A program made the position numbers and the translations under genes. Below the pieces are notes generated by a model. The model saw only the letters and a program-made list of their open reading frames with translations. It made no database searches and was not told the origin of the DNA. Shown in pieces: positions 1-64,000 of a stretch of 64,000 nt of DNA. The DNA comes from Bradyrhizobium erythrophlei (GTDB taxonomy: Bacteria; Pseudomonadota; Alphaproteobacteria; Rhizobiales; Xanthobacteraceae). The stretch spans positions 2,976,001 through 3,040,000 of the forward strand of contig NZ_LT670849.1 of NCBI RefSeq assembly GCF_900142985.1, read 5' to 3'. Numbering within the stretch: the stretch's first letter is position 1; every line of letters starts with the position of its first letter.

Positions 1-275
1 ACGTGCACAATCCCGACGGTTACAAGGAATATGTCGCGCAGAACGGTGCAGTATTCGCAAAATACGGGGCCAAGTTCCTGGTGCGCGCCGGCCGGCACGT
101 TTCCAAGGAAGGCTCCTCGCGCACGCGCAATGTGGTGATCGAGTTCAAGGACTATGACACCGCCATCGCCTGCTACAATTCGCCGGAATATGTCCGCCTC
201 GTCGCGCTGCGCAGCCCGCATTCCGAGGGTGATCTGGTGATCATCGAGGGCTATGACGGCCCGCAACCCGCCTGA
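1..275 (+). CDS. DUF1330 family protein, 5' end outside the window
   Basis: The reading frame is open from the first bases and its first in-window codon is a GTG within what looks like the domain, so the true start lies upstream. The visible 90 residues match the small ferredoxin-like DUF1330 fold: a VHNPDGYKEY segment near the start, a central R-N-V-V-I-E-F-KDYDTA segment, and a Y-N-S-P-E-Y helix with a conserved tail. Members are about 95-100 residues, so only some ten residues are missing. No enzymatic role is established for the family. A 51-bp gap separates it from dapB on the same strand. Confidence 0.8.
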   Translation, partial: VHNPDGYKEYVAQNGAVFAKYGAKFLVRAGRHVSKEGSSRTRNVVIEFKDYDTAIACYNSPEYVRLVALRSPHSEGDLVIIEGYDGPQPA

Positions 276-326
276 TCGGTTGCCGGAACTCGTCCCGCCC
301 GCTATAGCGCTTGGAGAGGGTTTGCC

Positions 327-1142
327 ATGTCCGAGATGCGTCTGATTGTTGCTGGAGCCGGCGGCCGGATGGGCCGGACGCTGACACGCGTCATTTCCGA
401 AACCGAGGGTGCGGTGCTGGCCGGTGCGCTGGAGGCGCCGGGCTCGGAGCTGCTCGGCAAAGATGCCGGCGTGCTTGCAGGGCTGCCTGCCAACGGTGTC
501 GAGCTATCCGCCGACCTGTGGTCGATGTCGGCCAATGCCGACGGCATTCTCGACTTCACCGTGCCGGGCGCCACCATCGCCAATGTCGCGATCGCCGCCG
601 AGCGCGGCCTCGTTCACGTCATCGGCACCACGGGCTTGTCGTCGTCCGATGATGCCGTGATCCGGAGCGTGACCTCGCGCGCGATCGTCGTGAAGTCGGG
701 CAATATGAGTCTCGGCATCAATCTGCTCGCTGCGCTGGTCAAGCGCGTGGCGCAGTCGCTCGATACTTCGTTCGATATCGAAATCCTCGAGATGCACCAC
801 AAGGGCAAGATCGATGCCCCCTCCGGCACCGCGCTGATGCTGGGCGAGGCGGCAGCCGCAGGCCGTGGCATCCCGCTTGCGGGACATTCGGCGCGTGGCC
901 GCGACGGCGAGACCGGGGCGCGCCGCCCGGGCGATATCGGCTTTGCGTCGTTGCGCGGCGGCACCGCCGCGGGCGATCACAGCGTGTTCTTTTCAGGCCC
1001 TGCCGAGCGTCTGGTGTTGTCGCACCACGCCGAGGATCGCATGATCTTTGCCCACGGCGCGATCAAGGCGGCGCTCTGGGCCCACGGCAAGAAGCCCGGT
1101 TATTACACCATGGCCGACGTGCTCGGGCTCGAAAACTTCTGA
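327..1142 (+). CDS. dapB: 4-hydroxy-tetrahydrodipicolinate reductase
   Basis: Cytosolic enzyme that reduces hydroxy-tetrahydrodipicolinate with NAD(P)H in the diaminopimelate/lysine pathway, feeding both protein synthesis and peptidoglycan. The 271-residue length is normal. The N-terminal nucleotide-binding loop [10 protein letters not shown] (about residues 10-19) and the catalytic segment [15 protein letters not shown], with the His pair and Lys of the active site, are both visible. A GGAGAGGG ribosome binding site at 313-320 lies six bases before the ATG. gpmA follows after 28 bp, so the two are probably cotranscribed. Confidence 0.97.
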
Positions 1143-1170
1143 CCTCAATTCAAACGAAAGCCTTTCAGAA

Positions 1171-1794
1171 ATGAGCGATCGTCTTCTCGTCTTGGTGCGC
1201 CACGGCCAGAGCGAATGGAATCTGAAAAACCTCTTCACCGGCTGGAAAGATCCCGATCTCACCGAGGCAGGTGTTGCTGAAGCCAGGGAAGCAGGCCGCA
1301 AGCTGAAGGCGCACGGGCTGGTGTTCGATCTCGCCTTCACCTCGGTGCTGACGCGCGCCCAACACACGCTCGATCTGATGCTGGAGCAACTCGGTCAAAC
1401 CAAAATTCCTGTTCACAAGCACCTGGCGCTCAATGAGCGCGACTACGGCGATCTCTCCGGTCTCAACAAGGATGACGCGCGCAAGAAATGGGGCGAGGAC
1501 CAGGTGCTGATCTGGCGCCGCTCCTACGACGTGCCGCCGCCGGGTGGCGAAAGCCTGAAGGACACGCTGGCGCGCACGCTGCCTTATTACGTGCAGGAGA
1601 TCCTTCCCTGCGTGTTGCGCGGCGAGCGCACGCTGGTTGCCGCGCACGGCAATTCGCTGCGCGCGCTGATCATGGTTCTGGAAAAGCTTTCGCCGGAAGG
1701 CATTTTGAAGCGTGAGCTCGCCACCGGCGTTCCCATCATCTATCGGCTGAATGCCGACGCCACGGTCGCTTCCAAGGTTGATCTGGCTGCGTGA
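1171..1794 (+). CDS. gpmA: 2,3-bisphosphoglycerate-dependent phosphoglycerate mutase
   Basis: Interconverts 3- and 2-phosphoglycerate in glycolysis and gluconeogenesis through a phosphohistidine. The start at the ATG of [17 protein letters not shown] gives 207 residues, the compact length usual in alphaproteobacteria; the frame is open further upstream but that part overlaps dapB. Visible signatures are RHGQSEWN (phosphorylated His), the [13 protein letters not shown] loop, [12 protein letters not shown] and the second catalytic His in [10 protein letters not shown]. Its TGA overlaps the GTG start of the next gene by four bases, which implies translational coupling. Confidence 0.96.
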
Positions 1795-2333
1795 GCACGG
1801 GCGGCACGAGCGTCGAGATCGTTTCGCTTGCGGCCCCGGTAAGCGAGCGCGCGCTGGACGAGCTCGCCGAGGTGCTGGCCGACTGCGTCGAAGGCGGCGC
1901 CAGCGTCAACTTCATGTCGCCCTATTCGCCAGGCGAGGCGCGCCGCTTCTTCGACAAGGTCGCAAGCGGTGTCGCGTCGGGAGATATCGTGCTGCTCGTG
2001 GCCCGGCTCGAGGGCAGGATCGTCGGCACCGTGCAGCTTGGGCTCGATACGCCGCCGAACCAGCTCCACCGCGCCGACGTCAAGAAAATGCTGGTGCATC
2101 GCTCGGCGCGCGGCCGCGGCGTCGGCGCGGCGCTGATGGCGGCGATCGAAGAGCAGGCGCGACAGCACGGGCGCTGGCTATTGGTGCTCGACACCGTGCC
2201 CGGCGAAAGCGGTCATCGGCTCTATCTTCGGAGCGGCTGGTTGCAGAGCGGGACCATTCCGGATTTCGCGCAGTTTCCGGACGGCCGGTTCTGCGACACC
2301 GCGATCATGTGGAAGTGGCTGGATCGCGATTAA
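1791..2333 (+). CDS. GNAT family N-acetyltransferase
   Basis: A 180-residue acetyltransferase of the GCN5-related fold. The acetyl-CoA binding segment is the [19 protein letters not shown] region (about residues 103-121, R/Q-x-x-G-x-G/A pattern), followed by the [11 protein letters not shown] strand and an RLYLRSGW helix typical of the C-terminal half. The substrate cannot be read from sequence. The GTG start overlaps the gpmA stop by four bases. Its stop codon overlaps that of the convergent repair gene within the shared ATTAAT. Confidence 0.85.
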
Positions 2334-3250
2334 TTCATCCCCACTTGCCCTGCTTCCCAGCCCATCATTGCCTGCTTGCGGGTGATGCCCCAGTGATAGC
2401 CGGTTAGCGCGCCGCTCTTGCCCAGCGCGCGGTGGCAGGGCACCACGAAGGAGATCGGGTTCTTGCCGACCGCAGCTCCGACCGCGCGAGACGCTTTGGG
2501 GCTCTCGATCTTCTTGGCGATATCGGAATAGCAGACGGCCTGGCCCATCGGGATTTTCAGCAGCGTCTCCCAGACCCGAACCTCGAAGTCGGTGCCGATC
2601 AAGGTGACGCGCAGCGGCTGGTCCGGCCGCCACAGTTTTTTGTCGAAGATGCGCTGGGCCAACGGGGCGGTGCCGAGATAATCCTCGATGTAGATCGCGC
2701 GTGGCCAGCGTCCAGTCATGTCGGCGAGTGCGGCTTTCTCTTCGCCGGCATCGGCAAAGGCCAGGCCCGCAAGACCCCGATCGCTCCCCATCACGAGCGC
2801 GGTGCCGAAGGGCGAGGGATGAAAGCCGTAACGGAGCGTCATGCCGGCGCCGCCGGCCTTCCACTCACCCGGCGACATCGCTTCATGGGTCACGAACAGA
2901 TCGTGCAGGCGGCCGGGCCCGGAAAGGCCGGAATCAAGCGCGGCATCGAGCACGCTCGCCGAGTCGCGCAAGAGATTCTTGGCGTGATCGAGCGTCAGCG
3001 CCTGCATGAAGCCTTTCGGCGTCAGCCCGGCCCAGCGGCGAAACAGGTGGTGCAGCTCATCCGGCGTAAGGCTCGCCGCCTCCGCCATCGCTTCGATGGT
3101 CGGCTGCGTCCGCCAGTGCTCTGAGATGAAGGCGATGGCGCGGCGCACGGAATCATAGTCGCGAAGGGCTGCGTTCTGTGTGCCCGGCTTGACCAGGCGG
3201 ATTTCATTTGCGGCTGATATCATGGCGTCATTCATGGCATGTTTGATCAT
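2330..3250 (-). CDS. methylated-DNA--[protein]-cysteine S-methyltransferase with AraC-type helix-turn-helix (Ada-like)
   Basis: DNA repair protein that transfers the methyl group of O6-methylguanine to its own cysteine. An AraC-type DNA-binding region comes first (around the segment ELHHLFRRWAGLTPKGFMQA), then the methyltransferase domain with the active-site motif PCHRALG and the downstream GYHWG...K segment. The N-terminal zinc domain of E. coli Ada, which senses methylphosphotriesters, is absent, so this is the shorter Ada-like form common in Bradyrhizobium relatives. The start is uncertain: the frame is open to an ATG at 3304, but MIKHAMNDAM at 3250 looks more natural. It is convergent with the GNAT gene. 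Confidence 0.9.
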   Translation of the reverse strand: MIKHAMNDAMISAANEIRLVKPGTQNAALRDYDSVRRAIAFISEHWRTQPTIEAMAEAASLTPDELHHLFRRWAGLTPKGFMQALTLDHAKNLLRDSASVLDAALDSGLSGPGRLHDLFVTHEAMSPGEWKAGGAGMTLRYGFHPSPFGTALVMGSDRGLAGLAFADAGEEKAALADMTGRWPRAIYIEDYLGTAPLAQRIFDKKLWRPDQPLRVTLIGTDFEVRVWETLLKIPMGQAVCYSDIAKKIESPKASRAVGAAVGKNPISFVVPCHRALGKSGALTGYHWGITRKQAMMGWEAGQVGMN

Positions 3251-3341
3251 GCCACCGATGTAGGCCTGACGTGTCGTCCAAACCACCCGATTTCCGACTG
3301 CCATAGCGTTTGGCGCGAAGCGGACTCGTCAAAACAAAAGC

Positions 3342-3860
3342 CTAGCTCAGCGGATTATAGGTCACCCCGCGCTTGGCAGACTGGAGCGCAGCCATTAAAG
3401 CTTTGGAAAAGCTTTCCTTTTCCTCAGCGCCCAGAAAACTTCCGATCGCGACGCGGCGGCCTTTCGAGACCAGATAAAGCCGCTCGATGCCAAATTCGGC
3501 GTGCGTCTTGCGATCAAGCTGCACCCACAGCGGATTGAAGGAGAATTCCATCACGTGGCCGCGATGGCTGATCCGCCGCACCCGAAGTTCTGACGGCGTG
3601 ACGCGAATTTCCTCCGACGCCCTGGCGCGGCGAAAGTTGATGCGAAAGGCCCAATAGATCGCGAGCACGTCGAAGCCGAAAAAGCCGAAGACCGGCCAAG
3701 CGCCCATCAGGAGGAAGGCCATGCCCGCAGCAAAGCTGACCACGCTGATAAACGCCATGACCACCAGAAAGCCGGTGCGGTTGAGCGAGCGGTGCGGCGT
3801 CAGACGCGCCGAAAACAGCTCCGCCTCGTAGCCCGGATCAAAATCGTTGCCTGAAGTCAT
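3342..3860 (-). CDS. DUF2244 domain membrane protein
   Basis: A 172-residue protein with two closely spaced hydrophobic segments (about residues 30-52 and 57-75) after a short acidic N-terminus, followed by a soluble part containing RVTPSELRVRR and a VWVQLDRKTH-like stretch. This is the DUF2244 layout; the family is widespread in alphaproteobacteria and has no assigned function. Its 5' end overlaps that of the divergent nth gene by up to 14 bp, depending on which nth start is used, so the two must share a very compact promoter region. Confidence 0.85.
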   Translation of the reverse strand: MTSGNDFDPGYEAELFSARLTPHRSLNRTGFLVVMAFISVVSFAAGMAFLLMGAWPVFGFFGFDVLAIYWAFRINFRRARASEEIRVTPSELRVRRISHRGHVMEFSFNPLWVQLDRKTHAEFGIERLYLVSKGRRVAIGSFLGAEEKESFSKALMAALQSAKRGVTYNPLS

Positions 3861-4659
3861 GACGTATCAGTATACCCAACCTATGCCGAAAATCACCCGC
3901 CGTGCTGTCGCTAAATCGAAGCCTAAATCGAAGCCCAAGTCGAAGGCTGCCGTTCGGCGCGTGGTAAAATCCGGTGGAAGCAAGAAGGCCGCAAAGGCCG
4001 CACCCGCTGCCAAAAAGACAAAACCCTGGACCGAAGCCGAGGTGCGCGAGGCGTTCGAACGCTTCCGCAAAGCCAATCCCGAACCGAGAGGGGAATTGGA
4101 GCATCTCAATCCCTTCACGCTGCTGGTCGCGGTCGTGCTGTCGGCGCAAGCCACCGATGCCGGTGTCAACCGCGCGACGCGCGCTTTGTTTCCGATCGCC
4201 GATACGCCGCACAAGATGCTCGATCTCGGCGAAGAGAAGCTGCGCGACTATATCAAGACCGTCGGGCTTTACCGTACCAAAGCGAAAAACGTCATCGCGC
4301 TGTCGGAGAAACTGATCCGGGAGTTCGGCGGCGAGGTGCCGCGCACGCGGCCTGAGATCGAGTCCCTGCCGGGGGCGGGACGCAAGACCGCCAATGTCGT
4401 GCTCAACATGGCGTTCGGCGAACATACCATGGCGGTCGACACGCACGTGTTTCGCGTCGGCAACCGGACCGGAATGGCGCCGGGCAAGACGCCGCTGGAA
4501 GTCGAGCTGGGGCTCGAGCGCATCATTCCCGATGAATTCATGTTGCACGCGCATCACTGGCTGATCCTGCACGGCCGCTACACATGTCTGGCGCGCCAGC
4601 CGCGCTGCGCGGTCTGTTTGATCAACGATCTCTGCCGCTGGCCGGAAAAGACGCCATAG
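3847..4659 (+). CDS. nth: endonuclease III (DNA glycosylase/AP lyase)
   Basis: Base-excision repair enzyme for oxidised pyrimidines. The helix-hairpin-helix segment LPGAGRKTANVVLN carries the catalytic Lys, and the catalytic Asp follows in MAVDTHVFRV. The C-terminal iron-sulphur loop is complete, with Cys spacing C-x6-C-x2-C-x5-C in CLARQPRCAVCLINDLC. A lysine-rich extension of about 50 residues precedes the domain, containing the triplet repeat KSKPKSKPKSK; such basic tails are common in this lineage. The start could also be the ATG at 3859 or 3883, both of which reduce the overlap with the divergent DUF2244 gene. Confidence 0.95.
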   Translation: MPEVMTYQYTQPMPKITRRAVAKSKPKSKPKSKAAVRRVVKSGGSKKAAKAAPAAKKTKPWTEAEVREAFERFRKANPEPRGELEHLNPFTLLVAVVLSAQATDAGVNRATRALFPIADTPHKMLDLGEEKLRDYIKTVGLYRTKAKNVIALSEKLIREFGGEVPRTRPEIESLPGAGRKTANVVLNMAFGEHTMAVDTHVFRVGNRTGMAPGKTPLEVELGLERIIPDEFMLHAHHWLILHGRYTCLARQPRCAVCLINDLCRWPEKTP

Positions 4660-4719
4660 GCGAGCGGAAGCGAAGCCGTTCTTCAAAAAGAGGCGAGCGG
4701 AAGCGAAGCCGTTCTTCAA
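4658..4719. repeat. tandem pair of 29-bp direct repeats after nth
   Basis: Two identical 29-bp units (4658-4686 and 4691-4719) starting AGGCGAGCGGAAGCGAAGCC are separated by four bases. They lie immediately after the nth stop, in the 196-bp gap before the binding-protein gene. The unit has no strong internal dyad and looks like a recent local duplication. Confidence 0.85.
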
Positions 4720-4855
4720 TTCGGAGCCGGCGCGTCCCGATAGCTGCGTCATTTTCGCCGGCCGGACCTTGTGGTGGAAGGGTCCGTTAGCCTAGGCTCG
4801 CCGCCAATGCGCCAAAGCCCGCAATAAGGGCTGCGCATCGTACGGGAGAGACGCC

Positions 4856-6061
4856 ATGCGGCTGCGGCTTGCGCTGGTTTCAGCGCTGTTGGTCACGGGA
4901 CTGGCTTCGCATGAGGCGCGCGCGCAAGTTTCCGACAACGTCGTCAAGATCGGCGTGCTCAACGACCAGACCGGCCTTTATGCCGATCTCGGCGGTCCAG
5001 GCTCGGTGGTGGCGGCCAAAATGGCGGTCGAGGATTTTGGCGGCACCGTGCTTGGCAGGCCGATCGAGGTGATCTCGGGCGATCATCAGAACAAATCCGA
5101 TGTCGGTGCGGCCATTGCGCGTGAATGGTTCGATGTCGGCAAGGTCGACATGGCGATCGGATTTGATCACTCCGCCGTTGCGCTTGCGGTCTCCGCGCTC
5201 GGCGCCGAGAAAAATCGCATCGTGATTGGCGGTGCGATCGGCTCCACGGCCTTTACCGGCAAATCATGCACGCCGACGGCAGCCTCCTGGATCTACGACT
5301 CCTATGCTTTGACCACGAGTCTTGCGAAGGCGGTGGTGGCGGAAGGGCGCGATAGCTGGTTCTTCCTCACCGTCGACTACACCTTCGGGCATTCGCTGGA
5401 GGCCGACGCCACAGCCGCGGTCAAGGCCGCCGGCGGCAAGGTGCTCGGCAGCGTTCGCCATCCGCTCAACACCGCCGATTTCTCCTCGTATCTTTTGCAG
5501 GCGCAGGCGTCCGGCGCGAAGGTTGTCGCTTTCGCCAATGGCGGCGGCGACATGGTCAATGCCACCAAACAGGCCAACGAGTTCGGCTTGGCGAAAGATC
5601 AATCCATCGTCTCGCTGCTCGTGTTCATTTCCGACGTCCACAGCATGCAGCTTCAGGCAGCGCAGGGGCTGAAGTTCGTCACCGCGTTCTATTGGGATCG
5701 CAACGAGGAGACGCGGGTCTGGTCCAAGCGCTTTTTTGAGCGGTTTAACCGGATGCCGACCATGCCGCAGGCCGCCGTCTATTCGGCAATCACCCACTAC
5801 CTCGGCGCGATCGTCGCCGCCGGCACCGACGAGGCCAGGGCGGTGATGGCGAAAATGCGCGAACGGCCGGTCAACGATTTCTACGTCAAGGGCGGCAAAC
5901 TGCGCGAGGACGGCCGCCTGGTCCACGATATGTACCTGGCACAGGTCAAGACGCCGGCGGAATCCAGGGGTCCATGGGATTATTACAAGATCCTCGCCAC
6001 CATTCCCGGCGATCAGGCGTTTCGGTCGCTGGCCGAGGGCGGATGCCCACTGGTGCGGTGA
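4856..6061 (+). CDS. ABC transporter periplasmic substrate-binding protein (branched-chain amino acid type)
   Basis: Periplasmic receptor of the Leu/Ile/Val-binding fold (Peripla_BP_6). A clear signal peptide ends at ARA-Q (residues 23/24). The mature N-terminus VVKIGVLNDQTGLYADLGGPG is the characteristic first strand and ligand loop of the family. At 401 residues the length is normal. A GGGAGAG ribosome binding site precedes the ATG. No permease or ATPase genes are adjacent, so it is an orphan receptor. Its ligand cannot be told from sequence; relatives bind amides, aromatic acids or amino acids. Confidence 0.92.
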   Translation: MRLRLALVSALLVTGLASHEARAQVSDNVVKIGVLNDQTGLYADLGGPGSVVAAKMAVEDFGGTVLGRPIEVISGDHQNKSDVGAAIAREWFDVGKVDMAIGFDHSAVALAVSALGAEKNRIVIGGAIGSTAFTGKSCTPTAASWIYDSYALTTSLAKAVVAEGRDSWFFLTVDYTFGHSLEADATAAVKAAGGKVLGSVRHPLNTADFSSYLLQAQASGAKVVAFANGGGDMVNATKQANEFGLAKDQSIVSLLVFISDVHSMQLQAAQGLKFVTAFYWDRNEETRVWSKRFFERFNRMPTMPQAAVYSAITHYLGAIVAAGTDEARAVMAKMRERPVNDFYVKGGKLREDGRLVHDMYLAQVKTPAESRGPWDYYKILATIPGDQAFRSLAEGGCPLVR

Positions 6062-6177
6062 ATTTGAAGCTTCGGAATCCGAGCTTCTCGTGGCTCGATC
6101 ATTCGTGGTCCGGCGCGAGACCGGCGGCACTTATGGGATTTTATATCTCCTCGGCGGTACCACGCTCCGCCGGTGAA

Positions 6178-6225
6178 CCCTTTGCCGGCCTGCTGCGACT
6201 AAACTTGCGACAACCCGGCAAAGGG
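6178..6225. repeat. 11-bp inverted repeat after the binding-protein gene
   Basis: CCCTTTGCCGG at 6178-6188 is repeated inverted as CCGGCAAAGGG at 6215-6225, around a 26-base loop. It lies between the binding-protein stop and the GTG of the next small gene. No T-tract follows, so it is a weak terminator candidate; occlusion of the next gene's initiation region is also possible. Confidence 0.5.
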
Positions 6226-6237
6226 CACCCGTGCGTC

Positions 6238-6480
6238 GTGATCAAGAAAACCTGGTACGTTTCGATCCATCTTCCGGAAGAACAGAAGACCGGGCACTAT
6301 TCGCGTCGCTCGGAGACCTTTGCCAACGAGGCCGAGGCTAAACAGTTTGCGGCCAGCAAAATTGCAGCCGGCACCGAGATCAGCGCCGGAACGCTGAATC
6401 CCGTCACACCGAAGCGAATTATAAAACCCTCCGAAATCGAAAAATGGCTCGCCGAGAAGACCAGCCCGTGCGGGGGCTAG
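6238..6480 (+). CDS. small conserved hypothetical protein, 80 residues
   Basis: I do not recognise a named family. Beginning at the GTG at 6238, the protein is MIKKTWYVSIHLPEEQKTGH..., soluble and fairly polar, with an alanine- and glutamate-rich helix (NEAEAKQFAASKIAAG) and a PSEIEKWLAEK tail. Codon use looks genuine, with regular third-position GC, unlike the untranslated stretch upstream, although the frame is open back to 5974. A purine-rich GGCAAAGGG lies just before the GTG. Similar short proteins appear typical of Bradyrhizobium relatives (general impression, not checked). Confidence 0.65.
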   Translation: MIKKTWYVSIHLPEEQKTGHYSRRSETFANEAEAKQFAASKIAAGTEISAGTLNPVTPKRIIKPSEIEKWLAEKTSPCGG

Positions 6481-6554
6481 CAGCCCGCTTCTGATCCTCT
6501 ATTGCGCAAAACGCCAATTGCCTTCGACCACCATGCGCGTCTATTAGCTGCTCT

Positions 6555-7205
6555 ATGGTCGACAGACGCGTCACGCTTACTTTCGATAATGGCCCCACGC
6601 CTGACGTGACCGAGCGCGTGCTCGACATTCTGGCGGGGCAGCGAATTCTCACGACGTTCTTCGTCATCGGCAGCAAGCTCGGCGAACCCGCTGCCGTCAG
6701 CCTGATGCAACAAGCGCATGCGGCGGGTCACTGGATCGGCAACCATACATTTTCGCACACGGTTGCGCTCGGCGACCGGCCGGATCGCGACTATGCGCTG
6801 AGTGAGATCGAAGGCGCGCAAGCGCGCATCGGACGATTCGCACATCCCGAGAAGCTGTTTCGGCCCTATGGCAACTCCGGCCGTCTCGGACCCCATCTTC
6901 TCAGCCGGGCGGCTCTCGACCATCTCGTCGCAAACGACTACCGGACAATCATCTGGAACAACCTGCCGGGAGACTGGAAAGACCCGGACGGCTGGGTCGA
7001 AAGCTGCATGGCGCAGGTGTCGGCCCAGGACTGGAGCGTGGTGGTGCTGCACGACATCGAAGGCGGCTGCCTGACGCGGCTGCCGGAACTGCTCCGGCGG
7101 CTCGAAGACCTCGGCGTGACGTTTGAGCAGGACTTTCCGGACGCCGTCACGCTCACGCGCAAAGGCCAGATCGTCAGTCTTCCGGAAAGTTACGTCGCCG
7201 ACTAG
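6555..7205 (+). CDS. polysaccharide deacetylase family protein (NodB homology domain)
   Basis: Carbohydrate esterase family 4 fold: metal-dependent removal of acetyl groups from glycans. Motif 1 reads TFDNGP (residues 9-14) instead of TFDDGP, so the catalytic-base Asp (D11) is kept while the Asp that normally binds the metal is Asn12. Motif 2, HTFSH, retains both His ligands. The FRPYGNSG segment corresponds to motif 3. There is no signal peptide, so the 216-residue protein appears cytosolic. The metal-ligand change leaves catalytic activity uncertain. It stands alone, convergent with the EI24 gene. Confidence 0.85.
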   Translation: MVDRRVTLTFDNGPTPDVTERVLDILAGQRILTTFFVIGSKLGEPAAVSLMQQAHAAGHWIGNHTFSHTVALGDRPDRDYALSEIEGAQARIGRFAHPEKLFRPYGNSGRLGPHLLSRAALDHLVANDYRTIIWNNLPGDWKDPDGWVESCMAQVSAQDWSVVVLHDIEGGCLTRLPELLRRLEDLGVTFEQDFPDAVTLTRKGQIVSLPESYVAD

Positions 7206-7209
7206 CCGA

Positions 7210-7962
7210 TCAAGCCACCGGCAATCTCGTCTTTCGCGAAGGTTCGATCAGCTCAGGTCTTGGTCCGCTCAACCGCTTGTGCATGTGAACCATGAAGGCC
7301 ATGCCGAACAGCGGCGTCGCCAGGTTGACGATCGGGATCGAGACGAAGGCTGCGATGAAAAGTCCCGCCGTAAACACGGTCGCAGCGTTATCCTTGCGCA
7401 TGGCCTTGGCGTCCTGCGGCGAGCGGAACCGCATCGCCGCCAGTTCGAAATATTCGCGGCCCAAGAGCCACGCCATGGCGATGAAGAAGATGATGAAGCC
7501 CGCGCCGGCGAACAGCACAAAGGGCAGCACGATCAGATAGACCAAAATCGTGAGCGATGCGGTCTTGAGGCCCTGGGTAACCGCAAGCGGCAGCGGCAGC
7601 GCGACACCGGGCCGCTCGGCCGGATAATGCTCGCGCTCGACATGGTCGGCGACGTCGTCGACGAAAAAACTCGCGACCAGCGAGGTGATGGCCGGCATCA
7701 GCATCACCGCGCCGAACACGATGCCGAGGCTTGCGGCGATCGAGACAATCCAGGCCAGCACATTGAGCGTGGTTTGAAAGGAAGGGCCCAACAGCGCTTC
7801 GGCCCATACCTCGCCGGAAGTCGCAAGCCAGCTCAGCAGGCGCTGCAAGCCGATCGCCACCACGACGATCAGCACCAGTGCCATACCGATCGACCGCCAC
7901 AGGATCGAGCGCATTGGCGGCGACAGGATTTGCGACAGCGCCTTGACCGCGGCATCAAGCAT
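7210..7962 (-). CDS. EI24/CysZ-like integral membrane protein
   Basis: A 250-residue membrane protein with about four to five hydrophobic helices and conserved features of the EI24 domain: an amphipathic N-terminal helix, the LMPAITSLVASFFVDDVAD region, the WLLGREYFELAAMRF segment and a final helix ending with NLATPLFGMAFMVH. CysZ of E. coli, in the same superfamily, is a sulfate permease, but no sulfur genes are adjacent here. The start at MLDAAVKAL (7962) is preferred; the frame continues upstream into a basic stretch unlikely to be translated. Confidence 0.85.
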   Translation of the reverse strand: MLDAAVKALSQILSPPMRSILWRSIGMALVLIVVVAIGLQRLLSWLATSGEVWAEALLGPSFQTTLNVLAWIVSIAASLGIVFGAVMLMPAITSLVASFFVDDVADHVEREHYPAERPGVALPLPLAVTQGLKTASLTILVYLIVLPFVLFAGAGFIIFFIAMAWLLGREYFELAAMRFRSPQDAKAMRKDNAATVFTAGLFIAAFVSIPIVNLATPLFGMAFMVHMHKRLSGPRPELIEPSRKTRLPVA

Positions 7963-8114
7963 GATGGGTTTTGCCTTTCGCTTAAAGCCCCCGCGAGAGG
8001 TAGCCACGGGCGAGAGGTTCGGCAAGCCCCGGCTTTGTTGCAAGGCGTAGCCCGTCGTTAGCGAAAAGATGCGGGGAAAGTATCGCGGATGAGGTTGGAG
8101 ATCGTGCGCGCTAT

Positions 8115-8960
8115 TTACGCAACCGGAAGCGGCGCTTCTTCGTCAACCGTTTCAGGAACAAGCGGCGGTGTTTCTGGAAACACACCGAATTGGCCCGCTA
8201 CCTCCTGGAGCGGCTTCTGCTTGTCGGCCCAATGCAGTGCGGTGTAGTCGAACCCGGTCACGATCGTCGGCTTGACGATTTCGAAATAGGGCGAGATGTC
8301 GAAGTCGCGCGGCATATAGAGCGAGGAGTCGCGGATATGCAGGATCTCGCGGCGCGCCTGCCGTGAGCCGGCGCGCGTGATCTTGGGCAGGATCGGGTAG
8401 CGCACGGCGTCGAAGGCCTGTGCGATCAGGGCCGAGCAGATGATCTTGGTCGGATCGCCCGAGCCGAATGCGATCATTCGCCGCCGGAATCGTTGCGGGA
8501 CCGGCAGCGGAATCAGGAAGCGCATCAGATCGAGAATATTCTTGGTGTCGTAGCCGAAGCCGATCCGGTTGATGGCGTAGCGGCAGACCGTGTAGCGGTC
8601 TTCGTAGGTCAGGCCCACCGGCCGGCACAGCCGCGTATGGTAGGTGAAATATTTCGACAGCGGCGCCGTCGTCACACCCTCGCCGATGTTGGCTTCGATC
8701 AGGACGTGCTGCTCGCCGTTCGGCTCTTCCGCGCCGTCAACCGGGCCGACATAGAGCGCGGCATGCGACCAGGTCGATTGGGTCAGGTATTTGATGATGC
8801 CCGAAATGCGGTTGTTGCCTTCGACCAGCAGCACGTCGCCGGGCTGGACGATGTTGCGCAGATGGTCGGGCTCGCTCGGGGTGAACGGCTCGTAGCCATG
8901 CACTTCCTTCTGAAGATAGGAAGCGATCCACTTGCCGACGGTGTCGAGCATTACGCCCAT
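8115..8960 (-). CDS. YiiX/YebB-like permuted NlpC/P60 cysteine hydrolase
   Basis: Permuted papain-fold hydrolase, where the catalytic His precedes the Cys. Visible residues are His66 in STWSHAALYVG, Glu89 in VLIEA and Cys175 in KIICSALIAQAF, in the right order. Relatives (E. coli YiiX/YaeF) are thought to cleave amide or ester bonds in cell-wall or lipid substrates; the substrate here is unknown. The start at 8960 is supported by a GGGGGGA ribosome binding site a few bases upstream; the frame is open for another 11 codons. The protein has 281 residues and no signal peptide. Confidence 0.85.
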   Translation of the reverse strand: MGVMLDTVGKWIASYLQKEVHGYEPFTPSEPDHLRNIVQPGDVLLVEGNNRISGIIKYLTQSTWSHAALYVGPVDGAEEPNGEQHVLIEANIGEGVTTAPLSKYFTYHTRLCRPVGLTYEDRYTVCRYAINRIGFGYDTKNILDLMRFLIPLPVPQRFRRRMIAFGSGDPTKIICSALIAQAFDAVRYPILPKITRAGSRQARREILHIRDSSLYMPRDFDISPYFEIVKPTIVTGFDYTALHWADKQKPLQEVAGQFGVFPETPPLVPETVDEEAPLPVA

Positions 8961-9140
8961 TTTTCCCCCCAAGCGGATTTGGCCTAGCCGCAAGGGGCTT
9001 ATCCGTCCGCTTTTTGGACTCTTATCTTGGTCGAAAGCCGTTGCAATTTAGTTCATGCAAGCGGCTGGTCAATCATGATTGATTCACCATGATGCTTGCC
9101 GCCACCGCCCGGATGCGGCAAGTTCGAAAATTCACTCACA

Positions 9141-9218
9141 CCAGTGGAGTGGACTTGACATTCGCTAACCGGCCGCCGCGAGTTTGGAAAGCGAATGTCA
9201 AATCCTAAACTCCACTGG
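9141..9218. repeat. bulged hairpin element, copy 1
   Basis: Outer arms CCAGTGGAGT (9141-9150) and ACTCCACTGG (9209-9218) pair perfectly over 10 bp. After a 3-nt bulge on the right arm, an inner stem of about 16 bp follows, GGACTTGACATTCGCT against AGCGAATGTCAAATCC with one mismatch. The loop is 23 nt. Same architecture as the elements at 9232-9307 and 24767-24817. Confidence 0.85.
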
Positions 9219-9231
9219 AAACATATATTTG

Positions 9232-9307
9232 CTAGTGATCCAATGATTCTAACATTCGCAAAAGTGCCTGCTGAGAGGGGATGCGAATGTTGGAATCGGA
9301 TCACTAG
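9232..9307. repeat. bulged hairpin element, copy 2
   Basis: Outer arms CTAGTGATCC (9232-9241) and GGATCACTAG (9298-9307) pair perfectly. A 3-nt bulge (AAT) sits on the left arm, then a 16-bp inner stem GATTCTAACATTCGCA against TGCGAATGTTGGAATC with a single T-G wobble position. The loop is 21 nt. It ends 38 bp before the amine oxidase start. Confidence 0.88.
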
Positions 9308-9345
9308 TTGTTGACTCTCTTTTCAAGAATTTCGGACCCTGCGAT

Positions 9346-10749
9346 ATGGCGATGACGCGACGCGAGCTTCTTGCGGCATCGGCTGCCATGGCGATGGCGC
9401 CACTCGCCGGCCGCCGCGCCTTCGCAGCCCCGCTGCCGCGCGAGGCTGACATTGTCGTGATCGGCGCGGGCGCAGCCGGCGTCGCTGCGGCGCGGCGAAT
9501 TCAGGCGGCCAATCGCAAGGTGATCGTGGTGGAAGCCGACAGCCGCCTGGGGGGCCGCTGCTGGACCGACGCTACCGGCTTTGACGTGCCGTTCGACCGT
9601 GGTGCGCGATGGCTGCACAATCCCGAGACCAATCCGATGGTGAAACTGGCGCGCAGTGCCGGGCTCGATATCTCGGCGGCGCCTTTGGGCCAGAGAATCC
9701 GCATCGGACAACGTTACGCGCGCCCCGGCGAGACCGAGGAATTTCTGGCCGCGCTGGTTCGCACCAACCGCGCCATCGACGAAGCCTCGCGCGGCGGCAA
9801 GCCCGACGTGGCCTGCGCTTCGGTGCTGCCGAAAGAACTCGGTGACTGGGCGGGCACGGCGGAATTCGTGCTCGGCGCCAACGGCACCGGCAAGGACCTG
9901 CGCGATGTTTCTGTGATGGACAAGACGCGGGCGCAGGACCGCAATGCCGCGATCGGCTGCCGCCAAGGCGTCGGCGCGCTGGTCGCCAAGCTCGGCGAGC
10001 AGGTGCCGACGGCGCTGTCGACGCCGGCAAACCAGATCGTCTGGAACAACCGCGAGGTCGCGGTCGAAACGCCGGCGGGGCGGATCGCGGCGCGCGCGGC
10101 GATCGTCACGGTTTCGAGCAATGTGCTGGCGGCCGGCAACATCAGGTTCACGCCCGAACTGCCGAAGCGTCAGATCGAGGCCGCATCGAAGCTGTCGCTC
10201 GGCAGCTACGACCGGATCGCCCTACAACTGCCCGGCAACCCGCTCGGTCTCGGGCGCGACGAGGCGGTCATCGAACAGAGCAAATCGACCCGCACGGCGT
10301 TGCTGTCGGCCAACGTCGCAGGCTCGTCGCTGTGTTTGATCGATATCGGCGGCTCGTTCGGCCGCGATCTCACCAGCCAGGGCGAGAAGGCGATGGTGTC
10401 GTTTGCGATCGAGTGGCTGAACGGGCTGTTCGGCAGCAATCTCGCGGCTTCGGTGAAGCAATCGAGCATGACGCGCTGGAATGCTTCGCCGTTGACGCTC
10501 GGTGCGATGTCGGTAGCCGCGCCAGGCAGCCAAGGCTCACGAAAAATCCTCACCGAGCCGCTCGGCAATCTCTTCCTCGCGGGTGAAGCCAGCCACGAAA
10601 CCCTGTGGGGTACGGTCGATGGCGCCTGGGAGAGCGGTGAGCGCGCCGCTGAAGCCGCGCTGAAAAAGATCGGTGCGCTCAACGATTCCATCGCAGCGCC
10701 CGAGCGGCCCGGCCAGCGCCGCCGGGCGCGCGGGGCATCGTTCAACTGA
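9346..10749 (+). CDS. Tat-exported FAD-dependent amine oxidase family protein
   Basis: Flavin oxidoreductase of the monoamine oxidase type, probably exported folded. The N-terminus has a twin-arginine signal (TRRELLAAS, then a hydrophobic stretch, cleavage near AFA at residues 25-27). The FAD-binding loop GAGAAG is at about residues 40-45, followed by the conserved E-A-x-x-RLGGR segment. The C-terminal FAD motif is near LFLAGEASHETLWGTVDGAWESGERAA. The substrate is unknown. The start is ATG 9346 or 9352; neither has a strong ribosome binding site. It overlaps the next gene by one base. Confidence 0.9.
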   Translation: MAMTRRELLAASAAMAMAPLAGRRAFAAPLPREADIVVIGAGAAGVAAARRIQAANRKVIVVEADSRLGGRCWTDATGFDVPFDRGARWLHNPETNPMVKLARSAGLDISAAPLGQRIRIGQRYARPGETEEFLAALVRTNRAIDEASRGGKPDVACASVLPKELGDWAGTAEFVLGANGTGKDLRDVSVMDKTRAQDRNAAIGCRQGVGALVAKLGEQVPTALSTPANQIVWNNREVAVETPAGRIAARAAIVTVSSNVLAAGNIRFTPELPKRQIEAASKLSLGSYDRIALQLPGNPLGLGRDEAVIEQSKSTRTALLSANVAGSSLCLIDIGGSFGRDLTSQGEKAMVSFAIEWLNGLFGSNLAASVKQSSMTRWNASPLTLGAMSVAAPGSQGSRKILTEPLGNLFLAGEASHETLWGTVDGAWESGERAAEAALKKIGALNDSIAAPERPGQRRRARGASFN

Positions 10750-11441
10750 TGACGCAGACGACATCGCGGCCCAAGGCGCGGATCAAGGCGCTGATCTCCT
10801 GGTCGAGCGGCAAGGACAGCGCATTCTCGCTTCACGAAGTCAGGCAGGCCGGCGAATTCGACGTCGTCGGCGCGGTGACCACCGTTACCGAGACGTTCGG
10901 CCGCGTCTCCATTCACGGCGTGCGGGAAGAGATTCTGCGGGCGCAGCTTGAGGCCGCAGGTCTGCCGCCGCGCATCGTGCCGATTCCCTACCCTTGCCCG
11001 AACGACATCTACGAAGCGCGCATGGGCGAAGCGGTCGCACGTGCCGTGAAAGACGGCATCACCCACATGATCTTCGGCGATCTCTACCTCGCCGACATCC
11101 GCGCTTATCGCGAACAGAAACTCGCGGGCACGGGCATCACGCCGGTATTTCCGTTGTGGGAGAAGCCGACGCGCGCGCTGGCGCGCTCGATGATCGAAAG
11201 CGGGCTCAAAGCTTATCTTGCCACCGTCGACCTGAAAAAATTGCCGGCGGAATTCGCCGGGCGAGCTTTCGACGAGAAACTTCTCGCCGATTTGCCTGAT
11301 GGCGTCGACCCCTGCGGCGAGAACGGCGAGTTTCACACCTGCGTCGTGGCGGGGCCGATGTTCTCGCGCCCGCTTGCCGTGAAACCTGGCGAGCGCGTCG
11401 AACGCGACGGCTATGCCTATTGCGATTTAGTGATGAAGTAA
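10749..11441 (+). CDS. Dph6-like ATP pyrophosphatase (diphthine--ammonia ligase family)
   Basis: Adenine-nucleotide alpha-hydrolase fold with the PP-loop SSGKDS at residues 19-24. The middle and C-terminal motifs (THMIFGDLYLADIRAYRE, DPCGENGEFHTCV) are those of the Dph6/MJ0570 family. Eukaryotic and archaeal Dph6 amidates diphthine on elongation factor 2; bacteria lack diphthamide, so the bacterial substrate is unknown. The ATG overlaps the amine oxidase stop (TGATG), so the pair is translationally coupled. Length is 230 residues. Confidence 0.85.
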   Translation: MTQTTSRPKARIKALISWSSGKDSAFSLHEVRQAGEFDVVGAVTTVTETFGRVSIHGVREEILRAQLEAAGLPPRIVPIPYPCPNDIYEARMGEAVARAVKDGITHMIFGDLYLADIRAYREQKLAGTGITPVFPLWEKPTRALARSMIESGLKAYLATVDLKKLPAEFAGRAFDEKLLADLPDGVDPCGENGEFHTCVVAGPMFSRPLAVKPGERVERDGYAYCDLVMK

Positions 11442-11468
11442 GACGGTAGCGCAGATCGTCCCGAGGCT

Positions 11469-11573
11469 GTCATTCCGGGGCGCGAGAGAATCGAGCGAAC
11501 CCGGAATCCATTTCGCAACTTGCCGTATCGATAGATGGATTCCGGGTTCGCGCTGCGCGCGCCCCGGAATGAC
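11469..11573. repeat. nested inverted repeat (REP/BIME-like) between convergent genes
   Basis: Outer arms of 16 bp (GTCATTCCGGGGCGCG, 11469-11484, and its complement at 11558-11573) enclose inner arms of 17 bp (11495-11511 and 11535-11551, GCGAACCCGGAATCCAT). All pair perfectly. It fills the gap between the Dph6-like gene and pheT, which converge, and could end transcription from both sides. I recall this type being scattered through Bradyrhizobium genomes. Confidence 0.88.
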
Positions 11574-11581
11574 CAAAAACC

Positions 11582-13987
11582 TTACCGCAGCACGCCGCCG
11601 GTCTTCTTGCTGACTTCCGCCACGATCTTGGCCGCGACTGCCTCGATTTCCTGATCGGTCATGGTCTTTTCGCGCGGCTGAATGGTGACGGCAATCGCGA
11701 CCGACTTCTTGGCCTCGTCGATGCCCTTGCCTTCATAGACGTCGAATACCGTCACGCCCGTGATCAGCTTCTTGTCGACGCTCGAGGCCGCGCGCAGGAT
11801 ATCGCCGGCTTTCACGGCGCGATCGACGATGAAGGCGAAATCGCGCGACACCGGCTGGAACGCCGAGAGTTCGATCGCCGGCTTGGCGCGGGTCGGCCGC
11901 TGCTTGGCCTCGGGAATGCGGTCGAGGATGACCTCAAAGGCGACAATCGGGCCGTCGGCGCCGAGCTTCTCCAGCACGCGCGGGTGTAACTCACCGAAAT
12001 GGCCAAGCACGTTTTGCGGGCCGATCTGGATGGTGCCGGAGCGGCCGGGGTGCAGCCATGACGCTCCACCCGGCACCACCTGCAAGGCCGAGACCGGCGC
12101 GCCCGCGGCTGACAGCACGGCGAACGCATCGGCCTTGGCGTCGAACAGGCTCGCTGTGGCCGAGCCGGACCAGTTGCGTCCGAGTCCGGCCGAGGAAGAG
12201 AATCCGTGACGTACGCCGGCTGAGGCCGTGAACTGGTCTTCCGGTTGGTCGCCCTTGAAGACCTGACCGACCTCGAACAGCGCCACATCAGAAAAGCCGC
12301 GATCGGAGTTGGCCTGCGCTGCCGCAATCAGTCCCGGCAGCAGGCTCGGCCGCATGTCGGACAGATCAGAAGCGATCGGATTGGCGAGCGAAAGCTCCGC
12401 CTTGCCGCCACCAAACGATTCGGCCTGTGGCCTGGAGATGAACGACCACGTCACGGCCTCGACCATGCCGCGCGCGGCGAGCGCGCGCTTGGCGCGCCGC
12501 GTGCGCAGTTGCATCGGCTTGAGCACGGGCTTGCGCGGCGCATCGCCGCGCTCGAACGGCGTCATCGGCACGTGATCGACGCCGACGATGCGCACGATTT
12601 CCTCGACGATATCGGCCTTGCCGTGCACGTCCGATCGCCAGGAGGGAACCGCGACCTTCACCATCGCGCCGCTGCCAGCCACCATGAAACCAAGGTGGGC
12701 GAGGATGCGCTTGATTTCCGGGAACGCCACGTCGATGCCGGCGAGACGCTTCACCTCGGCAATCGGGAAATCGATGATGCGGTCGTCGCCGAAGGCGTTG
12801 CCGACCACGATGTTTTCGGATGGAGCGCCGCCGCAGATTTCCATCACCAGCTTCGTGGCCATCTCCAGCCCCGGCACCATGAAGGCCGGATCGACGCCAC
12901 GCTCGAAACGATAGCGGGCGTCCGAATTGATGCCGAGCTTGCGGCCGGTTTGCGCGATGTTGATCTCGTTCCACAGCGCTGATTCGATCAGCACATCGGT
13001 GGTTGTCTCCGAGCAGCCGGAGGCCTCGCCGCCCATGATGCCGGCGAGCGATTCGACGCCGTGCTCATCGGCAATCACGCACATCGAGTTGTCGAGCGTA
13101 TAGGTGCGGCCGTCGAGCGCCAGCAGCGTTTCGCCGTCGCGTCCGCGCCGCACCACGAGATCGCCCCTCACCTTGGCCGCATCGAACACGTGCAGCGGCC
13201 GCGCGCGGTCATAAGTCATGAAGTTGGTGATATCGACCAGCGCATTGATCGGCCGAAGCCCGATCGAGGTCAGCCGCTTTTGCAGCCATTCCGGCGATGG
13301 TCCGTTCTTGACACCGCGCACCAGCCGTAGCGCGAAGCCCGGACAGAGGCCCTGGTCTTCGACCTTCACTTTCACGGGGCAGGGGAATTCACCCTTGATG
13401 GCGCGGATCGCCGGGTCCTTGAACTTGCCCATGTCGGCGGCGGCAAGATCGCGCGCGATGCCGTGGACGCCGGTGCAATCCTGCCGGTTCGGCGTCAGGT
13501 TGATCTCGAACACGGCATCGCCAAGCCCCGCCCACCCGGCGTAAGGCGTGCCGATCGGCGCGTCGGCCGGCAATTCCATGATGCCGTCGTGGTCTTCGGA
13601 GATCTTCAGTTCGGCTGCCGAACACAGCATGCCGCGGCTCTCGACGCCTCTGATAGTGCCGACGCCAAGCGTGATGTCCTTGCCCGGAATGTAAGTGCCG
13701 GGCGGTGAGAACACGCTGATGAGGCCGGCGCGCGCATTCGGGGCGCCGCAGACGACCTGCACCGGCGCCGCACCGTTACCGGTATCGACCATGCAGACCC
13801 GCAGGCGATCCGCGTTCGGATGCTGTTCGGCCGAGATCACGCGCGCAATGGTGAAGGGCGCGAGTTGTTTGGCCTTGTCTTCGAGGCTTTCGACCTCGAG
13901 CCCGATCATGGTGAGCTTCTCGGCGAGCTTCTCCACCGTCTCGTCGGTGTCGAGATGTTCTTTCAGCCAGGAGAGAGTGAACTTCAT
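11582..13987 (-). CDS. pheT: phenylalanine--tRNA ligase beta subunit
   Basis: Large subunit of the (alpha-beta)2 enzyme that charges tRNA-Phe. At 801 residues it is the normal bacterial length. The N-terminal tRNA-binding domain (about 40-150) contains [12 protein letters not shown]3/4 editing and B5 domains follow, with the [16 protein letters not shown] segment, and the C-terminal anticodon-binding (FDX-ACB) domain begins near [16 protein letters not shown]. It is preceded by a DUF559 cassette rather than directly by pheS; its ATG overlaps that gene's stop by four bases. Confidence 0.97.
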
Positions 13988-14451
13988 GGCTGTCGGCCTC
14001 CGGTGTTACTGCTCCCTCCCCCCTTGTGGGGGGACTTTCCCCTCCCCCGCTTGCGGGGGAGGGTTAGGGTGGGGGCTCTTTCTTCAACGGCAGAAGCAAT
14101 TGTTTCGAGAACACCGGTGCGATTTGTCATTACGTCAAGGTTGCTAAAGCGAAGAACCTGAAAGCCTTTGGCTTCGATAGTCGCTGTCCGTCTCACATCA
14201 GCCTTTTCTCCACGGGAGGAAAAATGCTGACCACCGTCAAGCTCAATAACAAGTTTGGCGGCATGGCACATAAAATCGGCAACGTAAGTGTCTATCGGGA
14301 CTTGCCTGCGGAAGCCGGCTCCGCCTAGCCGGTGACCACGTAATTCAGACCAGAGGATTCTTTCAGCGTCCGTAGAATTCCTTCGAAGTGCGCGAGCATT
14401 GGCGCGAAGCTTGTGCGAGACGTTCCAGCCAGGACTCTTGCGATCAACCAT
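13984..14451 (-). CDS. DUF559 endonuclease-like protein inserted between pheS and pheT
   Basis: A 155-residue protein of the DUF559 family, related to very-short-patch-repair-type nucleases. The core at about residues 12-122 shows the family helix [16 protein letters not shown] and the nuclease-like residues Asp59 (YVADF), Glu70 and Asp72 (VIELDGGQH), with His76. The last 30 residues are encoded by an intergenic-type repeat and look accidental. The ATG at 14451 lies just inside the right-hand inverted repeat; ATG 14457 is the alternative. The stop overlaps the pheT start. No biochemical function is established for this family. Confidence 0.8.
14041..14076. repeat. left inverted repeat of the DUF559 cassette
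   Basis: This 36-bp sequence is the inverted counterpart of 14458-14493, differing at only two positions. Its core CCTCCCCCGCTTGCGGGGGA is itself a palindrome. It is translated as the arginine/proline-rich tail of the DUF559 protein. Confidence 0.88.
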
Positions 14452-14457
14452 CGGCAT

Positions 14458-14493
14458 GCCCCCACCCCAACCCTCCCCCGCAAGCGGGAGAGG
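14458..14493. repeat. right inverted repeat of the DUF559 cassette
   Basis: The matching 36-bp arm, with core CCCTCCCCCGCAAGCGGGAG, lies between the pheS stop and the DUF559 start. Together with the left arm it brackets a 381-bp segment that encodes almost exactly the DUF559 core domain. Confidence 0.88.
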
Positions 14494-14534
14494 GAGCCTC
14501 ACCTTTCGTGCGGGAGGACTGTTGGCAATCACTC

Positions 14535-15617
14535 TCACGTGCTCAGCCCTCCCGCCAGTGTCGGGATGTCGAGCGGCTTGAAGCCGTAATGGGCGAGCCA
14601 GCGCACGTCGCTCTCGAACAATTGCCGCAGATCGCTCATGCCGTATTTCAGCATCGCGATGCGGTCGATGCCCATGCCCCAGGCAAAGCCCTGATACACA
14701 TCGGGGTCGATGCCGCAGGCGCGCAGCACGTTCGGATGCACCATGCCGCAACCGAGAATCTCGAGCCAATCCTCGCCTTCACCGAAGCGAATTTCGCCGT
14801 TGCCGCGCCGGCACTGAATATCGACTTCGAGCGACGGCTCCGTGAACGGAAAGAACGACGGCCGGAAGCGCATGTTGATGTGGTCGACCTCGAAGAAAGC
14901 CTTGCAGAATTCGTGCAGGATCCATTTGAGATGGCCGAGGTGCGAGTGCTTGTCGATGACGAGGCCTTCGACCTGGTGGAATTGCGGCGTATGGGTCGCA
15001 TCGGAATCGATGCGATAGGTGCGCCCCGGGCAGATCACGCGGATCGGCGGTTTTTGCGACAGCATCGTGCGCACCTGCACCGGCGAGGTGTGGGTCCGCA
15101 GCAGCATGCGCGAGCCGTCTTCCTTCGGGTTGAAGAAGAACGTGTCGTGCATTTCGCGCGCCGGATGGCCTTCCGGGAAATTCAGTTTGGTGAAGTTGTA
15201 ATCGTCGGTCTCGATGTCCGGTCCTTCGGCGACGGAAAAGCCCATGTCGGCGAAGATCGCTGTCAGCTCGTCCCAGACCTGGCTCAAGGGGTGGATTCGG
15301 CCCGCTTCCGTCGGCGCCTCGCGCAAGGGAAGCGTGACGTCGACGGTCTCGGACGCCAGCCGCGCGTCAAGCGCGGCCGATTTCAGGACCTCGCGCCGCG
15401 CGGTGAGCGCTTCCGTGACCTTGTCCTTGGCGAGATTGATCTTGGCGCCTTCAGTCTTGCGCTCGTCGGGCGACATCTTGCCGAGCGTCGCGAGCAGGGC
15501 CGAGATCGAGCCTTTTTTGCCGAGGGCCGCGACACGCACGGCCTCGAGCGCGGCTTCGTCAGACGAAGCGGCGATTTCTGTCAGAATTTGCTGTTCGAGC
15601 GTGACGAGGTCGGACAT
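14535..15617 (-). CDS. pheS: phenylalanine--tRNA ligase alpha subunit
   Basis: Catalytic subunit of phenylalanyl-tRNA synthetase. The start at [12 protein letters not shown] (15617) gives 360 residues; the frame is open 27 codons further up, but that stretch is translated repeat DNA. The coiled-coil N-terminus is followed by the class II core with motif 2 (the TSPVQVRTM... to [10 protein letters not shown] region) and motif 3 near [17 protein letters not shown]. It lies downstream of rplT on the same strand, the usual order, but is separated from pheT by the DUF559 cassette. Confidence 0.97.
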
Positions 15618-15665
15618 GGCGACGAACACCCCAAGAGAAAGCGCTCGCAGTCCATTTACGCCGTC

Positions 15666-15744
15666 ATCATCCGCGAAAGCGGATGATCCAGTAATCACCG
15701 ATACTGATGTCGGAGGTTACTGGATGCCCCGCCTGCGCGGGGCA
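15666..15744. repeat. composite palindromic repeat between rplT and pheS
   Basis: Three consecutive dyads: ATCATCCGC...GCGGATGAT (15666-15687), CCAGTAA...TTACTGG (15688-15694 with 15717-15723) and TGCCCCGC...GCGGGGCA (15725-15744). The layout resembles dispersed repeats of Bradyrhizobium relatives. It could attenuate read-through from rplT into pheS. Confidence 0.8.
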
Positions 15745-15789
15745 TGACAGCGGGATTGCAAGCTACCGCAGCGAATATGCGCTGACGCC

Positions 15790-16149
15790 TCAGGCCGCGA
15801 GCGCTGCCTTGGCCTTTTCTGCGATCGCCTGGAACGCGGCGGGCTCGTTGATCGCGAGATCGGAGAGCACCTTGCGGTCAACCATAATGCCGGACTTTGA
15901 CAGGCCGTTGATAAACACGCTGTAGGTCATGCCAAACGGGCGGACGGCGGCGTTGAGACGCTGAATCCACAGCGCGCGGAAGGTGCGCTTCTTGCGCTTG
16001 CGATCGCGGAAGGCGTACTGGCCGGCCTTTTCGACTGCGGGCTTGGCGGCGCGAATCGTATTCTTGCGGCGGCCGCGATAACCCTTGGCGGCCTTGTAGA
16101 CTTTCTTGTGCTTGGCGTGGGCGGTCACACCGCGTTTGACGCGAGCCAT
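15790..16149 (-). CDS. rplT: 50S ribosomal protein L20
   Basis: Early-assembly 23S rRNA-binding protein. At 119 residues it is the standard length, with the highly basic N-terminal extension [17 protein letters not shown] and the conserved [16 protein letters not shown] and [20 protein letters not shown] segments. It follows rpmI by 70 bp on the minus strand, the usual L35-L20 pair. In other bacteria L20 represses this operon by binding its leader. Confidence 0.98.
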
Positions 16150-16219
16150 GACGGAGCTCCTTGAAATTCGGAAAAATGGGTGACGGATCGCCGCGCGAAC
16201 GGCGTGGCGTTAGGCGCGA

Positions 16220-16420
16220 TCAGGCGTTCGGCAGGAAGTACTTCTTGACGTTGTCGCCGTCGGTCTTGAACAGCACGCGCGTGCCGCGCAGCTGCCTGAT
16301 CTGCTTCTTCGTCCGCTTGATCATGCCATGGCGCTTGCCGCGCTGGGCGTGCAGGACTTTGCCTGTGGCAGTCACCTTGAAGCGCTTTTTAGCGCCCGAC
16401 TTGGTCTTCAGCTTGGGCAT
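16220..16420 (-). CDS. rpmI: 50S ribosomal protein L35
   Basis: A 66-residue basic ribosomal protein with the family signature [20 protein letters not shown] and the [20 protein letters not shown] segment. It is first in the rpmI-rplT pair. Unlike the common arrangement, infC is not directly upstream: a plus-strand secreted-protein gene lies between, so rpmI must have its own promoter in the 270-bp gap upstream. Confidence 0.98.
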
Positions 16421-16442
16421 TTGGCTCTCCTAATTGCCGCAG

Positions 16443-16463
16443 AAAAACCCGCCGAAAACGGCG
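16443..16463 (-). promoter_or_regulatory. terminator-like hairpin in the rpmI leader
   Basis: Read on the minus strand, CGCCGTTTTCGGCG forms a 5-bp GC-rich stem with a TTTT loop, followed by GG and five T residues, ending some 23 bases before the rpmI ATG. This is the shape of an intrinsic terminator inside the leader. Attenuation, perhaps by L20, is an inference; it may instead end transcripts arriving from upstream. Confidence 0.5.
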
Positions 16464-16694
16464 TCCTTGCGGCTAAAATGCTCGTTAGAGCGTTGAAAGT
16501 GCTCAGGTTTTTACGTCAACCGACAAAACCCGCACGGTCATCGCCACGGCAGCCCTATTCAGCCGGGCGATGAAGGTCGCGCTTATGGCAGAACAACTTC
16601 ATTTTGGCAACGATGAACCGCCAAATCAGCTTCGCCGACTGATGTCAGGATGCCGACATTGGCACCGCCAACATCAGCCGCAGGGCAGGACAAA

Positions 16695-17117
16695 ATGAGC
16701 ATTTCAGCCCAATCGATTACCTCTTTTTCGAATTTCAAACGGAGCGGCTTCGCACGGGGCGCTTTTGCCCTCGCGATAACAGCTTTTGCCGCCGCGACCG
16801 CGAGCCCGGCATCGGCCGGCCCCCGGCCGGGCGCCTATGACGGCAACTGGAACGTGACCTTCACCACCAGGGCCGGCAATTGCTCTTCGACCAACAGCGC
16901 GCCCTTTGCCGTATCCGGTACCCAGGTTTCATCGGCCGGCGGCGGCAAGGTGACGGGCGGCGTGCGCCCCAACGGGACCTTGGCCGTCAATATCTCGGTC
17001 GGTATGTCGCATGCGAGCGGCACAGGTCGGCTGGCCGGCAATTCCGGCGCCGGCCGCTGGAGCGGCGTCATCACCGGCGACAAGTGCAGCGGCACCTGGG
17101 TGGCGACCAGAACCTAG
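16695..17117 (+). CDS. small exported hypothetical protein
   Basis: A 140-residue protein with a signal peptide (basic region KRSGFARG, hydrophobic stretch, cleavage near ASA at about residue 41). The mature part begins GPRPGAYDGNWNVTFTTRAGNC and is glycine- and serine-rich, with two cysteines that could form a disulfide and a C-terminal GKCSGTW-like motif (DKCSGTWVATRT). The pattern of alternating strands suggests a small beta-barrel. I do not recognise a named family. The start is set by GGCAGGACAAA before the ATG. It lies on the opposite strand between infC and rpmI. Confidence 0.75.
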   Translation: MSISAQSITSFSNFKRSGFARGAFALAITAFAAATASPASAGPRPGAYDGNWNVTFTTRAGNCSSTNSAPFAVSGTQVSSAGGGKVTGGVRPNGTLAVNISVGMSHASGTGRLAGNSGAGRWSGVITGDKCSGTWVATRT

Positions 17118-17140
17118 CATCGTCGTCGCGTCCCCGGCGC

Positions 17141-17206
17141 CGTCATTGCGAAGAGCGAAAGCGACGAAGCAATCGCTGGATTGCTTCGCTATCGCTCGCA
17201 ATGACG
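17141..17206. repeat. palindromic repeat with CGTCATTGCG ends
   Basis: CGTCATTGCG (17141-17150) is inverted as CGCAATGACG (17197-17206); inside, GAAGCAATC and GATTGCTTC pair as well. It lies between the convergent secreted-protein gene and infC. This is a common repeat type in Rhizobiales intergenic DNA and may serve as a bidirectional terminator. Confidence 0.82.
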
Positions 17207-17296
17207 AGATTGCGGCCGTGCCAACCGTCGGTGGTTATGGGTGCCCGCGCCAGTGCGCAATTGCGCACAAGGCGGGGACGACCATTGAGGGGTCAA

Positions 17297-17836
17297 TCAG
17301 CGCGGCGCCAGAACCATGACGACCTGGCGGCCTTCAAATCGAGCGTCCTGCTCGACCTTGGCAAACTCTGCGACGTCGGTCTTGATCTTGTCGAGAAGCT
17401 TGGTGCCGATTTCCTGGTGCGCCATTTCACGGCCGCGGTAGCGCAAGGTGATCTTGACCTTGTCGCCTTCCTCGAAGAAGCGCTGCATGGCGCGCATTTT
17501 CACGTCGTAGTCGTGATCGTCGATCATCGGCCGGAGCTTGATCTCCTTGATTTCGACGGTCTTCTGTTTCTTGCGGGCTTCAGCCGCTTTCTTCTGCGCC
17601 GAGTACTTGTACTTCCCGTAGTCCATGATCTTGCAGACGGGAGGACTGACGTTCGGCGAAATCTCAACGAGATCCATTCCGGCATCGATCGCCATTTTGA
17701 TGGCGGCGATCGTCTCGACCGTGCCCTGGTTCGTGCCGTTCTGGTCGATTAGCTGAACCGTTGCGTTGCGGATCTCATCATTGGTGCGCGGCCCGTCTTT
17801 GGCAACTGCGGGCGGGGCTCTATTGGGACGGCGAAT
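17297..17836 (-). CDS. infC: translation initiation factor IF-3, with ATT start codon
   Basis: Binds the 30S subunit and controls start-codon and initiator-tRNA selection. The protein of 179 residues ends ...[11 protein letters not shown] and contains the two IF3 domains joined by the lysine-rich linker near [14 protein letters not shown]. No ATG, GTG or TTG is well placed; the coding match begins [11 protein letters not shown], whose first codon is ATT (17836-17834), preceded by GGAG eight bases upstream. E. coli infC also uses AUU, allowing IF3 to repress its own translation. A 7-bp GGGCAAG hairpin (17893-17910) lies in its leader. Confidence 0.95.
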
Positions 17837-17892
17837 GGGTGGTTCTCCAAAATTGTGAGCGAAGGTCGTAGTTTGAAGGAATAAGGCGTTGC

Positions 17893-17910
17893 GGGCAAGC
17901 AAACTTGCCC
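17893..17910 (-). promoter_or_regulatory. hairpin in the infC leader
   Basis: GGGCAAG and CTTGCCC pair perfectly around a 4-nt loop, 57 bases upstream of the infC start codon. No T-tract follows on the minus strand. It is a plausible leader structure; its role is unknown. Confidence 0.4.
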
Positions 17911-18091
17911 TTTGGCCGCCAAAAAGCATCAAATGCGAGGCTTTTGGGCCACGCGAGATGTTTCGACCGGCGAGATAGGACGAAGCCAAACCTTCCGCAA
18001 GCACCATAACGCACAAGGTCGCATTTGGTCCCGGCATCTGGTTGACGTGACTTGACCGCTCGCGCACAGAGACGTTCGGAGTGACGATCCC

Positions 18092-18892
18092 ATGACCAGC
18101 CCCGAAACGAGCCCGGAAACTCCCCGTTTGATCGAAGTCGGCCAGACCGATGCAATTCGTCGCATCGCGGTCCGCGTCCGGGAAGGGGCCCAGCCCGGAC
18201 TTTTCTGGCTCGGCGGCTTCAAGTCGGACATGCAGGGCACCAAGGCCGTGGCGCTGGACGCATGGGCGGCCGAGCGCAAACGCGCCTGTGTCCGGTTCGA
18301 TTATTCCGGTCATGGCGAATCCGGCGGTGATTTCGTCGATGGCACCATCGGCCAGTGGCTGGAAGAGAGTGTTGCGGTATTCGAGCGATTTTGCGCCGGA
18401 CCGCAGGTGGTGATCGGTTCCTCGATGGGCGGCTGGATGGCGCTGCTGCTGGCGCGGGAGCTTGCCAGGCGCAAGGAATCCGGAAGTCAGCCCACGCGCG
18501 CCTCGCTCAAGGGGCTGGTGCTGATCGCGCCGGCGCCGGATTTTACCGAGGAACTGATGTGGAAGGGGTTTTCGCCGGAAATCCGCCACCAGATCGAAAC
18601 GTCAGGCGTGTGGCTGCGTCCGTCCGAATATGGCGATCCCTATCCGATCACCCGCAATCTGATCGAGGAGGGCCGCAAGCACCTCCTGCTCGGCGGCTCG
18701 ATCGAGGTCGGCTGTCCCGTGCATATCCTGCAAGGCGCGCAGGACCCCGACGTGCCATGGAAACACGCCTTCGCGCTGACCCACCGCTTGCCGGCCGAAG
18801 ATGTGGTGCTGACCATGATCCAGGACGGTGATCATCGCCTGTCGCGGCCGCAGGACATTGCGCGGATTCTCGCAGCCGTGGCGGAGTTCTAG
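18092..18892 (+). CDS. alpha/beta hydrolase
   Basis: Serine hydrolase of the alpha/beta fold, 266 residues. The nucleophile elbow is GSSMGGW (Ser at about residue 111), with a likely acid in the GAQDPDVPW segment and the catalytic His in [10 protein letters not shown] near the C-terminus. The N-terminal [15 protein letters not shown] forms the oxyanion region; overall it resembles the ABHD10-like acyl-protein/ester hydrolases. The substrate is unknown. Its 5' end is divergent from infC, and a GGAG lies before the ATG. Confidence 0.85.
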
Positions 18893-18905
18893 TTTTTTGT
18901 TTGAC

Positions 18906-18949
18906 GCGTTTTCTTCACGCGAACCGGTACCCACTTCGCTTGAAAACGC
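18906..18949. repeat. short palindromic repeat (GCGTTTTC ... GAAAACGC)
   Basis: GCGTTTTC (18906-18913) and GAAAACGC (18942-18949) bracket CACGCGAACCGGTACCCACT. This unit is familiar as a very abundant intergenic repeat in Rhizobiales. It lies between the hydrolase and the NTF2-like gene, close to the latter's ribosome binding site. Confidence 0.75.
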
Positions 18950-18967
18950 TTTTGGGGAGGGAACGTC

Positions 18968-19435
18968 ATGACGACGCAAGAACTGCTGCGTGCGTTTTGC
19001 GACGCCGTCGAACAGCGCAACGGTAAAGCCTTTGCCGATTTGTTTTCGGAGGACGGCGTCTATCACGACGTGTTCTACGGCGCCTTCGAGGGCCGCGCCA
19101 AAATAGCCGAGATGATCGATGAGGTGTTTTATCGTACTGCGACCGATTTCCGCTGGGACATGCATTCCCCGCTCAGCGACGGAGAGCAGCTCTACGCGCA
19201 TTACACGTTCAGCTACCGCTCGACGCTGCCTGAGGCAAAAGGCGCGCGCGTAATGTTCGAGGGTGTGGCGATGATGAAGCTGCGTGATGGCAAGATCGCC
19301 AGCTATCACGAGGTCGCCAACACCGCGCCGGCCTTCGTTGACATGAACTTTGCGCCGGAGCGCATCGTCAGGATCCTTGCCAGGCAGGGCGCGGCGCTGA
19401 AAGCGCGGCCGGAGATGCGGCGGCACCTCGCTTAG
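18968..19435 (+). CDS. nuclear transport factor 2 (SnoaL-like) family protein
   Basis: A 155-residue protein of the cone-shaped NTF2-like fold: N-terminal helix ([23 protein letters not shown]), the [20 protein letters not shown] helix-strand pair, and antiparallel strands ending in [17 protein letters not shown]. Members include isomerases, cyclases and ligand-binding proteins, so no specific role can be assigned. The start is well supported by GGGAGGGAACGTC before the ATG. It converges with queG, the stops overlapping by four bases. Confidence 0.82.
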
Positions 19436-20550
19436 GATCGTCCCGCAATCCATTCCGCGTGCACGCCCTCGTCAGTCTCCGCGGCAGCATTGCACGCAAG
19501 TGCCGCAAAACGATCGCGGCCTGCCAGTTGCGACAGTGCCCATACCGCCGCGCCGCGCACGATCGGGCTTGCATCGGCGAGTAGTCGCTCGGCCTCGCTT
19601 GCCAGTGAGGCGTCGTTCGAGTTACCGATCGCGATCAGCACGTTGCGGATGAAGCGGTCGCGGCCGATGCGCTTGACCGGCGATTTTGAAAACAGACTGC
19701 GAAACGCTGCATCGTCGAGCCGCGCCAGCGACGAGAGCTCGGGCGCACGTAGCGCCGCGCGGGCTGAGAGCTTCGCTTCATGGCCAACTCGCGCAAACTT
19801 GTTCCATGGGCAGACCGCAAGGCAATCGTCGCATCCGTAGATCCGATTGCCGATGGCTTTGCGGAATTCGTGTGGGATCGGTCCCTTGTTCTCGATCGTG
19901 AGATAGGAAATGCAGCGCCGCGCATCGAGCTTGTACGGCGCAGGGAAAGCGGCTGTCGGACAGATGTCGAGGCAACTCCGGCATGAGCCGCAGTGGTCGG
20001 TGTCAGGCTCATCGCGCGGCAGATCGGCATCCGTGAAGATCGCACCGAGAAAAAGCCAGGAGCCGAATTCGCGCGACACGAGATTGGTATGCTTGCCCTG
20101 CCAGCCGAGGCCGGCTGCCTGCGCCAGCGGCTTTTCCATCACGGCGGCGGTATCGACAAAGACCTTGACCTCGCAGACAGCCGTCGCGGCCAGCCAGCGC
20201 GCCAGCGCCTTCAGCCGCTTCTTGATCACGTCGTGATAGTCGTCGCCCTGTGCGTAGACCGAGATCGCGCCGCGGCTGCGCTGCTGCAAAATCGAAAGCG
20301 GATCTTCATCGGGGCCGTAATTGACGCCGAGCATGATCACCGAGCGCACGCTCGCCCACAGATTTCGCGGATCGCTGCGGCGCTGCGGATTGGCCGCGAG
20401 CCAATCCATGTCGCCATGGCCGCCTGTGCTAAGAAATTCGAGAAAATATTGCCCGGCTTTGGCGGTGGCGCCGGGATCGGTCACGCCCACACAATCAAAG
20501 CCGAGCGTGCGCGCTTGCTCGATCAGCGCCTGTTTGAGATCGTCACGCAT
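19432..20550 (-). CDS. queG: epoxyqueuosine reductase
   Basis: Cobalamin- and iron-sulphur-dependent enzyme for the last step of queuosine synthesis, reducing epoxyqueuosine in tRNA. Two [4Fe-4S] clusters are visible: [12 protein letters not shown] and CDDCLAVCP. The N-terminal half carries the DUF1730 region with [21 protein letters not shown], and the C-terminus has HEAT-like repeats ([16 protein letters not shown]). The start is either ATG 20550 or GTG 20568; neither has a strong ribosome binding site. About 372 residues. Confidence 0.95.
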
Positions 20551-20595
20551 GGGGGCGAAAGTGCGCACGGCTTGCCGCGCAAAGAATGATCGAGA

Positions 20596-21288
20596 TCAGA
20601 AGTCGAGGTCGACATAGGTGCGCGACGCCGGCACGCCCGCAAGCCACTCGCTCAAGAGCGGGCGGAACGAGGGCCGGGACTTGACCCGCGCATACCAGGC
20701 CTTGGCTGCGTCGTCCTCGCTCCATGGCACGTCGCCCAGATAGTCGATCGCCGACAGATGCGCCGCGGCGGCGAGATCCGCGAAGGTGATCCGGTCACCG
20801 GCGAGATAGTTCCGCGTTCGCGCCAGCCAGCCGATATAGGCCAGATGATAGCGCACATTCACTTTCGCCGCGCGCATCACGTCGGCTGACGGCGGGCCGC
20901 CGCCTTCCTGCTCGCTCATGAAACGCTTGTAGATGCGCTCGGTCACCAGCGGGTTCGAAGCTTCCTCGAAGAATTTTTCGTTGAACCAGGCCATCAGCCG
21001 CCGCACTTCGATGCGTTCGGCCATGGCTTGCGGCAAAAGCCTCCGGTCGGCCGCCTCCGCGCCGAGCGTCTCGTCGAGATATTCGGCGATGATGCCGGCG
21101 CCGGGAATTGCGGGTTGTCCTTCCGCGATCAGGACCGGCGTCGCGCCGGCAGGGTTGAGTGCAAGAAACGCCTCGCGCCGCTCCCAGGTCCGCTCTTCCA
21201 CCAGATTGAGCTCAACGCCCAGTTCGCCAAGCACGAGGCGGACGAAGCGTGAGTGCGGGCAGAACGGATGATGAAACAGCGTGAACAT
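20596..21288 (-). CDS. glutathione S-transferase family protein
   Basis: A 230-residue protein with an N-terminal thioredoxin-like domain (MFTLFHHPFCPHSRFVRLVLGE region; NPAGATPVLI carries the cis-Pro that binds the gamma-glutamyl group) and an all-helical C-terminal domain, including NYLAGDRITFADLAAAAHLS. The FCPHSR segment at the active site suggests a Ser or Cys catalytic type. Substrate unknown. It sits just downstream of the queG promoter side and divergent from uppP. Confidence 0.9.
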   Translation of the reverse strand: MFTLFHHPFCPHSRFVRLVLGELGVELNLVEERTWERREAFLALNPAGATPVLIAEGQPAIPGAGIIAEYLDETLGAEAADRRLLPQAMAERIEVRRLMAWFNEKFFEEASNPLVTERIYKRFMSEQEGGGPPSADVMRAAKVNVRYHLAYIGWLARTRNYLAGDRITFADLAAAAHLSAIDYLGDVPWSEDDAAKAWYARVKSRPSFRPLLSEWLAGVPASRTYVDLDF

Positions 21289-21390
21289 GAAGTCCTGAAA
21301 TTGCTAATTGCGCCGCCAAACTAACCAAGGTTTCGACCGAGGCAACCTTTTTTGCCGTTGCGGCATCTAACCGAATAAGCGAGAAGATTT

Positions 21391-21406
21391 CGGCCGTTTT
21401 CGGCCG
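21391..21406. repeat. perfect hairpin upstream of uppP
   Basis: CGGCCGTTTTCGGCCG forms a 6-bp stem with a TTTT loop, in the 180-bp divergent gap between the GST gene and uppP. No function can be assigned. Confidence 0.5.
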
Positions 21407-21468
21407 TGACGGCTCCAATTCGATGCCATCGCATCAATCACCAATCCTGGAAAGAGGGCACTTAGATC

Positions 21469-22275
21469 ATGCTGTCTGATTCGCTGCGGGCGGTAATTCT
21501 CGGCATTGTCGAGGGCATCACGGAATTTCTGCCGGTTTCATCGACCGGCCACATGCTTCTCGTGAAGCGCTTCTTTGGACTTGGCGAGGGCGCCTTCTGG
21601 GACAGCTTCGTCGTGTTGATTCAGCTCGGCGCGATTCTGGCGATCGTTGGAATCTACTTCGCGAAATTATGGAAAGTTGCGTTCGGCATGTTTTCCAATG
21701 CCGATGATCGCCGCTTTGTCATCGGTGTCCTGGTCGCATTTCTGCCGGCCGTGATCATCGGCTTGATCGCCGGCAAATATATCAAGGAAGTCCTGTTCAA
21801 TCCGTGGGTCGTCTGCTTTTCGTTGATCGTGGGCGGCGCGATCCTGCTCTGGGTCGATCAGCTCGATCACAACCCGACCGAACATGACGCCACCAAGTTC
21901 CCGCTGCTGACTTACCTGTGGATCGGCATCGCGCAGTGCCTGGCGATGATTCCCGGTGTCTCCCGCTCGGGTGCGAGCATCGTAGCTGCGATGCTGCTTG
22001 GCGCCGACAAGCGTGCGGCGGCGGAGTTCTCGTTCTTCCTGGCGATCCCGACCATGATCGGCGCGTTCGCGTATGATTTCTACAAGAACCGCGCCGAGAT
22101 GACCGCGGACCATCTCGGCACCATCGGAATCGGATTTGTGGTCTCGTTCGTCGTCGCGATCATCGTGGTGAAGGGGTTTCTCGGCTACGTCACCCGCCAC
22201 GGCTTCACGCTGTTTGCGTGGTGGCGCGTCGTCGTCGGCACGCTCGGCCTGATCGCGCTGGCGATGGGACGGTAA
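21469..22275 (+). CDS. uppP: undecaprenyl-diphosphatase
   Basis: Integral membrane enzyme (BacA/UppP) that recycles undecaprenyl pyrophosphate, the lipid carrier of cell-wall synthesis; overproduction gives bacitracin resistance. Of 268 residues, about eight are hydrophobic helices. The two active-site motifs are clear: EGITEFLPVSSTGH near the N-terminus and PGVSRSGASI in the second half. It converges with the NDUFA9-like gene with only four bases between stops. Confidence 0.96.
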   Translation: MLSDSLRAVILGIVEGITEFLPVSSTGHMLLVKRFFGLGEGAFWDSFVVLIQLGAILAIVGIYFAKLWKVAFGMFSNADDRRFVIGVLVAFLPAVIIGLIAGKYIKEVLFNPWVVCFSLIVGGAILLWVDQLDHNPTEHDATKFPLLTYLWIGIAQCLAMIPGVSRSGASIVAAMLLGADKRAAAEFSFFLAIPTMIGAFAYDFYKNRAEMTADHLGTIGIGFVVSFVVAIIVVKGFLGYVTRHGFTLFAWWRVVVGTLGLIALAMGR

Positions 22276-22279
22276 GGCT

Positions 22280-23248
22280 TCAGACGCTCATGTGCGTGAA
22301 CTGGCCCGCTTTACGGAAACGCCAGAGATATTGCGGCGCGACCCCTTCAAGCGAATCCGGTACGATGCCTAACCCTTCCAGCGTGAGGCCGGCGGACTTC
22401 GCGGCCTCCGACACCACGTTGTCGCTGCGCAGAAGCTCGACCTGATCGGGGGTCAGCTTGAAGGGGCCCGGCGCAAACTGCAGAAACAGCGCCTGCAATT
22501 TCGCCAATCCGAACGGCAGCGACACCAGCATGCGGTCGCGGTCGGTGATCTCCTGGATCGCTTCCATGATCTCGCGCATGGAAAGCACTTCCGGGCCGCC
22601 GAGCTCGTAGGTGGCGCCGGCCTTGGCCTTGCCGTCGACGGCATCCGCGACTGCGGTGGCGACATCGCCGACATAGACCGGCTGCATCTTGGTCGTTCCG
22701 CCCCCGATCAGCGGCAGCGCCGGTGACATCCGCGCCAATGCCGCAAAACGGTTCGTGAATTCGTCCTCCGGGCCGAACACGACCGACGGCCGCATGATGG
22801 TGGCGGAGGGAACCGCCGATAGCACGGCCTGTTCACCGGCGGCCTTGGAACGCGCATAGTGCGAGGGAGAGTTGGCGTCGGCGCCGATTGCCGAAATATG
22901 GACCATCCGCGCGCCCGCGGCGGCCGCGGCCTTGGCGACCGTGCCCGCGCCTTCGGCCTGCACGGCGTCAAAGGTCTGTGCGCCGGACGGCGCCAGGATG
23001 CCGACGAGGTTGATGGCGACGTCGGCGTCGCGCATCGCGGCCTCGACCGAAGCCGGGTAGCGCAGGTTGGCCTGCACGGCATGGATCTGTCCGACCTTGC
23101 CGAGCGGCTGGAGGTGACCGGCGAGCTCCGGCCGACGCACGGCCACGCGGATGCGATAATCGCGTTTGCACAGCGCCCGCACCACGGCGCGGCCCAGAAA
23201 GCCGGACCCGCCAAAGACCGTCACCAGGGTTTCCAGGTTCGATGCCAT
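22280..23248 (-). CDS. NDUFA9-like NAD(P)-binding protein (complex I-associated SDR family)
   Basis: Extended/atypical short-chain dehydrogenase fold with the N-terminal dinucleotide loop VFGGSGFLGRAVVRALC. The catalytic YxxxK of true SDRs corresponds to YARSKAAGEQ. This combination is typical of the alphaproteobacterial relatives of the mitochondrial complex I accessory subunit NDUFA9. A structural role in respiratory complex I or a redox enzyme are both possible. The start at MASNLETLVTV (23248) is chosen; upstream codons run through an AT-rich stretch unlike the gene. 322 residues. Confidence 0.88.
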   Translation of the reverse strand: MASNLETLVTVFGGSGFLGRAVVRALCKRDYRIRVAVRRPELAGHLQPLGKVGQIHAVQANLRYPASVEAAMRDADVAINLVGILAPSGAQTFDAVQAEGAGTVAKAAAAAGARMVHISAIGADANSPSHYARSKAAGEQAVLSAVPSATIMRPSVVFGPEDEFTNRFAALARMSPALPLIGGGTTKMQPVYVGDVATAVADAVDGKAKAGATYELGGPEVLSMREIMEAIQEITDRDRMLVSLPFGLAKLQALFLQFAPGPFKLTPDQVELLRSDNVVSEAAKSAGLTLEGLGIVPDSLEGVAPQYLWRFRKAGQFTHMSV

Positions 23249-23423
23249 GTTCGGTGCCTTCAGGTTTATTTTGGGGTCGACTTTTTCGGGGCGATTCGGC
23301 CGCAAGAAGCCGATATTTGAGCGATTTGGCGATACGCTATCGCACTTTGGCTGTACAGCCTATTTCAAAGAGCCCAACTGCAATTTGACAAGTGCGCGAC
23401 CGAACCTTAACTAGCCGCCCCAT

Positions 23424-23510
<87 letters not shown>

Positions 23511-23577
23511 TCCACTCTCGCCAAATCTTCAAGGAGACGGCGGAGCATCTGCAAAGCGCGCGATTGCGCCGGCAGGT

Positions 23578-23913
23578 TTAAGCCAACGCCACCAGCGGCT
23601 GAAGCCGGTCGGCAATCCTGTTCAGCGTCTTCGGGCTGTCGCTCATCAGGGAGAGATAGCTCAGCGAATGCTCGTAATAGATGCCGACGGACTCCTCGCC
23701 AAACCGAAGCACGCCTTCGACGTCGTCTTCCATGGCTTCATAGCCCGGCAGTTCAACGGACGTCGGCGCATCCTTGCTCAGCGCCGCGGCGATATCGGTC
23801 AGCATTTCCCGAAAAGGCGTCGAATGGTCGAAGGCATTGCCTGTCCACAGGACAAGCTCCCATCCGCGCTTGCGGTGAGGTTCGATGGCCGGTTGGGCGT
23901 AGACCTTGATCAT
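23578..23913 (-). CDS. hypothetical protein, 111 residues
   Basis: Unrecognised soluble protein starting MIKVYAQPAIEPHRKRGWEL. It has an acidic middle (EAMEDDVEGVLRFGEE), aromatic IYYEHSLSYLSL and a leucine-rich C-terminal helix. Codon use is consistent with a genuine gene, and the frame has a single plausible ATG. It converges on the tRNA-Leu gene and is followed upstream by 175 bp with no features. Confidence 0.65.
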   Translation of the reverse strand: MIKVYAQPAIEPHRKRGWELVLWTGNAFDHSTPFREMLTDIAAALSKDAPTSVELPGYEAMEDDVEGVLRFGEESVGIYYEHSLSYLSLMSDSPKTLNRIADRLQPLVALA

Positions 23914-24088
23914 GGCGGTGTGTTCAACGTGGTTTCGAGATGACGAGGCATCTTACCATCCGCGGAGGTCCACGCTTCTGCAGCCTGCAAAACCGGTACA
24001 CAACCGGTCAGCGGAATGGCTCAAAAGCCCCGCAAAAAATGTAAAGAATTAGAAAACATTAACCACGCCCGAGCGGCGGCTCCGCAAA

Positions 24089-24337
24089 CTATGCCGAACC
24101 ATCGCCTTCCGGCTCGCCCTGACGGTGGCCGCCTGGACCCCGGTTGAAGACGCCATAACTGCTGGATTTCATGCCGGCCGTGCCATCGCTGGCGACCACT
24201 GTCAGCCCGAGCTTCAACAGCTCGCGCACGGCCGCCGCCCGCGTGGGCATCCGGCGCCTAAATCGAAAATCGTCCAGGGCCGCCAGTTCTTCCGGGGAGA
24301 GCATGACCTGCAATCGCTCGCCACGTGTGTCGTTCAT
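24089..24337 (-). CDS. ribbon-helix-helix (CopG/Arc-type) transcriptional regulator
   Basis: An 82-residue protein with a short DNA-binding RHH unit at about residues 7-48: strand RLQVMLSPEEL, helix ALDDFRFRRRM, and the second helix TRAAAVRELLKLGL. The glycine-rich C-terminal tail (about 34 residues) has no recognisable domain. RHH proteins are often antitoxins or autorepressors; no toxin gene is adjacent on the same strand. A perfect palindrome lies 33-49 bases upstream of its ATG. Confidence 0.82.
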   Translation of the reverse strand: MNDTRGERLQVMLSPEELAALDDFRFRRRMPTRAAAVRELLKLGLTVVASDGTAGMKSSSYGVFNRGPGGHRQGEPEGDGSA

Positions 24338-24369
24338 CGAAAATCCCCGAATTGAGATGATTGAGGCTA

Positions 24370-24386
24370 TTGAGTAATTTACTCAA
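24370..24386. promoter_or_regulatory. palindromic operator candidate upstream of the RHH gene
   Basis: TTGAGTAATTTACTCAA is a perfect 8-bp inverted repeat around one central base. It is 33 bases upstream of the RHH start codon, the usual place for an autoregulatory RHH operator. Binding by this protein is an inference. Confidence 0.6.
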
Positions 24387-24507
24387 ATCACTAGGGCTTT
24401 AAAGGTTCCCAGAATGCGTGATTTTAGTAAAATACAATAGCATATTCAATAGTTTAAGGTTGATTCCGGGCGCGGAGCGAGTCAGGATGGCGAAGGGAGG
24501 ACTTCCC

Positions 24508-24666
24508 ATGGCCGACCAAATCAAGCTGCCGCGCGCGCTCTCCGACGAGCCCAATGCGCCAAAGCCGCTGCGTCCGAGCCACCAGAAGATCATCGAGAAC
24601 CTGGATCGCTGGGCCAACAGCAGCGAGCTTCAGCCGCCGAGGCGGCCGGACGACGAGGCCGCCTGA
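24508..24666 (+). CDS. small conserved hypothetical protein, 52 residues
   Basis: The reading frame MADQIKLPRALSDEP... is short, charged and proline-rich, with a central helix HQKIIENLDRWAN. The start at 24508 is decided by the ribosome binding site AGGGAGG (24494-24500); the upstream in-frame ATGs lie in low-coding AT-rich DNA. It has no recognised domain. It is divergent from the RHH gene. Confidence 0.6.
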   Translation: MADQIKLPRALSDEPNAPKPLRPSHQKIIENLDRWANSSELQPPRRPDDEAA

Positions 24667-24766
24667 TCTCGCTCCGCCCGGCGTCGACCAAAACGCTTCG
24701 CGGCATTTTGCTGACGAAAGCTGCGCGTGCCCGCTCGCCTCTTGCCGGGTTGAGCGCTAGGTTGGG

Positions 24767-24817
24767 CTCGTAGTTCGATCCAACATTTGCGAAATGTTAG
24801 AATCAAAGAACTACTAG
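24767..24817. repeat. bulged hairpin element, copy 3
   Basis: Left outer arm CTCGTAGTTC (24767-24776) pairs with GAACTACTAG (24808-24817) with one mismatch. A 3-nt AAA bulge lies on the right arm (24805-24807); the inner stem is GATCCAACATTT against AAATGTTAGAATC with one extra base on the right. The loop is nearly absent, unlike copies 1 and 2. It lies 29 bp before the ribonuclease D gene. Confidence 0.78.
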
Positions 24818-24845
24818 CTTCAAATCGACCAGAGGCCCTCCATTC

Positions 24846-25472
24846 ATGACCGTACGCCAGCATCGCGGCGACCTGCCGGATCTCAGCCGCTACACCGACG
24901 CGGTGGCGATCGACACCGAGACCATGGGGCTCAATCCGCATCGCGACCGGCTTTGCGTCGTGCAGTTGTCGAATGGCGACGGCAGCGCCGATGTTGTCCA
25001 GATTCCGCGCGATCACGGCCGTGGCGCGGCGGATGCGCCAAATCTGAAAGCGCTGCTCGCCAATCCCAAGATCACGAAGATCTTCCACTTCGCCCGCTTC
25101 GATCTCGCTGCGCTCTATCACAGCTTCGGTGTGATGCCTGGACCGGTCTATTGCACCAAGATCGCCTCACGGCTTTCCCGCACCTATACCGATCGGCACG
25201 GCCTGAAGGATCTGGTGCGCGAAGTGCTCAACATCGAATTGTCGAAACAGCAGCAATCGAGCGACTGGGGCGCGCCGGCTTTAAGCGAAGCACAGCTCGC
25301 CTACGCGGCCTCCGACGTTTTGCACCTACATGCCCTGCGTGAACGCCTCGACGTCATGCTGGCGCGTGAAGGCCGCACCGAGTTGGCGCAGGCCTGCTTC
25401 ACCTTCCTGCCGACACGGGCCAAGCTCGATCTGCAAGGCTGGGAAGCCGAGGACATTTTTGCGCATTCGTGA
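24846..25472 (+). CDS. rnd: ribonuclease D-like 3'-5' exonuclease
   Basis: DEDD-superfamily exonuclease for tRNA 3'-end trimming. Motif I is AIDTETMGLNPHRDRLCVVQL; motif II lies near IFHFARFDLAAL; motif III near YAASDVLHLHALRERL with the Y-x3-D pair. At 208 residues it has only the nuclease domain and lacks the HRDC domains of E. coli RNase D (about 375 residues); the short form is common in alphaproteobacteria. Confidence 0.92.
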   Translation: MTVRQHRGDLPDLSRYTDAVAIDTETMGLNPHRDRLCVVQLSNGDGSADVVQIPRDHGRGAADAPNLKALLANPKITKIFHFARFDLAALYHSFGVMPGPVYCTKIASRLSRTYTDRHGLKDLVREVLNIELSKQQQSSDWGAPALSEAQLAYAASDVLHLHALRERLDVMLAREGRTELAQACFTFLPTRAKLDLQGWEAEDIFAHS

Positions 25473-25591
25473 GCGAGCGTGACAGCCGTCCGCCATCAAG
25501 AAGCTCGATAAGAAGATTCTTATGTGAGTGTGAGTGGTCGACGTTTGCTGAAGCCTGGCTTGAGCAAATCGAAGCAATTGCTTGATCGTGC

Positions 25592-25614
25592 GGGCGGTTG
25601 ATTCGCCCCTTTTC
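25592..25614 (+). terminator. probable terminator downstream of rnd
   Basis: GGGCG and CGCCC pair around a 7-nt loop, followed by CTTTTC. It lies 120 bp after the rnd stop, in the 252-bp gap before lptC. The stem is short, so confidence is moderate. Confidence 0.45.
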
Positions 25615-25724
25615 AGACACACTCCTGAAAGAAGTGCGACAGTTGCGGGCTGTGCGACCCGATCATCTCCGGGTAAAATAGCCGGACATATCGCTGCTTA
25701 ACGAACGTCGGAAAGTGGACGCTG

Positions 25725-26456
25725 GTGAATTCGGTCCAGAACCCCGCCTATCAGGCCGGCATGGAGGCGCGCTTTGCGGTCGCGGCGCGCCACAGCCGGA
25801 TGGTCCGCATTTTGCGGGTCGCCGTTCCCGGCGCCGTCGCGCTGTCGCTCGCGACCATCATTCTGGTGTCGGTGTTCAATCCGTTCCGCATGCTGCTGCC
25901 GAAGTTGCCGATCGACATGAGCAACCTCGTTGTCTCCGGAACCAAGATCACGATGGAATCGCCGCATATGTCAGGCTATTCGCAGGACCGGCGGCCGTAT
26001 GAGGTCTGGGCCAAAACGGCTACCCAGGACGTGACCGATCCGGACCATGTTGAACTAAAAACGCTGCGGGGCAAGGTGCTGATGGAAGATCAGTCGACCG
26101 TGACGCTCGAGGCAGTGAACGGATTGATGGATACCAAGCAGTCGCTGCTTGATTTGCACAAGGACATCTATCTGCAAACCACCACCGGCTATGAAGCGTG
26201 GCTCAGCCAGGCCTTCGTCGACATGAACAAGAATACCGTGACATCCGACGAGCATGTCGACGTCAAATGGGCCGACGGAAAAATCTCCGCCGACAGAATG
26301 AAGATCACGGGCGGTGGCGAAGTCGTCCGTTTCGACGGCAATGTCGTGATGAATATCGACAAGATGCCGCCGGCCGCCGATGCCGCGCCTGAGCCTGCTC
26401 CGCCGCCGAAGCCCGCAAAAGCGCGGCCGGTCGTCAAATCCTCCAATGCGAAATGA
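25725..26456 (+). CDS. lptC: LPS export ABC transporter periplasmic protein LptC
   Basis: Bitopic inner-membrane component that accepts lipopolysaccharide from LptBFG and hands it to LptA. A single membrane helix lies at about residues 29-50 (VAVPGAVALSLATIILVSVF). The beta-jellyroll domain follows, with the SGTKITMESPHMSGYSQD strand and VDVKWADGKISADRM near the end. The C-terminal 30 residues are proline/alanine-rich. The start codon is GTG. It is the first gene of an lptC-lptA-lptB-rpoN cluster. Confidence 0.9.
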   Translation: MNSVQNPAYQAGMEARFAVAARHSRMVRILRVAVPGAVALSLATIILVSVFNPFRMLLPKLPIDMSNLVVSGTKITMESPHMSGYSQDRRPYEVWAKTATQDVTDPDHVELKTLRGKVLMEDQSTVTLEAVNGLMDTKQSLLDLHKDIYLQTTTGYEAWLSQAFVDMNKNTVTSDEHVDVKWADGKISADRMKITGGGEVVRFDGNVVMNIDKMPPAADAAPEPAPPPKPAKARPVVKSSNAK

Positions 26457-26460
26457 TCCG

Positions 26461-27231
26461 ATGAAGCCATTGCACTTCAAGCCATCGCGCCGGGAAATCT
26501 TCAGCTACCGTGCCGCCTGCATGGCCTTTGCCGTCGCGATGCTGCTGGCAGGCGAATCCTCCGCGCAAAGCACGATGACCGGCGTGCCGAACGCCATGCA
26601 GGGTTTTTCGCAAAACCGCGATCAGCCGATTCAGATCGAGGCGGCCTCGCTCGAAATGCGCGACAAGAAAAAGGAAGCGACGTTTTCCGGCAATGTGAAG
26701 GTGATTCAGGGCGACACCACCATGACCTCGAAGACGCTCGTCGTGTTCTACGAGTCGAGTGGCCAGGGAGCGGCACCGGCGACGCCGGCTTCGGCTGCGA
26801 ACACCAAGTCCGGGCCTAAGTCTGCGCCGGTTCAATCGGCACCGATGCAAGCGGCGACGCCGGGTCCGGGCGGCGCATCGTCGATCAAGCGGCTCGAGGC
26901 CAAGGGCAATGTGGTCGTGACGCAAAAGGATCAGGTGGTGACCGGGGACACCGCCGTGTTCGACACCAAGACCAACCTCATCACCATGCTGGGTGGCGGT
27001 GGCCCCGTTGTGCTGACCCAGGGCAAGAATGTGCTGCGCGGCGATCGCCTCCTGGTGGACATGACGACGGGTGTCTCCCGAGTCGAGTCGGAGTCGGGCC
27101 GAGTCCAGGGCCTGTTCTTGCCCTCCAACCAGAACGGCACTGCGCCGACGTCTCCGGCGACTGCCGGTGCGCCGTCGCCGGCGACGCAGGGACCCCAGCC
27201 GCTGACCCTCCAGCCCGGGCACCCCAAATAA
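26461..27231 (+). CDS. lptA: LPS transport periplasmic protein LptA (OstA domain)
   Basis: Periplasmic bridge protein that shuttles lipopolysaccharide toward the outer membrane. The start at MKPLHFKPSRREIF is followed by a signal peptide ending near SSA (about residue 37). The OstA-like core includes PIQIEAASLEMRDKKKEATFSGNVKV, a strand repeated later as AKGNVVVTQKDQVVTGD. A low-complexity Ala/Pro insertion interrupts the domain at about residues 100-135 and another forms the C-terminus. It starts four bases after lptC; ATG 26446 is an alternative overlapping start. Confidence 0.92.
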   Translation: MKPLHFKPSRREIFSYRAACMAFAVAMLLAGESSAQSTMTGVPNAMQGFSQNRDQPIQIEAASLEMRDKKKEATFSGNVKVIQGDTTMTSKTLVVFYESSGQGAAPATPASAANTKSGPKSAPVQSAPMQAATPGPGGASSIKRLEAKGNVVVTQKDQVVTGDTAVFDTKTNLITMLGGGGPVVLTQGKNVLRGDRLLVDMTTGVSRVESESGRVQGLFLPSNQNGTAPTSPATAGAPSPATQGPQPLTLQPGHPK

Positions 27232-27445
27232 ACCAAGGCAACATCAGTACCTTAGGGAATTTGCGGTCCGGCGCAGGTTGAAGCTGGCCGCCTGAGCCTG
27301 TATCTACCCCGCGGGGTCGCACGCTTTACGAAACGCAAGCCTGGTCCGCTGGGCAAGGGAAGTCCGTTCATTCATGCTGGGCAGGCGAATCAGTCGCCGC
27401 GACCGGCAAGAGCGGAATTCCCTCGAAGGCACGGACGAAGCGGGG

Positions 27446-28432
27446 ATGATGGATCTACTCGGAATGTTCCGGCGGCGCCCCGCAAACCGCGGCAGGGGCT
27501 TTGCGCGCTCGCGCGAGGATATCACGGCGCTTGGCGACAGCATGGGCGAGATGATGTCGAGCCCGCTGCGCGATGCCCCGCCGCTCGCCCGCGCCGCGCC
27601 CTCGCCGACCCTGGAATTGCCCCGCGCTGAAAAACCTGCCGCGCGGCCGGCGCCTGCGAAGGCTGCGCCCCGAACCAATGGCGCGGCCGCGCCGCGGGCA
27701 GCCCCGCGCGCCGGATACCTGGCTGTGCATAGCGTGGAAAAAAGCTTCGGCACCCGCAAGGTCGTGCGCGGGGTCAGCATCTATGTCCGCCGCGGCGAGG
27801 CCGTTGGTCTCCTCGGTCCGAACGGCGCCGGCAAGACCACGGTGTTCTACATGATCACCGGGCTGATCAAGGCCGATCGCGGCGCCATCGAACTCGATGG
27901 CCACGACGTCACCAAGCTGCCGATGTATCAGCGCGCGCGCCTAGGCATCGGCTACCTGCCGCAGGAAGCCTCGATCTTTCGTGGTCTCACCGTCGAGCAG
28001 AACATCCGCGCGGTGCTCGAAGTCGTCGAGCCCTCGCGCAAGAAGCGCGAGGCCGAGCTCGATTCCCTGCTCGATGAGTTCAACATCACGCGGCTGCGAA
28101 AGACGCCGTCGATCGCGCTTTCCGGCGGTGAGCGGCGGCGCGTCGAGATCGCGCGCGCGCTCGCCACCCGTCCGAACTACATGCTGCTCGACGAACCGTT
28201 TGCCGGCATCGACCCGATCGCGGTCGGCGACATTCAGGATCTCGTTCGCCACCTGACCAATCGCGGCATCGGTGTCTTGATCACCGATCACAACGTTCGC
28301 GAAACGCTCGGCCTCACCGATCGCGCCTATATCGTTTATGCCGGTGAGATTCTGACCGAAGGCAGTCCGGACGAGATTGTCGCCGATCCGGACGTGCGCC
28401 GGCTTTATCTCGGCGAGGAATTCCGGCTCTAA
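27446..28432 (+). CDS. lptB: LPS export ABC transporter ATP-binding protein LptB, with long N-terminal extension
   Basis: ATPase that drives lipopolysaccharide extraction with LptFG. Walker A is [11 protein letters not shown], the signature [15 protein letters not shown], Walker [14 protein letters not shown] and the H-loop [11 protein letters not shown]. The ABC domain starts only after about 90 residues of a basic, proline/alanine-rich extension ([12 protein letters not shown]...), whereas E. coli LptB has none. ATG 27446 or 27449 follows GCGGGG; the frame is open to 27374 but with no good signal. rpoN follows 134 bp later. Confidence 0.93.
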
Positions 28433-28566
28433 TAGGGGCGGGATTAACCAGCCGGACAGGCTGTGGCGCTCAGACTTTTTTCCGTGGAGTCAAGCCGTGT
28501 ACATCGGCTGTCGACTAGGATAAGCAAGAATCGGACCAAGTTTTTTGGGAATCGGTTTTTGCCTAC

Positions 28567-30204
28567 ATGGCGCTGACGCAGAGATTAGAATTCCGCCAGT
28601 CACAGTCGCTGGTCATGACGCCGCAGCTGATGCAGGCGATCAAGCTGCTTCAGCTCTCCAATCTCGACCTTTCGGCCTTCGTTGAAGAGGAATTGGAGCG
28701 AAATCCGCTGCTGGAGCGCGAAAGCGACGGCCCGGAGGCCCCGGTCGCCGGTGAGCAGGCATCCGGTCAGGCCGAGGGTTCCGAAAGCGGTTTTGGCGAG
28801 GAGTTTTCCGGCGACCAGACCGATTCCGGGGCAGACGGCTTCGAGCCCGCCCAGGAAGAATGGATGAATCGCGATCTCGGCAGCCGGACCGAGATCGAGC
28901 AGACCCTCGATACCCCGCTCGACAACGTTTTTTCGGAAGAACCCGCCGAAGCGGCTGCCCGCAGCGCGCAGGATGCCGCGCCGACGACCTATACCGAATG
29001 GGGCGGCGGCGCTTCCAGCGATGACAGCTATAATCTCGAAGCCTTTGCGGCGGCCGAAGTGACGCTCGGTGGGCACCTGGCCGAGCAATTGGCGGTGGCC
29101 TTCTCGGCACCCGCGCAGCGCATGATCGGTCAATACCTCATCGACCTCGTCGACGAGGCCGGCTATGTGCCGGCCGATCTTGGCCAGGCGGCCGAGCGGC
29201 TTGGCGCTTCGCCTGACGACGTCGAGGCCGTGCTTTCGGTGTTGCAGAAATTCGATCCGCCCGGCGTCTGCGCGCGATCCTTGAGTGAATGTCTGGCGAT
29301 CCAGTTGCGCGATCTTAACCGTTACGATCCCGCGATGCAGGCGCTTGTCGAAAATCTCGAACTGCTGGCCAAGCGCGATATCGCGGCCTTGCGCAAATTG
29401 TGCGGCGTCGACGACGACGACATCACCGATATGATCGGCGAAATTCGCAGGCTCGACCCGAAGCCGGGCCTGAAGTTCGGCGCGGCGCGCACGCAGACCG
29501 TCGTACCGGACGTCTACGTGCGCCCCGGTCCCGATGGCGGATGGCACGTCGAACTCAACAGCGAGACGTTGCCGCGCGTTCTGGTCAACCAGACCTACTA
29601 TTCCGAACTGTCGAAGACGATCAGGAAAGACGGCGACAAATCCTATTTCAGCGACTGCTTGCAAAATGCGACGTGGCTGGTTCGCGCGCTCGATCAGCGT
29701 GCCCGCACCATTCTGAAGGTCGCGACCGAAATCGTCCGCCAGCAGGATGGCTTCTTCACCCATGGCGTGGCGCATCTTCGGCCGCTCAACCTGAAGGCGG
29801 TGGCGGACGCGATCCAGATGCACGAATCGACGGTCTCGCGCGTCACCGCCAACAAATACATGGCGACCAATCGCGGCATCTTTGAATTGAAATATTTCTT
29901 TACCGCCTCGATCGCATCGGCGGATGGCGGCGAGGCGCATTCGGCGGAAGCGGTGCGGCATCACATCAAGCAACTGATCGACGCCGAAGACCCCGCGCTT
30001 ATTCTCTCGGACGACACCATCGTGGAACGATTGCGCGGGACCGGCATTGATATTGCCCGCCGCACCGTCGCCAAGTACCGCGAGGCGATGCGAATCCCCT
30101 CGTCGGTCCAGCGCCGGCGCGACAAACAAAGCATGCTCGGCAATGCCCTGTCGTCACCTGCCGCTTCATCCTCCGATCGTTCGAAGGACCCTCAGCCGGC
30201 CTGA
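28567..30204 (+). CDS. rpoN: RNA polymerase sigma-54 factor
   Basis: Sigma factor for -24/-12 promoters that need AAA+ activators (nitrogen, symbiosis and carbon functions). Region I is glutamine-rich (QRLEFRQSQSLVMTPQLMQ), followed by an acidic stretch (about 60-140) and the core-binding and DNA-binding regions. The RpoN box ARRTVAKYRE lies near the C-terminus. At 545 residues it is a normal length for the rhizobial type. It is downstream of the lpt genes, and hpf and ptsN follow, the classical rpoN neighbourhood. Confidence 0.97.
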   Translation: MALTQRLEFRQSQSLVMTPQLMQAIKLLQLSNLDLSAFVEEELERNPLLERESDGPEAPVAGEQASGQAEGSESGFGEEFSGDQTDSGADGFEPAQEEWMNRDLGSRTEIEQTLDTPLDNVFSEEPAEAAARSAQDAAPTTYTEWGGGASSDDSYNLEAFAAAEVTLGGHLAEQLAVAFSAPAQRMIGQYLIDLVDEAGYVPADLGQAAERLGASPDDVEAVLSVLQKFDPPGVCARSLSECLAIQLRDLNRYDPAMQALVENLELLAKRDIAALRKLCGVDDDDITDMIGEIRRLDPKPGLKFGAARTQTVVPDVYVRPGPDGGWHVELNSETLPRVLVNQTYYSELSKTIRKDGDKSYFSDCLQNATWLVRALDQRARTILKVATEIVRQQDGFFTHGVAHLRPLNLKAVADAIQMHESTVSRVTANKYMATNRGIFELKYFFTASIASADGGEAHSAEAVRHHIKQLIDAEDPALILSDDTIVERLRGTGIDIARRTVAKYREAMRIPSSVQRRRDKQSMLGNALSSPAASSSDRSKDPQPA

Positions 30205-30264
30205 TTTGCGTCCTGCTGAAATCGGAATAGTCTTGGTGCGCGCACTAAATGATCGAGGCACCCC

Positions 30265-30870
30265 ATGACTCTCCGGATCTCTGGAAAAAGCATCAGTGTC
30301 GGCGACGCCTTGCGTGGGCGCGTGAGCGAGCGCACCGACGAAGTGCTGCGCAAATATTTCGACGGCAATTACTCCGGCCACATCACGCTGAGCAAGGACG
30401 GCTCGGACTTCCGAACCGATTGCGCACTGCATCTGGATTCCGGCATCACGCTGGAAGCGGATTCCAGCGCCTCCGATGCCTATGCCAGCGCGGATCAGGC
30501 GCTGTTGATGATCGAGAAGCGGCTGCGCCGCTACAAAAGCCGCTTGAAGGATCGTTCGGCGCGCAAGGCGCATGCGGCGTCGCAAGCGCGAGCCATTGAC
30601 GCGCTGACGCTTGATGCGCCGAGTTACGTGATCGAGGCGCCACCTGAGAGCGACGACGAGATGCCGGGCTATAATCCTGTCATCATCGCCGAGGCGACGA
30701 CGTCCCTGAAACGCCTTTCGGTGTCGGAAGCGGTCATGGAACTGGACCTGACCGGCGCAGTCTGTCTCGTGTTTCACCACGGCTCGAGCGGCCGGGTTAA
30801 CGTCATCTATCGCCGCGCTGACGGTAATGTCGGATGGGTCGATCCGCCCGCCGTAAAGGCGGCAGACTGA
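30265..30870 (+). CDS. hpf: ribosome hibernation-promoting factor, long form
   Basis: Binds 30S subunits in stationary phase and pairs ribosomes into inactive 100S dimers. The N-terminal S30AE domain runs through the RLRRYKSRLKDRSARK helix; after a linker, the C-terminal dimerisation domain contains the SVSEAVMELDLTG and VFHHGSSGRVNVIYRR strands. At 201 residues it is the long form. It sits between rpoN and ptsN, as in many proteobacteria. GAGG precedes the ATG. Confidence 0.95.
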   Translation: MTLRISGKSISVGDALRGRVSERTDEVLRKYFDGNYSGHITLSKDGSDFRTDCALHLDSGITLEADSSASDAYASADQALLMIEKRLRRYKSRLKDRSARKAHAASQARAIDALTLDAPSYVIEAPPESDDEMPGYNPVIIAEATTSLKRLSVSEAVMELDLTGAVCLVFHHGSSGRVNVIYRRADGNVGWVDPPAVKAAD

Positions 30871-31191
30871 CGGCCGGGATGGAACCGGGCCTTGCCGAAA
30901 AGATGATGTCAAAACAACACGCTAGGCGTCATGCCGGCCTGGTCCCAAACTATCGCTGGGAAGGGTGTAAATCGGCATTGACGGCCACCTGGACCCTCCC
31001 TATGTTCCGCGCCCTTAACGATACGGGACAGGGGAAACCCTGTAGGTGTTGGCACCGCTCTTGCGTTGGAGTAGAAGCCCCACCAACTAGGACCGGGGTG
31101 GCGGACGGCCGCCTCTCCACCTCATTCGCCCGCCGAAGTCTGTTCGCAACCTGACGATCGCTTTACCTGGCAAATTACCTCGGAACGCCCC
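30871..31191. other. 321-bp region between hpf and ptsN
   Basis: No gene is supported here. It contains a sigma-54 promoter (31049-31065, listed separately) and otherwise GC-rich DNA with no strong hairpin or T-tract, so hpf has no obvious terminator before the ptsN promoter. Confidence 0.6.
31049..31065 (+). promoter_or_regulatory. sigma-54 (-24/-12) promoter of ptsN
   Basis: TTGGCACCGCTCTTGCG matches the sigma-54 consensus, with the invariant GG and GC separated by exactly ten bases (GG at 31051-31052, GC at 31063-31064). Transcription should begin near 31076, giving a leader of about 115 nt before the ptsN ATG. No other sigma-54-like site was noted in the window's intergenic regions. Confidence 0.82.
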
Positions 31192-31653
31192 ATGACGATT
31201 ACCGATCTGGTCGCACCCGAGGCGATTCTCCCGGCATTGAAAGTCAACAACAAGAAGCAGGCGCTGCAAGAGTTGGCAGCCCGCGCCGCCGAGTTGACCG
31301 GACAGAACGAGCGCTCGATCTTCGAAGTGCTGTTGCAGCGTGAGAAGCTGGGGACCACCGCGGTCGGATACGGCGTCGCGATTCCGCACGGCAAACTTCC
31401 CAAGCTCGAAAAGATTTTCGGCCTGTTCGCGCGGCTCGACCGTGCGATCGACTTCGAAGCGATGGACGGTCAGCCGGTCGATCTCGTGTTCCTGCTGCTG
31501 GCGCCGGAAGGCGCGGGCGCCGATCACCTGAAGGCGCTGGCGCGGATCGCACGGCTGTTGCGCGACCAGGATGTGGCGAAGAAACTGCGCGCCTCACGCG
31601 AGGCCCAGGCGATCTATTCGGTTCTGGCGCTGCCGCCGGCGAGTGCGGCCTGA
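31192..31653 (+). CDS. ptsN: nitrogen-regulatory phosphotransferase IIA component (EIIA-Ntr)
   Basis: Phosphoacceptor of the nitrogen-related PTS, which tunes potassium uptake, stringent response and nitrogen regulation in other bacteria. The phosphorylated His66 lies in YGVAIPHGKLPKL; the LVFLLLAPEGAGADHLKAL region completes the fold. 153 residues, the usual length. CGGAAC lies before the ATG. Expression from the upstream sigma-54 promoter would tie it to the neighbouring rpoN product. Confidence 0.96.
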   Translation: MTITDLVAPEAILPALKVNNKKQALQELAARAAELTGQNERSIFEVLLQREKLGTTAVGYGVAIPHGKLPKLEKIFGLFARLDRAIDFEAMDGQPVDLVFLLLAPEGAGADHLKALARIARLLRDQDVAKKLRASREAQAIYSVLALPPASAA

Positions 31654-31668
31654 CACCATCCATCCATG

Positions 31669-31710
31669 AAAAAACGCGGACGGCCCGATGACGGGCGGCG
31701 ATCCGCGTTT
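31669..31710. terminator. bidirectional terminator between ptsN and the DUF1150 gene
   Basis: AAACGCGGA (31672-31680) and TCCGCGTTT (31702-31710) form a 9-bp stem that can end transcripts from both convergent genes; for the minus strand a run of six T residues follows (31669-31674). The inner part contains a further GCCCG/CGGGC pairing. Confidence 0.75.
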
Positions 31711-31752
31711 GATCTACTCGCAAACTCGTTCGGCGTGAACGGCCTTAGGCCG

Positions 31753-32016
31753 TCAGTGCACGCTGACGGCTTGCAGTTCGTTGCTCCAGGCATTCGCAAC
31801 GGCGGCTTCCCGGCTGTCGGTCAGCATGATCGGGGTGCCGTCGGCGGCATGGAGTGCGAACAATTTCAGTCCCGGCGCGATCTTCGGCGCTTCCGGAAAC
31901 AGGCCCGGCACGTCTTCAGAGCGGATCTGCTTCACATAGGCGATGTGGCCTTCGCCCAGGCTCGCCAGCGCCTCCAGGGAGACGCGAGGTTCTAAAGCGA
32001 TATTAACTTCAGTCAT
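31753..32016 (-). CDS. DUF1150 family protein
   Basis: A small protein of 87 residues (MTEVNIALEPRVSLEALAS...) matching the alphaproteobacterial DUF1150 family by length, the GHIAYVKQIRSEDVPGLFP segment and the LFALHAADGTPIMLTDSREAAVANAW segment. Function unknown. The start is fixed by AAGGAG eight bases before the ATG (32016). It lies 50 bp downstream of hsp20 on the same strand, probably in the same heat-shock transcript. Confidence 0.87.
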   Translation of the reverse strand: MTEVNIALEPRVSLEALASLGEGHIAYVKQIRSEDVPGLFPEAPKIAPGLKLFALHAADGTPIMLTDSREAAVANAWSNELQAVSVH

Positions 32017-32066
32017 GGTCTCGACTCCTTCACAAGTCCAAGCGGTCGAGTCCGCTACTCGTTCCA

Positions 32067-32492
32067 TTATTCGTGCTCATTGATAGCAATTGTCTTAACG
32101 ACCCTTTCCGGCTCAGGCCGGGCGAGATCGATCGACAACAGCCCGTTCTTCAAGTCCGCGCCCAGCACGAGCATCCCCTCCGCCAGCACGAAGGTGCGCT
32201 GGAAGTGGCGCGCGGCGATGCCGCGATGGATGTATTGCCGGGCCTTCTCTTCCTGCTGACGGCCGCGGATGACGAGCTGGTTTTCCTCAGTAGTTATATC
32301 GAGTTGGTCGCGGGTGAACCCGGCAACCGCGAGCGTGATTCGCAGCCGTTCCGGCTGCCCATTGGCACGATCGCATCGCTCGATGTTGTACGGAGGATAG
32401 CCGTCGGCACCCTTGACGACGCGATCGAGCGCACGCTCGATTTCGTCAAATCCCAGCAGAAACGGACTGGATAACGAGGGAACACGAGACAT
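32067..32492 (-). CDS. small heat shock protein Hsp20 (alpha-crystallin family)
   Basis: Holdase chaperone that keeps unfolding proteins soluble. Starting at MSRVPSLSSPFLLGFDEIER (32492) it is 141 residues. The alpha-crystallin domain includes YPPYNIER, VAGFTRDQLDITTEENQLVI, and the conserved GIAARHFQRTFVLAEGM and NGLLSIDLARPEPE segments. The ATG is preceded by AGAGGA inside a predicted RNA thermometer. A DUF1150 gene follows. Bradyrhizobium relatives often have several such genes under ROSE control. Confidence 0.93.
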   Translation of the reverse strand: MSRVPSLSSPFLLGFDEIERALDRVVKGADGYPPYNIERCDRANGQPERLRITLAVAGFTRDQLDITTEENQLVIRGRQQEEKARQYIHRGIAARHFQRTFVLAEGMLVLGADLKNGLLSIDLARPEPERVVKTIAINEHE

Positions 32493-32498
32493 CTTTGC

Positions 32499-32520
32499 AA
32501 AGTCCTCTCGAAGCGACTTT
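32499..32520 (-). promoter_or_regulatory. ROSE-type RNA thermometer hairpin of hsp20
   Basis: On the minus strand the hairpin pairs AAAGTC (32520-32515) with GACTTT (32504-32499) and places the sequence TCGCT opposite the AGAGGA ribosome binding site, giving a G-G mismatch and a bulged A. This fits the conserved U(U/C)GCU motif of ROSE elements from rhizobial hsp leaders. Further hairpins upstream (around 32528-32546 and 32558-32576) complete a leader of about 90 nt. Confidence 0.78.
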
Positions 32521-32586
32521 GAGTTTTGGGGCCCTTGCGGCGCCCCAGTTTGACCTGAGGGTGGATTCACCCACCGATCAACAAGC

Positions 32587-32615
32587 AATATGGGCATAAA
32601 TCGAGGCGATTCAAG
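32587..32615 (-). promoter_or_regulatory. sigma-32 (RpoH) promoter of hsp20
   Basis: CTTGAA (minus strand, 32615-32610) and CCCATATT (32594-32587) are separated by 15 bases, matching the heat-shock consensus CTTGAA-N11-16-CCCATNT. Transcription would start near 32580, about 88 nt ahead of the hsp20 ATG, giving a leader of the length expected of a ROSE element. Confidence 0.75.
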
Positions 32616-32683
32616 CGCCTTGAGCGCCTGGCTGGAGCCTTCCCCAAAAGCCTTTCCGAAGCATTACCAAAGCACTGTGACCC

Positions 32684-33883
32684 TTAACGGCGGCGCTCGG
32701 TGCAGATCACGCCGCTGGCCTTCAAGGCCTCGATTTCGGCAGGGGAGTAGCCGAACTCGGCGAGTACCTCAGCGGTGTGCTGGCCGAACTTCGGCGGCAG
32801 GTGGCGCAAGCTCGGCTTGCTGCGCCCCATACGAATCGGCGAGGCGACGCCCTTGTACCAGTCCTTTTCGATGACATCGCCGCGGTGGACGGCGTGGGCG
32901 CTGGTGAGCGCCTTGTCGATCGACTGGACCGGACCTGCCGGCAGGCCCGCGGCCAGCAGACGATCGCATAAGGGCTCGGCTTCATACTGGCTGAAGACGG
33001 CGGCGAGTTCGGCGCGCAAGGCCTCTCGGTTGGCGATACGATCCCGGTTGCGGACAAAGCGCGGATCGGAAGCGAGCTCCGGCTTGCCGATCTCCTTGCA
33101 GAGCTTGCGGAAGGTGCCGTCATTACCGACGCCGATGAAGATGTTGTCGGTACGGGTCGGAAAGATCGCGTAGGGCACGAGGTTCGGATGCTCGTTGCCG
33201 GTGAGCGACGGCGGCTTGCCGTGCATGAAATAATTCGCGTTGTGCGGATGCATGACGGCAAGGCCGGTTTCGAACAGCGTGGTTTCGAGAAATTGCCCTT
33301 GTCCCGAGCGTTGCCGCTCCGACAGTGCCATCAGGATGCCGATCGCGGCGTAAAGTCCGGTCGTGATGTCGACGACGGGAACGCCGATCCGCATCGGGCC
33401 GGATTGCTGTGAACCCGTTGCCATGATCATCCCGGTCATCGCCTGGATGATGGCGTCGTAGCCGGGATTGCCGCCGCGCGGGCCGTCGGCGCCAAAGCCG
33501 GAAATGCGGCAGTGGACGAGCTTCGGAAATTTCGCGCGCAGGGTCTCGTTGCCGATGCCCCATTTGTCGAGCGTGCCCGGCTTGAAGTTTTCGATCAGCA
33601 CGTCGGCGCCTTCGAGCAGCTTCATCAGGACGGCGCGGCCGCGTTCGGAAGCAAGATCGAGCCCGATCGAGCGCTTGTTGCGGTTGATGCCGACGAAGTA
33701 GGCCGCATCGTCCTCGTGGAAGGGCGGGCCCCAGTCGCGCACCTCGTCGCCGGCGGGGGGCTCGACCTTGATCACGTTGGCGCCGTGGTCGGCTAGAATC
33801 TGGGTGCAGAAGGGGCCACCGAGCACGCGCGTCAGATCGATCACGCGCAGGCCCGTCATCGCGCCCGAGTTGGCTTCAGTCAT
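32684..33883 (-). CDS. CaiB/BaiF family (class III) CoA transferase
   Basis: Moves CoA between carboxylic acids through an enzyme-bound anhydride at Asp. At 399 residues it is of normal length. The N-terminal CoA-binding segment LRVIDLTRVLGGPFCTQILADHGANVIKVE is diagnostic, and the likely catalytic Asp is in the GNPGYDAIIQAMTG segment. The substrate is unknown; the family covers carnitine, formyl, succinyl and 2-hydroxy acids. GAAGG precedes the ATG; ATG 33859 is a possible later start. It stands alone. Confidence 0.92.
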   Translation of the reverse strand: MTEANSGAMTGLRVIDLTRVLGGPFCTQILADHGANVIKVEPPAGDEVRDWGPPFHEDDAAYFVGINRNKRSIGLDLASERGRAVLMKLLEGADVLIENFKPGTLDKWGIGNETLRAKFPKLVHCRISGFGADGPRGGNPGYDAIIQAMTGMIMATGSQQSGPMRIGVPVVDITTGLYAAIGILMALSERQRSGQGQFLETTLFETGLAVMHPHNANYFMHGKPPSLTGNEHPNLVPYAIFPTRTDNIFIGVGNDGTFRKLCKEIGKPELASDPRFVRNRDRIANREALRAELAAVFSQYEAEPLCDRLLAAGLPAGPVQSIDKALTSAHAVHRGDVIEKDWYKGVASPIRMGRSKPSLRHLPPKFGQHTAEVLAEFGYSPAEIEALKASGVICTERRR

Positions 33884-33963
33884 CGAAAACCTTCGCTCAA
33901 TCCATCAAATGAGGATTTCAGAGCTAGCGGTCTTCTGAAGCCGCATCAAATGTTTTTCGAACA

Positions 33964-33992
33964 GAGCGGCCTGCCGGGATGGCAGGCCGCTC
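33964..33992. terminator. hairpin downstream of ohr
   Basis: GAGCGGCCTGCC and GGCAGGCCGCTC pair perfectly over 12 bp around GGGAT. It follows the ohr stop on the minus strand. No T-run follows, so termination is likely but not certain. Confidence 0.5.
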
Positions 33993-34001
33993 CTTGATTA
34001 A

Positions 34002-34427
34002 TCAGACCACGGTCAAGCGGACATCCACGTTGTTACGCGTGGCGTTGGAGTAGGGGCACACCTGGTGGGCCTTGGCGACCAGCGCTTCGGCATCGGCGCG
34101 CGCCAATCCCGGCAGCGAAACCGCCAGCGCGATATCGAGACCGAATCCACCTTCCGAGCGCGGGCCAATACCGACCGTCGAGGTCACCGAAGCATCCGCG
34201 GGCACCTTCGGGCCGCCCTGCGAGGAAACGAATTTCATCGCGCCGATGAAGCAGGCCGCATAGCCGGCGGCGAAAAGCTGTTCGGGATTGTTGCCGGCGC
34301 CGCCGGCGCCACCGAGTTCCTTCGGCGTGGTGAGCTTGACGTCGAGCGCACCGTCGAGGGTTGCAGCGTGGCCGTCGCGGCCGCCGGTCGCCTTGGCCTG
34401 GGTCTTGTAGAGCACGTTCACGGACAT
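34002..34427 (-). CDS. ohr: organic hydroperoxide resistance protein Ohr (OsmC family)
   Basis: Thiol peroxidase that reduces fatty-acid and organic hydroperoxides, using lipoylated or dihydrolipoamide reductant. Two active-site cysteines are visible, in GYAACFIGA and [14 protein letters not shown], the Ohr rather than OsmC pattern. 141 residues. AGAGGAGAAACCG lies before the ATG. It is divergent from ohrR with palindromic operators between them. Confidence 0.95.
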
Positions 34428-34463
34428 CGGTTTCTCCTCTGGTTGGCTGTTAGCGCGATCTGT

Positions 34464-34490
34464 ATTGCAAACAATTAGATTGTGTGCAAT
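34464..34490. promoter_or_regulatory. OhrR operator candidate 1
   Basis: ATTGCAAACAATT and GATTGTGTGCAAT form a near-perfect dyad around one base, AT-rich and in the ohr-ohrR divergent gap. It resembles known OhrR boxes with TGCAATT/AATTGCA halves. Confidence 0.7.
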
Positions 34491-34509
34491 ATAAAAAGCG
34501 AAGCTTCAC

Positions 34510-34531
34510 ATTTAATTGTTCGCAATTGAAT
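34510..34531. promoter_or_regulatory. OhrR operator candidate 2
   Basis: ATTTAATTGTTCGCAATTGAAT is a degenerate dyad with AATTG/CAATT cores, 20 bp beyond the first site and 52 bp from the ohrR start. A second OhrR box is plausible. Confidence 0.5.
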
Positions 34532-34582
34532 GCGGGCTTTGCCCGGCCCACAATGGCTGTCAATTGTGACGAGGATGAAGAA

Positions 34583-35044
34583 ATGGCCCGAAAGCCGACC
34601 GCCGCCGACCAGTTGCTCCGGCTCGACAACCAGATCTGCTTCGCCGTCTATTCGGCGGCGCATGCCTTCAACCGGGTCTACAAGCCGCTGCTCGACCGGC
34701 TCGGCCTGACCTATCCGCAATATCTCGTCATGCTGGTGCTGTGGGAGCGCGATGGGGTTGCGGTCAAGGAAATCGGCGAGCGGCTTCATCTGGATTCCGG
34801 CACGCTGACGCCATTGCTCAAGCGGCTGGAACAAGCCGGGTTCATCAAGCGCACCCGCTCGACCGAAGACGAGCGCCAGGTGCTGATCGACCTGACCTCG
34901 CCGGGTCAGGCGCTGAAGGAGAAGGCGCGCACCGTGCCGCCGTCGATTCTGGCGGCCTCGCAATGTTCGGTCGCCGAACTAACGGCCGTGAAGGACGAAA
35001 TCGTCGCGCTGCGCGACCGGCTTAACGCCATGGCGGGGGTGTGA
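34583..35044 (+). CDS. ohrR: MarR-family organic hydroperoxide sensor OhrR
   Basis: Redox-sensing repressor of ohr. The start at MARKPTAADQLLRLDNQICF (34583) gives 153 residues; Cys19 in NQICFAVYSA is the peroxide-reactive residue. The winged helix-turn-helix contains VKEIGERLHLDSGTLTPLLKRLE and the wing RTRSTEDERQVLIDLT. It is divergent from ohr, so it should repress both ohr and itself until oxidised. The frame is open upstream to 34484, but that part overlaps the operators. Confidence 0.94.
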   Translation: MARKPTAADQLLRLDNQICFAVYSAAHAFNRVYKPLLDRLGLTYPQYLVMLVLWERDGVAVKEIGERLHLDSGTLTPLLKRLEQAGFIKRTRSTEDERQVLIDLTSPGQALKEKARTVPPSILAASQCSVAELTAVKDEIVALRDRLNAMAGV

Positions 35045-35131
35045 ACCAGGCCGTCGCCCTTCGGGCTACGACGCGGCTGCCTCCGCTACATTGTGGCTCG
35101 CCGAGCCGAAGCAGGCGAAGCCTGCGGAGGC

Positions 35132-35207
<76 letters not shown>

Positions 35208-35270
35208 ATCAACAACAGCGCGCCTGGGCGACGCGCCTCACATGACCCTGATCACAGATCAGGGTCGATC

Positions 35271-35684
35271 TCAAGTCTCCTCGTCACCGCTGACATCGCC
35301 AATGATGTCAGTGACGTCTTCGTCGCCTTCTTCTTCGTCGGCGATAAAGGTGGAATCGTCGTCGTCATCATCCTCGATCGTTTCGTCGATCTCGATGTCG
35401 TCTTCCGATTCAGGCACGACCGCCTTGACCTTGCCGGTATTCTCCTCGGCATCGGCCTCCTCGAGCGAGACCAACTCTTCGGTCTCCGCGGGCTCAACTA
35501 CCGCCTCAGGGGCTACCGCGGCGGTGGCACGCGCTTCGCTGCGCGAGGCCCGAACGGGGGCCACGGGCGCGATCGGCACCACCTCGCCGGTGTAGGGCGA
35601 GATCACTGGGCTCTTGTTGAGGTCGTAAAATTTCTTACCCGTCGTGGGGCAAATGCGTTTGGTTCCGAGATCGGATTTGGCCAC
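35271..35684 (-). CDS. FYDLN-motif acidic protein (TIGR02300 family)
   Basis: A 137-residue protein beginning MAKSDLGTKRICPTTGKKFYDLN, the signature of the alphaproteobacterial FYDLN family. The rest is low complexity and very acidic: a Pro/Val/Ala stretch (about 27-60), then a Glu/Asp-rich tail with runs such as DDDDDDS. The function is unknown. The start is GTG with AGGA eight bases upstream. Confidence 0.88.
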   Translation of the reverse strand: MAKSDLGTKRICPTTGKKFYDLNKSPVISPYTGEVVPIAPVAPVRASRSEARATAAVAPEAVVEPAETEELVSLEEADAEENTGKVKAVVPESEDDIEIDETIEDDDDDDSTFIADEEEGDEDVTDIIGDVSGDEET

Positions 35685-35831
35685 GTTTGGAATCCTGGGA
35701 ATCTTGAAAAGCGGTGCTTCACTTGGCTAGTTGAAACGCCGCTGTCAATAGTGCTTTGCAGGAGATAAAGCCGGGTACGAACCCCGTTCCACCGGCCGAT
35801 CGCCGTGCGGACGCCGCCAAAGGACACAATC

Positions 35832-37181
35832 TTGACCCATTCGGATCGCCCCGCCGATCATAAAACCCCTCTCGAAGGCCGTAGCAGCGGCCCCCTGACC
35901 GGACGGGTCCGTGTTCCCGGCGACAAGTCGATCTCGCACCGGGCCCTGATTTTGGGCGCGCTTGTGCTCGGGGAAACCCGCATTTCGGGCCTGCTGGAGG
36001 GCGAAGATGTCCTCAATACCGCCAAATCGATGCGCGCCCTGGGCGCCAGGGTCGAGCGGACGGGTGATTTTGCCTGGTCCGTGAGGGGCGTGGGGGTTGC
36101 CGGCTTTGCGCAGCCCGATGCGCCTCTCGATTTCGGCAATTCCGGTACCGGCTGCCGCCTCGTGATGGGGGCGGTCGCCGGCTGTCCGATCGCAGCCGTG
36201 TTCGACGGCGATGCATCGTTGCGTTCGAGGCCGATGCGGCGCGTGCTCGATCCCCTCGAATTGATGGGCGCCAGGGTCACCTCGGGCGGTGAGGGCGGCC
36301 GGCTGCCGTTGACGCTGACCGGCGCGCGCGATCCGCTACCGGTGAACTACCGCACGCCGGTGGCATCCGCGCAGATCAAGTCGGCCGTGCTGCTGGCTGG
36401 TCTTGCCGCGCCGGGCGTCACGACCGTCATCGAAAATGAAGCCAGCCGCGACCACACCGAACTGATGCTGCGGCATTTCGGGGCCGAGATCGTCTCGACG
36501 CCGGAAGGCCAGCACGGCCGCAAGATCGCGCTCACCGGCCAGCCCGAGCTGCGCGGTGCAAAAGTGGTCGTGCCCGCCGATCCATCCTCGGCCGCCTTTC
36601 CCATCGTCGCGGCGCTGATTGTCGAAGGGTCCGACCTGATTTTTTCCGACGTCATGACCAATCCGCTGCGTACCGGGCTGTTCACGACGCTGCGCGAGAT
36701 GGGCGGCTCGATCGAGGAAAGTGACGTGCGCGGCGATGCCGGCGAGCCGATGGCGCAGTTGCGCGTGCGCGGCTCCAGGCTGAAGGGCGTCGAAGTGCCG
36801 CCCGAGCGCGCGCCCTCGATGATCGATGAATATCTGGTGCTGGCGGTGGCCGCGAGCTTTGCCGAAGGCACCACCATCATGCGGGGCCTGAGCGAATTGC
36901 GGGTCAAGGAATCCGATCGCCTCGCCGCGACCGCCGACATGCTCCGCGTCAACGGCGTCAAGGTGGAGATATCAGGAGACGACCTGATCGTCGAAGGGCG
37001 AGGCCATGTGCCCGGCGGCGGCGTGGTTGCCACGCATATGGACCATCGGATCGCGATGTCGGCGCTGGTGATGGGGCTTGCCGCCGACACCCCGGTCAAG
37101 GTCGACGATACCGCTTTCATCGCCACCAGCTTTCCCGACTTCATTCCGATGATGCGCGGTCTCGGGGCCGACTTCTCATGA
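35832..37181 (+). CDS. aroA: 3-phosphoshikimate 1-carboxyvinyltransferase (EPSP synthase)
   Basis: Joins shikimate-3-phosphate and phosphoenolpyruvate in chorismate synthesis; the target of glyphosate. Signatures include the [19 protein letters not shown] segment and [16 protein letters not shown] in the C-terminal half. The TTG at 35832 is preferred because AGGA lies seven bases upstream; GTG 35805 is the alternative. About 449 residues. It overlaps cmk by four bases. Confidence 0.94.
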
Positions 37182-37816
37182 TTATCGCGATCGACGGACC
37201 GGCGGCTTCCGGCAAGGGCACGCTCGCCAAGCGCTTGGCCGCGCATTACGGCTACCATCATCTCGATACCGGCGTGATTTATCGCGCGGTCGCGCATGCC
37301 TTGATTAGCCAAGCCCTCGACCTCCGGGACGAGGCCGCCGCGGTCCAAGCCGCGCAAAGCCTCGACCCCGCAACCTTCGACGACCCCGCGCTCAAATCGC
37401 ACGACGTCGGCTCGGCCGCCTCGATCGTCTCCGCGATCCCCGCGGTGCGGGCGGCGCTGCTTGAGTTCCAGCGTGACTTCGCCGGAAAACCGCCGGGCGC
37501 CGTGCTCGACGGCCGCGACATCGGCACCGTGATTTGCCCGAACGCCGAAGTGAAGATTTTCGTGGTCGCTGACCCCAAAATCCGGGCCCGTCGCCGGACG
37601 CTCGAGGCGCTGGACCGCGGCGAGAGGGCGAACGAGGCGGCCATCCTGGCCGACATCCTGGCGCGGGACGAACGGGACCAAAACCGGGCCGTTGCGCCTT
37701 TAAAGCCGGCCAAAGATGCTTACTTGCTCGATAACTCCCATTTGGATATAGAAGGCGGCGTCCGGGCCGCCATCGACATTGTCGAGGCCGTCCGAGCGGG
37801 CCGGCGTGAGGTTTGA
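37178..37816 (+). CDS. cmk: cytidylate kinase
   Basis: Phosphorylates CMP and dCMP with ATP. The N-terminal P-loop [19 protein letters not shown] is diagnostic of the family, with the [14 protein letters not shown] segment and the later [11 protein letters not shown] and [16 protein letters not shown] helices. 212 residues, the normal length. The ATGA overlap with aroA implies coupling; rpsA follows after 241 bp, the common aroA-cmk-rpsA order. Confidence 0.97.
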
Positions 37817-38057
37817 GCCTTACGCCGTCATTGGAGGAAAGCCCGCTCCGTAGGCCTAGAAGTCGATAGCTCGAACAGAATTTTCGAGACCATCCGTTTC
37901 CGGACACACATCAACGCATCGAACGTGCAGGCCAACAGCCGGCCCGCCGTCGCAATTGCCTGCGAGGCGGTCGTCAGAGTTTGCGGAACCCTGACCCTTC
38001 GCGTCCGACGCGCCCATTCACACGTAGTGCCGGCAATCGTCCGCATCTGGAGAACAA

Positions 38058-39761
38058 ATGGCTTCGACTGCTACTTCTTATAATCCGACCCGCGACGATT
38101 TCGCCGCGATGCTCGATGAATCCTTCGCCGGCGGCAACCTTCAGGAAAGCTCCGTCATCAAGGGCAAGGTTGTTGCGATCGAGAAGGACATGGCCGTCAT
38201 CGACGTCGGCCTGAAGACCGAAGGCCGCGTGGCGCTGCGTGAATTCGCCGGGCCCGGCCGCGAAAGCGACCTCAAGGTCGGCGACGAGGTCGAGGTGTTT
38301 CTCGACCGGATCGAGAATGCGCTCGGCGAAGCCGTGCTGTCGCGCGACAAGGCGCGCCGGGAGGAGAGCTGGGGCAAGCTCGAGAAGGCCTTCAACAACA
38401 ACGAGAAGGTTCACGGCGTCATCTTCAACCAGGTCAAGGGCGGCTTCACCGTCGACCTCGACGGCGCGGTGGCCTTCCTGCCGCGTTCGCAGGTCGACAT
38501 TCGCCCGATCCGCGACGTCGCGCCGCTGATGAACAACTCGCAGCCGTTCCAGATCCTCAAGATGGATCGCCGCCGCGGCAACATCGTGGTGTCGCGCCGC
38601 ACGGTTCTGGAAGAGACCCGCGCCGAACAGCGCCAGGAACTGGTGCAGAACCTCGAAGAAGGTCAGGTGATCGACGGCGTCGTCAAGAACATCACCGACT
38701 ACGGTGCGTTCGTCGACCTCGGCGGCATCGACGGCCTGCTGCACGTCACCGATATCGCCTGGCGTCGCGTCAACCATCCGACCGAGGTTTTGACCATCGG
38801 CCAGACGGTGAAGGTCAAGATCATCAAGATCAACCACGAGACCCACCGCATTTCGCTCGGCATGAAGCAGCTGCTCGACGATCCGTGGCAGGGCATCGAG
38901 GCGAAATACCCGCTCAATGCGCGCTTCCATGGCCGCGTCACCAACATCACCGATTACGGTGCGTTCGTCGAACTCGAGCCGGGCATCGAAGGCCTGATCC
39001 ACGTCTCCGAAATGTCGTGGACCAAGAAGAACATGCATCCCGGCAAGATCGTCTCCACCTCGCAGGAAGTCGAGGTGCAGGTGCTGGAGGTCGATTCGGT
39101 CAAGCGCCGTATCTCGCTTGGTCTCAAGCAGACCATGCGTAACCCCTGGGAAGTGTTCGTCGAGAAGTTCCCGGTCGGTTCGACCGTCGAGGGCGAAGTC
39201 AAGAACAAGACCGAGTTCGGTCTGTTCCTCGGCCTCGAAGGCGACGTCGACGGCATGGTCCATCTCTCCGACCTCGACTGGAAGCAGCCCGGCGAGCAGG
39301 TGATCGACAACTTCAAGAAGGGCGACATGGTCAAGGCCGTGGTGCTCGACGTCGATGTCGAAAAGGAGCGTATCTCGCTCGGCGTCAAGCAGCTCGAAGG
39401 CGATCCCTTCGCTGAGCCGGGCGACGTCAAGAAGGGTGCGGTCGTCACTTGCGAAGTGCTCGACGTGAAGGAAGGCGGCATCGACGTGAAGATCGTCGGC
39501 ACCGACTTCACCACCTTCATCAAGCGCTCCGAACTCGCCCGTGACCGCAACGACCAGCGCTCTGAGCGTTTCGCCGTCGGCGAGAAGGTCGATGCGCGGG
39601 TGATCCAGTTCGACAAGAAGGCCCGCAAGGTGCAGGTCTCGATCAAGGCGCTCGAAGTCGCCGAAGAGAAGGAAGCCATCGCGCAGTACGGCTCCTCCGA
39701 TTCGGGTGCGACGCTCGGCGACATCCTCGGCACCGCGCTCAAGCAGCGCACCGACAAGTAA
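38058..39761 (+). CDS. rpsA: 30S ribosomal protein S1
   Basis: RNA-binding ribosomal protein that unfolds and docks mRNA for initiation. At 567 residues it carries six S1 (OB-fold) domains; repeats are recognised at segments such as GVVKNITDYGAFVDLGGIDGLLHVTD and GRVTNITDYGAFVELEPG, and the first begins near EKDMAVIDVGLKTEG. CTGGAGAACAA lies before the ATG. A 241-bp leader after cmk contains several dyads (for example CTCGAA...TTCGAG) and could hold S1 autoregulation. A strong terminator follows. Confidence 0.98.
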   Translation: MASTATSYNPTRDDFAAMLDESFAGGNLQESSVIKGKVVAIEKDMAVIDVGLKTEGRVALREFAGPGRESDLKVGDEVEVFLDRIENALGEAVLSRDKARREESWGKLEKAFNNNEKVHGVIFNQVKGGFTVDLDGAVAFLPRSQVDIRPIRDVAPLMNNSQPFQILKMDRRRGNIVVSRRTVLEETRAEQRQELVQNLEEGQVIDGVVKNITDYGAFVDLGGIDGLLHVTDIAWRRVNHPTEVLTIGQTVKVKIIKINHETHRISLGMKQLLDDPWQGIEAKYPLNARFHGRVTNITDYGAFVELEPGIEGLIHVSEMSWTKKNMHPGKIVSTSQEVEVQVLEVDSVKRRISLGLKQTMRNPWEVFVEKFPVGSTVEGEVKNKTEFGLFLGLEGDVDGMVHLSDLDWKQPGEQVIDNFKKGDMVKAVVLDVDVEKERISLGVKQLEGDPFAEPGDVKKGAVVTCEVLDVKEGGIDVKIVGTDFTTFIKRSELARDRNDQRSERFAVGEKVDARVIQFDKKARKVQVSIKALEVAEEKEAIAQYGSSDSGATLGDILGTALKQRTDK

Positions 39762-39787
39762 GATTGAGGCGTCTCGCCTCGACAACG

Positions 39788-39816
39788 GGCCCCGGTTTCG
39801 ACCGGGGCCTTTTTAT
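39788..39816 (+). terminator. intrinsic terminator of rpsA
   Basis: GGCCCCGGT and ACCGGGGCC pair perfectly over 9 bp around a TTCG loop, followed by TTTTTATT. It lies 26 bp after the rpsA stop. Confidence 0.92.
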
Positions 39817-39964
39817 TTTCCTCTCCCGCAAAGGGAGGAAGTAGGGACCGCGTCTTGTTTTCTTCAAATTGCGCCGCAATTGATGTAATCAGGGCACGGG
39901 ATTTTAGGGATGTGGAGCGAATACCGCTCGGCCCGTCAAAGGCATGCTTTCGGGAGAAATTTCG

Positions 39965-40942
39965 ATGTCGCTCGACTCCGATGTCATCGTCGATCGCCGC
40001 AGAATCCGGCGCAAGCTGACGTTCTGGCGCGTGGCTGCGGCGTTGATTGCAATTGCCGCGATCATCGCGGTGGCGACCATCGTAACTCCCGACAAGGGCG
40101 GGCTGACCTCGGCGGGATCGATCGCCCGCATCAGCATCGAAGGCCTGATCCGCAGCGATCGCGAGCGGGTCGAGGCGCTGGAGCGGCTGGAGAAGTCGCC
40201 AGCCGCCGCCGTCATCGTGCATATCAATTCGCCCGGCGGCACCACCGCCGGCTCCGAGCAGCTTTACGACGCGCTGACGCGGCTGAAGGCCAAGAAGCCG
40301 ATGGTTGTGGTGGTCGAGGGCTTAGCTGCGTCGGGCGGCTACATCACCGCGATTGCCGGCGACCACATCATCGCCCAGCAGAGTTCGCTGGTCGGTTCGA
40401 TCGGGGTGCTGTTTCAGTTTCCGAATTTCGCGGAATTGCTGAAGACCGTCGGCGTCAAGGTCGAGGAAGTGAAATCCTCGCCGCTGAAGGCCGCGCCGAA
40501 CGGTTTCGAGCCGACCAGCCCGGAGGCCCGCGAGGCGCTTAATTCGCTGGTGAAGGATTCCTACGCCTGGTTCCGCGGCCTCGTGAAGGAAAGGCGGAGC
40601 ATGGACGATGCGCTGCTTGAAAAGGTTTCCGACGGGCGCGTCTTTACCGGCCGTCAGGCGGTCGAGCTGAAGCTGATCGATCAGTTGGGCGACGAGAAAA
40701 CCGCCGTCGCCTGGCTGGTTGTGCAAAAAGGCGTCAAGGCCGATCTGCCGGTGCGTGACTACAAGCTGACGCCGCGCTTCGGCGACCTCACCTTCCTGCG
40801 CACCGCGGCCGCCTTCACCTTCGATGCGCTTGGTTTGAGCGCGATCGCGCGCCAGATCGAGCAGACCGGCATGGCGCAGGCGGCGGACCGTCTGGGCCTT
40901 GAGGGCATGCTCGCGCTCTGGCAGCCGGCAGGGGCAAATTGA
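39965..40942 (+). CDS. sppA: signal peptide peptidase SppA, short form
   Basis: Inner-membrane serine/lysine protease that degrades cleaved signal peptides. One membrane helix lies at about residues 22-40. The catalytic Ser123 is in LAASGGYITA and the probable general-base Lys175 in KSSPLKAAPNGFEP; the GRVFTGRQAVELKLID segment supports the family. The start at MSLDSDVIVDRRRIRR (39965) has GGGAGA upstream; the frame is open seven codons further. About 325 residues. Confidence 0.94.
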   Translation: MSLDSDVIVDRRRIRRKLTFWRVAAALIAIAAIIAVATIVTPDKGGLTSAGSIARISIEGLIRSDRERVEALERLEKSPAAAVIVHINSPGGTTAGSEQLYDALTRLKAKKPMVVVVEGLAASGGYITAIAGDHIIAQQSSLVGSIGVLFQFPNFAELLKTVGVKVEEVKSSPLKAAPNGFEPTSPEAREALNSLVKDSYAWFRGLVKERRSMDDALLEKVSDGRVFTGRQAVELKLIDQLGDEKTAVAWLVVQKGVKADLPVRDYKLTPRFGDLTFLRTAAAFTFDALGLSAIARQIEQTGMAQAADRLGLEGMLALWQPAGAN

Positions 40943-41134
40943 ACCGTTAGCGGTCCGATCCGCTGCGCCAGGTGGTCTTGCCGCACTGCGGTTTTGGGGT
41001 GCGGGTGCTGTCACAATCCGGCATCAGGACGGTTGTCACGTGATTTCGCTGGCCCCAAATTTCATTTAGCGTCTTGACAGTTCAACGTATTTTCACGGAA
41101 ATGCGGGACCGAATGTTCCCGGATCCACGTCTCG

Positions 41135-41434
41135 ATGATCAAATCCGAACTCGTTCAGCGCATCGCCGAGCACAACCCGCACCTCTACCAGCGGGATGTC
41201 GAGAACATTGTTAACGCGATTCTCGATGAGATCGTTGCAGCCTTAGCGCGTGGCGACCGGGTTGAGTTGCGCGGTTTCGGCGCGTTCTCGGTCAAGCACC
41301 GCCCGGCGCGCGCGGGCCGTAACCCTCGTACCGGAGAGCATGTGCCGGTCGATCAGAAGAGCGTGCCGTTTTTCAAGACCGGCAAGGAAATGCGCGAACG
41401 GTTGAACCGCGAAGGCGGCGGAACCGACGCCTAG
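41135..41434 (+). CDS. ihfB: integration host factor beta subunit
   Basis: DNA-bending protein that pairs with IHF-alpha and supports sigma-54 promoters, replication and recombination. At 99 residues it has the HU/IHF fold with [21 protein letters not shown], the [14 protein letters not shown] arm and the GRNPRTGE beta-ribbon Pro that intercalates into DNA. No strong ribosome binding site was found. IHF would be expected to assist sigma-54 promoters such as that of ptsN. Confidence 0.95.
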
Positions 41435-41495
41435 GGTTTGAAAGTCCACATCGCCCTGATTCAACGGTCTGCTTGATTCAAAGAGCGAGAGGGCC

Positions 41496-41879
41496 ATGCG
41501 CAAGTTTCTCAACGCGGTTGTCCTGATCCCGCTCGGCGTGATCTTCGTGGTCTTCGCGGTGGCCAACCGCCACATCGTCACCGTGTCGTTCGACCCGTTC
41601 AATTCAAACGACCCGGCCCTTGGAGTTAGCCTTCCGCTCTTTGCGGTTATCATTGTCGTCGCGATCCTGGGGGTCGTGGCTGGCGGCGCGGCCACCTGGT
41701 TCGGCCAGCGCCGCTGGCGGCGCGCCGCCCGGCAGCATGAAATGGACGCCCAGGACATCCGCGCCCAACTGGCCGATTTGCGCGCCGCCGTTACCGCCTC
41801 GAAGCCGCGGGATGTGAGCCCGTCGGCAGCCTTCCCCCCGGTTACATATCGGCGAGACAAGCAGGGCGCGACGTTGTAG
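41496..41879 (+). CDS. LapA-domain membrane protein (DUF1049)
   Basis: A 127-residue protein with two membrane helices, VVLIPLGVIFVVFAVANRH near the N-terminus and AVIIVVAILGVVAGGAATWF, separated by a short FDPFNSNDPALG loop; a basic cytosolic C-terminal part follows with a short coiled-coil (QHEMDAQDIRAQLADLRA). This is the LapA/DUF1049 pattern, linked to lipopolysaccharide assembly in E. coli. GAGAGGGCC precedes the ATG. It lies 62 bp before trpF. Confidence 0.82.
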   Translation: MRKFLNAVVLIPLGVIFVVFAVANRHIVTVSFDPFNSNDPALGVSLPLFAVIIVVAILGVVAGGAATWFGQRRWRRAARQHEMDAQDIRAQLADLRAAVTASKPRDVSPSAAFPPVTYRRDKQGATL

Positions 41880-41940
41880 AACGCGCGCCGAATGCCCTTA
41901 TTGGGGCTGAGCTGTTCCCTTAACCATTGCCTTTGAACCC

Positions 41941-42596
41941 ATGTCCTTGATCGTCAAGATTTGCGGCCTGTCCACGCGCGAGACGCTCGACGTCGCGCTG
42001 GATTCCGGCGCGGACATGGTGGGGTTCGTGTTCTTTCCGCCGTCGCCGCGGCATATCGAGCTGCCGGCGATGAGCGAGCTGGTCGAGGTCGCACGCGGCC
42101 GGGCCGAAATCGTCGTTCTGACGGTCAACGCTGACGACCAGATGCTGGACCAGATCGTACGGCAAGTGCGGCCGGATTGGCTTCAGCTTCATGGAACGGA
42201 GTCTGCGGAAGCCGTGGCGGCCTTCAGGCAGGCATTTGGCGTCCGCGTGATGAAAGCATTGCCGATTGCAGCGCGTGGCGATCTCGGTCGCATTCCTCGA
42301 TACGCGGCAGTCGCCGACCGCATCCTGTTCGACGCACGCGCGCCGAAAGAGGCGACACGTCCCGGCGGCCTCGGAGCCGTATTCGACTGGCACCTGCTTG
42401 AGAACCTTGACCTTGCGGTGCCGTTCATGGTTTCGGGCGGTCTTCACGCCGGCAATGTCGCGGAAGCCGTCCGAGTGACCGGCGCCGGTGGCGTGGACGT
42501 ATCCTCCGGCGTGGAGCGGGCGTCCGGCATCAAGGACCCCGAGATGATCCGCGCCTTTATTCGCGCCGCGCGCGCAACTGAAGAACTGATGGTTCG

Positions 42597-42600
<4 letters not shown>
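41941..42600 (+). CDS. trpF: phosphoribosylanthranilate isomerase
   Basis: TIM-barrel enzyme of tryptophan synthesis that rearranges phosphoribosylanthranilate. The N-terminal [28 protein letters not shown] contains the catalytic Cys, and the phosphate-binding loop is in [26 protein letters not shown] near the end, with the catalytic Asp in [12 protein letters not shown]. 219 residues. It overlaps trpB by four bases (ATGA), forming a coupled trpF-trpB-trpA run. Confidence 0.96.
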
Positions 42601-43810
<1,210 letters not shown>

Positions 43811-43814
<4 letters not shown>

Positions 43815-44635
43815 CCACCCGTATCGATGCGCGCTTTGCGCAACTGAAAAAAGAAAACCGTTCGGCCTTCGTTACCTTCCTGATGGCCGGCGATCCCGAT
43901 CCCGAAACCTCGCTCGAAGTCATCAAGGCGCTGCCGAAGGCCGGCGCCGACGTCATCGAGATCGGCATGCCCTTCACCGATCCGATGGCCGATGGTCCCT
44001 CGATCCAGGCGGCGGGATTGCGCGCGCTTCACGCCGGCATGACCCTGAAGAAGACGCTCGCGTTGGTGCGCGAGTTCCGCAAGGGCGATGACGCCACGCC
44101 GCTGGTGCTGATGGGTTACTACAACCCGATCTATATTTACGGCGTCGACAAGTTTCTGGCCGATGCCAAGTCCGCCGGCGTCGACGGTTTGATCGTTGTC
44201 GATCTTCCTCCGGAAGAGGATTCCGAACTCTGCGTGCCCGCAATGAAAGCCGGGTTGAATTTCATCCGCCTTGCGACGCCCACCACGGATGACAAGCGGT
44301 TGCCGGCGGTGCTCGCCAATACCTCGGGCTTTGTCTATTACGTTTCGGTCACCGGCATCACCGGCAGCGCCAGCGCCGATTCCAAAGCCGTTGGCGAGGC
44401 GGTTGCTCGCATCAAGCGCCACACGGCATTACCGGTCTGCGTCGGCTTTGGCATCCGCACGCCGGAGGCGGCCCGGGCGATTGCGGCCGATGCCGATGGC
44501 GCGGTGGTCGGTTCTGCGCTGGTCGATGCCTTGCGCGGCAGCCTCGATTCGACCGGCAAGGCGACGGCCGGGACCGTCACCGCCGTCGTCGAACTGGCAA
44601 CCGCGCTGGCGTCTGGCGTACGGGCCGCGAAATAG
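43811..44635 (+). CDS. trpA: tryptophan synthase alpha chain
   Basis: Cleaves indole-3-glycerol phosphate and feeds indole through the tunnel to TrpB. TIM-barrel signatures include [20 protein letters not shown], containing the catalytic Glu, and the catalytic Asp in [13 protein letters not shown]. 274 residues. The start is GTG, overlapping the trpB stop by four bases. accD follows after 101 bp, an arrangement common in alphaproteobacteria. Confidence 0.98.
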
Positions 44636-44736
44636 TTCGTAATATTTCGGAGCGCAAAGCGTTACCCGTCGCCTTGCCGGGCCCTTTCGGGAAGGCCATA
44701 TATGTTGAGACGCATGAAGGCAGTTCGGAGCAAACC

Positions 44737-45678
44737 ATGAATTGGCTCACCAACGTCGTCCGGCCGAAGATTCGCAACATTCTGCGCCGTGAGACGCCCG
44801 AGAATTTGTGGATCAAGTGTCCGGACTCAGGGCAGCTCGTGTTCTACAAGGACGTCGAGGCCAATCAGTTCGTCATTCCCGGTTCGAACTATCACATGCG
44901 CATGGGCGCAGTCGCGCGCTTGAAGTCGATCTTCGACAACGAGACATGGTTCGATGTCGCGCTGCCGGAAGTGCAGGCCGATCCCTTAAAATTCCGTGAC
45001 GAGCGCAAATACGTCGATCGCGTGCGGGATGCGCGAGCGCGGACCGGGCTCAACGATGCCGTCAAGGTTGGCTACGGCAGGCTCGAGGGTGCTGCCGTCG
45101 TCATTGCCGTGCAGGATTTCGATTTCATGGGTGGCTCGCTCGGGATGGCGGCGGGCGAGGCGATCGTGCGCGGGCTAGAGCTTGCGCTGGAAAAGAAATC
45201 GCCCTTCATCGTATTTGCCGCTTCCGGTGGCGCGCGCATGCAGGAAGGCATCCTGTCGCTGATGCAGATGCCGCGGACCACGGTCGCCATCCAAATGCTG
45301 CGTGAGGCGAAACTGCCTTACATCGTCGTGCTGACCAATCCGACCACCGGCGGCGTCACGGCCTCCTATGCCATGCTCGGCGACGTGCAGATTGCCGAGC
45401 CCGGCGCCCTGATCGGCTTTGCCGGCGCACGCGTGATCGAACAGACCATTCGCGAGAAATTGCCGGATGGATTCCAGCGCGCCGAATATCTGAAAGACCA
45501 CGGCATGGTCGATATGGTCGTACATCGTCACGAGCTGCGTCCGACGCTGGCGCGGCTCTGCCGCATCCTGACCAAATCGCCGGCGACGGCAAACGAGTCG
45601 AAACCGGCTGCGCCCGTGGCGATGCCGGCCACGATCCCTTCGCCAGCGGAGATGGCGCCGGCCGCGCCATCCGCGTGA
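44737..45678 (+). CDS. accD: acetyl-CoA carboxylase carboxyltransferase beta subunit, degenerate zinc finger
   Basis: Part of the carboxyltransferase that makes malonyl-CoA for fatty acids. The crotonase-like core is visible ([35 protein letters not shown]). The N-terminal four-Cys zinc ribbon of E. coli AccD is reduced: the region reads [17 protein letters not shown], with only Cys28 of the four. The start ATG at 44737 is preceded by GGAG; the frame is open 21 codons further up. C-terminal proline/alanine tail. 313 residues. folC overlaps by four bases. Confidence 0.93.
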
Positions 45679-47009
45679 GCGGATCATCGCCGGTGCCGCA
45701 CGGCGACCTGATTGCCCGCGTGTCGCAACTGCATCCCAAGCGCATCGACCTCGGTCTGGAGCGCATGCAACTGTTGTTGCAGCGGCTCGATCATCCGGAG
45801 CGCAAGCTGCCACCGGTCATTCATGTCGCCGGCACCAACGGCAAGGGCTCGACGATTGCGTACTTGCGAGCGATCCTGGAAGCCGCCGGTCATCGCGTCC
45901 ACGTCTTCACCTCACCGCACCTGGTCAGACTTAACGAGTGCTACAGGCTTGGCCGTATCGGCGGTGGCGTCCTTGCCGATGACGCGGAGTTGTCCGCGGC
46001 GTTCGAGCGTTGCGAGCGCGCCAATGCCGGCGAGCCGATTACGCTCTTCGAAATCGAAACCGCCGCCGCCTTCGATCTGTTCGCGCGGCATCCGGCGGAT
46101 GCGGTCCTGCTCGAGGTCGGTCTCGGCGGAAGGCTCGATGCCACCAATGTGATCGAGCGGCCCGTGGCCAGCGTGATCACGCCGGTCGGGATCGATCACA
46201 CCGAATTTCTCGGCCCCTCGCTGCGATCGATCGCGACTGAAAAAGCCGGCATCATCAAGCGCGGCGTTCCCGTCATTTGCGCGCAACAGGAGCCGGAGGC
46301 GCTGGCCGAGATCGAGCAATGTGCGAAGCGGCAGCGCGCGGCCCTTCATCGCGCGGGCGAGGAGTGGCATGTCAGTGTCGAGCGCGGGCGCCTAGTTTAT
46401 CAGGACGAGCGCGGCTTGCTCGATCTCCGGGCGCCGCGGCTGTTCGGCCGTCATCAGTTCGACAACGCCGGCCTTGCGGTGGCGACGTTGCGCGCCATCG
46501 ACGCTTTCAGAGTTGACGCAGCTGCGTTCGAGGCGGGCGTGGCAACCGCCGAATGGCCGGCGCGGATGCAGCGTCTGGGCCCCGGCCCGTTGGTGGATCA
46601 AGGACCTGCGGGCGGGGAAATCTGGCTCGACGGTGGCCACAATGCGGAAGGTGGCCGTGTCGCAGCCGCCGCGCTCGGCGATCTGGAAGAGCGCGTGTCG
46701 CGTCCGCTGGTCGTGATCGTCGGCATGATGGCGAACAAGGACGCCGCCGGCTTTCTCGCCAATTTCGCCGGCCTCACCCGCCACATCATCGCGGTCACGA
46801 TCCCGGATCGCGAAGGCGCCATGCCGCTTGATAGGTTGATGGATGCCGCGCGTGGCTTGAGCATGCGCGTGGAGAGCGCCGCCAGCGTCGAGGCGGCTTT
46901 ACGGACCGTCGCCCAGCTCGCCTATGAAGTTCGGCCACGCATCCTGATCACGGGATCGCTCTATCTTGCCGGCCATGTGCTCGCCGCGAACGGCACGCCG
47001 CCGAATTAA
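45675..47009 (+). CDS. folC: bifunctional folylpolyglutamate/dihydrofolate synthase
   Basis: Adds glutamate to dihydropteroate and folates. The P-loop [18 protein letters not shown] and the [10 protein letters not shown] segment are diagnostic; the C-terminal ligase domain includes the [15 protein letters not shown] segment. 444 residues. The GTG start overlaps the accD stop by four bases, matching the conserved accD-folC pair. It converges with trxA. Confidence 0.96.
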
Positions 47010-47011
47010 AA

Positions 47012-47033
47012 ACGGCCGGCTTGCGCCGGCCGT
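47012..47033. terminator. bidirectional terminator between folC and trxA
   Basis: ACGGCCGGC and GCCGGCCGT pair over 9 bp around a TTGC loop. It sits between the two convergent stops, with TTTTTAAT on the minus-strand side (46998-47011 region) and no long T-run on the plus side. Confidence 0.75.
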
Positions 47034-47063
47034 CCGAAATATCATCTCGTTTCGCGAAAGCGA

Positions 47064-47384
47064 TCAGACCGCAGCGGTGATCCACTGCTGAAGCTTTGCC
47101 TTCGGCGCGGCGCCGACCTGACGCGAGGCCATCTCGCCGCCCTTGAAAATCATCAGGGTCGGGATCGACATCACACCGTATTTCGACGCGGTCTTCGGGC
47201 TCTCGTCGACGTTCAGCTTGACGATCTTGACCTTGTCGCCCATCGCACCGGCAATCTCGTCGAGCGCCGGAGCGATCATGCGACACGGGCCGCACCATTC
47301 AGCCCAGAAATCGACAACGACCGGGCCCTGCGCCTTGAGCACCTCGGCTTCGAAATCGGTGTCGGAAACCTTACCAACGGACAT
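47064..47384 (-). CDS. trxA: thioredoxin
   Basis: Small disulfide reductase; the active site [17 protein letters not shown] carries the CGPC pair. 106 residues with the conserved [17 protein letters not shown] loop ([12 protein letters not shown]), including the cis-Pro. GAGG lies before the ATG. It lies downstream of addA on the same strand, after a 72-bp gap, as in many alphaproteobacteria. Confidence 0.97.
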
Positions 47385-47455
47385 CTGAATACCTCGTTCG
47401 GTTCAGGAGATGCGGCATCTTCGGAAGAATCGCCGCAGGGATCATGCAACCCAAA

Positions 47456-50400
47456 CTATGAACGCACCCTTGCTGGGTCAAGCTTTGGCGTCCCGCTACC
47501 AATGGATGCCAGTTCGGCGTCCAGCGAAGAAGCCGAAATCTCCATCAATTCAGGGGTTTCGGTCCAAAGTAATGCCGCCCGGATCGGCTTCTGGGGATAA
47601 AGTTTCGCAAGGAGCGCGCGGTAAAGGGCCAATTGCCTGACATAAGCAGCGGGCGCCTCCGCCGCGGAAGCGGGCGGGGCCTGGTTGGTCTTGAAATCGA
47701 CGATCAAAATTTCGTTTTCGGTGACCACCAGACGGTCGACCTGCCCGGAAACCGTGACCGGCGCGCCGCCCGGCCGGTCGAGTCGGCCGACCACAGGCAC
47801 CTCCGCGCGGCTGCCGTCCGCGAAGACGGCCGCGAATCGGACATCGCCGATCAGCGCAAGCACGTTTGCGGCGAGCGCGTCCTGTTCGCCTCCGGTCCAG
47901 TCGCTGGCGTTACGATGCAGAAAATTGAGCGCGGCATCGCGCCGCCGCGCAGGCGCGACATCGGGTAGTGATTGCAGCAGCCGATGCACCAGCGTGCCAC
48001 GTTGTAAAGCGCGCGACCGCTGTTCGACCGCTTCGCTGGATTTGATACGCCGCGCCTTGTTGCCATCCGCTTTGTTGTCACCGGCATCGGATGGACGCAG
48101 CAGGTCCGCCGTTGTCGACCGGTGAGGCAGCGGCGTTCGCAGCCATGACGGCAACGCAAGTGGCGCGCTTGCCGCCGCCGTGATCGCGCCGCCGGTGTGT
48201 GCGCCGTCTTCCGGCCGTGTATAGCGCCGGATCGCCCCGTCATCCGTATCGAGGATCTCTTCCTGAAGTCCGGAAGCCGCAAGGCCCGTGTCGGCCAGAT
48301 CGTACCAGCAGAGTTTTCGAATGGTGTTGACGTTGCCGGGCTTGATCCCTGCGACGATCAGCCGGTCGGCGGCGCGCGTCATCGCCACATAAAGCAGCCG
48401 GCGATACTCATCCTCGGTCTCGGCGAGCATCGCCTCTCTTGCCTTCGCGACGCCCAAGGGATCGTCGGCCTTCCTGCCGGCCCAGACCATGACGTTGCCG
48501 CCGTTACCTCGCGGCAGCTGGATCAGCCGCAATCGCTGCGTATCCGCCGGCGACGACGTCGTATCCACCATGAAGACGACGGACGCTTCCAGGCCCTTGG
48601 CGCCGTGCACGGTCATGACGCGGACCTCGTCGCGCGAGATCTCCATGTCGCGCTTCACTTCAGTGTCGGCCAAACGCAGCCAGGCCATGAAGCCCTGCAA
48701 CGACGCCGGGGCCTTGCGCTCGTAATTCAGCGCGAGCTCGAGAAACTCGTCGAGCGCGTCGTTGGCTTCATGGCCAAGCCGCCGCAGAATGCGCTGCCGG
48801 CCGCCGTCGCCGCCGAGCAGCCAGGCGTAGAATGCGAATGGCGTTTCATGGACGACGCGACGCTCGCATTCTTCCAGCCGCGCCAGCGCATCCCCAGATT
48901 TCGGATGGATCGCGGCGTGCTGCGACAGCGCCGCGCGCAACGAACCCTTGCGCTCCCAGGCGAGCGTGAAGAGGTCGTCGTCGTCCAGTCCGAACAACGG
49001 GCTCTTCAAGGCGACCGCGAGCGCCAGATCGTCCTGCGGCAGCAGCAGCGCATCCGCGAGGTTCATCAGGTCGATGATCGCGATGTGCTCGGTCAGTTTC
49101 AGCCGGTCGGCGCCGGCGACCGGGATGCTGGCGTGCTTCAATGCCTGGATCACCGCGTCGAACAGATTGCCGCGCCGGCGCACCAGAATCAGCACGTCGC
49201 CGTAAGCCAGACGCCGGCGCGCGCCATTGGGGCCGGTCATGGTGCCGCTTGCAACCAGCCGCTTGATCTCGGCCTGAATGCGTTGTGAGAGTTTGACTTC
49301 GGGGCTCGTCACGGAGACGCCATCGAACGGCGCGCGCCAGCCCTCGATGTCCTTGCGGTCGTCGGCTTCCGCCAGCGGCCATAACTCGATCACGCTCGGA
49401 CCGGCATCGTCGAGCGAAAGATGCGGCGGCATGCCGTCACGATCGGTGGTGATGCTCTGGTAGACCTCGGGCAACTGGAATGCGCTTTCCACTGCGCGCA
49501 ACACGCCGGCGCCGGACCGGAACGAATAGGTGAAGGAGATCGCTTCGAAGCCGAGGCCGGCCGCCTTGAAACGTGAGCTGAAGTTCTGACGGCGTTCGGC
49601 GAACTCACGAGGTGCTGCGCCCTGGAACGAGAAGATCGACTGCTTTTCGTCGCCGACCGCAAACACCGTGCGCGTGACGCCGTCGCGCGCGCCGTGGCCG
49701 GCAGCAAATTCGGAAATGATATGCTCGACGATGTCCCATTGCCGCGGACTCGTATCCTGCGCCTCATCGATCAGAACATGGTCGACACCGCGATCGAGCT
49801 TGTAGTGTACCCAGCCGGCCGAAATCTTATTCAGCATGGCCAGCGTCTTGTCGATCAGGTCGTCATAGTCGAGCAGTCCGCGCTCTTCCTTCTCGCGCCG
49901 GTAATTTGCCGCGGCCGCAATCGCGATATGCAGCAGCGCCTCGGTGCGGTCTCGCGTAATCACGGCGCGACGCTTTTCGATCAACGGCGCAAGGCGCGCG
50001 ATCTCATTGTCGAACAGGCGGGCGACGGATGGATTTTTGTCGACGAAAGCCTTAGTCAGGACAGCTGCCCGCGGCTCCTTTTTGTCGGTGAGAAATACGG
50101 AGAGATATTCATCGACTTGCGCCGTACCAATGACGGCCAGCGACGCGCGCAATTGTTCGGCTTGCTTCTGGTCTTGTTTGCTACTGGCAGCGAGCACGCC
50201 TGCGATTTCCAGCCAACGCCTGCGTGGCAGATAGGGGCCGTCGAGGATTTCGCGCTCGACCTCCTCGACACGTTCATCCGCGCTCACGCCGAGCGCCGCA
50301 GACATCTGCGCTGCCGCGGCTTCGGCATTTCCGGCGGCATCGGTCCAGGCCAGGAAATGATCGCGGGACAGACACGCCTCGCGCACGACGTCCTTGAAGG

Positions 50401-50983
50401 TGACGTCGGCGGCGTTCGCCATCGCGGTCTGGAGTGCGCGGCCAAGCACGCTGTCGGGGACGCGCGAGGCCTCGAGAAAGACCTTGAGGTTGGCGCGCTC
50501 CATCATGTCGGTCTGGTCGCGATCGTCGAGCACGGCAAAGCGCGCCGGCACGTTGGCCTCGAACGGAAACTGCTGCAACAGCCGCGTGCAGAGCGCGTGG
50601 ATGGTCTGCACCTTCAAGCCACCCGGCGTCTCCAGCGCCCGCGCGAACAGTTCGCGCGCGACCTTGCGCAGCCTCACGGTGGGATGTGGAAGCCCGGCGT
50701 CGCGGATCGCCGCATCGAGCGCATCGTTGTCGAGTGTCACCCAGTGACCGAGCGTGGTGAACACACGCTCCGCCATGTTGGCGGCCGCCGCCTTGGTGAA
50801 GGTGATGCACAGGATCTTTTCCGGCGGCACGCCCGACAGCAACAGGCGGATCACGCGTTGCACCAGCACGTGCGTCTTGCCGGAGCCCGCATTCGCCGAG
50901 ACGAAGGAGGAGAGAGCCGGATTCGAGGCGCTCGCCTGCTTGTCGCGGACCGCGTCGGGGATGCTGCGCACGGCCTTCACCAT
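47456..50983 (-). CDS. addA: double-strand break repair helicase-nuclease AddA
   Basis: Large subunit of the AddAB complex, which unwinds and resects broken DNA ends for recombination (RecBCD counterpart). The UvrD-like helicase begins with Walker A ANAGSGKTHVL; Walker B is VDHVLIDEAQDTS. A RecB-type nuclease domain closes the protein, with the EILIVDFKTNQAPP motif near the C-terminus. The ATG at 50983 overlaps the addB stop by seven bases, so the pair is coupled; the frame is open 11 codons more. About 1175 residues. Confidence 0.95.
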   Translation of the reverse strand: MVKAVRSIPDAVRDKQASASNPALSSFVSANAGSGKTHVLVQRVIRLLLSGVPPEKILCITFTKAAAANMAERVFTTLGHWVTLDNDALDAAIRDAGLPHPTVRLRKVARELFARALETPGGLKVQTIHALCTRLLQQFPFEANVPARFAVLDDRDQTDMMERANLKVFLEASRVPDSVLGRALQTAMANAADVTFKDVVREACLSRDHFLAWTDAAGNAEAAAAQMSAALGVSADERVEEVEREILDGPYLPRRRWLEIAGVLAASSKQDQKQAEQLRASLAVIGTAQVDEYLSVFLTDKKEPRAAVLTKAFVDKNPSVARLFDNEIARLAPLIEKRRAVITRDRTEALLHIAIAAAANYRREKEERGLLDYDDLIDKTLAMLNKISAGWVHYKLDRGVDHVLIDEAQDTSPRQWDIVEHIISEFAAGHGARDGVTRTVFAVGDEKQSIFSFQGAAPREFAERRQNFSSRFKAAGLGFEAISFTYSFRSGAGVLRAVESAFQLPEVYQSITTDRDGMPPHLSLDDAGPSVIELWPLAEADDRKDIEGWRAPFDGVSVTSPEVKLSQRIQAEIKRLVASGTMTGPNGARRRLAYGDVLILVRRRGNLFDAVIQALKHASIPVAGADRLKLTEHIAIIDLMNLADALLLPQDDLALAVALKSPLFGLDDDDLFTLAWERKGSLRAALSQHAAIHPKSGDALARLEECERRVVHETPFAFYAWLLGGDGGRQRILRRLGHEANDALDEFLELALNYERKAPASLQGFMAWLRLADTEVKRDMEISRDEVRVMTVHGAKGLEASVVFMVDTTSSPADTQRLRLIQLPRGNGGNVMVWAGRKADDPLGVAKAREAMLAETEDEYRRLLYVAMTRAADRLIVAGIKPGNVNTIRKLCWYDLADTGLAASGLQEEILDTDDGAIRRYTRPEDGAHTGGAITAAASAPLALPSWLRTPLPHRSTTADLLRPSDAGDNKADGNKARRIKSSEAVEQRSRALQRGTLVHRLLQSLPDVAPARRRDAALNFLHRNASDWTGGEQDALAANVLALIGDVRFAAVFADGSRAEVPVVGRLDRPGGAPVTVSGQVDRLVVTENEILIVDFKTNQAPPASAAEAPAAYVRQLALYRALLAKLYPQKPIRAALLWTETPELMEISASSLDAELASIGSGTPKLDPARVRS

Positions 50984-53900
50984 TCCGGCAACCCCAATCC
51001 ACCGGCCGCCGACCACTCCTTGATCCGCGCCAGATCGTCATAGACGCCGTAGCGATTGGTCCACATCGGCAGGTTCAGCGAGCGGTACGGCTCGGCCTCA
51101 TTCTCGAATTTGCGGATCAGTGCCTCCAGCTGTACGAGCGCGTAGTCCGCGGCTTCATCGGGCGGCTGGGGCGTTTCGTTCCTGATCTTCAGCTCCAGCG
51201 ATTTGTGCTCGCCGGGCGGGTTGTTGCCGCTGATCCTGACATAAGCGAGTTCGCCGACGGATGAGCCGGCATCGATGCCGTCGAAGCCGCCCTGGCGCAG
51301 GATAGCCGATTCCAGCGTGAGCTGCGGCGACAGACCCATCCGCACCTGTTTTCCGGTCGGCGGCGTTCCTGTCTTGTAGTCGAGGACGACAAAGCTGCCG
51401 TCGGCGCGGCGCTCGATGCGGTCGGCGCGCGCGGAGAGATAGAACGTGCGCCCGTCGTCAAGGGGAATCGCAATCTCGCCGCGGATCTCCGCACGGATCG
51501 CGGCTATATTGCCCCGGCGCGACGCCTCCCATTCGGAAAACCACCTGATGACGCGCTGGAAGCGCGGCCACCACAAGGCGCGCGCCTCGGGCCGTTCCAT
51601 CAGCGGCGCAAAATATTTTTGACCGATCTCGCGGAGCGCTGCGACGGGATCGGCGGGCAGGTCCCTGGCAAAGCTCTTGGTGAAGTCACCGAGTGAATCG
51701 TGGATCGCCGAGCCGCGATCGGCGGCCGACAGCGGCATATCGACGGGATCGAGCGCCTCGAGCTTGAGGATATGCTTGGCATAAATGGTGTAGGGATCGC
51801 GCAGCCAGTCTTCGATCGCGGTGACGGATAGTTTCAGCGGCCGTGTGGCGCGCGGCGGCGTTGGCGCGGGCTGCGCCACCGGCTCGACCTTCTCGGGCGC
51901 ATCGAGCGCCAGCGCAAAATCGACGTATTGCTGGCCTGCTTGTTTGGCTGCTTCCCAGCGCGTTTCGCCCGCCACCGCTTCGAGGCGATGCAGGAAACGC
52001 GAGGCGACCGCAGGCGCGCCGCCGGCCTTGGCGGAATGACTGAGGATCACGTCCTCGGTGCCAAGCAACTGCGCGAAGTCATGGGCCGACAGGCCGATAC
52101 GCCGCTCCGGCAGATCGAGGCCCAACTCGTGCCGCATCGGCCGGCTCAGCCAGGGATCGGTGCGCGGCGCCGGCGGCCAGACGCCTTCGATCAATCCACC
52201 GGCGATGACGCGGTCGGTCTGTATCAGTCGCGATTCCAGCGGGCCGTAGATGTGCAGCGTCGCGCCTGACTTCTCCGGCCGCCGCACCGCGCGATCGGCG
52301 AACGCGGTCTGGAATACTTCGGCGTAATCGGGCAGTGCCACCGCAAGGCTGCTTTGTTGCTGTTTGGCAAGCAAATCGTCGAAGGCAGATGCGAGCGCGA
52401 GTCCTTCTTGCCCTTCGAACGCGACGGCAACGCCGTCGGCATCCTCCGACAGCGCGATCAGAACCTCGCGATGGCGCGCGGCGATTTCCGCGAAATCATG
52501 GGGCCGCGTCGAGGAGAGGCTTTCCATCGGCGCCAGCGCCGCCTGCAAGGCCGCGACCAGCGCCTGCGCGCGGTCGAGTTCCGGATCGGTCAGCCGTGCC
52601 CGCTTCTCCGCTTTGTGCAGCAGCGAGACTTCGCCGTTGCGAAGTTTTGCGAGCTCACCGCGAAAGCGTGCAAAATCTTGCGCCAGGCCACGGGTAGCCG
52701 CTTGCGGCCGCGTTCCGCGCAGCAGAGCCAGTTCAAGTGTTTCGATCGCAAGACGATGAGCCCCCGCCGCCGCACCGAGCCGGCATAGCGGATGTTTGAG
52801 CAGCGCCAGCAGCGCCGGCGGTTCCAGGCCTTTGGTGGCCGCTTCCGCCGCGAGGCGCGCGAAAACGCCAGCGGAGGTTTCGATCAATGCGTCGCCGCCG
52901 GAATCATCGAAGTCGAGATTCCAGCGCGCCAGCGCCGCCATCACCCGACGCGCCAGCGCGCGGTCCGGCGTCACCAGTGCGGCCGACTTCTGCAAATGGG
53001 TAGCCTCGCGCATGGCGATGGCGATCGACAGCGCTTCCATTTCCGGATTGGGCGCCTCGATCACGGCGAGGTTCTTCATGCCGCTCGCGATATGCTCGGC
53101 GATCTCGGACTTGCCCAAGCGGTCGTGCCATTGCGCCGTCGCATTGGACGGCCGCATCGTTTCGGACAGCAGCACCTCGCGTCCGAACGGCGCGGGCGCT
53201 CCCAAAATCTCGACATCGCGGCGGTCGATGCCGAAACGCTCCAGCAGCGCATGCATCGCATATTGCGGATGGCTCGAGGCGGGGTGTTCGACGAACCGTC
53301 CCTCATCGTCCCGCTTGCCGCCGATGCTTTGCCAGGCGTCTTCGTCGAGATCGGTATCGAGCCCGGGCAGAATCACCGCGCCCTGAGGCAGCGCGCCAAT
53401 CACGTGGAGGAATTTTGCGGTCGTCGGCATCGATCCGGTCGAACCGGCCGCGATGACCGGACCGGCATGATGGCTGGCAAGACGCTTGGCTTCGGCGTCG
53501 ATCAGGCGGTCGCGCCGCGTCGCCGGCTCGATTCTGCCGATTTCCGTCAGGTAGGCCGGCCAGACCTCGCGCGCGATTTGCAGGAACCGAAGCGTGAGTT
53601 GCCAGTATTGATCGAGCGCGTCGGGCACGAGCCCATCCAGTGCGTTCCAGTCGACGCCGCGCGTGGCCATGTCGTCGATCAGCCGGGCGAGGTCGCTGGC
53701 GAGCGCGAGCGTCGAAGCTGGGCTACCGACCACCAGCGGCGAGGCCTCGGAACTCTTCGCCCATGCGGCGACCAGCTTTGCCAGCGTCAGTCTGCGTTCG
53801 AGTTCGCCGAGACTGGGCGGAAGCTCGAGCGTCGCCGCGCCGCCGTAGCTATCGCTTTCCTCGGCGAAAGCCAGTTCGTCTTCGTCGATATCGCCGAGCG

Positions 53901-54120
53901 CGACGATCCGCGGCAGCAGCACGGCCTCCGTGCCGAGCACTTCGAGAAAGATTTCCCGCACCAGCCGTCCCGAGCGCCGGGTGGGAAGGTAGAGCGTGGC
54001 CTGCGTCAGCCTTTCCGGCTGCTTGCGCGCCTCAAAGCCTTCGATCAGCCGGCCGTCGATCAGCGCCGCGACAACGCTGCGCAAGAACGGCACGGAGGAG
54101 GGAACGCTGAGGACGCGCAT
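50977..54120 (-). CDS. addB: double-strand break repair protein AddB
   Basis: Partner of AddA, with an inactivated helicase-like fold and a second nuclease domain. At 1047 residues it is the alphaproteobacterial length. The C-terminal nuclease motif reads FVVLDYKTGTPPTG, the PD-(D/E)XK pattern. The N-terminal YLPTRRSGRLVREIF segment is characteristic of the family. It is followed directly by addA, then trxA. Confidence 0.94.
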   Translation of the reverse strand: MRVLSVPSSVPFLRSVVAALIDGRLIEGFEARKQPERLTQATLYLPTRRSGRLVREIFLEVLGTEAVLLPRIVALGDIDEDELAFAEESDSYGGAATLELPPSLGELERRLTLAKLVAAWAKSSEASPLVVGSPASTLALASDLARLIDDMATRGVDWNALDGLVPDALDQYWQLTLRFLQIAREVWPAYLTEIGRIEPATRRDRLIDAEAKRLASHHAGPVIAAGSTGSMPTTAKFLHVIGALPQGAVILPGLDTDLDEDAWQSIGGKRDDEGRFVEHPASSHPQYAMHALLERFGIDRRDVEILGAPAPFGREVLLSETMRPSNATAQWHDRLGKSEIAEHIASGMKNLAVIEAPNPEMEALSIAIAMREATHLQKSAALVTPDRALARRVMAALARWNLDFDDSGGDALIETSAGVFARLAAEAATKGLEPPALLALLKHPLCRLGAAAGAHRLAIETLELALLRGTRPQAATRGLAQDFARFRGELAKLRNGEVSLLHKAEKRARLTDPELDRAQALVAALQAALAPMESLSSTRPHDFAEIAARHREVLIALSEDADGVAVAFEGQEGLALASAFDDLLAKQQQSSLAVALPDYAEVFQTAFADRAVRRPEKSGATLHIYGPLESRLIQTDRVIAGGLIEGVWPPAPRTDPWLSRPMRHELGLDLPERRIGLSAHDFAQLLGTEDVILSHSAKAGGAPAVASRFLHRLEAVAGETRWEAAKQAGQQYVDFALALDAPEKVEPVAQPAPTPPRATRPLKLSVTAIEDWLRDPYTIYAKHILKLEALDPVDMPLSAADRGSAIHDSLGDFTKSFARDLPADPVAALREIGQKYFAPLMERPEARALWWPRFQRVIRWFSEWEASRRGNIAAIRAEIRGEIAIPLDDGRTFYLSARADRIERRADGSFVVLDYKTGTPPTGKQVRMGLSPQLTLESAILRQGGFDGIDAGSSVGELAYVRISGNNPPGEHKSLELKIRNETPQPPDEAADYALVQLEALIRKFENEAEPYRSLNLPMWTNRYGVYDDLARIKEWSAAGGLGLPEW

Positions 54121-54240
54121 GGGCCGCCTGATTCGAATTAGAAGCAGGCTCTATCATGGCACGAGCTATTTGGGGCCGGGATTCTAATTCCCCGCTAGAT
54201 CGTCATGCGCGGGGGTGACGCTGCCCGGCAGCGGGTTGGC

Positions 54241-54963
54241 TCAAGCCACACTCTCGAGGAACGCCTCTTCGGCGGCGCCGATCGCGTCCGGTGTGCCGAC
54301 ATGCATCCAGGTGCCGTCGAGCCGCAGCCCAAACAGCCGCTCCTGTTCGTTGGCGGCGTCGAACATTTTGGTCAGTGAGAATTCGCCGCTCGGCGCGCCG
54401 GCGAAGATCGCAGGCGAGATGATCGCAACGCCGGCATAGACAAACGGAACAACCTGATGCTCTTTGCGCTTGCGCAACGCGCCGTCGGGCAGCATCGCGT
54501 AGTCGCCGTTGCCTTCATAACCCGTCGATCCGGCGGTCGGCGCCATCAAGAGCAGGATGTCCATCCGCGCCGGATCAAAGGCGTCCGCCAGCCGCGCCAA
54601 ATTCGGCCGCACGCCGTCGATCCAAAGCGTATCGGCATTGAGATGAAAGAACGGCTCGGCGCCGAGCAGCGGCAGCGCCTTGACGACACCGCCGCCGGTG
54701 CCGAGCACCTGGTTGCGTTCGTCCGAGACGATCACGCGCGGCCGCTTGCGCGGTGCGACGTACTCGATGATCTGGTCCGGCAGGTAATGAACGTTGACGA
54801 TTGCCTCGGTCACGCCGGCATCGCTGAGCTTGTCGAGCACGTGATCGAGCAGCGGCCGGCCGGCCACAGGCACCAGCGGCTTCGGCATCCGGTCCGTCAG
54901 CGGACGCATCCGCAGGCCGAGACCGGCGGCAAGGACCATGGCTTTGTCGGGTTTGACGGGCAT
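54241..54963 (-). CDS. murU: MurU-like sugar-1-phosphate nucleotidyltransferase
   Basis: Sugar nucleotidyltransferase fold with the signature MVLAAGLGLRMRPLTDRMPKP near the N-terminus. 240 residues. In Pseudomonas, MurU makes UDP-MurNAc from MurNAc-1-phosphate for cell-wall recycling, after AmgK phosphorylates MurNAc. The AmgK-like kinase is encoded nearby (55558-57093), which supports that reading over a mannose-1-phosphate guanylyltransferase. A PilZ gene lies between the two. Confidence 0.8.
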   Translation of the reverse strand: MPVKPDKAMVLAAGLGLRMRPLTDRMPKPLVPVAGRPLLDHVLDKLSDAGVTEAIVNVHYLPDQIIEYVAPRKRPRVIVSDERNQVLGTGGGVVKALPLLGAEPFFHLNADTLWIDGVRPNLARLADAFDPARMDILLLMAPTAGSTGYEGNGDYAMLPDGALRKRKEHQVVPFVYAGVAIISPAIFAGAPSGEFSLTKMFDAANEQERLFGLRLDGTWMHVGTPDAIGAAEEAFLESVA

Positions 54964-55146
54964 TCCGGATGGCTCTCGCGTTCAGGTTCCCACCGCGTGG
55001 CGGGAAAGGTCAACCCCGTTTGCCCTGGATGCAGGCGGTCGGAACGACCCGAAAATCATATCACGGCGATTCGGGCGGCGCAGTGACTAGCCGACCGCCA
55101 TAGTCGCCCGATATGACGGCGGTAAGACGGGTTCAGGCGAGCGAAT

Positions 55147-55455
55147 TCAGGCCTCAGCAGGCCGCCGCGCCTTCTTCTTCTTGTCGCCCATCTTGAGAAA
55201 ATTGACGCCGATCTGGTCGCCGTTCACCCATGCGAGCTCGCACCGGCGATAGGCAAGTCCGGTCGACGACAACAGCAAAAAGAATTCCTTCAGATGCAAT
55301 CCTTCGACCGAGCCTTCGATGGTCAGTTTGGCGCCGGTCTCGGAAACGTCTTCCATGGTGCAGTCGCGGCGCCACGTGCCGTCGATGCCCATCATGTGCG
55401 CGCCAAATCCTCGCTCGAACGTGACGCGTTCACCTCTGCGACGCTCTGTCACCAT
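55147..55455 (-). CDS. PilZ domain protein
   Basis: A 102-residue protein with the cyclic-di-GMP binding features of PilZ: the N-terminal Arg-rich stretch ERRRGERVTFERG and the DVSETGAKL motif, followed by a beta-barrel and a lysine-rich tail. It is a single-domain protein that may act as a c-di-GMP effector for an unknown partner. It interrupts the tsaE/amgK to murU sequence on the minus strand. GGAG lies before the ATG. Confidence 0.88.
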   Translation of the reverse strand: MVTERRRGERVTFERGFGAHMMGIDGTWRRDCTMEDVSETGAKLTIEGSVEGLHLKEFFLLLSSTGLAYRRCELAWVNGDQIGVNFLKMGDKKKKARRPAEA

Positions 55456-55557
55456 TGTACTCCGTCCTCACGTAGCCGTGCCGGGAAACAGATCATGTTT
55501 GCGAACAGGGCCACCCGGCAGAATAGGCGGGCGATGGCTAACATCCGGTAAACCGCC

Positions 55558-57093
55558 TTACGGCGCTGATGCGGCCTGGGGCGGCGGGACATGCGCTTCG
55601 TACCAGCCCCGGAGGTCGGCAAGCGCCGGATGGGCCAATGACCGAGTGAGGTAGGTCCAGATCCGCGGCTGGTGGCGCAAATATTGCGGTTTGCCGTCGC
55701 GCCGGTTGAGCCGGGCGAAGGTGCCGAGCAGCCGGGTGTTCCGCTGCGCCGACATGATCGCGTAGCTCTCGGCGAAGCCGGCCGGATCGAAGGCATTGTC
55801 GGTGGCGTGGCGCGCCTTGATGTAGCGGGTGAACAGCGTCAGCTCGAGCTGTTCGGGAACGTCGATCCGCGCGTCCTGCAACAGCGAGACGAGGTCGTAG
55901 GCAGCCGGCCCCAGCACCGCATCCTGAAAGTCGATCACGCCGACTTTTGAAATTCCCGAACGCGCATCGAGCCAGATCAGGTTCGGGGAATGGAAGTCCC
56001 GCAGCATCCAGGTTTTCGGCAACGCCGACGTCTTTCCCAGGAGATCGCGCCACTGGGTGACGAACGCGTCGCGCACTGCGCTTGACGGCGCAGTATCGCG
56101 ATCCGGCAGATACCATTCGAGCATCAGTCCGATCTCGACCAGCATCGCATCGATGTCGAACGGCGGGATCGCGTAGTTGAGCTGCGGCGCCAGCGGCAAT
56201 ACGTCGGGGAGTTTTTTCCAATGCATCGCCGCGAGCATGTCGACGGCGATCTCGTAGCGTTCGGCGATCGGCTGCGACGGCTCGCCGGCGACAAAACCTT
56301 CGCGGCCGAAATCCTCGGTGATCAGGAAACCGCCCTCGAGGTCGGCATGATGAATCGCAGGCGCCGAAAGGCCGCGCTCGCGCAAACCGTTGGCGATGGC
56401 GACAAAGGGTTTGACGTCCTCCGCCAGATGCACTGCGGCGCTATAGGATTTGCCGTCATAGATCGCGGGCCCGTCGGGACGTCGCGGCGAGTTCATCAGA
56501 ATGACGGCGGCCTGGTCGCGATAGAGCCGCGCATAAGAACGCGTCGAGGCATCGCCGGCCATGCGCTGGCGTTTCGCGTCGATGAAACCTGCGCCATCGA
56601 GGAACTGCCGCAGCGTCTGAAGGCGCGCGACCTGCGCCGCCGCCTTGCCATGGCCCGTAATCTCGGCGGCGCGCGCCGTCGATCCCAGCGCCGGGCGGTG
56701 GCTGAAGGCGATGTCGATCCGGTCCGGCGGCAGCGCGTCTGACGCGCGCTCGGGCCATTCGATCAGCGCCACGACGCCTTCCGGTAACGGTGACAGGCCG
56801 ATCTCTTCCAGCTCATTCGCGTCGTTGATGCGGTAGAGGTCGGCGTGGATAAGGGGAAACGTTGCGAGGTCGTAGCTCTGCGCCAGCGTAAACGTCGGGC
56901 TCGGGACCTCGATTTCGGGATCATCGGCAAGGTAGCGGATCAGGGCGCGGGCAGCGGCGGTCTTGCCGGCGCCGAGGTCGCCCGACAGCGTGATGACGTC
57001 GCCGGCGCCGATCAGAAGCGCAAGATCGGCCATGAGATGTGCGGTTGCAGCCTCGTTCGCCAGCGCCAGCGAGAATGTCGAGGGAGTGGTCAT
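55558..57093 (-). CDS. TsaE-AmgK fusion: tRNA t6A ATPase plus sugar kinase
   Basis: Two domains in one 511-residue chain. Residues about 1-150 are TsaE, the ATPase for threonylcarbamoyl-adenosine synthesis, with Walker A SGDLGAGKTAAARAL and the later VALIEWPERA segment. From about residue 170 follows an aminoglycoside-phosphotransferase-like kinase resembling AmgK (MurNAc/GlcNAc kinase), with RDFHSPNLIW (catalytic loop) and VIDFQDAVLGPAAYDL (metal binding). This fusion is typical of alphaproteobacteria. The start overlaps the divL stop by four bases. Confidence 0.92.
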   Translation of the reverse strand: MTTPSTFSLALANEAATAHLMADLALLIGAGDVITLSGDLGAGKTAAARALIRYLADDPEIEVPSPTFTLAQSYDLATFPLIHADLYRINDANELEEIGLSPLPEGVVALIEWPERASDALPPDRIDIAFSHRPALGSTARAAEITGHGKAAAQVARLQTLRQFLDGAGFIDAKRQRMAGDASTRSYARLYRDQAAVILMNSPRRPDGPAIYDGKSYSAAVHLAEDVKPFVAIANGLRERGLSAPAIHHADLEGGFLITEDFGREGFVAGEPSQPIAERYEIAVDMLAAMHWKKLPDVLPLAPQLNYAIPPFDIDAMLVEIGLMLEWYLPDRDTAPSSAVRDAFVTQWRDLLGKTSALPKTWMLRDFHSPNLIWLDARSGISKVGVIDFQDAVLGPAAYDLVSLLQDARIDVPEQLELTLFTRYIKARHATDNAFDPAGFAESYAIMSAQRNTRLLGTFARLNRRDGKPQYLRHQPRIWTYLTRSLAHPALADLRGWYEAHVPPPQAASAP

Positions 57094-59597
57094 TCCGCGG
57101 CGTTACGATGCGCCGCCTGGTCGAGGGGGAAGTCGCAGGTGACGGTCGTTCCCCCGCCCATGATCGAATCGACGCGCACCCGGCCCCCGTGCAGTTCGAC
57201 AAAGGATTTCACCAGCGGCAGGCCAAGGCCGGCGCCGCGGTGCCGCGATCCGTTGGAGTGGCTTTCGAACCAGTCGAACACCTTGTCCTTGACCTCGGGC
57301 GGAATGCCCGGGCCGCGATCGGTCACCGCAAACGTGACGTGATGGTCGGTACGCCTTGCGCTCAACGTAATCTCCGAGTCCTGCGGCGAAAAGCCGACGG
57401 CATTGGCAAGCAGATTGTAGAGCACCTGTACCACGCGTCCACCGTCCGCGACGAAGGTTCCGACGTTCGGATCGACGTCGATCTTGAGCTCGATGTGGTC
57501 GCGGGCCAGCCGATCCTGGATTCCCTCCGCCGCATTGTCGATGGCCTTGCGGATATCGACCGGGCCGATCTCGAGCGTCATCGCGCCGGCGTCGATGCTG
57601 GCAAGGTCGAGAATATTATTGATCAGGGCGAACAGCGAATTGGTCGAAGCGGTGATGTAGTTGAGGTACTCGGCCTGCTTCGGCACCAGGGGGCCCGTCG
57701 TCGGATCGTTGAGAAGGTGCGCAAATCCGATGATCGTGGTCAGCGGCGAGCGCAGTTCGTAGGAGACGTGATGGACGAAGTCGACCTTCATCTGGTCGGC
57801 GGTCTCCAGCGCCTCATTGCGTTCGCGCAGCGCTCGCTCGACGTTTTCGGTGTCGGTGATGTCCTGGAATGTCAGCATGTTGGCGCCGTCGGGCAGCGGC
57901 ATGGTCATGCAATCCAGCACGCTGCCGTCCTTGCGTTCCAGCTTGAGCGGCACCGCGATGCGGTTGTCGATACGGGTGATCGCCTCGCGCAGCACGCGCC
58001 AGGTTGCCGCGTCGTCGAACAGCGGCTGGCACCAGGTCTCGACGGTGTCGATATGCGGTTGCTGGCCCAGCGCTTCCGGCGACAGCTTCCACATGCTGGC
58101 AAAAGCGGGGTTGAACAGTTGGGCGCGGCCATTGCTGCCGAACACGGCGACGGCCTCCGTGAGGTTGTCGAGTGTTTCGCGCTGAACGCGGATCAGGCCG
58201 TCATAGCGCCGCGCCAGATCCAGGCTCTCGGTGACGTCGTCGAACAGATAGGTGACGCCACCTTCCGGATTGGGCGTGGTGACGACGCTGAGCGCCCGGC
58301 CGTCCGGCAGGTACCAGGTGTCCTTCTCCGGCTCGACGGCGCGATAGGCCTCATGCAGTTTGACCTTCCAGGCCCGGAAGTCCGGTTGCTCCGGCAGCTT
58401 GCGCGCGGCGCGCAGCCGGTCGAGCACGCTTGAATCGTCCGGATTGCTGTCGAGGAAGGTGCGGTCGAGGTCCCACAGCCGGCGATAGCTATCGTTGTAG
58501 AAGGCAAGCCGTCCGCGGCCGTCGAATACGGCAACGCCCGAGGAGAGCTGGTCGAGGGTGCGGCGATGGGCGTCCGCCATCCGCACCAGCGCCTCGCTCA
58601 GCGCATTGGCCTCCGACGCATCGATCGCGATGCCAACGCTGCCGCCGGCAATATTGAGCGCCTGGACGTCATGGAAGCGCCGCTCGCCGCCGACCACGAT
58701 CGGCAAGCGCGCGGCAAACGACGACGTTTCCTGCAAGGCGCGGTTCATGTCGGCGCGGTCGCTGCTGTCGAGCAGTTGCACGTTGCGCTCGATCGCGTCG
58801 TGAACGGTGGCCGCCTCGGCGGCTTTGGCATAGGCGCCATTGGCATATTGCAGGCTGCCATCGGCATTCTTGGCCCAGATCGGCCAGGGCGCCGCTTGCG
58901 CAAAGCCGCGCAGCATCTCGGTCTCCTGCAACAGCGCCCGGTGCCGCTGGTGGGTTTCGGCCAGTTCACGCCGAACGCCGGAAAGCTCGCGAATCCGCAC
59001 GATGGCCTGACCGCCGATGGCGCGGCCGCTGGCTTCGACGGGAGTTCCATTCGACGCAGTCAGGTTGAGCAGGAATCCTTCGCCATTTTCGCGCAAGGTG
59101 TCGATCGCGCGGTCCATTTGCTGGGCCGATGCCGGCGGCAACCAGGTTCCGAATGCGAGAATGCGCTGGGACAATTCCTGCGAGGTGATGGACGAAACGT
59201 CGCCGCTGATCTCGGGGCGATCTTCACCGGCAGGCCACGCAATCAGGACCTGAGGCTCGGCAAACAGCAGCGCGCGGTAGCGGTCGGCCTCGCTTTGCAG
59301 GCGCTGGATATCGCCGCGCAGCCCGGTCTCGGTCCGTGCCGCGCGCAGCCGCGTTCGCATCAACAGAATGGCGGCGACAACCGAGAAGCCGAGCAGCGAC
59401 AGGGCGGTCGTGAGCGCTGCGAACTCCTGATGGTTCATGCCGATGAAGTGCAGCCATGAAAGATCGGCCGCATAAGCTGGCTGGGACAGGCCCAATCCAG
59501 CCGCGACAACGACAGTTCCTTGGGTTGTCCGTCCGCCGCGTGCGAGTGAGGTGCACGACAGCAAGGTCCGGCGCAACGCCGCGATCACGCCCGACAT
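57090..59597 (-). CDS. divL: DivL-like atypical sensor kinase with tyrosine in the H-box
   Basis: An 835-residue membrane protein: N-terminal signal-like region, a membrane helix at about 60-80, then PAS-type sensory domains (about 235-330, 345-460, 475-590), a dimerisation helix and a histidine kinase-type ATPase domain. The phospho-acceptor position reads HHVSYELRSPLT, with Tyr613 in place of His. This is the hallmark of DivL, which in Caulobacter controls the CckA-CtrA cell-cycle pathway. Its neighbours (tsaE, addAB) are also those seen around divL in relatives. It is upstream of tsaE-amgK with a 4-bp overlap. Confidence 0.92.
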   Translation of the reverse strand: MSGVIAALRRTLLSCTSLARGGRTTQGTVVVAAGLGLSQPAYAADLSWLHFIGMNHQEFAALTTALSLLGFSVVAAILLMRTRLRAARTETGLRGDIQRLQSEADRYRALLFAEPQVLIAWPAGEDRPEISGDVSSITSQELSQRILAFGTWLPPASAQQMDRAIDTLRENGEGFLLNLTASNGTPVEASGRAIGGQAIVRIRELSGVRRELAETHQRHRALLQETEMLRGFAQAAPWPIWAKNADGSLQYANGAYAKAAEAATVHDAIERNVQLLDSSDRADMNRALQETSSFAARLPIVVGGERRFHDVQALNIAGGSVGIAIDASEANALSEALVRMADAHRRTLDQLSSGVAVFDGRGRLAFYNDSYRRLWDLDRTFLDSNPDDSSVLDRLRAARKLPEQPDFRAWKVKLHEAYRAVEPEKDTWYLPDGRALSVVTTPNPEGGVTYLFDDVTESLDLARRYDGLIRVQRETLDNLTEAVAVFGSNGRAQLFNPAFASMWKLSPEALGQQPHIDTVETWCQPLFDDAATWRVLREAITRIDNRIAVPLKLERKDGSVLDCMTMPLPDGANMLTFQDITDTENVERALRERNEALETADQMKVDFVHHVSYELRSPLTTIIGFAHLLNDPTTGPLVPKQAEYLNYITASTNSLFALINNILDLASIDAGAMTLEIGPVDIRKAIDNAAEGIQDRLARDHIELKIDVDPNVGTFVADGGRVVQVLYNLLANAVGFSPQDSEITLSARRTDHHVTFAVTDRGPGIPPEVKDKVFDWFESHSNGSRHRGAGLGLPLVKSFVELHGGRVRVDSIMGGGTTVTCDFPLDQAAHRNAAE

Positions 59598-59789
59598 GGT
59601 TTACCCCAATCCGCACGACCTCAGGCTCGGCGAATCCCCCCGCCGTGCGCGAATCAGCGACAATATCGCCAAGGAGACTCGAGGGGTACAGAGTCCAGAT
59701 CGTGAACGTGAATCGTCGCACGAAAAAATGCGGGATTAAGTCACCATCGGAGCGACTTTTTAAAGAAAATGCGGCCGGTCTTTTACAGA

Positions 59790-60245
59790 TTAGCGGCCGG
59801 TCGAGCCAAAACCGCCGCTGCCGCGCGCGGTGGTGGATAACGCCGCCACCGGGACAAGCTCTGCCTGAACCACTGAGGCGATCACCATCTGCGCGATGCG
59901 TTCGCCGCGCCGGACCGTAAACGGCACGTCGCTGTGATTGATCAGCGGCACGCCGATTTCGCCGCGATAGTCCGCGTCCACCGTGCCAGGTGCGTTCAAC
60001 ACGGTAACACCATGCTTTGCCGCAAGGCCCGAGCGCGGGCGAACCTGGGCCTCGTAACCCGGCGGCAAAGCCATCGAAATGCCGGTGGGGACGAGTGCGT
60101 ACTTGCCCGGTGCGAGAATGATCGGGGCGCCTTCTGGAACCGCGGCGAACAGATCGAGGCCGGCGGCGAGCTCGCTTTGATAGGCTGGCAAAGCCAGGCC
60201 TTCGCCGTTCGGCAGTTGCCGGACTTCGACTTTGACTGGATTCAT
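59790..60245 (-). CDS. dut: dUTP diphosphatase
   Basis: Trimeric enzyme that hydrolyses dUTP, keeping uracil out of DNA and supplying dUMP. At 151 residues it is normal. The five motifs are recognisable, including [35 protein letters not shown] and the C-terminal glycine-rich [12 protein letters not shown] that closes over the active site. Its start overlaps the coaBC stop by four bases. Confidence 0.97.
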
Positions 60246-61663
60246 GAAGATGGGCTCACGGTTTTGGCGACATGCGCGATCAGTTCGACGGCGACTTCTT
60301 CCTTGGTCATCACGGGCCAGGAATCAACCTCGATGTTCTCGCCATGGCGCGTCAGCAAATGCACGGTATTGCGGTCGCCGCCCATCACGCCGGTGGCCGG
60401 CGAGACATCGTTGGCGACGATCCAGTCGCAGCCCTTGCGGGCGATCTTGGTCTTGGCGTTCTCGATCAGGTGTTCGGTCTCGGCGGCAAACCCGATCACG
60501 AGCGGCGGCCGCCCGTCTTTGCGATGCGAGATCGTCGCCAGAATATCCGGATTTTCCACGAGCTGGAGCGGCGGCATGCCGGCGGCTGTCTTTTTCAATT
60601 TTTGCTCGCCTTCGCTGGCAACACGCCAGTCGGCCACGGCCGCGGCAAAGATCGCGATATCGACGGGCAACGTAGCCTCGACCTGCCGCAGCATGTCGCG
60701 CGCGGATTCGACATGCTTCACCGTCACCCCTAACGGGTCATCGAGCTCGACCGGGCCCGAGATCAGGGTGACATCGGCGCCGGCCGCATGCGCGGCGGCC
60801 GCGATGGCAAAGCCCTGTTTGCCGGAAGAGCGGTTGGCGATGTAGCGCACCGGATCGATCGGCTCATGCGTCGGCCCGGCCGTGATCAGCATGCGCTTGC
60901 CGGCAAGCGGCCTTGGCTGCGGCGGGCGTAACAGGCGCTCGGCGGCGGAGGCAATTTCCAGAGGCTCTGCCATTCGCCCTACGCCGGCCTCGCCTGCTTC
61001 GGCCATTTCGCCGGCATTGGGGCCGATCATGGCGATGCCGTCGCGCTGAAGTGTCGCGACGTTGCGTTTCGTCGCGGCGTTGTTCCACATCAGGGGATTC
61101 ATCGCGGGCGCAAGCAGGATCGGCACATCGGCAGCGAGGAGAATGGCGCTGGCGAGATCGTCGGCTGTGCCATGCGCGATCTTGGCCATCAGGTCGGCGG
61201 TCGCCGGCGCCACCACGATCAGGTCGCTGTCGCGCGCGAGGCGAATATGGCCGGCGTCGAACTCGCTGTCGGGATCGAACAGGTCCGTGTAGACGCGTTC
61301 ATGCGAAAGGGCGCTGGCGGCAAGCGGCGTGACAAAGTGCTGCGCGGCTTTGGTCAGCACGCAGCGGACGTCGATATGCCGCTCTTTCAGCCGGCGGATC
61401 AGGTCGAGCGATTTATAGGCCGCGATCCCGCCGCCGATGACCAGGGTCACGCGGGCGAGGCCGTCGTCCGCGCGGGTGGGCGGCAAGCGGCCGGGCGCTG
61501 ACGCCTGGGGAGCGGCCATAGGCGCGGCGGATGCCCCGTCATGAGCGGCTTCGCGAAGGATAACCCGTACCTCGTCCTCGACCGAACGGCCGCTGCGCGC
61601 GGCCCGCAGCCGCAAGGCGTCGCGGATGGCGTCGTCGAGTTTTCGAATGGTCAGGCTCGCCAT
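60242..61663 (-). CDS. coaBC: CoaBC with N-terminal FitA-like ribbon-helix-helix domain
   Basis: Bifunctional phosphopantothenate--cysteine ligase and decarboxylase of CoA synthesis, 473 residues. Residues 1-40 form a FitA-like RHH unit ([20 protein letters not shown], then an [15 protein letters not shown] helix) not found in E. coli CoaBC. An Ala/Pro linker (41-70) precedes CoaC (71-245: His139 in DAGHIRLA, Asn189 in PAMNPLMW; the usual Cys is Ala223) and CoaB (255-473: [26 protein letters not shown]). The start is supported by a GGAG site. ubiB ends 59 bp upstream, with a palindrome in the gap. Confidence 0.95.
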
Positions 61664-61695
61664 GGCCGGCTCCGAAAGGGAGTTTCGATAGCGAT

Positions 61696-61715
61696 GCTAG
61701 CATTAAAATGATAGC
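61696..61715. promoter_or_regulatory. palindromic operator candidate upstream of coaBC
   Basis: GCTAGCATT and AATGATAGC form a dyad around AA with one mismatch, centred 42 bp before the coaBC start. With one flanking base each side it contains TGCTAGCA and TGATAGCA; as far as I recall, TGATAGCA is the FitA operator half-site. It fits autoregulation by the enzyme's RHH domain. Confidence 0.65.
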
Positions 61716-61722
61716 AATGCAA

Positions 61723-63297
61723 TCAAAGCTGACGAATAGCGAACAGGATTCCGATGAAGGTAGCGGCGATGATCCAGAGCGCAATCGTTCGCCAACGGTT
61801 CTTGCGGCCCTCGGTCCGGCCCATGGCCGCGATTGACTCTGCTGACAGGGTCAGTCCCTCCCGCGTCATGGTCTCGAGCTGCTCCAGCACGGTGACCGCG
61901 CGGGTCGCGAGTGAAGGTAGGCTCGCGGCGACCCGGCCAAGCTCGCCGGCGCCCGACATGACGCCCTCGATACGGCCAACTGGGCCGAGATTACGCTCGA
62001 TCCATTCACGCACTACGGGATCGGCGACCTTCCAGATGTCGAGTTTGGGGTCGAAACCGCGAGCGACCCCTTCGACCACCACCATGGTCTTTTGCAGCAG
62101 GATCAGTTCGGGGCGGGTGCGCATGTCGAACAGGCCGGTGACCTCGAGCAGCAAGGTCAACAGCCTCGCCATCGAGATTTCCTCGGCGGTGCGATTGTGG
62201 ATCGGCTCGCCGATGGCCCGGATGGCTTGCGCGAAATTGTCGACCGAATGATGCGACGGCACGTAGCCCGCTTCGAAATGCACCTCGGCGACGCGCCGAT
62301 AATCACGCGTGATGAAGCCGAGAAGGATCTCGGCGAGGAAGCGCCGTTCCTTTGGACCCAGTCGTCCCATGATGCCGAAGTCGACGGCCACCAGCCGGCC
62401 TTCATCGTCGAGGAACAGGTTGCCTGGATGCATGTCGGCGTGAAAAAAGCCGTCGCGCAGCGCGTGACGCAGAAAGCTCTGGATCACCTTGCGGCCGAGA
62501 TCCGGCAGATCGACTTTCGATTGCTCCAGCCGCGCGTGATCGGACAGTGCAATGCCGTCGATCCACTCCATGGTCAGGACGTTATGGGTGGTGCGGTCCC
62601 AGTCGACCGTCGGCACGCGAAAATCGGGATCGTCGCGGGTGTTTTCCGCCATCTCCGACATCGCTGCCGCTTCCAGGCGCAGGTCCATTTCCATCGCGAC
62701 CGAGCGCGACATCGTGTTGATGACTTCGATCAGCCGCAGCCGCCGCGCTTCGGCCGAATAGATTTCGGCTTGATGGGCGACAAAGAAGAAATCGGTGAGG
62801 TCGCGGCGGAAACGCGAGGCGACGTCAGGCCGCAGCACCTTCACAGCCACGGTGCAGCGGACGCTGTTACGTTCGACTTCGCCGCGATGCACCTGCGCGA
62901 TCGAGGCGGCGGCGACCGCGGGGCCGAGGCGGGCAAATGCCTGCGTAACAGGGCGTTCAAGCGATGTCGCGATCACGCTTTCCGCCTCTTCCTGCGGGAA
63001 CGGCGGCAAGCGGTCCTGCAAGCTTTCGAGGTCGCGCGCCAGCACCACGCCGACCACGTCAGGCCTCGTGGCGAGGAATTGTCCAAGCTTGAGATATGCA
63101 GGTCCGAGGCGCGTCAGCGCGCGCGACAGCCGCGGTCCCGACTTGGAGCCGGACCGCTCCAGGATCCGAGCGAGCCGCAGCGCCAACTGTCCCGGCGGCG
63201 GCACCAGCGAAGGATCGACCGATCCGAAGACGCCCTCACGCGCAAACACGAACGCGGCGCGGGCGAGCCGCGCGATGTGAAACAAAGCCGAAATCAC
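61723..63297 (-). CDS. ubiB: ABC1/UbiB family atypical kinase for ubiquinone synthesis
   Basis: Membrane-associated ATPase of the ABC1/ADCK family, required for ubiquinone hydroxylation steps. 524 residues. The KxGQ motif is in [15 protein letters not shown]; the kinase core includes [23 protein letters not shown] and [27 protein letters not shown]. Two C-terminal membrane helices follow (the last near [14 protein letters not shown]). It overlaps ubiE by four bases. Confidence 0.95.
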
Positions 63298-64000
63298 AGA
63301 CGCCAGCCCGAATGCAACGCCACGATGCCGCCCGAAAAACTCTGCCAGCTCACGCGGGAAAAGCCGGCATGGCCAATCATCTCGGCAAACGCGCCGGGCT
63401 TCGGAAACTTGCGGATCGATTCCACGAGATACTGATACGACTCGGCGTCGCCGGTGACGGCGCGGCCGAGTTGCGGGATCACCTTGAACGAAAACAGATC
63501 GTAGATCCGATCGAGCCCCGGCACGTCGACCGATGAGAATTCAAGACACAGGAATCGGCTGCCCGGCCGCAGTACGCGATAAGCCTCGCGCAGCGCGTGA
63601 TCGATCCGCGGGACGTTGCGGATGCCGAACGCGATGGTGTAGGCGTCGAACGAGGAGTTCGCGAAAGCAAGCTCCTCGGCATTGCCTTCGACAAACGACA
63701 CGCGATCGTCGAGATGCCGCGCGGCGGCACGTTCGCGCCCCACGCCAAGCATATCGGAATTGATGTCGCACACGGTCGCCTTGAAGCCGCTTCCGCCCGC
63801 CTCTGCGGCGCGGAACGCGATATCGCCGGTGCCGCCAGCGACATCGAGCAGGGCAAACGGAATATCGGAGCGCGGCGGATTGAGCGCATTGATCATCAGG
63901 TCTTTCCAGACGCGATGCAGGCCCGCCGACATCAGATCGTTCATCAGGTCGTAGCGCCGCGCCACGCTGTGAAAGACGTCATTTACCAGCGTCTGCTTGT
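63294..64000 (-). CDS. ubiE: ubiquinone/menaquinone methyltransferase UbiE, 5' end outside the window
   Basis: SAM-dependent C-methyltransferase of quinone synthesis. The frame continues to the last base of the window ([17 protein letters not shown]), so about 15-20 N-terminal residues are missing. Visible are the SAM motif [18 protein letters not shown], the [20 protein letters not shown] segment and the C-terminal [13 protein letters not shown]. It is the first of the ubiE-ubiB-coaBC-dut run on the minus strand. Confidence 0.95.

Follow-up and report, generated by a model that had tools for sequence, protein, structure and literature searches.

A FitA-like ribbon-helix-helix domain fused to CoaBC in Bradyrhizobium erythrophlei, with a candidate operator array at its own gene and a probable toxin-antitoxin origin

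The analysis was performed on a stretch of 64,000 nucleotides from Bradyrhizobium erythrophlei, referred to below as the window. The coaBC gene (60242..61663, minus strand) is an open reading frame of 473 amino acids whose product passes the TIGR00521 CoaBC equivalog model (399.8 bits, cut-off 219.7). The full length of the ribbon-helix-helix (RHH) profile PF22513 (FitA-like_RHH; 58 bits, E 9.1e-16, cut-off 27) is covered by residues 2-40 (61544..61660, minus), which are followed by a variable Ala/Pro linker (residues 41-69; 61457..61543, minus), the CoaC flavoprotein decarboxylase domain (residues 71-238; 60950..61453, minus; PF02441, 106.5 bits) and the CoaB ligase domain (residues 253-437; 60353..60907, minus; PF04127, 234.6 bits). 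CoaC and CoaB are intact, and their conserved enzyme columns are kept in alignment A1, which comprises 30 of the 56 fused loci listed, with locus L197 left out; PF22513 was found in all 30 proteins. RHH domain and intact enzyme thus share a single reading frame, as in an enzyme-RHH autorepressor of the PutA type, and the N-terminus has the FitA-like RHH domain (PF22513) of the FitA antitoxin class. A search of the PDB with the N-terminus matched the Neisseria FitA chains 2h1o and 2bsq (E about 1e-4).

An AlphaFold2 model calculated with 30 fused sequences (mean pLDDT 82.2, pTM 0.55) has helices at residues 11-24 and 28-40, with pLDDT blocks of 82-87 over residues 11-40, a low-confidence stretch (pLDDT below 50) at residues 44-66 and the enzyme thereafter. 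A Foldseek search with the full model gave CoaBC, CoaB or CoaC-type flavoproteins throughout and no RHH protein among the 50 matches listed, so that the RHH identification is based on the sequence profiles.

On the same strand, coaBC is preceded by ubiB (61723..63297, minus; TIGR01982, 515.2 bits) and adjoined by dut (59790..60245, minus; PF00692). The coaBC stop and the dut start share 4 bp (60242-60245), which places dut probably under the same control as coaBC; the overlap is also suggestive of translational coupling. The gap between ubiB and coaBC (61664-61722) is 59 bp long. The gap length, the FitA-type N-terminus and the Ala/Pro linker leading into intact CoaC and CoaB had all been read correctly in the original prediction, which was made from the letters of the window.

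Four octamer boxes span 61686-61725 (no strand assigned), with start spacings of 9, 14 and 9 bp. The ubiB stop codon lies within box 1, TGCAATCA (61718..61725; TGATTGCA on the coding strand), and forms the start of that box on the coding strand. Box 2 (61709..61716), starting 9 bp from box 1, reads TGCTATCA on the coding strand and TGATAGCA on the plus strand; box 3, TGCTAGCA (61695..61702), is a perfect palindrome starting 14 bp from box 2. Box 4 (61686..61693) is a degenerate CGATAGCG (CGCTATCG on the coding strand) and lies outside the consensus TGMNNKCA itself; its counterpart in many congeners is CGCTATCA or TGCTATCA. The coding strand of the gap therefore runs TGATTGCA-t-TGCTATCA-ttttaa-TGCTAGCA-t-CGCTATCG and then enters the coaBC leader. 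The letters of box 2 are those of the FitA operator half-sites, which we take to be TGCTATCA/TGATAGCA. In the window, single TGMNNKCA octamers are about as frequent as expected by chance (72 against 77.9), and three of them within 31 bp are found only in the array upstream of coaBC. The original prediction had placed a palindrome here with halves TGCTAGCA and TGATAGCA; both halves are where it put them, but its pairing of boxes 2 and 3 was wrong, since the conserved spacing makes the pairs boxes 1+2 and 3+4. A single palindrome as operator was dropped in favour of the four-box array after comparison of orthologues.

A promoter-like pair, TCGTCA / TATCAT with an extended -10 (61708..61735, minus), lies over boxes 1 and 2 (one found, 0.1 expected; weak consensus evidence), and an alternative, TTGCAT-N17-TAGCAT, was read by eye. 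Of 116 fused loci, 95 have a promoter-like hexamer pair lying over a box; 200 random placements gave 69 on average and no more than 83. The overlap is consistent with repression, the exact promoter being ambiguous. Box conservation coincides in part with the promoter hexamers; column conservation was dropped as evidence, since the alignment had been anchored on the boxes.

The distribution of the fusion was surveyed at increasing taxonomic depth. Of 3314 candidates in a protein search with residues 1-60, 2670 reached E 0.01 or better. Among the 120 proteins listed, 119 carry PF04127, PF02441 and PF22513, the remaining one being without PF04127, and the architecture is thus already visible in databases. 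In the family of the window (248 genomes, CoaBC in 244) the matches listed start at residue 1 or 2 save in G619 (frameshift) and G616 (contig edge), while two (G396, G480) of 55 weaker-match family genomes searched again start there. In the order, 121 of 397 genomes matched at E 1e-150, 22 of them from residue 1 or 2, including five outside the window's family; PF22513 matches were obtained in 17 of 81 genomes of the order. Among the matches listed in the class (385 genomes, 287 with CoaBC) only G000 and G361 start at residue 1, and among those listed in the phylum (398 genomes, 365 matched) starts at residue 1 or 2 are confined to families f1 and f196. The fusion is present, among others, in Bradyrhizobium, Rhodopseudomonas, Nitrobacter, Afipia, Pseudolabrys, Phyllobacterium, Mesorhizobium, Nitratireductor, Zhengella and Notoacmeibacter. 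Organisms whose CoaBC is without the RHH domain include Rhizobium, Neorhizobium, Methylobacterium, Microvirga, Hyphomicrobium, Xanthobacter and Roseibium. The fusion thus extends beyond Nitrobacteraceae, where the original prediction had proposed to look for it, to Mesorhizobium, Phyllobacterium, Zhengella and others. In an Afipia metagenome-assembled genome (loci L085, identical with L214, and L257) RHH and CoaC lie in different frames, owing to a linker frameshift or an assembly error, and the boxes are still present. A 1.5-Mb genome (G787, family f196; L347) has kept the RHH-CoaBC fusion (PF22513, 30.9 bits) with one core box.

The boxes were then compared between coaBC genes with and without the RHH domain. 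Boxes were counted as the octamer TGMNNKCA plus six core forms, within 160 nt before the RHH start in fused loci and within 310 nt before the CoaC core in RHH-less loci; RHH starts were located by profile, in place of a regular-expression finder that missed many loci. Upstream DNA was fetched for 80 of the 100 planned family regions, and the first count omits loci fetched again as short duplicates of longer ones, as well as RHH-less rows with fewer than 300 bases before the CoaC core. A core box is present in 112 of 117 fused loci and in 1 of 84 RHH-less loci, and at least two boxes in 115 of 117 and 5 of 84, respectively. The 117 fused loci represent 29 genera and three families, 112 of them belonging to the window's family, inside which a core box precedes 1 of 44 RHH-less coaBC loci. 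Fused loci have on average 3.08 boxes, against 0.34 in dinucleotide shuffles, and 2.32 core boxes, against 0.03. A 9-bp-spaced pair occurs in 103 of the 117, and start-to-start distances peak at 9 (162), 13-14 (44), 18 (44), 22-23 (78) and 31-32 (35).

Because the box motif had been defined on these first loci, loci fetched later were examined separately (51 of 52 fused loci, L269 being without upstream DNA at a contig edge). A core box was found in 49 of 51 fused and 0 of 27 RHH-less loci, or in 45 of 46 and 0 of 25 once upstream regions already seen were removed; two of the 27 RHH-less loci have two or more loose boxes. Orthologues with the same N-terminus and no conserved dyad would, according to the original prediction, have spoken against it; the boxes instead accompany the RHH N-terminus in both sets, and on these comparative grounds a candidate operator lies at the promoter of the gene, as for PutA-type autorepressors. 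The loci are not independent, as the fused ones group together on the tree and so do the RHH-less ones: starred branches provide three independent pairs, of which 2.3 on average agree and none opposes, a result that is not significant at low power. Fewer than two boxes were found in two of the 117 fused loci (L083, L114) and in three of the later 51 (L254, L261, L271). L083 and L254, which lie on equally long contigs and are thus probably one genome, have none within 160 nt upstream, the other three one each; autoregulation may have been lost, or the promoter moved, where boxes are absent. In eight loci of Phyllobacterium, Mesorhizobium and kin (L274, L279, L283, L291, L307, L309, L310, L312) the TGCAATCA box abuts the start codon, where it might also affect translation start.

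Boxes were also found away from the fusion. A core box lies within 160 nt upstream in 9 of 15 fitA-like loci not adjacent to coaBC (counted without a shuffle control), which indicates that their occurrence tracks the antitoxin family rather than the coaBC promoter alone. Where separate fitA and FitB-type genes precede coaBC, a core box is present in three of five loci; the separate-antitoxin loci L165, L190 and L147 have none.

Purifying selection acts on the RHH part much as on the enzyme, and the linker is near neutral: pN/pS among 17 congeners is 0.215 for the RHH domain, 0.730 for the linker (residues 41-68), 0.200 for CoaC and 0.179 for CoaB, and among 51 fused family members 0.394, 0.903, 0.321 and 0.337, respectively. 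Of the residues on the strand by which RHH proteins contact DNA, R7 is retained in every fused locus (168 of 168) and T5 in 164 of them, with S in three and I in L197. Purifying selection on the RHH codons speaks against translation beginning after residue 40, a possibility raised beforehand, and argues for a domain that is translated and kept.

The gap between ubiB and coaBC is occupied in some relatives by a separate toxin-antitoxin module, a probable source for the domain that the original prediction had not foreseen. In five loci (L142, L165, L190, L191, L230; ubiB recognized by eye) it holds a separate fitA gene whose product has a C-terminal tail and an intact FitB-type gene, and coaBC is without RHH; the FitA of L142 shares 99% identity with a Rhodoplanes protein. 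L339, whose genus includes the fused loci L216, L218 and L219, likewise has fitA and a FitB-type gene standing apart from coaBC in the gap, and a congener (L340) has neither module nor fusion. L338 and L346 carry, in the same gap, RHH antitoxins with a PIN gene missed by the FitB profile, giving eight loci with an RHH and a PIN gene before coaBC; Pfam recognized the PIN domain in all six loci tested (L142, L165, L230, L338, L339, L346). L338 has two RHH antitoxin genes in tandem. The junction gives the impression of a hotspot for modules of this kind. Half-lost modules are represented by L147, with fitA and both ends of a toxin gene (profile matches of 14.7 bits and 6.3 bits, the latter falling short of significance when taken alone), and by L186, with fitA and a toxin stub seen by eye. 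Fused L170 has apparently kept part of the FitA tail, again by eye.

A CoaBC tree was calculated after removal of contig-edge loci (L177, L181, L169, L269) and most class-level outgroups, with rows thinned to three per genus and state and the frameshifted L214 and L257 scored as fused. The fused label needs 12 changes on it, and starred branches make at least eight of them unavoidable; each change could be a gain or a loss. The clade that holds the window consists of 43 fused rows (SH-aLRT 92). A tree of the RHH domain (47 columns) does not decide between one and several captures. An identity-based nearest-neighbour listing of RHH domains was set aside, as unaligned starts distort L165, L170 and L191. 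Judged from these gene arrangements, the probable origin of RHH-CoaBC is a toxin-antitoxin module. A module of the FitAB type in the ubiB-coaBC gap would have lost its toxin, the DNA-binding part of the antitoxin then being joined to CoaBC with the operator retained.

From the domain, the box array, their association across genomes, the selection on the RHH codons and the intact and half-lost modules in the gap, we infer that CoaBC binds the array through its RHH domain and represses its own gene, a reading that, together with an origin from a domesticated FitAB-type module, we consider likely. The RHH domain would dimerize within the CoaBC oligomer and bind the octamer array (TGMNNKCA in 9-bp pairs, the pairs about 22-23 bp apart), the array would cover the coaBC(-dut) promoter, and binding would repress the gene. 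The oligomer may present several RHH dimers on flexible linkers, taking the place of the PIN toxin, which in FitAB links antitoxin dimers and thereby assists DNA binding by FitA. Paired boxes some two turns apart would then be bound jointly and the promoter shut when CoaBC is plentiful; dut would follow. Autorepression had been proposed at the outset, and the comparative tests listed for it came out in its favour: boxes occur with the RHH domain, R7 is kept throughout and T5 nearly so, and the RHH codons are under purifying selection.

RHH-CoaBC might instead bind the boxes as an activator, or govern several promoters with a broader regulatory role in CoA or other metabolism, which we regard as unlikely. 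RHH proteins can activate or repress, as stated for AmrZ (PMC3325190), and a looser pair pattern, TGMNNKCANTGMNNKCA, occurs at ten places in the 7.5-Mb genome against three in the control, so that a few more real pairs are possible; of the ten, the coaBC place alone is made up of two core octamers. The GC-rich TGMNNKCANTGMNNKCA pairs at the nine non-coaBC places (G000:C1) may be further weak targets or coding chance. Against wider regulation, the strict, AT-rich pattern TGMWWKCANYGMWWKC recovered both coaBC pairs (three of the 17 rows listed), and its 14 listed matches elsewhere in the genome are no excess over the reversed-pattern control (16 and 9 on the two strands); the four inspected lie inside mechanically called ORFs, L316 less convincingly.

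Still less probable is that the RHH domain is a relict aiding oligomerization only, beside boxes that are unrelated promoter sequence. CoaBC is oligomeric anyway, judging from the mycobacterial dodecamer (PMC7794376), and the boxes do overlap promoter-like hexamers; but this leftover role, offered as the alternative in the original prediction, is contradicted by core boxes that are nearly confined to RHH-bearing loci within the family, by their presence at unlinked fitA-like genes, by the invariance of R7 and by the purifying selection on the domain. That the domain is still an antitoxin neutralizing a PIN toxin is highly improbable, for all its likeness to FitA and the fitA and PIN genes in the same gap of relatives. 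Its neighbours are dut and ubiB; a search of the window's genome for PIN domains (PF01850, E 0.001; control positive in 10 of 14 genomes) found none, so that a partner toxin would have to be too diverged for the profile; PF22513 was found nowhere but in CoaBC (150 of 166 candidates scored); and residues 41-68, where the toxin-binding tail of FitA would lie, are near neutral and show no tail motif by eye.

Autorepression by CoaBC thus remains the preferred reading. A further-reaching version, which we put forward tentatively and hold to be rather doubtful, is that toxin-antitoxin modules have been domesticated repeatedly at the ubiB-coaBC junction of Hyphomicrobiales, with more than one RHH fusion to CoaBC, that the oligomer acts as co-repressor and that ligands (CTP, 4'-phosphopantothenate, CoA thioesters) shift operator occupancy, making CoaBC a trigger enzyme. 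If autorepression is true, it provides a concrete feedback circuit on a central CoA enzyme of Bradyrhizobium, Rhodopseudomonas and Mesorhizobium, major bacteria of soils and symbioses, and the separate, half-lost and fused stages at one junction would show how a toxin-antitoxin module can become the regulator of a housekeeping enzyme. A literature search for CoaBC with an RHH domain or for antitoxin-enzyme fusions found no description within its coverage, outside which most subscription journals lie.

PutA of enteric bacteria is a flavoenzyme of proline utilization with an N-terminal RHH domain. RHH-CoaBC is likewise a metabolic flavoenzyme with an N-terminal RHH domain and is predicted to repress its own gene; it differs in its enzyme and pathway, in an RHH domain of the antitoxin FitA kind and, as a point of contrast, in having no known substrate or redox switch. 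It probably represents the enzyme-RHH repressor idea of PutA in another, autoregulatory enzyme. With FitAB of Neisseria gonorrhoeae (2h1o, 2bsq) it shares the RHH family PF22513, common to FitA and the CoaBC N-terminus, but it is without toxin and toxin-binding tail, the RHH domain being fused to an enzyme. Together with FitB, FitA binds 36 bp of DNA from its own promoter, in an assembly that FitB ties together (PMC3920265, PMC5086665). In the mycobacterial CoaBC dodecamer (PMC7794376), CoaC trimers form the vertices and CoaB dimers the edges, and CoaB is inhibited by CoA thioesters. The mycobacterial protein (6TGV) is the same CoaC-CoaB enzyme without the RHH domain, and its match to the window's CoaBC begins at residue 71.
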